Shown here: piece by piece, positions 1 to 24,046 of the stretch | Position numbering within the stretch: position 1 is the first letter of the stretch | Layout: every line of letters starts with the position of its first letter | IMG/VR virus record: IMGVR_UViG_3300034062_000563 | Coordinates: 1 to 24,046 of that record | Strand: one strand, 5' to 3' | Source: a virus | DNA: 24,046 nt | Made by a program: the position numbers and the translations under genes | Notes under the pieces: generated by a model | What the model saw: the letters and a program-made list of their open reading frames with translations, nothing else | What the model was told of the DNA's origin: nothing | Databases searched by the model: none

Positions 1-179
1 CCCTCGCCGTTTACGATTCCGCAACCGCTGCAACGGACGCGGTTACAATCATCGCGCAATTTGTGCCCGGCTCGCACACGATGTATCCGTTGACGGGCGA
101 CGACGGCGGCATCTGGTTCAGTAAAGGCTTGTATGTAGTGGTTGGCGGCACCGTTGGTGTTACGTTCATCTACGAATAG
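1..179 (+). CDS. Partial small phage structural-region protein (copy A of a tandem pair)
   Basis: The reading frame is open from the left edge (codons start at base 3) and ends at TAG 177-179, so only the last 58 residues are visible. They align without gaps to the last 58 residues of the next gene, with 29 identities by my count, including the shared motifs DSAT, YPL, DGGI, GLY and the ending TFIYE. The two genes are therefore tandem paralogues. The function is not recognised. Location upstream of scaffold and coat suggests a virion or head-associated protein, possibly a small beta-rich oligomer. The N-terminus lies outside the window. Confidence 0.75.
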   Translation, partial: LAVYDSATAATDAVTIIAQFVPGSHTMYPLTGDDGGIWFSKGLYVVVGGTVGVTFIYE

Positions 180-187
180 GAACGAAC

Positions 188-481
188 ATGGCCCAGTATT
201 ATCAACTAAGCGTAACCGCCGGCGTGCCAAACAAGACCACGATAAAAGTGGGTTTTGGCAAGCTGAAGGGTATTTTTTGCAGTTCTGCGTCGGCCACGCC
301 CCGCGTGACGGTCCATGACTCCGCGACACAAACGGCGACGGACCCCACGATTATCAGCCTCTTGACCCCGCAAGCCAGCGAAAATTACCCGCTCAGCGGT
401 TCGGATGGCGGTATTGGCTTTAGCCGGGGGTTGTATATACTGGCTACCGGCACAATGGAATTGACATTTATTTACGAATAA
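188..481 (+). CDS. Small phage structural-region protein (copy B of a tandem pair)
   Basis: A 97-residue protein starting at ATG 188, eight bases after the stop of its paralogue. The C-terminal 58 residues are 50% identical to the preceding gene product. The sequence is rich in Thr, Ser, Gly and beta-branched residues, with no signal peptide, membrane segment or catalytic motif. It sits where P22-like genomes have genes between portal and scaffold, so a virion or head-associated role is inferred from context only. An overlapping minus-strand frame of similar length is a shadow, because the paralogy is seen only in the plus frame. Confidence 0.8.
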   Translation: MAQYYQLSVTAGVPNKTTIKVGFGKLKGIFCSSASATPRVTVHDSATQTATDPTIISLLTPQASENYPLSGSDGGIGFSRGLYILATGTMELTFIYE

Positions 482-486
482 CCGCA

Positions 487-503
487 CTAGCGCGGTACGC
501 TAG
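487..503 (+). other. Short inverted repeat before the scaffold gene
   Basis: CTAGCG (487-492) pairs with CGCTAG (498-503) around a five-base loop. No T-run follows, so it is not a convincing terminator. It lies in the 42-base gap between the small paralogue and the scaffold gene and could shape the mRNA leader. The scaffold ribosome-binding site (AGGGG, 513-517) is outside the hairpin. Confidence 0.35.
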
Positions 504-523
504 GGACTTCTCAGGGGTCATAA

Positions 524-1312
524 GTGAATAACGAACTTCCTACTGCGGTTACAGCGGATACACCCGCGCCGGAATTGGAGTTAACGGTAGCTCCAACCAC
601 CGAAGATAAATCTACGCCGGATGCGTCAACGGAAGCAGTTGCCAAGGTCTTCACACAAGAAGAATTGGACTCCATCGTTGGCAAACGCCTAGCGCGTGAA
701 CAAAGGAAATGGGAGCGAGATCAGGCTCAACGTGCCGCTGAACAGCAGGCTACACCCGCTTTGGTAGGGAACCTGCACGTCAGTGACTTTGAGAGTCCCG
801 AGGCTTACGCAGAGGTTTTGGCCGAGCGTAAGGCAGAGGAATTGTTGGCTAGGCGTGAAGACGCTAGGCAGCAAGCCGCGATTCTCGACGCCTATCACGA
901 TAAAGAAGAAGAAGCTCGGGCTAAATACGACGACTTTCAACAGGTTGCGTACAATCCGTCGCTTTCAATCTCAAGCGTGATGGCGCAAGCGATCCAATCT
1001 TCGGATATGGGGCCAGAGCTGATTTATCATCTCGGCGTTAATCCAAAAGAGGCAGATCGTATCGCCCGTTTGCCCGCGGTTTTGCAAGCTAAGGAAATCG
1101 GACGGCTAGAAGCCACGATGGCGTCGAATCCCCCGGTAAGAAAAACTTCAACGGCCCCGGCACCTATTGCACCTGTCACCGCACGAACCACTGGTTCCCC
1201 CGCTTATGACACCACCGACCCTCGGTCTATCAAGGCCATGTCTACATCGGATTGGATCGAAGCGGAGCGGCAACGACAGGCCAAAAAGTTCGAGGCTTCC
1301 CGTAATCGTTAA
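524..1312 (+). CDS. Capsid scaffolding protein
   Basis: A 262-residue protein with a GTG start at 524, preceded by AGGGG about six bases upstream. It lies immediately before the coat gene, the usual place for a scaffold. The N-terminal 45 residues are acidic and Pro/Thr-rich. They are followed by FTQEELDSIVGKRLAREQRK (residues about 43-62), a pattern typical of phage scaffold proteins, and then a highly charged helical, probably coiled-coil stretch to about residue 135. The C-terminus is basic and helical, as expected for a coat-binding segment. Scaffold directs coat assembly into procapsids and then leaves. Length and charge fit the family. No protease motif is seen, so this looks like a scaffold without a fused protease. 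Confidence 0.85.
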   Translation: MNNELPTAVTADTPAPELELTVAPTTEDKSTPDASTEAVAKVFTQEELDSIVGKRLAREQRKWERDQAQRAAEQQATPALVGNLHVSDFESPEAYAEVLAERKAEELLARREDARQQAAILDAYHDKEEEARAKYDDFQQVAYNPSLSISSVMAQAIQSSDMGPELIYHLGVNPKEADRIARLPAVLQAKEIGRLEATMASNPPVRKTSTAPAPIAPVTARTTGSPAYDTTDPRSIKAMSTSDWIEAERQRQAKKFEASRNR

Positions 1313-1329
1313 CCCTTTGGAAGGCTCAC

Positions 1330-2544
1330 ATGGCTAACTCTATTCTTACTATTGACATGATCACCAGGAAGTCCCTGGAGATTCTTGAAAACAACCTGGT
1401 TCTGACGCGTAACTGCAATCGTCAGTATGACGATAGCTTTGCCGTTGAAGGCGCCAAGATCGGCTCTACCCTCCGCGTCCGTCTGCCCGACCGGGCACTG
1501 GTTACGGATGGCGCGGCCTTGCAGGTGCAGGACGACAACGAGCAGTACACCACGCTCACTGTTGCCTCGCAGAAGCATATCGGCGTTAACTTTACCTCTG
1601 CCGAACTCACGATGCAGTTGGACGATTTCGCTGAACGCGTCCTGAAGCCTCGTATTTCGCAGCTTGCGTCCAGCATCGACGCTGATGTCGCCAACTCCTT
1701 CCAGAGCATCTACAGCACGGTTGGTACTCCCGGCACCACGCCGGCTACCTCGCTCGTGCTGTTGCAGGCTCAGCAGAAGTTGAACGAATACGCTTCGCCG
1801 ATGAACGACCGTTATGCCACCGTCAACCCGGCTGCTAACGCCGGGCTGGTTGAGGGCATGAAGGGCTTCTTCAACCCGACCGACACCATCAGCCGCCAGT
1901 TCAAGCAGGGCATGATGGGCACGGGCGTGTTGGGCTACGACGAGGTCAATATGTCGCAGTCCATCCGCCAGTTCACCACGGGCTCGCGTTCGTTGGCGGA
2001 CACCATCCTCGTCAACGGCGCTGTTTCCACCCAGGGCCAGTCCACCATCAGCCTTGATGGCGGCACTGCTTCGGCGACAGTTCTGGTCGGCGACGTGTTC
2101 ACCATTGCCGGTGTGTTCTCGGTCAACCCGCAGACCCGCGAAAGCACTGGTTCGCTCCAGCAGTTCGTCGTCACCGCAGCCAATACGGCTTCGAGCGGCG
2201 CCTGGACGAACATCGCGGTTTCGCCGGCGATGTACACGTCAAGCAATGCTCTAGCCACCATCAACGCGTTCCCCGCCGACAATGCGGTAGTTACGTTCGT
2301 TGGTGCGGCTTCGACTGCCTACCCGCAGAACTTGGTGTACCAGAAGAACGCCATCACGTTCGCCACCGCCGACCTCCTGCTCCCGCAGGGTGTCGATATG
2401 GCGTCGCGTCAGGTTCACAACGGCATCTCGCTCCGCGTTGTTCGTCAGTACGACATCAACAACGACCGTATGCCTTGCCGTATTGACGTTCTGTACGGTT
2501 ACAGCGTGATCCGTCCGCCTATGGCTGTTCGGATTTGGGGTTAA
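1330..2544 (+). CDS. Major capsid protein, P22 coat (gp5)-like
   Basis: A 404-residue protein starting at ATG 1330 behind GGAAGG. It forms the icosahedral shell. The N-terminal region (MITRKSLEILENNLVLTRN) and the QKHIGVNFTSAELTMQLDDF segment (81-100) resemble the N-arm and E-loop/P-domain start of the P22-type coat family. Residues about 228-332 form a Gly/Thr/Val-rich beta segment containing GDVFTIAGVFSVNP, which I read as the inserted I-domain of this family. The C-terminus (CRIDVLYGYSVIRPPMAVRI) matches the usual ending of these proteins. It follows the scaffold by 17 bases and is followed by a strong terminator, consistent with high expression. P22 coat is slightly longer (430 residues). 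Confidence 0.9.
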   Translation: MANSILTIDMITRKSLEILENNLVLTRNCNRQYDDSFAVEGAKIGSTLRVRLPDRALVTDGAALQVQDDNEQYTTLTVASQKHIGVNFTSAELTMQLDDFAERVLKPRISQLASSIDADVANSFQSIYSTVGTPGTTPATSLVLLQAQQKLNEYASPMNDRYATVNPAANAGLVEGMKGFFNPTDTISRQFKQGMMGTGVLGYDEVNMSQSIRQFTTGSRSLADTILVNGAVSTQGQSTISLDGGTASATVLVGDVFTIAGVFSVNPQTRESTGSLQQFVVTAANTASSGAWTNIAVSPAMYTSSNALATINAFPADNAVVTFVGAASTAYPQNLVYQKNAITFATADLLLPQGVDMASRQVHNGISLRVVRQYDINNDRMPCRIDVLYGYSVIRPPMAVRIWG

Positions 2545-2551
2545 TCTTGGC

Positions 2552-2582
2552 TGGCCCCCGGTTCGCCGGGGGTCACCTTTTT
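2552..2582 (+). terminator. Rho-independent terminator after the coat gene
   Basis: CCCCCGG (2555-2561) pairs perfectly with CCGGGGG (2566-2572) around a TTCG tetraloop. Three further pairs extend the base (2552-2554 with 2573-2575, one a G-T wobble). A TTTTT run follows at 2578-2582. This is a textbook intrinsic terminator starting eight bases after the coat stop codon. It probably allows partial read-through, because the downstream virion genes have no obvious separate promoter. Confidence 0.85.
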
Positions 2583-2602
2583 AATTGGATTGGATAAATA
2601 TC

Positions 2603-3001
2603 ATGGCTCTTCCTAATGGTTCTGGCGGTTATCAGGTTGGTGACGGCAATCTTAACACGCCCGTTTTCAGCACTATCACCGTCCCCACCGCGTACACCGC
2701 CACCGCTACTCTTACCACAGCGGACCTGGCTTCTGGCCTTATCATCTACACCTCGGCCAGCACGGGTAACTTGACCCTGCCGACCGCGGCTCTCACCGAC
2801 GCTGCCTTCAGCAGCGCCAAGACGGGTAGCTCGTTTGATGTAGCCCTCGTTGCTACCGGCGCTGGTGTCCCCACGATTGTGGTCGGCACCGGTTGGTCGC
2901 TCGCCAGCACCTCTGGTGCGGGCGTTGCTTCCAAGAGCGTTCTGTACCGCGCCGTCAAGACCGGCGACGCTGCGTACTCCCTGTACCGCATCGCGGGTTA
3001 A
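2603..3001 (+). CDS. Putative head decoration-like protein
   Basis: A 132-residue protein. I chose ATG 2603 (MALPNGSGGY) over the in-frame TTG at 2585, which lies against the terminator T-run. The sequence is rich in Ala, Thr, Ser and Val, with alternating hydrophobic residues suggesting a beta fold, and no membrane segment or catalytic motif. The middle (TTADLASGLIIYTSASTGNL) and end (YRAVKTGDAAYSLYRI) resemble small capsid-surface or fibre-like proteins seen in many phages. Its place directly after coat, between two GC-rich hairpins, suggests an abundant virion protein expressed separately from the downstream tail genes. Decoration function is inferred from position and composition, not from a recognised family. 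Confidence 0.6.
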   Translation: MALPNGSGGYQVGDGNLNTPVFSTITVPTAYTATATLTTADLASGLIIYTSASTGNLTLPTAALTDAAFSSAKTGSSFDVALVATGAGVPTIVVGTGWSLASTSGAGVASKSVLYRAVKTGDAAYSLYRIAG

Positions 3002-3008
3002 TAGGTTC

Positions 3009-3032
3009 TGCCCCGGTCGTAAGGCCGGGGCA
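3009..3032 (+). terminator. GC-rich hairpin, possible weak terminator
   Basis: TGCCCCGG (3009-3016) pairs perfectly with CCGGGGCA (3025-3032) around an eight-base loop, eight bases after the decoration-like gene. Only a weak T-containing stretch (TTACTT) follows, so it may be a partial terminator or an mRNA-stabilising 3' end rather than a full stop. It is similar in size and position to the hairpin after the coat gene. Confidence 0.55.
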
Positions 3033-3051
3033 TTACTTAATGAGGTAACGT

Positions 3052-3276
3052 ATGCTCTTCTATTTGCGGCATCCCGTACACGGCAAAAAAATTGCCAATT
3101 TGGAAGCAGAAGCAGCTTACGACGAAGAAAATGGCTGGACCCGCTACGAACTTGATGACTCAGTGCCGCCTGTCGCAGCGGTTGCGGAAAGCATAAATAA
3201 GGACGATAAAGAAGCTGCTATCAATAGTATGCCTCTGCGTCGTCGGGGGCGTCCGCCGATAAATCGGGGCTTGTAA
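3052..3276 (+). CDS. Small basic-tailed protein upstream of the gp4-like gene
   Basis: A 74-residue protein starting at ATG 3052 behind GAGGT (3042-3046). The N-terminal part (LFYLRHPVHGKKIANLEAEA) is compact and probably folded. A central acidic linker follows, and the protein ends in RRRGRPPINRGL. The RGRPP core resembles an AT-hook minor-groove-binding motif. The stop codon is one base from the start of the gp4-like gene, so the two are almost certainly co-translated. Function is unknown. Position suggests a head-completion, packaging or tail-accessory role, and the basic tail could touch packaged DNA. Confidence 0.7.
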   Translation: MLFYLRHPVHGKKIANLEAEAAYDEENGWTRYELDDSVPPVAAVAESINKDDKEAAINSMPLRRRGRPPINRGL

Positions 3277-3277
3277 C

Positions 3278-3991
3278 ATGACCACCACGGCTGGCGATCA
3301 AATCAACGGCGCTTTGCGTCTGATCGGTATGTTGGCCGAGGGTGAAACGCCTTCGGCAGCGACTTCGCAAGATGCGTTGACCGCGCTTAACCAGATGATC
3401 GACTCGTGGAATACCGAGCGGTTGTCCGTGTTTTCGACACAAGATCAGGTGTTTAGCTGGACCCCCGGTCTTATTAGCCGGACGCTCGGCCCCACCGGGG
3501 ACTTCGTAGGCAACCGGCCTATCCTGCTGGACGATAGCACCTATTTCCGCGACCCGGCTAACGGCATCTCGTTTGGCATAAAGATCGTCAACCAGCAGCA
3601 GTACAACGGCATCGCCGTCAAAACTGTGACCAGCACTTATCCGCAGGTCATCTGGGTCAACATGACCTACCCAGACATCGAAATGTACATTTACCCAGTG
3701 CCGACAAAGGTACTGGAGTGGCACTTTATTTCAGTAGAAGAAATTACGCAGCCAGCTACGTTGGCAACCTCGCTGGCTTTCCCGCCAGGCTATCTGCGGG
3801 CGTTCCGCTTCAACTTGGCTTGCGAGATCGCGGCTGAGTTCGGCGTCGAGCCCTCGCGTCAGGTCCAGCGTATCGCCATGTCGTCGAAGCGCAACCTAAA
3901 GCGTATCAATAACCCCGACGATATAATGTCGCTGCCTTACAGCCTCGTCGGCACCCGCCAGCGGTTCAACATATTTGCAGGAAACTACTAA
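3278..3991 (+). CDS. Tail accessory factor / packaged-DNA stabilisation protein, P22 gp4-like
   Basis: A 237-residue protein starting at ATG 3278, one base after the preceding stop. In P22, gp4 binds the portal ring after packaging and begins tail assembly. The N-terminal helical segment (DQINGALRLIGMLAEGETPS, then SQDALTALNQMIDSW) is characteristic of the gp4-like head-to-tail connector family. Further family-like patterns are the FPPGYLRAFRFNLACEIAAEFG helix near residues 167-188 and the RIAMSSKRNLKRIN helix near residues 202-215. P22 gp4 is shorter (about 166 residues); this longer form is common in other podoviruses. It lies downstream of coat, as expected. Confidence 0.85.
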   Translation: MTTTAGDQINGALRLIGMLAEGETPSAATSQDALTALNQMIDSWNTERLSVFSTQDQVFSWTPGLISRTLGPTGDFVGNRPILLDDSTYFRDPANGISFGIKIVNQQQYNGIAVKTVTSTYPQVIWVNMTYPDIEMYIYPVPTKVLEWHFISVEEITQPATLATSLAFPPGYLRAFRFNLACEIAAEFGVEPSRQVQRIAMSSKRNLKRINNPDDIMSLPYSLVGTRQRFNIFAGNY

Positions 3992-4606
3992 ATGGCTAAT
4001 ATTGCTATCTCCGCGCTGCCTGTTGCCGCTTCGCAAGCTGGCGCTGACGTGTTGCCGATTGTTCAGGCCACGACCAATACGACCAAGCAGCTATCCGTAA
4101 CCAACCTATTTACCAGCCCGACGTTTGTTACGCCCGCGCTGGGAACGGTTGCCAGCGGCGTGATTAGCGCCTGCACCAGCACCTCAATGGTGTTGACAAC
4201 CCCTGTACTTGGCGCCGCCAGCGGCACAAGCCTCACCACCACGGGCAATCAAGTCATCAGCAGCACTGGGAAACACGGTTACACCACTGGTTCTGGTGGA
4301 ACGGTTACCCAAGCTACCAGCAAAGCCACCGGTGTGACGTTGAGCAAGTCAACCGGCCAGATTACACTGAACGCCGCCGCGCTTGCCGCAGATACTACGG
4401 TCAGCTTTACGTTGACCAACACCGTTATCGAGGCGGGTGATATTTTGATAATGAACCACATCAGCGCGGGCACGGCGGGTTCTTACCTGCTCAATGCTCA
4501 GTCTGCCGCGGGTTCAGCCAGCATTAACGTGCGGAACATCACCTCCGGCTCATTGAGCGAAGCTATTGTAATTGCTTTTGCGGTAATCAAAGCGGTAACG
4601 ACGTAA
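3992..4606 (+). CDS. Fibre-like virion structural protein
   Basis: A 204-residue protein starting at ATG 3992, directly after the gp4-like stop. Residues 1-35 (IAISALPVAASQAGADVLPI) form a common N-terminal module of phage fibre-type proteins. Residues about 40-80 carry a shaft-like repeat (SPTFVTPALGTVASGV, then TTPVLGAASGTSL). The C-terminal domain contains GYTTGSGGTVTQATSKATGV and later VSFTLTNTVIEAGDILIMNH, a beta-sandwich-like module found at the ends of many phage structural proteins. It may be a short fibre, head fibre or decoration protein. It lies between gp4-like and gp10-like genes, where P22 has no such gene. Confidence 0.7.
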   Translation: MANIAISALPVAASQAGADVLPIVQATTNTTKQLSVTNLFTSPTFVTPALGTVASGVISACTSTSMVLTTPVLGAASGTSLTTTGNQVISSTGKHGYTTGSGGTVTQATSKATGVTLSKSTGQITLNAAALAADTTVSFTLTNTVIEAGDILIMNHISAGTAGSYLLNAQSAAGSASINVRNITSGSLSEAIVIAFAVIKAVTT

Positions 4607-6244
4607 GTGAAAACGCCCATCCTTGGCGGTAGTTATGTCGCGAGGTCGATTAACGCGGCGGACAATCGCATGGTCAACTTGTTTCCCGAAGCGGTGCCGG
4701 AAGGCAGCGGCGGGAAAGAGCCGGGTTTCTTGCTGCGCTGCCCTGGCTTGCGTCTGCTTGCGACCGTTGGCACGGGGCCTATTCGTGGCCTGTGGGTAAC
4801 CAATGGCGTGGCCTATGTGGTGTCGGGCAGTGAGTTCTACAGCCTAACTACAAGCTGGGTTGCTACTCTAATTGGCACCGTGGCCGGCACCGGTCCTGTC
4901 AGCATGGCCGACAACGGCACGCAGATATTCATTGCCTGTAACCCCAGTAGTTTCGTCTACAACACCTCCACGTCCGTATTTGGGCAGATTACCGACCCAG
5001 ACTTCCCCGGCGCAGGCTCGGTGGGCTACCTTGACGGCTATTTTGTGTTCAACGAACCCAATTCGCAGAAGTTTTGGGTGACCAGCCTGTTGGACGGCAC
5101 CTCGATTGACCCGCTGGATTTCGCCAGCGCGGAAGGTTACCCCGACAATGTAATTTCGTTAATCGTAGACCACCGCGAGATTTACCTGTTTGGCAACACC
5201 AGCGTTGAGGTCTGGTACGACGCCGGAACTCCCGACTTTCCGCTGGCGCGTATCCAAGGCGCGTTCATGGAAGTGGGTTGCGGCGCGGCGTATTCGGTTG
5301 CCAAGCTGGACAACAGCGTGTTTTGGATTGGCTCCGACGCCCGAGGCCGCGGGGTTGTTTACCGGGCTAACGGCTATTCGCCAGCCCGCGTCTCGACCAA
5401 TGCGCTGGAATACGCCATTCAAAGCTACGGCAACATCTCCGACGCGATTGCCTACACCTACCAGCAGGACGGCCACCCGTTCTATGTGCTGATATTCCCG
5501 ACAGCCCAAGCAACCTGGGTGTACGACGTATCGACGCAACTGTGGCATGAACGTGCGGGTTTTGAAAACGGACAGTTCACAAGGCACCGCAGCAACTGCC
5601 AGATGTCGTTCAACAACGAGATTGTGGTCGGGGACTACGAGGACGGGCGGTTGTACGCTTACGACCTTGATGTCTACGCCGATGACGGCCAGATCCAGAA
5701 GTGGCTGCGGTCGTGGAGAGCGTTGCCAACTGGGCAGAATAACCTCAAGCGCGCCGCGCACCACAGCCTACAGCTCGACGCCGAAACGGGTGTCGGCCTG
5801 AACGCCTACCCCGCTTACGATGGCGAAGATCTTGCCACTGAGTCAGGTAACATCATTGTGGCCCAGTTTGTGCAAGGCTATTTGACTACGCAAGCCGCTG
5901 ACCAGTTAGTCACGGAAGCCAACGATAATAACAACGCGTTGGTTACCCAAGTGCAACCCGCCGAGGATTACGACGGCTACGCGCTGGAAACCGAAGCCTA
6001 CGACGCTACGCCTGGATACGACCCGCAGGTCATGCTACGTTGGTCGGATGACGGCGGGCATACTTGGTCGAACGAACATTGGAACTCAATGGGCCAGCTT
6101 GGCGCGTACGGCACCAGAACCATCTGGCGGCGGCTTGGCATGACCCAGAAGATCCGCGACCGGGTGTATGAGGTGTCTGGAACAGACCCCGTAAAGATTG
6201 CCATTATGGGCGCTGAACTGTTTGTTACGCCGACTAGTTCCTGA
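4607..6244 (+). CDS. Packaged-DNA stabilisation / tail hub protein, P22 gp10-like
   Basis: A 545-residue protein with a GTG start at 4607 abutting the previous stop. The start is supported by TPILGGSYVARSINAADNRM, the typical opening of gp10-like stabilisation proteins. In P22, gp10 forms a hexameric hub below gp4 to which spikes and needle attach, and it helps retain packaged DNA. The sequence is rich in Trp, Tyr, Gly and Asp with propeller-like beta repeats (for example DHREIYLFGNTSVEVWYDAG and WIGSDARGRGVVYRANGY). Near the end, LRWSDDGGHTWSNEHW looks like an Asp-box (S-x-D-x-G-x-T-W). Length is somewhat above P22 gp10 (472 residues). The stop overlaps the next start. Confidence 0.88.
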   Translation: MKTPILGGSYVARSINAADNRMVNLFPEAVPEGSGGKEPGFLLRCPGLRLLATVGTGPIRGLWVTNGVAYVVSGSEFYSLTTSWVATLIGTVAGTGPVSMADNGTQIFIACNPSSFVYNTSTSVFGQITDPDFPGAGSVGYLDGYFVFNEPNSQKFWVTSLLDGTSIDPLDFASAEGYPDNVISLIVDHREIYLFGNTSVEVWYDAGTPDFPLARIQGAFMEVGCGAAYSVAKLDNSVFWIGSDARGRGVVYRANGYSPARVSTNALEYAIQSYGNISDAIAYTYQQDGHPFYVLIFPTAQATWVYDVSTQLWHERAGFENGQFTRHRSNCQMSFNNEIVVGDYEDGRLYAYDLDVYADDGQIQKWLRSWRALPTGQNNLKRAAHHSLQLDAETGVGLNAYPAYDGEDLATESGNIIVAQFVQGYLTTQAADQLVTEANDNNNALVTQVQPAEDYDGYALETEAYDATPGYDPQVMLRWSDDGGHTWSNEHWNSMGQLGAYGTRTIWRRLGMTQKIRDRVYEVSGTDPVKIAIMGAELFVTPTSS

Positions 6245-8178
6245 TGGCGAACCTCAACATCACCAATATCCCGGCCCCCCGCGTGGCGTTCCTAGACGAA
6301 CGCACCGGCCTTATGGCGCGGGAATGGTATCGGTTCTTTCTTAACCTGTTTGTTTTGACCGGCAGTGGGAACAACCCCGTATCGCTTGAGGAATTGCAGC
6401 TTGGGCCGCCTAACCAGCCCGAACTGGCCGAGCTGCTACTCCAGATCAACCAGAATATTGCACCGCAATATGAGGATCAATCGGGCGACTTCTTAGCCAC
6501 CCTCGACACCGCGCAGCTTATGTCAATGATGGCGCGGTTTGAGAACGCTGAAGCTGCCATCCAGGGCGCGTACCTTCAGCCGGTTGTGCAGACAGGCACC
6601 ATCGCTAACTACAACCTAGACGGTAGCCCAACAGCGGGCGGCATAGCCTACGGCACCGGGCCCGCCCTAGCAGTCAGCGCCGCCGGGACACTGGGCCAGG
6701 TACTGACCAGTGGCGGTGCTGGAGCGCCAACATGGTCTGCAACCGCGGGCGGCTCGGTCACCAGCGTGTCTGTGGTGTCGGCCAACGGGCTGGCCGGAAC
6801 CGTGGCGACGGCGACAACGACCCCCGCGATCACGCTCTCCACGACCGTCACTGGCCTGCTCAAGGGCAACGGCACGGCGATCAGCGCGGCGACCAGCGGC
6901 ACCGACTACGCCCCCGCGACCAGCGGCACCTCGATCCTGTACGGCGACGGGGCTGGCGGGTTTAGCAACGTCACCATCGGAACCGGCGTTGCTTTCTCTG
7001 GCGGCACGCTGTCCGCGACCGGCTCGGGCGGCACCGTGACGAGTGTGACCGGGACGGCCCCCGTTGTGTCGTCTGGAGGCGCAACACCAGCAATCAGCAT
7101 GGCCGCCGCAACAACAAGCGTTGACGGATATTTGACCAGCACCGACTGGACAACCTTTAACAACAAAGGCAGCGGCACTGTAACCTCGGTCAGCGGCACC
7201 ACAGGCCGAATTACCAGCACTGGCGGCACAACACCCGTTATTGATCTGACTTCTGGCATTGCGACGGCGGGGACAACGGGATCGGCTAGCTTGATCCCGG
7301 TAGTTACAATTGACACCTACGGTCGGGTTACAACGATTACGACGGCGGCAAACCCGCAAGGCACCGTCACCAGTGTGGCCGCGCTGACCCTTGGCACGAC
7401 CGGCACTGACCTGACCAGCACCGTCGCAAACGGCACAACGACGCCGGTTATCACACTAAATGTGCCGACCGCGTCTGCGTCTAATCGAGGCGCGTTAAGT
7501 CCAACAGACTGGAGTACGTTCAACAGCAAGGGCAGCGGAAGTGTTACCTCTGTCGCGGCGTCTGTCCCTGCCTTTTTGTCAGTTGCTGGTTCTCCCATTA
7601 CCACTAGCGGCACCTTGGCGATTACCTTGTCGGGAACAGCCTTGCCAGTCCTTAACGGCGGAACGGGCGCTACCACAAGCACCGGGACCGGCAGCGTGGT
7701 GCTGAGCGCAGCGCCTACGCTGTCTGGCAACGTTACCCTGTCCACGGGCAACTTAGTCCAAGGCACCGCAGCCAAAGGCGTCAACTTTACCGCCAACACT
7801 CCAGCAGCGGGTATGACAAGCCAGTTGTTGAACTGGTATGAGGAAGGAACCTGGACGCCAACCGATGTAAGTGGTGCGGGTTTGTCATTAGGCGGCAGCG
7901 GCGATTATGTGCGTATTGGAAGCATGGTCAAGGCGACGTTCAGCGTTACTTATCCAGTAACCGCAAGCGCCGCACAAAATTACATATCTTTGCCAGTTAA
8001 TTCAAACGGCGGCGGCGGATTTTTTGTTACATACACGACTTTTGGGTCCGAAATAAGCGGATATGTTGAGGGAACAAATAATCGTTTTGTAATTGTAAAT
8101 TTTTCGGGAACAGCGTTAACCAATGCAACTTTAAGCACCAAAAGAATTGATGGTGTTTTAATGTATCGCGCCGCATAA
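6244..8178 (+). CDS. Tail fibre protein with a repetitive shaft
   Basis: A 644-residue protein whose ATG overlaps the preceding TGA by one base, implying translational coupling. The N-terminus (ITNIPAPRVAFLDERTGL, then REWYRFFLNLF) is a widespread virion-attachment module. Residues about 165-480 are a Gly/Thr/Ser/Val-rich shaft in which G(T/S)VTSV recurs five times (near residues 170, 263, 311, 373 and 432). A longer unit, TDWTTFNNKGSGTVTSV (301-316) and TDWSTFNSKGSGSVTSV (421-437), occurs twice. The C-terminal domain (NWYEEGTWTPTDVSG onward) resembles tip modules of other fibres and is more A+T-rich, suggesting exchange. The gene occupies the place of the P22 tail needle gene (gp26), but I see no needle-like coiled coil. 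Confidence 0.8.
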   Translation: MANLNITNIPAPRVAFLDERTGLMAREWYRFFLNLFVLTGSGNNPVSLEELQLGPPNQPELAELLLQINQNIAPQYEDQSGDFLATLDTAQLMSMMARFENAEAAIQGAYLQPVVQTGTIANYNLDGSPTAGGIAYGTGPALAVSAAGTLGQVLTSGGAGAPTWSATAGGSVTSVSVVSANGLAGTVATATTTPAITLSTTVTGLLKGNGTAISAATSGTDYAPATSGTSILYGDGAGGFSNVTIGTGVAFSGGTLSATGSGGTVTSVTGTAPVVSSGGATPAISMAAATTSVDGYLTSTDWTTFNNKGSGTVTSVSGTTGRITSTGGTTPVIDLTSGIATAGTTGSASLIPVVTIDTYGRVTTITTAANPQGTVTSVAALTLGTTGTDLTSTVANGTTTPVITLNVPTASASNRGALSPTDWSTFNSKGSGSVTSVAASVPAFLSVAGSPITTSGTLAITLSGTALPVLNGGTGATTSTGTGSVVLSAAPTLSGNVTLSTGNLVQGTAAKGVNFTANTPAAGMTSQLLNWYEEGTWTPTDVSGAGLSLGGSGDYVRIGSMVKATFSVTYPVTASAAQNYISLPVNSNGGGGFFVTYTTFGSEISGYVEGTNNRFVIVNFSGTALTNATLSTKRIDGVLMYRAA

Positions 8179-8189
8179 GGATTAAAAAA

Positions 8190-9503
8190 ATGGCTCTTAC
8201 CAAAACAACGTATTCAATGATTGATAGTACGACTGTCAACGTGTTGGATTTTGTGCCGGCGGCTGAAAAGGCATTGATTAAAGCTGGAACGCCATCTGTT
8301 TCAGTGACTGCGTATATCCAAGCGGCGCACAATTCATTGCCATTACTTGCCGGAAATTACCAAGGCACGCTATATTTTCCCGCTGGCAAATACCGGCTAG
8401 ATACCGGCTTAAATATTAGCGCAACCGTTTTAACTACGGGTTACGGCGCGGTGTTGGACTATTCAGACGCATCTTCCGCCGTGGTAGCCATTACTTGCAA
8501 CAGTTTTAGTACAGGAAGCCAATTTGATCTGACCTTTGGTGGAATTCGCGGCTTGACCATACTTGGGCCTGGTCGAGCAACCACTGGTTCAAAAGGCATT
8601 TTTTACGGCGACACTTCACCTTCTGGCACGCTTATTTGCCATGAAAAATCATTTCAAGACCTAGTTATTTCAGAGTTTGGAAAAGGCATTGACCAAGGAA
8701 GCAATGCTTATAACTGCAAATGGTACAACTGTTTTATTTATCGGTGCGACCACGGCGCATATTTTGGCTCTGGTTTAGTCAACAACGCTGAAATTGTAGA
8801 ATTTCATGGGTGTGTGTTGGCTGAATGTGTGGCCAGCAATATGTCATCCATTGCAAACGCAATGGATATTGCATTTTTTGGTGGATCTATTGACTACCCG
8901 TTAGGAAGCGGCGCTGGCGGTACGGGTGTCAATTTAAACGGAGACACCATTGCAACTTTTCACGGCACGCATTTTGAAGGCACTGGCTCTGACATAATGG
9001 TGCGAAATGGTGGTTCAGTAGGCAGCCCAAGCGTTAATTTTTATGGCTGCACGTTCACTATTTCTTCGGGTGGCACGGCGCCCTTTATCGACGCCGACAA
9101 TATACATTGCGTTTTGATAGGCGGTTGGGTTCGTGTTGCTGCTGGAACTCAAACATACTTTTTACAGAGCACGGGTATATATGCGTTGCTTGCACAACAA
9201 CTGATTGTCATTGGAAATATCACCAACAAATTTTACACCGGCGCATCAGTAAGCGGAAACAAAACAATTGATAACCAAATTTTTACGCCTAAGACCATTG
9301 TTGCAGAATACAGCGCAATAAATATGTTTGGCCTTGGAACAAACTTTGGGGTTTATTTTAGGACGGCTGCTGGTGCGCCAGCAAATAGTTTGGCTGGTAT
9401 TGAACAAGGGTCAATCTTGCTAAACCAAGCAGATACAAAGTTGTACATAAACACGGGTACATCAGCGTCAACAACGTGGACTGTTGTCGGGTCACAAAGT
9501 TAA
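8190..9503 (+). CDS. Beta-helix tailspike-like protein (pectate-lyase fold)
   Basis: A 437-residue protein starting at ATG 8190 behind AAGGA. The N-terminal MALTKTTYSMIDSTTVNVLD is a common opening of phage tailspike/pectate-lyase-3 proteins. GTLYFPAGKYRLDTGLNISA (near residue 60) is the typical first coil of a right-handed beta-helix. Repeated coil-like steps follow (VISEFGKGI, CFIYRCDHGAYFGSG, VEFHGCVLAECVASN, FYGCTFTISSGG). The C-terminus (QGSILLNQADTKLYINTG) is a cap module seen in other spikes. Such proteins bind and often cleave surface polysaccharide; the catalytic residues cannot be assigned here. Codon and base composition are much more A+T-rich than neighbours, suggesting recent transfer. 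Confidence 0.82.
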   Translation: MALTKTTYSMIDSTTVNVLDFVPAAEKALIKAGTPSVSVTAYIQAAHNSLPLLAGNYQGTLYFPAGKYRLDTGLNISATVLTTGYGAVLDYSDASSAVVAITCNSFSTGSQFDLTFGGIRGLTILGPGRATTGSKGIFYGDTSPSGTLICHEKSFQDLVISEFGKGIDQGSNAYNCKWYNCFIYRCDHGAYFGSGLVNNAEIVEFHGCVLAECVASNMSSIANAMDIAFFGGSIDYPLGSGAGGTGVNLNGDTIATFHGTHFEGTGSDIMVRNGGSVGSPSVNFYGCTFTISSGGTAPFIDADNIHCVLIGGWVRVAAGTQTYFLQSTGIYALLAQQLIVIGNITNKFYTGASVSGNKTIDNQIFTPKTIVAEYSAINMFGLGTNFGVYFRTAAGAPANSLAGIEQGSILLNQADTKLYINTGTSASTTWTVVGSQS

Positions 9504-9512
9504 GGAACAGCT

Positions 9513-10007
9513 ATGAGCAACGTAAACCTCTCGCCCTTTGGTGGCGTCGGCTGGCAATTCTTCGACAACAACGGGGCGCCGTTGGCCGGTGGTCTGATCT
9601 ACACTTACGCCGCAGGCACCACCACGCCGCAAACGACCTACACGACTATCGCCGGGACGACAGCGCACACCAACCCGATTGTGTTGGACGCAGCGGGGCG
9701 GGTGCCGAGCGGTGAGATTTGGTTGCTGTTTGCCAGCTACAAGTTTGTTTTGCAAACCTCGGCAGCGGTTTTAATCGCCACTTACAACGACGTATACTCC
9801 GGTGGATCTTTGCCCGCAATTGCCAACTTTACCGGCAATGGCACCACGGTCAGCTTTAGCTTGGGTAATGCAACCGACGAGAACAGCACGAACGTCTACA
9901 TCAACGGCGTCTACCAGCAGAAAAACACTTACTCTATCAACGGATCTAATATAGTGTTTTCAGAAGCGCCCCCGGATACATCTTCGATTGAAGTTAGTCT
10001 CACCTAG
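9513..10007 (+). CDS. Tailspike head-binding-type protein (adaptor, no catalytic domain)
   Basis: A 164-residue protein starting at ATG 9513 behind AAGGAA. Residues about 8-95 (G-WQFFDNNGAPLAGGLIYTY, TNPIVLDAAGRV, GEIWLLFASYKFVLQT) follow the pattern of phage tailspike N-terminal head-binding domains of the P22 type. Residues about 105-163 are a second module (FTGNGTTVSFSLG, then NVYINGVYQQKNTYSINGSN) common in spike and fibre proteins. No beta-helix or enzyme domain follows, so it looks like a stand-alone adaptor. Context suggests it links the neighbouring spike or fibre to the gp10-like hub. GC content returns to the phage norm here. Confidence 0.75.
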   Translation: MSNVNLSPFGGVGWQFFDNNGAPLAGGLIYTYAAGTTTPQTTYTTIAGTTAHTNPIVLDAAGRVPSGEIWLLFASYKFVLQTSAAVLIATYNDVYSGGSLPAIANFTGNGTTVSFSLGNATDENSTNVYINGVYQQKNTYSINGSNIVFSEAPPDTSSIEVSLT

Positions 10008-10021
10008 CAGGAGCATATAGC

Positions 10022-10357
10022 ATGACCGTCACCGTAAAAGTGCTGATCCCGGCCAAGATCGCGGAGGCCACGCAGACGACGCAGTACACCGCGTCGAACG
10101 TCACCACGATCATCGACAAGTTTACCGCGACCAACTACAGCGCCAGCCCGGCGACCTTGAGCGTTAATTTGGTCACGGCTGCGGACACGGCGGGCAACCA
10201 GAACTTGATCACCAAGACCAAGACGCTGGCGGCGTCGGAGGTGTATACTTTCCCCGAAATTGTCGGCCAGGTGCTGATGGCGAGTGGGTTTATCTCCACC
10301 ATTGCCGGGACGGCCACGGCGATCAATATTCGCGCTTCAGGGCGGGAGATTTCGTGA
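10022..10357 (+). CDS. Small virion-region protein of unknown function
   Basis: A 111-residue protein starting at ATG 10022 behind GGAG. It is beta-rich, with many Thr, Ala and Val residues, and has no signal peptide, membrane segment or catalytic motif. The pattern (SNVTTIIDKFTATNYSASPA, then TLAASEVYTFPEIVGQVL) resembles small beta-sandwich proteins encoded near tail genes in various phages, but I do not recognise a named family. Its stop overlaps the GTG start of the cupin-SET gene by three bases (GTGA), so the two are probably translationally coupled. Confidence 0.65.
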   Translation: MTVTVKVLIPAKIAEATQTTQYTASNVTTIIDKFTATNYSASPATLSVNLVTAADTAGNQNLITKTKTLAASEVYTFPEIVGQVLMASGFISTIAGTATAINIRASGREIS

Positions 10358-11211
10358 ACGACGCTGTAGAGGCTTTAGGTATGTTCAGTAGCCCCCGTAG
10401 TGAGGCCGCTGTGCAAGTACTTGAGGAAGGTTTTTTGAAGCATCCACAGGTTGAATGTCCTGTTATCCATCGTTTCGGGCCGGGGTTATATATCCGTGAA
10501 GTTACAATCCCCGCAGATACGTTTTCTGTAGGACATCGCCAAACGACGGCCCACATAAATATCATGCTAGAAGGCCGCGTGACTATGGTAAACGAAGATG
10601 GCTCGCATACTGAGTTGCGCGCGCCGCAGACTTTCGTGGCCCCCCCAGGGCGGAAAGTCGGCTATATTCACGAAAAAATGGTTTGGTTGAACGTGTACGC
10701 TACAACCGAAACGGACGTAGAGATACTAGAGGCGACCTATCTGGATAAGAGCCCTGTTTGGCGCGCCGCGCAGGCAGATACGCGGCTGTTGTTGGGTGCT
10801 GATATTATTGCGGAAAATCGCGCTGACTATCTGGCAGTATTGGCTGAGTTTGGTATATCGCACGAACTGGCGAGATCGCAAACAGAGAATATTACTGATC
10901 AGATTCCGTTCCCCTACGATGGGTACAAGATCGTGGTGGCGCCTTCCGAACTAGACGGGCGCGGCGTGTTTGCGACGGCGTTTTTGCGCGCAGGAGAAGT
11001 TATTGCTCCCGCCCGGTTAGGTGGTATGCGGACCCCTGCCGGTAGATTCACGAACCACACCAAAGAGCCGAACGCAATTATGCAGCGCGTCGGTGACGAT
11101 ATATATCTCGTCGCGTCGCGTGGTATTAATGGGTGCCGCGGAGGAACGCTTGGCGAAGAAGTTACAGTAGACTATCGGCAGGCGCTACGTCTTACGTTGA
11201 AAGGTATATAG
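10354..11211 (+). CDS. Cupin-SET domain fusion, putative protein-lysine methyltransferase
   Basis: A 285-residue protein with a GTG start at 10354 overlapping the previous stop (GTGA). Residues about 40-125 look like a cupin beta-barrel: H61 and H67 in GHRQTTAHINIMLEGRVTMV, a Gly-rich turn, and H106 in the second half. Residues about 188-282 are a SET domain: DGRGVFAT (201-208) for the S-adenosylmethionine site, the hallmark RFTNHTKEPNA (231-241; canonical NHSxxPN), and GEEVTVDY (267-274) with the conserved Tyr 274. SET enzymes methylate lysine side chains. The substrate is unknown; a virion or host protein is possible. It lies between spike and ejection genes, an odd place for an enzyme. No cysteine-rich post-SET region follows. 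Confidence 0.8.
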   Translation: MNDAVEALGMFSSPRSEAAVQVLEEGFLKHPQVECPVIHRFGPGLYIREVTIPADTFSVGHRQTTAHINIMLEGRVTMVNEDGSHTELRAPQTFVAPPGRKVGYIHEKMVWLNVYATTETDVEILEATYLDKSPVWRAAQADTRLLLGADIIAENRADYLAVLAEFGISHELARSQTENITDQIPFPYDGYKIVVAPSELDGRGVFATAFLRAGEVIAPARLGGMRTPAGRFTNHTKEPNAIMQRVGDDIYLVASRGINGCRGGTLGEEVTVDYRQALRLTLKGI

Positions 11212-11213
11212 TT

Positions 11214-11948
11214 ATGTCAGCAGTAGCAACAGCCATTATTGGTTCAGCTGTCATTGGCGCGGGCACTGGCATTTATGCTTCCAATAAGGCTTCGTCCGCG
11301 CAGGCAAAAGCCGCCGAACAGCAGGCGCAGACTGCCCGAGACACGCTTACCTCCCAACAGGCAATCGCAGCGCCGTATACAATCGCTGGGTCTTTTGGCG
11401 TAAACGAACTTGCCCGGCAGTTAGGCGTCGCCGGGGACAGTAGCTCGGCGGGTTACGGCTCGCTAATGAAAGAGTATGACCCCTCAACCTTCACCGCCGA
11501 CCCTGGCTATGGCTTCCGTATGGCCGAGGGCCAGAAGGCGCTTGAACGCTCGGCAGCAGCGCGGGGCGGCTTGCTGTCCGGCTCGGCCATGAAGGGTACA
11601 CTCAATTACGCGCAGGGGCTGGCGTCGCAGGAGTATCAGAACGCTTTCAACCGCTACACCTCCGAACGCAACAGGCGGTATGATATGCTGCGGGGGCTGA
11701 CGGATGTCGGTGCTGGCGCGGCGGGTTCGATGGTTGGCGCGGCGGGCACTGCCGGGGCTAATACGGCCACCGCGCAGGGCAACGCCGGCGCGGCGCAGGC
11801 GTCTGGCTATGTTGGCGCGGCAAACGCCATCACTGGCGGCGTGTCCAACATATCGAGCTATCTTCAGAATAAGCCGTTAAACGATATGCTTGCAAATTAT
11901 TATAGGCCCACCGCTGCTGCACCGTTGCCCGGCTACGGCGGCTACTAA
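11214..11948 (+). CDS. DNA ejection/transfer protein, small (P22 gp7-position)
   Basis: A 244-residue protein. I chose ATG 11214, two bases after the cupin-SET stop, over longer in-frame starts inside that gene. Residues 2-22 (SAVATAIIGSAVIGAGTGIY) are a hydrophobic glycine-zipper-like segment, followed by an Ala/Gln-rich helix. Residues about 95-160 contain GYGFRMAEGQKALERSAAAR and LASQEYQNAFNRYTSERNRR, typical of phage DNA-transfer/injection proteins. The last third is Gly/Ala-rich and probably membrane-active. Such proteins are packaged in the virion and enter the cell envelope to build the DNA conduit. Order (small, medium, large) matches gp7, gp20, gp16 of P22. Confidence 0.8.
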   Translation: MSAVATAIIGSAVIGAGTGIYASNKASSAQAKAAEQQAQTARDTLTSQQAIAAPYTIAGSFGVNELARQLGVAGDSSSAGYGSLMKEYDPSTFTADPGYGFRMAEGQKALERSAAARGGLLSGSAMKGTLNYAQGLASQEYQNAFNRYTSERNRRYDMLRGLTDVGAGAAGSMVGAAGTAGANTATAQGNAGAAQASGYVGAANAITGGVSNISSYLQNKPLNDMLANYYRPTAAAPLPGYGGY

Positions 11949-11962
11949 AGGAATTGCTTGAC

Positions 11963-13207
11963 ATGGCCGACAATAGCATCGCGCTTGGCATCCGCCCAAT
12001 GGCCGTACCGGACTACGCGGCCTCAACCATGAACCGCGTAAACATGATGGGCGCGCTTGCTAAGATGGACGAATACAAGGCGGGCGTGGCCGAGAAGAAC
12101 GCGCTGGCCCAGCTTGTGACGCAGCCCGGCTTCGACCCGTCCTCGACGGAGTCGCAGAATATGATCCTGCGCGTGGCCCCGACCACCGGGCCGGGCATCC
12201 TCAAGGGCCTGACCGAGACGCGGACTGCCGGCGTGGGCCTGAAGAGTGCGGAGTTTGAACTTCAAAAGAAACAACGCGACGACGCCATATTGGCAATTGC
12301 AACGCTCAACACGCCGGATGAAGCCTTGGCTAGCTTGCAAAAGCACATGCAAGACGGCAGCATAGGTAAAGAACAGGCACAATCGCTAGCGCAAGCCATT
12401 ACCGGCGCACCGGATTTCAATATGTGGAAGACGCAAACGATTCGCGGCCTACTTACCGCCGCGCAGCAGGCGCAGCAGACTTTCACGAACCAAAACCTCG
12501 GCGGCAGCATCCGTCAGATCGCAACGCCGACTTACGGCGGCGGGCCCGCCGTTGTTGTCCCCGGCAGCACGGGCACCGTAACCGCGACGCCGGGCGAGGT
12601 CATGTCGAACGCCACCACGCGGCGCGGCCAAGATTTCCAGAACGACCCCAACGTTCTTGACAAGATTGTCACCGACTCCGCTGGCAACGTCACCAAGTAC
12701 AACAAGTTTGGTCAGGTTATCGGGACCGACAAGGGCGTAGGCAAGCCCAGCGCCACGTTCGAGAAGACGCGCGTTCAGCGCGAGCAGCTAAACAAAGACC
12801 TAGACAGAACAATCTCAGAACTGGAGCGGGCCACCCAGAAAGGCGGCCTGATCGAGACGGCGACTGGCTCGGGCGCCGGGGCGCTGCGCGACGTGGCGAA
12901 GGGGTTCTTTGGCGTGGCTACGGAGGGCTCGGTCGCTATCGGAGCGCTGAAGCCTATCTACGACATGGTTCTCAAGATGGTCCCCCGGTTCGAGGGACCG
13001 CAGAGCGAGAAGGATGTTGTGTCTTACCAAGACGCGGCGGGTAATCTTGCCAACCCGAATACACCGACGGCTACTAAACTGGCCGCCGCCAAGGAGATCC
13101 TGCGGCTGATGAAGGCCCGCAAGGGCCAGTTCGTGACCCGCGACATGGCGGAAGGCAGCGGGATTGTTGCCGATGGCGTGGATACATCCAATCCTTTTCT
13201 GAAATAG
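11963..13207 (+). CDS. Internal virion / DNA ejection protein (P22 gp20-position)
   Basis: A 414-residue protein. ATG 11963 is preferred over TTG 11954 because AAAGGA (11947-11952) is correctly spaced from it. Sequence is mostly helical and Ala/Gln/Lys-rich, with no signal peptide. A Gly/Pro/Thr-rich linker lies around residues 190-215. The C-terminal part (IYDMVLKMVPRFEGPQSEKD, VSYQDAAGNLANPNTP, TKLAAAKEILRLMKARKGQF) matches a module common in the tails of phage ejection proteins. It lies between the small and large ejection-type genes. The specific role (pore, chaperone or DNA-pulling component) cannot be read from sequence. Confidence 0.72.
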   Translation: MADNSIALGIRPMAVPDYAASTMNRVNMMGALAKMDEYKAGVAEKNALAQLVTQPGFDPSSTESQNMILRVAPTTGPGILKGLTETRTAGVGLKSAEFELQKKQRDDAILAIATLNTPDEALASLQKHMQDGSIGKEQAQSLAQAITGAPDFNMWKTQTIRGLLTAAQQAQQTFTNQNLGGSIRQIATPTYGGGPAVVVPGSTGTVTATPGEVMSNATTRRGQDFQNDPNVLDKIVTDSAGNVTKYNKFGQVIGTDKGVGKPSATFEKTRVQREQLNKDLDRTISELERATQKGGLIETATGSGAGALRDVAKGFFGVATEGSVAIGALKPIYDMVLKMVPRFEGPQSEKDVVSYQDAAGNLANPNTPTATKLAAAKEILRLMKARKGQFVTRDMAEGSGIVADGVDTSNPFLK

Positions 13208-13214
13208 GACGGTT

Positions 13215-15617
13215 ATGGCGACGGCGCAGCAAATCCTTAAAGACCCAGCCTACGTCAACGCCAACCCGGCGACGAAGCAGGCTATCTTCGACAAGCACAT
13301 CGCCCCTGATCCGGCGTTCGCCAACGCCAATGAGGCGACCAAAGGGGCAATCCTAGGGCGGTTCGGCTTAACCCCCGTCGTTGCCACCGCTGCCGCGCCC
13401 GAGGCCGCCCCCGACGCAGTGCCGCAGCGCCGCCTCGGCTTCATAGAAGGTTTGCTGCCAGCCGCTGTCCAGCAGGCTAAGGAACTCGCCGCCCCGGTGG
13501 CTGGCTTTGCGGAGGGCGCAGCCACCGTAGGGCTCGGGGCTGGGGAATTGATAGGGCGCGGGTTGGAAGCTGTCGGCGCCGGCGGGCACCTTCGGTCTTT
13601 TGTCGCAGAAGATCGCGCAAGATTAGACAAGGCGATGGCCCCGTTCCGCGCGGCGGCCCCAACCGGCACGGGTATGGGTAAGCTGGCTGGCGAAATAGCC
13701 ATTACCTACCCCGTTGGCGGTTTCTTGGCCGCGCCGGTAAAGTTGGCGGGGAAGCTTATCCCGGCGGGGACCAAGATAACCGAGGCGTTGTCGAAAGCGT
13801 TGACCACGGGCGGGTTCCGCACCGGCGTCGAGGCTACCACGACCGGAGGCCGCGTTGCGAACGTAGCTACCCGCGCGGCGGGCGGTGCCGCTACTGGCGG
13901 CACGGTTACGGCGCTGGTCAGCCCTGACGACGCCGGCACGGGCGCTGTCATCGGTGCGGCGCTGCCGGTCGCCGCCGCGCCGGCCTTGTCTTGGCTGGTC
14001 AACAAAGGTGCCAAGCTGTACGCGCTGCTTCGCGGTGAAGCAGGGGCGGATAAGGCCCGGCAGATCATCACGGACACCTTAGGGGCATCTTACGATAGGG
14101 CGCTGGCAGCCCTGCGGGCGGCCAAGCCTGGGGACACGGCGCGAGACGTATTGGCGCGTGAGGGTATCAACGCGGACGCTTTCATGGCGTTGGGCGAAGC
14201 CGTGGAGAAGCGGGATCTGTCCGGGTTCTACCGCCTCCAGAGGGAGGCCGTTATCGCCAAGGACCGGGCGCGCCTAGCCCGGCTGGCGCAGGGCGGCACC
14301 CAGACCGAAGCTCGCACGGCGCAGAGGGCCAACGCCAGAAACCTAAACGCCCTCACCGGCCCCCTGCGGGAAACCGAGCTGGAGGCAGCCAATACGGCGG
14401 GCCGTATGTTGCCGGGGTTGACCGAACAAAAGAACAGGTTTGCCGCCGCTGCCGGCCAGAACGTCGAGGATGTCCGCCGGCTAAAGGAAGCCGAAGATAT
14501 AGCCCGGTTCGAGGCTGTTGGTCGTCAGTCCGGCAACGCGCCAGCGGACGCCGCCCGCGTCAAGTACACGCTGGAGCAGGCTAAGTTTGCAGAGCGCAAG
14601 GCGGGCGAGGCCGCTGACCGCAGCCTGCTGTTTGGCGACGTGGCGCGAGAGGTCGAACGCCGCGCGGCCAGTCTTGAGGCATACGGCTTGAAGCCGCTGG
14701 ACATCGAAGGCGTGGTTTCTAAGCTGGAACAGAAAGCCCGCACGCCGGGCATCCGTGCGGACACGGTGCAGGTGCAAACGCTATCCGATGTGGCAACGCA
14801 ACTGCGTAAGCTGGCGGACGCCAACGGCGGCATCATCGACGCTGAAGACCTGTACCAAGTCCGCAAGACATTCCTGAACGACGCCATCCGGAAGCAGTTG
14901 GCGGCGGTGAGCCCCAAGGTTGACAAGAAACGCGTGGCCGAGCTGTTGGCCGGCATCAAGCCGCTGATAGACGACGCTATCGAGGCGGCTGGCGGCAAGA
15001 AGTGGCGCACCTACCTAGCGACGCACGCCGCCGGGGCCGAAGAAAACGCCCGGCGCGTGCTGTACGCCGAGGCGCTCGGCATGTACCAGAAGTCGCCTAA
15101 CGCCTACCGGGAGCTGGTGCGCGGCGACAACCCCAAGGCGGTCGAGAAGATTTTCGGTTCCGGCAGCTACGACATCTTTAAACAGATGAGCAAGGGGTCC
15201 GGCCCGCCAGCCATGAAGATCATGGGGGGCATATCGAAGAACCTGGAGCGGGCCGAGGCGATCAAGACCCAAGCGGCAGCCGGCCAAGGCGGCCTAGAGC
15301 GCGTGCTGAAGAAGGACACGTCAAATCTCCGGCTGCCTAACTTCTTCAGCTACAAGGCAACCGTCACCAACGAAGTGCTGGATATCCTGCAAAAGCGCGT
15401 GTCCGACAAGACGCTCTCCGCGTTTGAGACTGCGTTCAAGTCGGGCAAGAACATGGCAAGCGCACTAGATAAGCTGCCCGTAGAGGAACGCAACCGGGTC
15501 GTGAAGCTGCTGGCCGACACGAAGAATTACCCCGCAAGCGTATCCCTCGCGGCTATACTGGCGTCAACGCCGCGTAACGCTATGGCCGAAGACAACCGAA
15601 ACAGCATGAACCAGTAG
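13215..15617 (+). CDS. Large internal virion / DNA ejection protein (P22 gp16-position)
   Basis: An 800-residue protein starting at ATG 13215, seven bases after the previous stop. Residues 10-31 and 32-53 are a tandem 22-residue repeat (DPAYVNANPATKQAI and DPAFANANEATKGAI). Ala/Gly-rich, potentially membrane-inserting segments occur near 75-125 and 222-270 (for example GAVIGAALPVAAAPALSWLV). The rest (about 290-780) is long, charged and helical, with likely coiled coils. I see no lysozyme or transglycosylase active-site motif, so any peptidoglycan activity is unproven. Size and place at the end of the virion operon fit the largest ejection protein, which crosses the envelope during infection. 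Confidence 0.75.
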   Translation: MATAQQILKDPAYVNANPATKQAIFDKHIAPDPAFANANEATKGAILGRFGLTPVVATAAAPEAAPDAVPQRRLGFIEGLLPAAVQQAKELAAPVAGFAEGAATVGLGAGELIGRGLEAVGAGGHLRSFVAEDRARLDKAMAPFRAAAPTGTGMGKLAGEIAITYPVGGFLAAPVKLAGKLIPAGTKITEALSKALTTGGFRTGVEATTTGGRVANVATRAAGGAATGGTVTALVSPDDAGTGAVIGAALPVAAAPALSWLVNKGAKLYALLRGEAGADKARQIITDTLGASYDRALAALRAAKPGDTARDVLAREGINADAFMALGEAVEKRDLSGFYRLQREAVIAKDRARLARLAQGGTQTEARTAQRANARNLNALTGPLRETELEAANTAGRMLPGLTEQKNRFAAAAGQNVEDVRRLKEAEDIARFEAVGRQSGNAPADAARVKYTLEQAKFAERKAGEAADRSLLFGDVAREVERRAASLEAYGLKPLDIEGVVSKLEQKARTPGIRADTVQVQTLSDVATQLRKLADANGGIIDAEDLYQVRKTFLNDAIRKQLAAVSPKVDKKRVAELLAGIKPLIDDAIEAAGGKKWRTYLATHAAGAEENARRVLYAEALGMYQKSPNAYRELVRGDNPKAVEKIFGSGSYDIFKQMSKGSGPPAMKIMGGISKNLERAEAIKTQAAAGQGGLERVLKKDTSNLRLPNFFSYKATVTNEVLDILQKRVSDKTLSAFETAFKSGKNMASALDKLPVEERNRVVKLLADTKNYPASVSLAAILASTPRNAMAEDNRNSMNQ

Positions 15618-15670
15618 CGCCTAGCCTATCTCACCAACCGTGCCGGGGGCACAACCTGAAGGAGAATATC
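15618..15670 (+). other. Junction between virion and lysis modules, with a small hairpin
   Basis: A 53-base gap after the last virion gene. GTGCC (15640-15644) pairs with GGCAC (15648-15652) around a three-base loop, but no T-run follows, so termination is doubtful. The end of the gap carries GAAGGAGA, a strong ribosome-binding site for the 52-residue protein that follows. No clear promoter is visible. Confidence 0.4.
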
Positions 15671-15829
15671 ATGTTTAAGGGCTACAAGACGTACATCACT
15701 GCCGCCGTTGCCGTTGTCGCGGCCATTGGGGCGTACCTGACCGGCGATGCCACTGTGGCCCAGACCGGCCAGTTGGTCTTTACTGCCCTGCTGGCCGCGT
15801 TCGTTCGCGATAGCATCACTAATATCTAA
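15671..15829 (+). CDS. Small two-helix membrane protein, candidate holin
   Basis: A 52-residue protein starting at ATG 15671 with a strong GAAGGAGA site eight or so bases upstream. Two hydrophobic stretches are visible: residues about 9-24 (ITAAVAVVAAIGAYLT) and 35-46 (LVFTALLAAFVR), separated by a short Gly/Asp turn. The MFKGYKTYITAAV opening is common to small phage membrane proteins beside lysis genes. A holin would make inner-membrane holes that start lysis. Support is its size, hydrophobicity and place at the head of a lysis cassette; no named family is assigned. Its stop overlaps the next start by one base (TAATG). Confidence 0.6.
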   Translation: MFKGYKTYITAAVAVVAAIGAYLTGDATVAQTGQLVFTALLAAFVRDSITNI

Positions 15830-16053
15830 TGCTGGCTTTCCTTGCCCCGTTCTTTCGGCTTCTCAGCGGCCTTATGGGCTACTTCCGGGATAAAAAGCTG
15901 ACAGACGGGGCGGTGGCTGAAGCCACGGCTCAATCATTACGGACGCAATTGCATGACATTCAGAAGGCAAATCAGGCTAGGGACGCTATTCGTGCTGCTG
16001 TTGCCGCTGACCCAGGCTTGCTGCGCGCCCCAGACCCTAATTCAAGGGACTAA
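15829..16053 (+). CDS. Rz-like i-spanin candidate
   Basis: A 74-residue protein coupled to the holin-like gene by a TAATG overlap. Residues 2-19 (LAFLAPFFRLLSGLMGYF) form a single N-terminal membrane anchor, followed by a charged helix likely to be a coiled coil (VAEATAQSLRTQLHDIQKAN). It ends in a polar tail (DPGLLRAPDPNSRD), a pattern shared by short i-spanin-like proteins. The inner-membrane spanin subunit works with an outer-membrane lipoprotein to fuse membranes at lysis. The next gene starts inside this one in another frame, the classic Rz/Rz1 arrangement. It is shorter than lambda Rz (153 residues). Confidence 0.6.
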   Translation: MLAFLAPFFRLLSGLMGYFRDKKLTDGAVAEATAQSLRTQLHDIQKANQARDAIRAAVAADPGLLRAPDPNSRD

Positions 16054-16192
16054 CAACGCGACGTTCTGCCAGATTGGGAAAGTCATTAAGTTTTCTCGTC
16101 TGCACGATACTGACGAGACTATTGAGCAAGTAAAAGAGCATAACGCAGTTTACGCGAAGCTGTGTTCGGACATACCGGCTAACGGGCAATAA
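15953..16192 (+). CDS. Rz1-like o-spanin candidate (nested start)
   Basis: A 79-residue protein beginning at ATG 15953 inside the i-spanin-like gene and overlapping it by 101 bases in the +1 frame. The N-terminus (MTFRRQIRLG then TLFVLLLPLTQACC) is a signal peptide with a possible lipobox at Cys23 or Cys24, although LTQAC is not a canonical lipobox. The mature part carries TFCQIGKVIKFSRLHDTDET and EHNAVYAKLC, a Cys-pattern that I recognise from small phage lysis-region proteins. The predicted role is the outer-membrane partner of the spanin pair. The atypical lipobox lowers confidence. Confidence 0.58.
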   Translation: MTFRRQIRLGTLFVLLLPLTQACCAPQTLIQGTNNATFCQIGKVIKFSRLHDTDETIEQVKEHNAVYAKLCSDIPANGQ

Positions 16193-16226
16193 ACCCGCCA
16201 AGCGGCTGAAGAAAGACTTAAGTCCT

Positions 16227-16511
16227 ATGGTAGACGCAGTAGACCAAACAGCCCGCGATGGCGTGGCAAAGGCGCTTGCTATGATAGAGGCACACGAACG
16301 AGTTTGCGAAGAACGAGCAAAAGAAAGCAACACTTGGCGGAACATGCTGTCCGACAAGCTGGACAATTATTTTTCGGGCGTGGACGGTCGGCTTGCTGAC
16401 CTAACGGGGCAGGTTTCCAAGATTTACGGACACATGTGGGCTGTGACGGGCGCCATCATAGCCATATTGCTCGCCACCATTGCGTATCTAATTCAGAACC
16501 ACGGGCTTTAG
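16227..16511 (+). CDS. XhlA-like membrane protein of the lysis cassette
   Basis: A 94-residue protein starting at ATG 16227. Residues 1-70 form a charged amphipathic helix region with two likely coiled-coil segments (around 14-48 and 52-68). Residues 71-88 (WAVTGAIIAILLATIAYLIQ) are a single C-terminal membrane helix. This is the layout of XhlA-type haemolysin/holin-partner proteins: a cytoplasmic helix followed by a C-terminal anchor. XhlA acts with a holin and an endolysin in other phages. The gene lies between the spanin-like pair and the endolysin. No sharp ribosome-binding site is evident. Confidence 0.6.
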   Translation: MVDAVDQTARDGVAKALAMIEAHERVCEERAKESNTWRNMLSDKLDNYFSGVDGRLADLTGQVSKIYGHMWAVTGAIIAILLATIAYLIQNHGL

Positions 16512-16517
16512 ACCAGC

Positions 16518-16910
16518 GTGACCATCGCGCTGGGTTCAAAATCCATACAACGCCTCACGGGCCTGCACGCCGATCTGGTGCGCGTGGTCCACGCCGCCGC
16601 CTGCGCGTCTGATCTGGACTTCTGCGTCCTCGAAGGTCTGAGGACGTTGGACCGACAGAAGCAATTGCTGGCGCAGGGGGCGACTACCACCCTGAAGTCG
16701 CGGCATCTGACGGGTCATGCTGTAGACCTAGCAGCCATGTCTGGCGGCGAAATCCGCTGGGATTGGCCTCTGTACCACAAGCTGGCGGTCATCGTTAAGG
16801 CTGCCGCTGCGGCAGAGAAAGTGCCGCTGGAGTGGGGCGGTGACTGGCGCAAGTTCAAGGACGGCCCGCACTGGCAACTGCCCTGGGCCAGTTACCCGGC
16901 GCTCACTTAA
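16518..16910 (+). CDS. Endolysin, M15-family zinc peptidase (VanY/L-Ala-D-Glu type)
   Basis: A 130-residue protein with a GTG start at 16518, six bases after the XhlA-like stop. It cleaves peptide cross-bridges or stems of peptidoglycan at lysis. SRHLTGHAVDL (61-71) is the SxHxxGxAxD zinc motif with H63 and D70. KDGPHWQL (114-121) supplies the third ligand, H118, with D115 three residues before it, the same spacing as the catalytic Asp130/His133 of T5 endolysin. Length equals typical single-domain M15 endolysins (130-140 residues). There is no signal peptide, so export depends on a holin. Cell-wall-binding domain is absent. Confidence 0.9.
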   Translation: MTIALGSKSIQRLTGLHADLVRVVHAAACASDLDFCVLEGLRTLDRQKQLLAQGATTTLKSRHLTGHAVDLAAMSGGEIRWDWPLYHKLAVIVKAAAAAEKVPLEWGGDWRKFKDGPHWQLPWASYPALT

Positions 16911-16939
16911 CGAAGGCATACATTCGGTACAGCGCGGGG

Positions 16940-17119
16940 TCAAGCCATCAATTCTTGACGTTCGCGGGCCACGCGCAGGGCGCTATACCGCTGGTGCAGC
17001 CGGCGCAGGATGACGCGGCGGCGTGCGCCGCTGCGCTCCGCCGTCAACAAAGCCAGAACTTCCGCCTCTGGCAGCGACGTAAGCTTTGCGTTTAACGACC
17101 GCCAATTAATTACGTCCAT
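16940..17119 (-). CDS. Small basic phage protein downstream of the helicase
   Basis: A 59-residue minus-strand protein, ATG complementary to 17117-17119 and stop at 16940-16942. GAGGAA lies about eight bases before the start. It overlaps the end of the helicase gene by 14 bases, so it is the last gene of the minus-strand operon. The sequence begins MDVINWRSLNAKLTSLPEAE and continues with an Arg-rich helix ending RLHQRYSALRVARERQELMA. The RLHQRYxxLRxARER pattern recurs in short phage proteins encoded beside replication or helicase genes. Function is unknown. The basic helix suggests nucleic-acid or protein binding. The endolysin gene converges on it with a 29-base gap. Confidence 0.72.
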   Translation of the reverse strand: MDVINWRSLNAKLTSLPEAEVLALLTAERSGARRRVILRRLHQRYSALRVARERQELMA

Positions 17120-18455
17120 TTTTCAATTCCTCTAGTGCTATGTCAGACACGGCGCGCTTGTCGTGCAGCGACGCCCAGATCCGTTCGTCAATAGTTTTAT
17201 TACCAATTAAGACATAACACCAGACATCATGTGCTTGGCCGCTGCGGTGCAGGCGGCCCACGGTCTGCTCGAACAGTTCCAAGGACCACGGCAGCGACAC
17301 GAATACGACCTTGCTGCCGCCGTACTGGAGGTTTAGGCCGTGGCCGGCGGACTTGGGGTGTACCAGCAGCAGCTCGATCTGCCCTGCGTTCCACCGCTCG
17401 ATGGCACGGTCGTCGTCGATGGTCTGCGACTGCGGGTAGCGGCGCTGGAGTTCGGCCAGCTCCTCTTTGTAGTTGTACACCACCAGCGTGTTGGCGTGCT
17501 GGTTCTCGGCCAGCAGCTCGTCCAGCCGGTCAAACTTGTGGCTGCTGAACCAGTGCGCCGATTGTTTCACGTGAAACTTTCCGCCCGCCACGGGCGTTGA
17601 GGTCGTGTCGTAAACGAACCCTGACGCCATCTGTTGCAATTTTGTCGCAACTGCGGCGGCGTTCAGCGCGACGATCTGGTCGTTGCCAAACGTGACCAGG
17701 AAGTCCCGCTTCATCTTTTCGTAGGGCTCGCGGTCGTCCAGGTCGCAGCGCAACTCGACCGTGTGCAGCGGCGGCAGCGTGTCGCTGTACTCCCCCGGCT
17801 CCAGTACGAAGGTCGAGGGCTTGATACGCTCCATAACCTGCTCCAGAGCCCCTACGCGGGGCTCCCACTGGCCGAAGTCCCGGTTGATGCACACGAAGTA
17901 CTGCTGGAGGAACGCGCCCTTGGCGCGGCCTAGGAGCGCCTGGTCTACAACCTTGCACTGGCCGAACACGTCCTCCAGCCCGTTGGAGGTAAACGACCCG
18001 GTCAGGCCCCAGCGCACCCGGCACCGGTCTAGCTTGTCGAGCAGCGCCTTGAAGCGTTTGCCAGACGGGTTCTTCAACCTTGTCAGCTCGTCGAACACGA
18101 TACCGTCGAAGCCTACCAGCGAGGATACCGACTGTAGGTTGTCGTAGTTCGTCACTACAACCTTGGTGTCAGCGTTAAACGCTGCTTTACGCTGCGCCGG
18201 CGTACCCAGTGCAACAGACATCGTCAGCCCCGGCGTCCACTTGAGCCGCTCGACCGGCCAGACATCACGGCACACACGCTTGGGGGCTAGTACCAGCCAA
18301 CGTGACACAAGACCCTCGCGACTAGCGTCAAGCATCGCTGTTAAGGTGATCGCGGTCTTGCCCGCGCCGACTGGCGCTAGGATCATGGCACGATCCCGCC
18401 CGAACAGAAAGTCGGCAGCCTCGTCCTGGTAGGGGCGCAGGGTCAGGCTGCCCAT
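17106..18455 (-). CDS. SNF2-type DEAD/DEAH-box helicase
   Basis: A 449-residue ATPase. I chose ATG at 18455 (MGSLTLRPYQ) because GAGGAG precedes it at good spacing; it overlaps the nuclease gene by 13 bases. Motifs in order: Q-like LRPYQ (6-10), Walker A APVGAGKT (27-34), DExx box FDELTRLKNPSGKR (121-134), LTGSF (151-155), HPKSAGHGLNLQ (366-377) and QTVGRLHRSGQ (397-407) with the motif VI arginines. These define a SNF2/RapA-like superfamily 2 translocase. Similar genes accompany VRR-NUC, DUF2800 and family A polymerase genes in many phages, suggesting a replication, recombination or repair role. A parS-like palindrome is embedded at 17563-17578, within codons for residues near 293-298. Confidence 0.9.
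   Translation of the reverse strand: MGSLTLRPYQDEAADFLFGRDRAMILAPVGAGKTAITLTAMLDASREGLVSRWLVLAPKRVCRDVWPVERLKWTPGLTMSVALGTPAQRKAAFNADTKVVVTNYDNLQSVSSLVGFDGIVFDELTRLKNPSGKRFKALLDKLDRCRVRWGLTGSFTSNGLEDVFGQCKVVDQALLGRAKGAFLQQYFVCINRDFGQWEPRVGALEQVMERIKPSTFVLEPGEYSDTLPPLHTVELRCDLDDREPYEKMKRDFLVTFGNDQIVALNAAAVATKLQQMASGFVYDTTSTPVAGGKFHVKQSAHWFSSHKFDRLDELLAENQHANTLVVYNYKEELAELQRRYPQSQTIDDDRAIERWNAGQIELLLVHPKSAGHGLNLQYGGSKVVFVSLPWSLELFEQTVGRLHRSGQAHDVWCYVLIGNKTIDERIWASLHDKRAVSDIALEELKNGRN
17563..17578. promoter_or_regulatory. parS: parS-like site (ParB-loading sequence) inside the helicase gene
   Basis: TGTTTCACGTGAAACT matches the conserved bacterial chromosomal parS sequence (TGTTTCACGTGAAACA) at 15 of 16 positions. 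The inner 14 bases (17564-17577) form a perfect palindrome. On the minus strand it encodes the helicase residues KFHVKQ, using the A/T-ending codons ttt, aaa and caa in a gene dominated by G/C-ending codons. ParB family proteins load onto such sites as sliding clamps and mediate chromosome segregation. A role for host ParB here is inference. A chance match is unlikely (a uniform-base estimate gives about 0.0001 expected 14-base matches in this window). Confidence 0.7.
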
Positions 18456-18709
18456 GCGTCGATCTCCTCTTTCGACCACAGACAGGCGTAGTTCTGGTGC
18501 AGCTTCTGCATCTCAAGGGCGAACAGTTGCTGCAACGGCGAGATGCGCCCGCCAATTTTTTTTATTTCTACAAACCAGGTCTTGCCGTCCGGCATACAGG
18601 CGATGCGGTCGGCCACGCCGCGCTGCGTCGGGGACTTAAACTTGTAGGTTTGGCCCCCGGCGCGGCGGACGGCCCAGACGAAATAACGCTCGATTTCAGC
18701 TTCGGTCAT
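18443..18709 (-). CDS. VRR-NUC domain nuclease
   Basis: An 88-residue minus-strand protein, first gene of the minus operon. VRR-NUC domains are PD-(D/E)XK nucleases, often specific for branched DNA. Visible motifs are the early helix with E6 (AEIERYFVWAV), GVADRIACMP with D34, and WFVEIKK with E48 and K50, followed by PLQQLFALEM with Q60/Q61. The length is that of a stand-alone viral VRR-NUC (about 90-110 residues). The gene ends inside the start of the helicase gene, implying coupled expression and joint action. The ribosome-binding site is poor (AGGG only one base from ATG 18709), so a leaderless or weakly initiated mRNA is possible. Confidence 0.88.
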   Translation of the reverse strand: MTEAEIERYFVWAVRRAGGQTYKFKSPTQRGVADRIACMPDGKTWFVEIKKIGGRISPLQQLFALEMQKLHQNYACLWSKEEIDAWAA

Positions 18710-18807
18710 ACCCTAGACATAACGTGCAAAAAATTATTGTCCAGCCTCTTGTAAAACATTTCTGTGCGTGTATGGTACGAGGCTCAAACACGAGAGGACA
18801 CTAAAAT
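18710..18807. promoter_or_regulatory. Divergent control region between the two replication arms
   Basis: This 98-base gap separates the minus-strand nuclease operon from the plus-strand replication operon and is visibly richer in A+T than its flanks. For the plus strand, TTGTAA (18749-18754) and TATGGT (18771-18776) with a 16-base spacer form a plausible sigma70-type promoter. AGCCTC (18743-18748) and GAGGCT (18779-18784) form an inverted repeat enclosing that promoter. CGTGT (18767-18771) and ACACG (18788-18792) form another. A weaker minus-strand promoter could be TGGACA with TATGTC. Repressor binding to these repeats is a guess. Confidence 0.5.
18749..18776 (+). promoter_or_regulatory. Predicted sigma70-like promoter for the replication operon
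   Basis: The -35-like TTGTAA (18749-18754; four of six bases match TTGACA) and -10-like TATGGT (18771-18776; four of six match TATAAT) are separated by 16 bases. They lie 32 bases before the ATG of the DUF2800 gene, leaving room for a short leader containing the GAGAGGA ribosome-binding site. The call rests on sequence resemblance only. Confidence 0.45.
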
Positions 18808-19941
18808 ATGGCCGCACACTCCAAGATCGTCGGCGGTTCGACCGCCAAGCGCGTGATGAATTGCCCCGGCTCGGTGGCACTGTCAGCGACGGTCCCGCCC
18901 AAGCCATCCAGCACATACGCAGACGAGGGCACCCTGCTGCATGATGTCATTGCCAAGGTGCTGGACGAGAGCCAGCCGCCGTCCTTTTACCTCGGGACCA
19001 CTTACCAGGGCATCACGCTGACCGAAGACCTGATCGACCGCAAGCTGGCACCGGCCCTAGCCGCGCTGGAGGAGATCGACCCAGGGCAGGACATGGTCTT
19101 CATGGCCGAGGCAGCCGTTGGGTTCGGCAACCTTATCCCCGGCGTTTTTGGTAGCGCGGACCTGCTGGGCCGGCTTGACGGTCGCGCCATCGTCTTGGAC
19201 TGGAAGTTCGGCGACGGCGTCATGGTGTCGCCCGAAGAGAACGAACAGTTGCTGTTCTACGCTGCCGCAGCACGGCGGACGCCTGCGACGGCGTGGGCGT
19301 TCATAGACGCGACCGAGGTCGAGCTTATCATCGTCCAGCCGCCCTACGTTAAGCGTTGGACCACCACGGTCGAGCGCGTGCGCCAGTTCGAGTACGACCT
19401 GACGGTGGCCGTCAAGCGGGCGCAGGCCCCCGACGCCGAGCTTGCGATGGGCGACCACTGCCGCTGGTGCCCGGCCAAGGCCGTGTGCCCGCTGATGACC
19501 GGCGCGGTTGACCGCTCGATCAGGACACAGGTGACGGCGCTGAACGCCGCGTCTATTGGCGCGTACCTCGACCAAGCCAGCCTGATCGAGCAGTGGCTTG
19601 CGGACGTGCGCGGGTTGGCGCAGACCATACTTGAGGCTGGCGCTGTCGTGCCGGGCTGGAAGATGGTCCCCAAGCGGGGCCTGCGTCAGTGGGTCAACGA
19701 AGACGGCGCTGCCGCTGCGCTTAAGGCGGCGGGTCTGGGTCTTGAAGATATTTATGTAGAAAAGATCGTCTCGCCGGCGCAGGCTGAAAAGCTGCTAAAG
19801 AAGACGAAACAAGTTTTACCGGATGGCCTAGCCGTCTCGGTATCCTCGGGTAACACGTTGGCGCCGGAGAGCGATCCCCGGCCCAGCGCGTTGCAAATCG
19901 GTCAGCAAATCACTGCTGCCCTAGCTAAAATGGTCAACTAA
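18808..19941 (+). CDS. DUF2800 protein, Cas4/AddB-like Fe-S nuclease
   Basis: A 377-residue protein starting at ATG 18808 behind GAGAGGA. The opening HSKIVGGSTAKRVMNCPGSV is diagnostic of DUF2800, a phage family in the PD-(D/E)XK superfamily. The layout resembles Cas4/AddB nucleases: C19 near the N-terminus, H45 in DEGTLLH, D118 in GSADLL, D131 and K133 in VLDWKFGDG, Q147 and Y151 in NEQLLFYA, and a C-terminal triad C218, C221 and C227 (HCRWCPAKAVC). Four cysteines in C...CxxCx5C spacing would hold a 4Fe-4S cluster. It probably processes DNA ends during replication or recombination. It leads the plus-strand operon, followed by the ssDNA-binding candidate and DNA polymerase. Confidence 0.85.
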   Translation: MAAHSKIVGGSTAKRVMNCPGSVALSATVPPKPSSTYADEGTLLHDVIAKVLDESQPPSFYLGTTYQGITLTEDLIDRKLAPALAALEEIDPGQDMVFMAEAAVGFGNLIPGVFGSADLLGRLDGRAIVLDWKFGDGVMVSPEENEQLLFYAAAARRTPATAWAFIDATEVELIIVQPPYVKRWTTTVERVRQFEYDLTVAVKRAQAPDAELAMGDHCRWCPAKAVCPLMTGAVDRSIRTQVTALNAASIGAYLDQASLIEQWLADVRGLAQTILEAGAVVPGWKMVPKRGLRQWVNEDGAAAALKAAGLGLEDIYVEKIVSPAQAEKLLKKTKQVLPDGLAVSVSSGNTLAPESDPRPSALQIGQQITAALAKMVN

Positions 19942-19955
19942 AGGAAAATAATCTA

Positions 19956-20615
19956 ATGTCTAACTCTCTTGTTGCTTTTGGCGGCGCTAATCTGCCGTCC
20001 GTTAAGTCGCTCTCGTCGGCACTTCGCTCTATCCAGGCCGACACCGGTCCTGCTGGCACGGTTATCCTGAAAATGGATAAAACCGGCCATTGGGTGTTCG
20101 GTGCCGACCAGACGGAAGTCGAAGATACTTCGACTTGGGCCATCAACCCGTTCTCGTTCGTCCACGGCTATATCGCCTGGGGCGACGGCGAGGTACTCGG
20201 CGAGAAGATGTGCAGCGTTACTGAACCGCTGCCCGACCTCGACTTGGCCCCGACCGGTGCGAAACGCGGGTGGGAAATGCAGGTGGGCATGAGCCTGCGC
20301 TGCATGAGTGGTGAAGACGAGGGCATGGAAGCGCGTTATTCGGTGACTTCGGTCGGCGGTAAACGCGCTGTTCAGGCGCTGGCGGTTGCCATTGCTGAAC
20401 AGGTCGATAAGGACCAGACCTTGCCTGTGCCGGTGGTGAACCTGAAGAAGGAACACTACCAGCACAAGTCCTATGGTAGGATCTTTACTCCAGTGTTTGA
20501 AATTGTACGCTGGGCTGGTATTGATGGAAAACCATCGGCTAAAGCCTCGGACGGTCAGCCCGAGGTAGCAGCCGCCCCTGTCGAGGAGCCGCGCCGTCGT
20601 CGGCGTGCGGTCTAA
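19956..20615 (+). CDS. Probable ssDNA-binding protein (DUF2815 position)
   Basis: A 219-residue protein starting at ATG 19956 behind AAAGGAAAA. It lies between DUF2800 and the family A polymerase, where phages of this type usually encode a DUF2815 ssDNA-binding protein. The sequence has a compact beta-rich core with many aromatics (INPFSFVHGYIAWGDGEVLG, RGWEMQVGMSLRCMSGED, YGRIFTPVFEIVRWAGIDG) consistent with an OB-like fold. It ends in a flexible Ala/Pro/Glu linker and a basic tail (EEPRRRRRAV), unlike the acidic tail of bacterial SSB. Assignment to DUF2815 is from gene order more than motif recognition. The role would be coating single strands at the phage fork. Confidence 0.6.
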   Translation: MSNSLVAFGGANLPSVKSLSSALRSIQADTGPAGTVILKMDKTGHWVFGADQTEVEDTSTWAINPFSFVHGYIAWGDGEVLGEKMCSVTEPLPDLDLAPTGAKRGWEMQVGMSLRCMSGEDEGMEARYSVTSVGGKRAVQALAVAIAEQVDKDQTLPVPVVNLKKEHYQHKSYGRIFTPVFEIVRWAGIDGKPSAKASDGQPEVAAAPVEEPRRRRRAV

Positions 20616-20628
20616 GAAGGGAAACGCG

Positions 20629-20679
20629 ATGGTGGGGGCGGCGGTCGCAGGCCGTCCCCACCAGAGCCTTACACCATGA
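20629..20679 (+). CDS. Sixteen-codon leader ORF overlapping the polymerase start
   Basis: ATG 20629 is preceded by GAAGGG at good spacing and encodes MVGAAVAGRPHQSLTP. Its TGA (20677-20679) overlaps the polymerase ATG (20676) as ATGA. The polymerase itself has no visible Shine-Dalgarno sequence, so this small ORF may deliver ribosomes by translational coupling. The peptide may have no function of its own. A 13-bp hairpin lies within it. No homologue can be tested here. Confidence 0.4.
   Translation: MVGAAVAGRPHQSLTP
20630..20663 (+). other. Thirteen-pair hairpin upstream of the DNA polymerase gene
   Basis: TGGTGGGGGCGGC (20630-20642) pairs with GCCGTCCCCACCA (20651-20663) around an eight-base loop, with one G-T wobble. 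No T-run follows, so an intrinsic terminator is unlikely. The hairpin starts within the ATG of the leader ORF and ends 12 bases before the polymerase ATG. It could block initiation unless ribosomes translate the leader, or it could protect the mRNA. Confidence 0.55.
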
Positions 20680-22631
20680 AACTCTGGCTTGATTTCGAGA
20701 CGCGCAGCCGGTGCGACCTCAAGGGGCGCGGCGTCTACAACTACGCGCAGGACGCCAGCACCGAGGTGCTGTGCATGTCCTACGCCTTCGACGACGGCGA
20801 GGTGGTTACCTGGCGTCCCAGTGATCCATTCCCCGAGCAGGTGCGTAACCATACCGGCCAGATCCGCGCGCACAACGCCGCGTTCGAGCGCCTGATCTTC
20901 TGGTACGTCCTCCAGATCGACTTCAAGCTGGAGCAGTTCTACTGCACCGCCAGCCAGGCCCGCGCCAACTGCGCGCCGGGTAGCTTGGAAGACGTTGGCC
21001 GGTTCTCGGGCGCGTCCATGAAGAAGGACCACAAGGGCGGCGCGCTAATCCGGCTGCTGTCGATCCCGCAGGCAGACGGTCAGTTCCGCGACGACCCCGC
21101 CAAGATGGCCGAGATGGTGGCCTATTGCGAGCAGGACGTGCGCGCCATGCGGGCGTTCAGCCAGGCCATGCGCGACCTGTCCGGCACCGAACTAGCTGAC
21201 TACCACGTCAACGAGCGCATCAACGACCGTGGCGTCCTGCTGGACCTGCCGCTGGCCCAGGCTGCGGTGCGCTACGCCGACGCCGAGATGACCGAGATCC
21301 AAGACATCGTGCGCGAGGTGACCGCCGGCGAGATCAGCAGCGTCCGCAGCCCCAAGATGCGCGGCTGGGTGCTGGACCGGGTCGGCCCCGAGGCTACCAA
21401 GCTGGCGACGGTCTACAAGGACGGCGTCCCCAAGCTGTCCATCGACCGCAACGTCCGCGCCAGCCTGCTAGTGCTGGCCGAGGAGAACCCCGACGAGGTG
21501 CCCCCGGACGTGGCCGAGGTTATCCAGTGCGCCGACGACCTGTGGGCGTCGAGCGTTGCCAAGTTCAGCCGGGCGGCGTCCCTAGCCGACGAGGAGGACC
21601 ACCGGGTGCGCGGCGCGTTCGTGTTCGCTGGCGGCGCTGCCACCGGTCGCGCGTCGTCGTTCGGGCTTCAGGTCCACAACTTCCCTCGCGTCTGTGCGGA
21701 CGACCCCGAGACGGTGCGCCACGCTATCGTGCGCGGGCACCAGATCGTCCCCCTGCACGGCAAGCGCGTCACCGACGTTCTTAAGCGTATGCTGCGCCCG
21801 TCGCTGATGGCATCGCCCGGCAAGAGCCTGGTCGTTGCCGACTGGGCGTCGGTCGAGGCGCGGGTGACGCCGTGGGCGTCGGGTCGCCCCGCCGGCATCG
21901 ACAAGCTGGAGCTGTTCCGGGCGGGCGAGGATGTCTACAAGGTCAACGCCGCCGCCACCTACCGGGTGCCGGTCGCTGACGTTACCAAGGCCCAGCGCCA
22001 GGTCGGCAAGGTTCAGGAGCTTGCCTGCGGGTTCGCCGGCGGCGTCGGTGCCTTCGCGGCGATGGGCCGGATCTACGGCGTCGTCATGGCCGAGAGCGAG
22101 GCCCTGCGCATGGTCAACGCGTGGCGCCGGGCTAACCCCTGGTCTGTGCCCTACTGGCAAGACCTAGAGCGCGCCTACACGGCGGCGCTGCGGTATCCAG
22201 GTCGGGAGTTCAGCGCGGGCCGCGTAACGTATTATTACGACCGCCAGCATCTCTGGTATATCCTGCCCTCAAGCCGTGTCCTATGCTATCCGTTCGCGCG
22301 TCTGGACGAGGATGGTCCGACATACGCCAAAGCCGCCTGGAAACCGGGCGCGGACGCTAAAGAATGGCCCCGCGCACGTCTCTGGAAGGGTCTGGCGTGC
22401 GAGAACATCACCCAGGCCATCGCCCACGATTTGCTGCGAGAAACGCTGCGGAAGCTGGACGAAGCCGGGCATGAAATCGTGCTTCATGTGCATGACGAAA
22501 TTGTTTTGGAATGTAAGGACGCATCGCGGGGGGCCGAGATGCTCCTAGACGCTATGCGTACACCGCCGTCTTGGGCCGAGAGTTTACCTCTGGACGCCGA
22601 GGTGACGATCATGTCGAGATACGGCAAATAA
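20676..22631 (+). CDS. Family A (Pol I-type) DNA polymerase with 3'-5' exonuclease
   Basis: A 651-residue replicative polymerase. The exonuclease domain has D6 and E8 in LDFETR, N67 and E71 in HNAAFE, and Y150...D154 in YCEQDV. The polymerase domain has motif A VVADWASVEAR (D389, E394, R396), motif B RQVGKVQELACGF (R441, K445, L449, F453), and motif C LHVHDEIV (H606, D607, E608). L449 aligns with E. coli Pol I Phe762, a position where Leu marks a distinct phage group. No 5'-3' exonuclease domain is present. The start is ATG 20676, overlapping the leader ORF stop. It sits in the plus-strand replication operon before the primase. Confidence 0.95.
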   Translation: MKLWLDFETRSRCDLKGRGVYNYAQDASTEVLCMSYAFDDGEVVTWRPSDPFPEQVRNHTGQIRAHNAAFERLIFWYVLQIDFKLEQFYCTASQARANCAPGSLEDVGRFSGASMKKDHKGGALIRLLSIPQADGQFRDDPAKMAEMVAYCEQDVRAMRAFSQAMRDLSGTELADYHVNERINDRGVLLDLPLAQAAVRYADAEMTEIQDIVREVTAGEISSVRSPKMRGWVLDRVGPEATKLATVYKDGVPKLSIDRNVRASLLVLAEENPDEVPPDVAEVIQCADDLWASSVAKFSRAASLADEEDHRVRGAFVFAGGAATGRASSFGLQVHNFPRVCADDPETVRHAIVRGHQIVPLHGKRVTDVLKRMLRPSLMASPGKSLVVADWASVEARVTPWASGRPAGIDKLELFRAGEDVYKVNAAATYRVPVADVTKAQRQVGKVQELACGFAGGVGAFAAMGRIYGVVMAESEALRMVNAWRRANPWSVPYWQDLERAYTAALRYPGREFSAGRVTYYYDRQHLWYILPSSRVLCYPFARLDEDGPTYAKAAWKPGADAKEWPRARLWKGLACENITQAIAHDLLRETLRKLDEAGHEIVLHVHDEIVLECKDASRGAEMLLDAMRTPPSWAESLPLDAEVTIMSRYGK

Positions 22632-22640
22632 GGAGACGAA

Positions 22641-24046
22641 ATGGCTGACCGCCGCGCTTTCATCGAATACATCACCGGCCTAGCAATGGAGGGCGAGACA
22701 GCCCTGCTGGTGCGCCAGAAGCCTTGGATGCGGGACAATGAGCTACAATACCATGCGGACGGGACGCTCAAGTGTACCTGGCCGGCGTACCTACCCACCC
22801 ATAAGCTGAAGGACGGCCAAGCCTGGTACGCCAACACGGGCGCGTTCATCTTGGACCGTTTCGTAGACGGCAAGCTATCGGCAGCCCGAGACTATTGCGA
22901 CTTCGTCCTGGTTATGATGCTGGACGACATCGGCACCAAGTCCAAGACCCCGCCGCTGGCGCCCACCTGGATCATGGAGACATCGCCAGGGTCGTTCCAG
23001 TGGGGTTACGGCTTCAGCGACCAGCCCACCAAGGGCCGGTTTACTGCCGCCATCCGCGCCATAGCCGAGGCGGGCTACACGGACCCCGGCGCCACGAACG
23101 CCGTCCGCAACTTCCGTCTGCCGGGGTCGGTCAACCTCAAGCCTGGGCGCGACCTGTTTGCGTCGCGCTTGGTCGAGTTCCACCCGGAGCGGGAGTACAC
23201 CCTAGACGAGATATGCGCCGCTCTGGGCGTCACGCCGGGCGAGGAGGACGGCGGCGACGTTAAGGCGATCACCCTGCGCGACACCGGCAAGGACAACGTC
23301 CTGCAATGGCTGAACGACAAGGGTCTGGTCCTGTCCCAGCCGAACGGCGAGGGCTGGCTGTCCATCGTCTGCCCTAACAACGCCGCGCACACGGACGGGA
23401 TCGTCGAGGCCCGCTACAAACCCTTGGACCGCGCCTTCGACTGCTTCCACGGTCATTGTGTAGACCTGGACAGCCGCGCGTTTCTGGACTGGGTAGCCGA
23501 GAACGGTGGCCCGCGCGCGACGCCGGGGCTGCGCGACGAACTGCTGGCCGAGCGCATGGCGCTGGCGATGGACAAGATCGCGCCGAGCGAGGCGTTCCCT
23601 GACCGCGCCAAGGAGTTTATTGCCGAGGTCGAGCGCAAGGAGCGCGGGCGCGTCGAGAAGTCCGCCTGGTTTGAACGCTACGCCTACATCCAGACGGATG
23701 ACTCCTACTTCGACATCCAGGAGCGCGAGGAGGTCACCCGGTCGGCATTTAACGCCGTCTACCGGCACGTTGACTGCCGGTCGGTGCATAACCCTAAGCA
23801 GCGCGTGCTGCCGGCGCACTGCTATGACGAGAACCGTCAAGCGGCGGGTGCCAAGGCTCTGGCCGGCATCACTTACGCCCCCGGCGACACTGTGTTTGTC
23901 GCCCGCGACGGCCAAGTCTTCGGCAACCGCTGGATCGACGCGCGCCCTGACGTGTCCGCCGTCCCGGCGGGCGACGTGTCGCCCTGGATGGCGCATTGCG
24001 AGGCGATGCTGCCCGAGCCTAGCGAGTTGCAGCACTGCCTAGACGC
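22641..24046 (+). CDS. Partial primase (RepB/PrimPol-like), probably with a C-terminal helicase
   Basis: The frame is open from ATG 22641 (AGGAGA six bases upstream) to the right edge, so 468 residues are visible. Residues about 85-175 resemble the RepB-like/archaeo-eukaryotic primase fold: VMMLDDIGTK (91-100) as a likely metal site, TWIMETSPGSFQWGYGF (109-125), and NAVRNFRLPGSVNLKPGR (153-170). Residues about 240-275 contain CPNNAAH and DCFHGHC, a likely zinc finger. Similar phage proteins carry a superfamily 3 helicase in the C-terminal half, outside this window. It makes primers and may unwind DNA with the preceding polymerase. The canonical serine-x-histidine motif is not obvious, so activity needs support. 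Confidence 0.72.
   Translation, partial: MADRRAFIEYITGLAMEGETALLVRQKPWMRDNELQYHADGTLKCTWPAYLPTHKLKDGQAWYANTGAFILDRFVDGKLSAARDYCDFVLVMMLDDIGTKSKTPPLAPTWIMETSPGSFQWGYGFSDQPTKGRFTAAIRAIAEAGYTDPGATNAVRNFRLPGSVNLKPGRDLFASRLVEFHPEREYTLDEICAALGVTPGEEDGGDVKAITLRDTGKDNVLQWLNDKGLVLSQPNGEGWLSIVCPNNAAHTDGIVEARYKPLDRAFDCFHGHCVDLDSRAFLDWVAENGGPRATPGLRDELLAERMALAMDKIAPSEAFPDRAKEFIAEVERKERGRVEKSAWFERYAYIQTDDSYFDIQEREEVTRSAFNAVYRHVDCRSVHNPKQRVLPAHCYDENRQAAGAKALAGITYAPGDTVFVARDGQVFGNRWIDARPDVSAVPAGDVSPWMAHCEAMLPEPSELQHCLD

Follow-up and report, generated by a model that had tools for sequence, protein, structure and literature searches.

Ejection proteins are packed in the phage capsid, pass through the narrow tail and refold into a channel across the host envelope, and how they are prepared for this passage is poorly understood. 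Gene-order comparison places T7 gene 13 (gp13; PF11090, phrog_308; 'probable scaffold') and P22 gene 14 (gp14; PF11039 DUF2824, phrog_651; 'head morphogenesis') in the same slot, between the tail or head-completion genes and the gp14 or gp7 ejection genes. Elsewhere this slot is held by stand-alone cupins, such as Sphaerotilus phage vB_SnaP-R1 gp38 and Vibrio phage VvAW1 gp04. SET-domain enzymes (PF00856) are a known kind of methyltransferase, and those nearest in structure to the protein considered here are MLL1, MLL3, EZH2 and vSET of the algal virus PBCV-1. A 2026 study of Cellulophaga phages without a known methyltransferase reported methylated proteins (methyl-lysine) in free virions (PMC13288928); it did not involve the family described below.

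We analysed a 24,046-nucleotide stretch of viral DNA (IMG/VR record IMGVR_UViG_3300034062_000563, hereafter the window) that encodes a protein joining a cupin to a SET domain. The protein shares with PF00856 enzymes the fold and the GxG, NHxxxPN and ExxxDY motifs. Unlike known SET enzymes, it is without the SET-I insert, displays no recognizable pre-SET or post-SET cysteine clusters, is fused to a cupin and is encoded in a phage ejection module. The stand-alone cupins (phrog_12032, phrog_24280, 'PHA00672') are homologous to its cupin and occupy its slot but carry no SET domain. T7 gp13 and P22 gp14 also share the slot, and comparison of the window protein with PF11090, PF11039 and PHROG profiles revealed no sequence relationship to either. 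Searching a literature library for SET domain, cupin, phage and methyltransferase together yielded no description of the fusion, the remaining SET-domain hits being immunoglobulin C2-set or I-set domains, and the genome papers of phages P26218, X14 and VvAW1 do not discuss the gene as encoding a SET or cupin protein. For a putative SET methyltransferase, itself a known kind, a phage ejection module is an unexpected setting.

The cupin-SET gene and its two domains

The open reading frame encodes 285 amino acids and runs from a GTG start at 10354 to 11211 (+), as a preliminary description of the sequence had it. A GGGAGA stretch lies 4 nt 5' of the GTG codon, and the start shares four nucleotides (GTGA, 10354–10357) with the end of the preceding gene. 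The overlapping start noted in that description is therefore real as a 4-nt overlap, but the exact start is uncertain because many relatives begin near an internal ATG at 10381, which corresponds to their aligned start position; the functional start may thus lie elsewhere than at the overlap. Since the next gene begins at 11214, 2 nt past the stop codon, the close spacing to the ejection gene can be stated more firmly.

Across residues 15–280 of 285, the protein gives a full-length match (E = 1.3e-77) to phrog_34170, a 296-position family to which no function had been assigned. Searches of NCBIfam profiles returned no match for the protein, and megablast against sequenced phages returned no close DNA relatives of the window. 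A faint resemblance between residues 148–174 and AsiA, the anti-sigma factor of T4 (E = 0.45), was taken as chance. An AlphaFold2 model built from 65 sequences reached a pLDDT of 94.4 and a pTM of 0.90, and replaced an earlier model from 17 sequences (pLDDT 66.7).

The C-terminal part of the protein is a compact SET domain comprising residues 188–275 plus a C-terminal helix (10915–11208, +). It matches PF00856 at E = 6.5e-6 and 27.0 bits, above the curated cut-off of 22.4, and 64 of 65 relatives match the same profile independently. The two motifs first read as SET hallmarks, RFTNHTKEPNA and EEVTVDY, lie at residues 231–241 and 268–274, and structure prediction bears out the SET fold that they implied. 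The SET part of the model superposes on solved structures of MLL1, EZH2 and vSET with Z scores of about 10: for the MLL1 SET domain (7u5v), Z is 10.5 with an rmsd of 2.0 over 79 residues at 34% identity, and for vSET, Z is 9.6 with an rmsd of 1.9 over 79 residues. Identity to MLL1, MLL3 and vSET ranges from 28 to 35% over 75–85 aligned residues.

Conservation within the family is concentrated at recognizable positions. Among 144 fused sequences, comprising the window protein and relatives 26–61% identical to it (median 51%), the residues S198, G202, G204, R226, T227, N234, H235, E269 and Y274 are invariant. Both glycines of the S-adenosylmethionine-binding turn, G202-x-G204 (10957–10965, +), are found in 144/144. 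The NHSxxPN-type motif, R226-T-P-A-G-R-F-T-N234-H235-T-K-E-P-N240 (11029–11073, +), retains R226, T227, N234 and H235 in 144/144, G230 and R231 in 143/144 and N240 in 142/144. In the ELxxDY-type motif that carries the catalytic tyrosine, E268-E269-V-T-V-D-Y274 (11155–11175, +), E269 is present in 144/144 and Y274 in 143/143. In known SET enzymes the corresponding residues make up the cofactor-binding turn, the NHSxxPN motif and the catalytic Tyr. Judged from sequence, the full conservation of the GxG, NH, E and Tyr positions is what an active enzyme would be expected to show, and the predicted fold and the conservation together strongly support reading the C-terminal domain as a SET enzyme.

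The domain is nonetheless a variant. The model SET spans 90 residues versus about 124 in MLL1, and the SET-I insert is absent in 144/144 sequences, with the spacing between G204 and N234 exactly 30 residues throughout. SET-I normally forms part of the substrate groove and is variable among known SETs; because of this variability, its absence signals a departure from the usual form without excluding membership. The role of SET-I would have to fall to the helical bridge, to another subunit or to the substrate complex.

The N-terminal half contains an RmlC-like jelly-roll cupin domain (residues 33–118; 10450–10707, +). It is homologous to phrog_12032 (E = 2.7e-29) and phrog_24280 (E = 1.6e-26), the families of the stand-alone 'PHA00672 / short tail fiber' cupins. 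The preliminary assignment of a cupin stands at the level of fold, with model matches to HP0902 (Z 10.0), ppnP (Z 9.9) and RPA4178 (Z 9.5), but not at that of the Cupin_2 profile (PF07883), which scores 17.4 bits against a cut-off of 27.2 and is matched by 5 of 65 relatives at E 0.01. Its motif 1 (GH.Q...H......G, residues 60–74; 10531–10575, +) is degenerate: G60 is present in 142/144, H61 in 123/144, Q63 in 90/144 (H in 49), H67 in 132/144 and G74 in 143/144. The motif-2 histidine position, residue 102, is I, V, A, M or L in 143/144. Conserved cupin residues are R48, G99, H39, G74 and W111. The family thus lacks the canonical set of metal ligands across the two cupin motifs, as well as an HxD/E...H iron motif. 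Because a canonical metal or ligand motif is lacking, a scaffold or docking role appears more likely than the small-ligand binding first suggested for this domain. Between the two domains, the model and the relatives delineate a helical bridge and pre-SET helices (residues 119–187; 10708–10914, +), of which the stretch 152–187 is also present at the N-terminus of one SET-only relative.

Relatives and the slot before the ejection genes

An arrangement that at first seemed exceptional proved to characterize a family that is widespread and keeps to one genomic position. In a viral contig collection, the full-length alignment identified 342 relatives and the SET part more than 470, with the best 80 per scan kept. 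Among 157 non-redundant loci drawn from these best 80 per scan, and including the window and fetched phage records, 144 encode cupin-SET proteins, counts that do not give the prevalence of the fusion because the searches began from the fusion itself. The other loci comprise 5 with the reversed SET-cupin order, 2 with split genes, 1 SET-only and 5 cupin-only; locus L175 may be a frameshifted fusion. Bacterial genome contigs returned no relatives to a full-length single query; a SET alignment query returned 8 contigs, including the prophage-like L208 and L209.

The rarer arrangements bear on how the two parts are associated. Each of the five reversed genes (L211, L219, L231, L251 and L261) lies directly before a gp7-type gene. 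In L209, a Paraburkholderia ferrariae contig with phage-like genes, cupin and SET are adjacent overlapping genes, and in L208 a SET-only gene lies upstream of genes that look ejection-like on inspection. These cases show that both parts have come together again and again near the ejection module. In a quick cupin tree based on few columns, the change between fused and unfused states takes 6 steps, and well supported branches require at least 3 of them for the cupin-only group; in the same tree, the PH1 fusion clusters with the cupin-only VvAW1/BA3 set. From these steps, the SET domain has probably been gained or lost repeatedly on a cupin anchor.

Cultured relatives of the window protein are Rhodoferax phage P26218 gp30 and Pseudoalteromonas phage PH1 gp49, which make cupin-SET function testable now. 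One record names a homologue 'pbcV-1 histone H3-lys 27 methyltransferase structure'.

In the window, the gene lies between tailspike/fibre and ejection genes, as had been proposed. The gene that follows (11214–11948, +), 2 nt past the cupin-SET stop, encodes a P22 gp7-like DNA-ejection protein (phrog_598 'DNA ejection', E = 1.5e-30). Two further ejection-type genes (11954–13207 and 13215–15617, +) are recognized by position and by an order like that of P22 genes 20 and 16, their sequence family matches being weak or none. Relatives of the preceding small gene (111 aa; 10022–10357, +), whose end overlaps the cupin-SET start, occur in 45 of 210 loci, and this gene is a possible partner of the module. 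The 164-aa product of positions 9513–10007, encoded between it and the tailspike, matches DUF4183 (E = 5e-7) and fibre-like PHROG families.

This placement is general, not accidental. In nearly all loci the cupin-SET gene is immediately upstream of an ejection gene of the P22 gp7 or T7 gp14 type, and a recognized gp7-type gene directly follows 129 of 149 fusions. In nearly all of 148 loci the next open reading frame starts −25 to +5 nt from the cupin-SET stop; its product typically begins MS(G/A)xATA. Among the annotated phages examined that carry a stand-alone cupin without SET, those of P22-like type, Autographiviridae (SnaP-R1, VAC_51) and Zobellviridae likewise have the cupin gene just ahead of the first one for an ejection or internal virion protein; an exception is Alteromonas phage H4/4, whose stand-alone cupin lies between the RNA polymerase and portal region.

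Candidate function and substrate

With moderate confidence, we propose that the cupin-SET protein is an assembly-phase lysine methyltransferase, docked through its cupin on the ejection machinery, that methylates ejection or portal/tail proteins. The cupin barrel, which occupies the slot more widely than the fusion does, would dock or scaffold the ejection (internal virion) proteins, or the portal/tail parts that they assemble on, a role suggested because the cupin stays in the slot where SET is missing. The SET domain would be an active S-adenosylmethionine-dependent lysine methyltransferase, a reading based on its invariant catalytic signature, and would methylate at least one ejection or portal/tail protein while that protein is made and assembled. 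Many short-tailed phages may in this way chemically mark their own particle proteins during assembly.

Synteny points to the ejection machinery over fibres or coat as the substrate, but what it establishes is co-expression, not proof of substrate. In the gp7-type downstream proteins, no lysine column is conserved in at least 60% of loci, so that a single conserved target lysine is not seen there. The only strongly conserved neighbour lysines found, each from few rows, were K120 of a gp4-like protein (67/68) and K207 of a scaffold protein (14/16).

An active SET methyltransferase could instead modify a host target, such as a translation factor or a protein of the envelope or of host defence, with the late operon serving for timing only or with the enzyme carried in the virion. 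The invariant catalytic motifs are silent on the target, and methylation of Cellulophaga host proteins shifts during phage infection, EF-Tu being heavily methylated (PMC13288928). Nevertheless, host takeover needs neither a late position nor the strict linkage to ejection genes that holds in every fused arrangement, and we consider this alternative unlikely.

Less probable again is that the SET domain is non-enzymatic, a cofactor- or peptide-binding structural module within a protein that serves ejection-protein assembly as chaperone or adaptor. Uniform absence of SET-I, at constant spacing, would suit such a protein, as would the related phages in which a cupin alone fills the slot, implying that SET is dispensable for the slot's basic job. 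It is hard, however, to reconcile this reading with a GxG, NH, E and Tyr signature that stays invariant in 144 sequences down to 26% identity.

The names given to stand-alone cupins, 'short tail fiber protein' and 'tail fiber adhesin' in PHROG and GenBank, raise the idea that the cupin is a receptor-binding fibre or adhesin and that the SET part modifies fibres, and the N-terminal half is indeed homologous to the families so named. We judge this very improbable: the gene travels with ejection genes, not fibre genes; neither the fold matches nor Pfam include a fibre domain; and the genome papers give no experimental basis for the fibre or adhesin name. The 'tail fibre' labels are probably wrong, because the cupins that bear them occupy the slot before the ejection genes, and should be reconsidered. 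A cupin oxygenase or demethylase acting on a small molecule, or paired with the SET methyltransferase for two-way methylation, is similarly far-fetched, for although some cupin-superfamily proteins are demethylases and the idea was raised for a host cupin (PMC13288928), the family has no HxD/E...H iron motif, variable ligand positions and a hydrophobic residue or Ala at the motif-2 His position in nearly all 144 sequences.

Should the proposed methylation of ejection or portal/tail proteins hold, a conserved methyltransferase gene joined to the ejection cassette would suggest that post-translational marking takes part in preparing ejection proteins. It would also offer a candidate enzyme class for the methyl-lysine reported in phage virions (PMC13288928).

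Other occupants of the slot and nearby modification genes

Extending the proposal to other phages, we suggest more tentatively that the podophage slot before the ejection genes could be one reserved for protein modification or maturation, filled according to lineage by members of the GNAT-like T7 gp13 family, by cupins or by cupin-SET proteins. By methylating ejection or portal/tail proteins in the course of assembly, its SET members would count as the first lysine methyltransferases encoded by phages that are known to act on virions. The T7 gp13 homologue of phage phiPsa17 is not among its 11 virion proteins (PMC4517105), which is consistent with a slot for assembly factors.

At two loci, a T7-gp13-family gene and a cupin-SET gene occur together. 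In L215, a member of the former family (5034–5582; phrog_308, E = 1.7e-24) overlaps the start of the cupin-SET open reading frame, and one occupies the same place in L263. The L215 protein matches PF13302 weakly, under the cut-off (E = 0.0012). Here, two slot occupants stand side by side, and the weak match hints at a GNAT-like nature of the T7 gp13 family. By eye, P22 gp14 (gene 14; L288, 8911–9366) resembles GNAT acetyltransferases at its C-terminus.

Phage zth2-2 (L034) encodes a GNAT acetyltransferase (10090–10575; PF00583, E = 4.2e-6) less than 1 kb after its cupin-SET gene, and its cupin-SET module adjoins terminase and portal-like genes. In cyanophage P-RSM6 (L392), CPXG_00131 (3058–3357) is weakly SET-like (26.7% identity, E = 2e-4) and adjoins the gp25-like baseplate wedge gene of this T4-like cyanophage. 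SET-like genes may therefore occur in other virion modules too.
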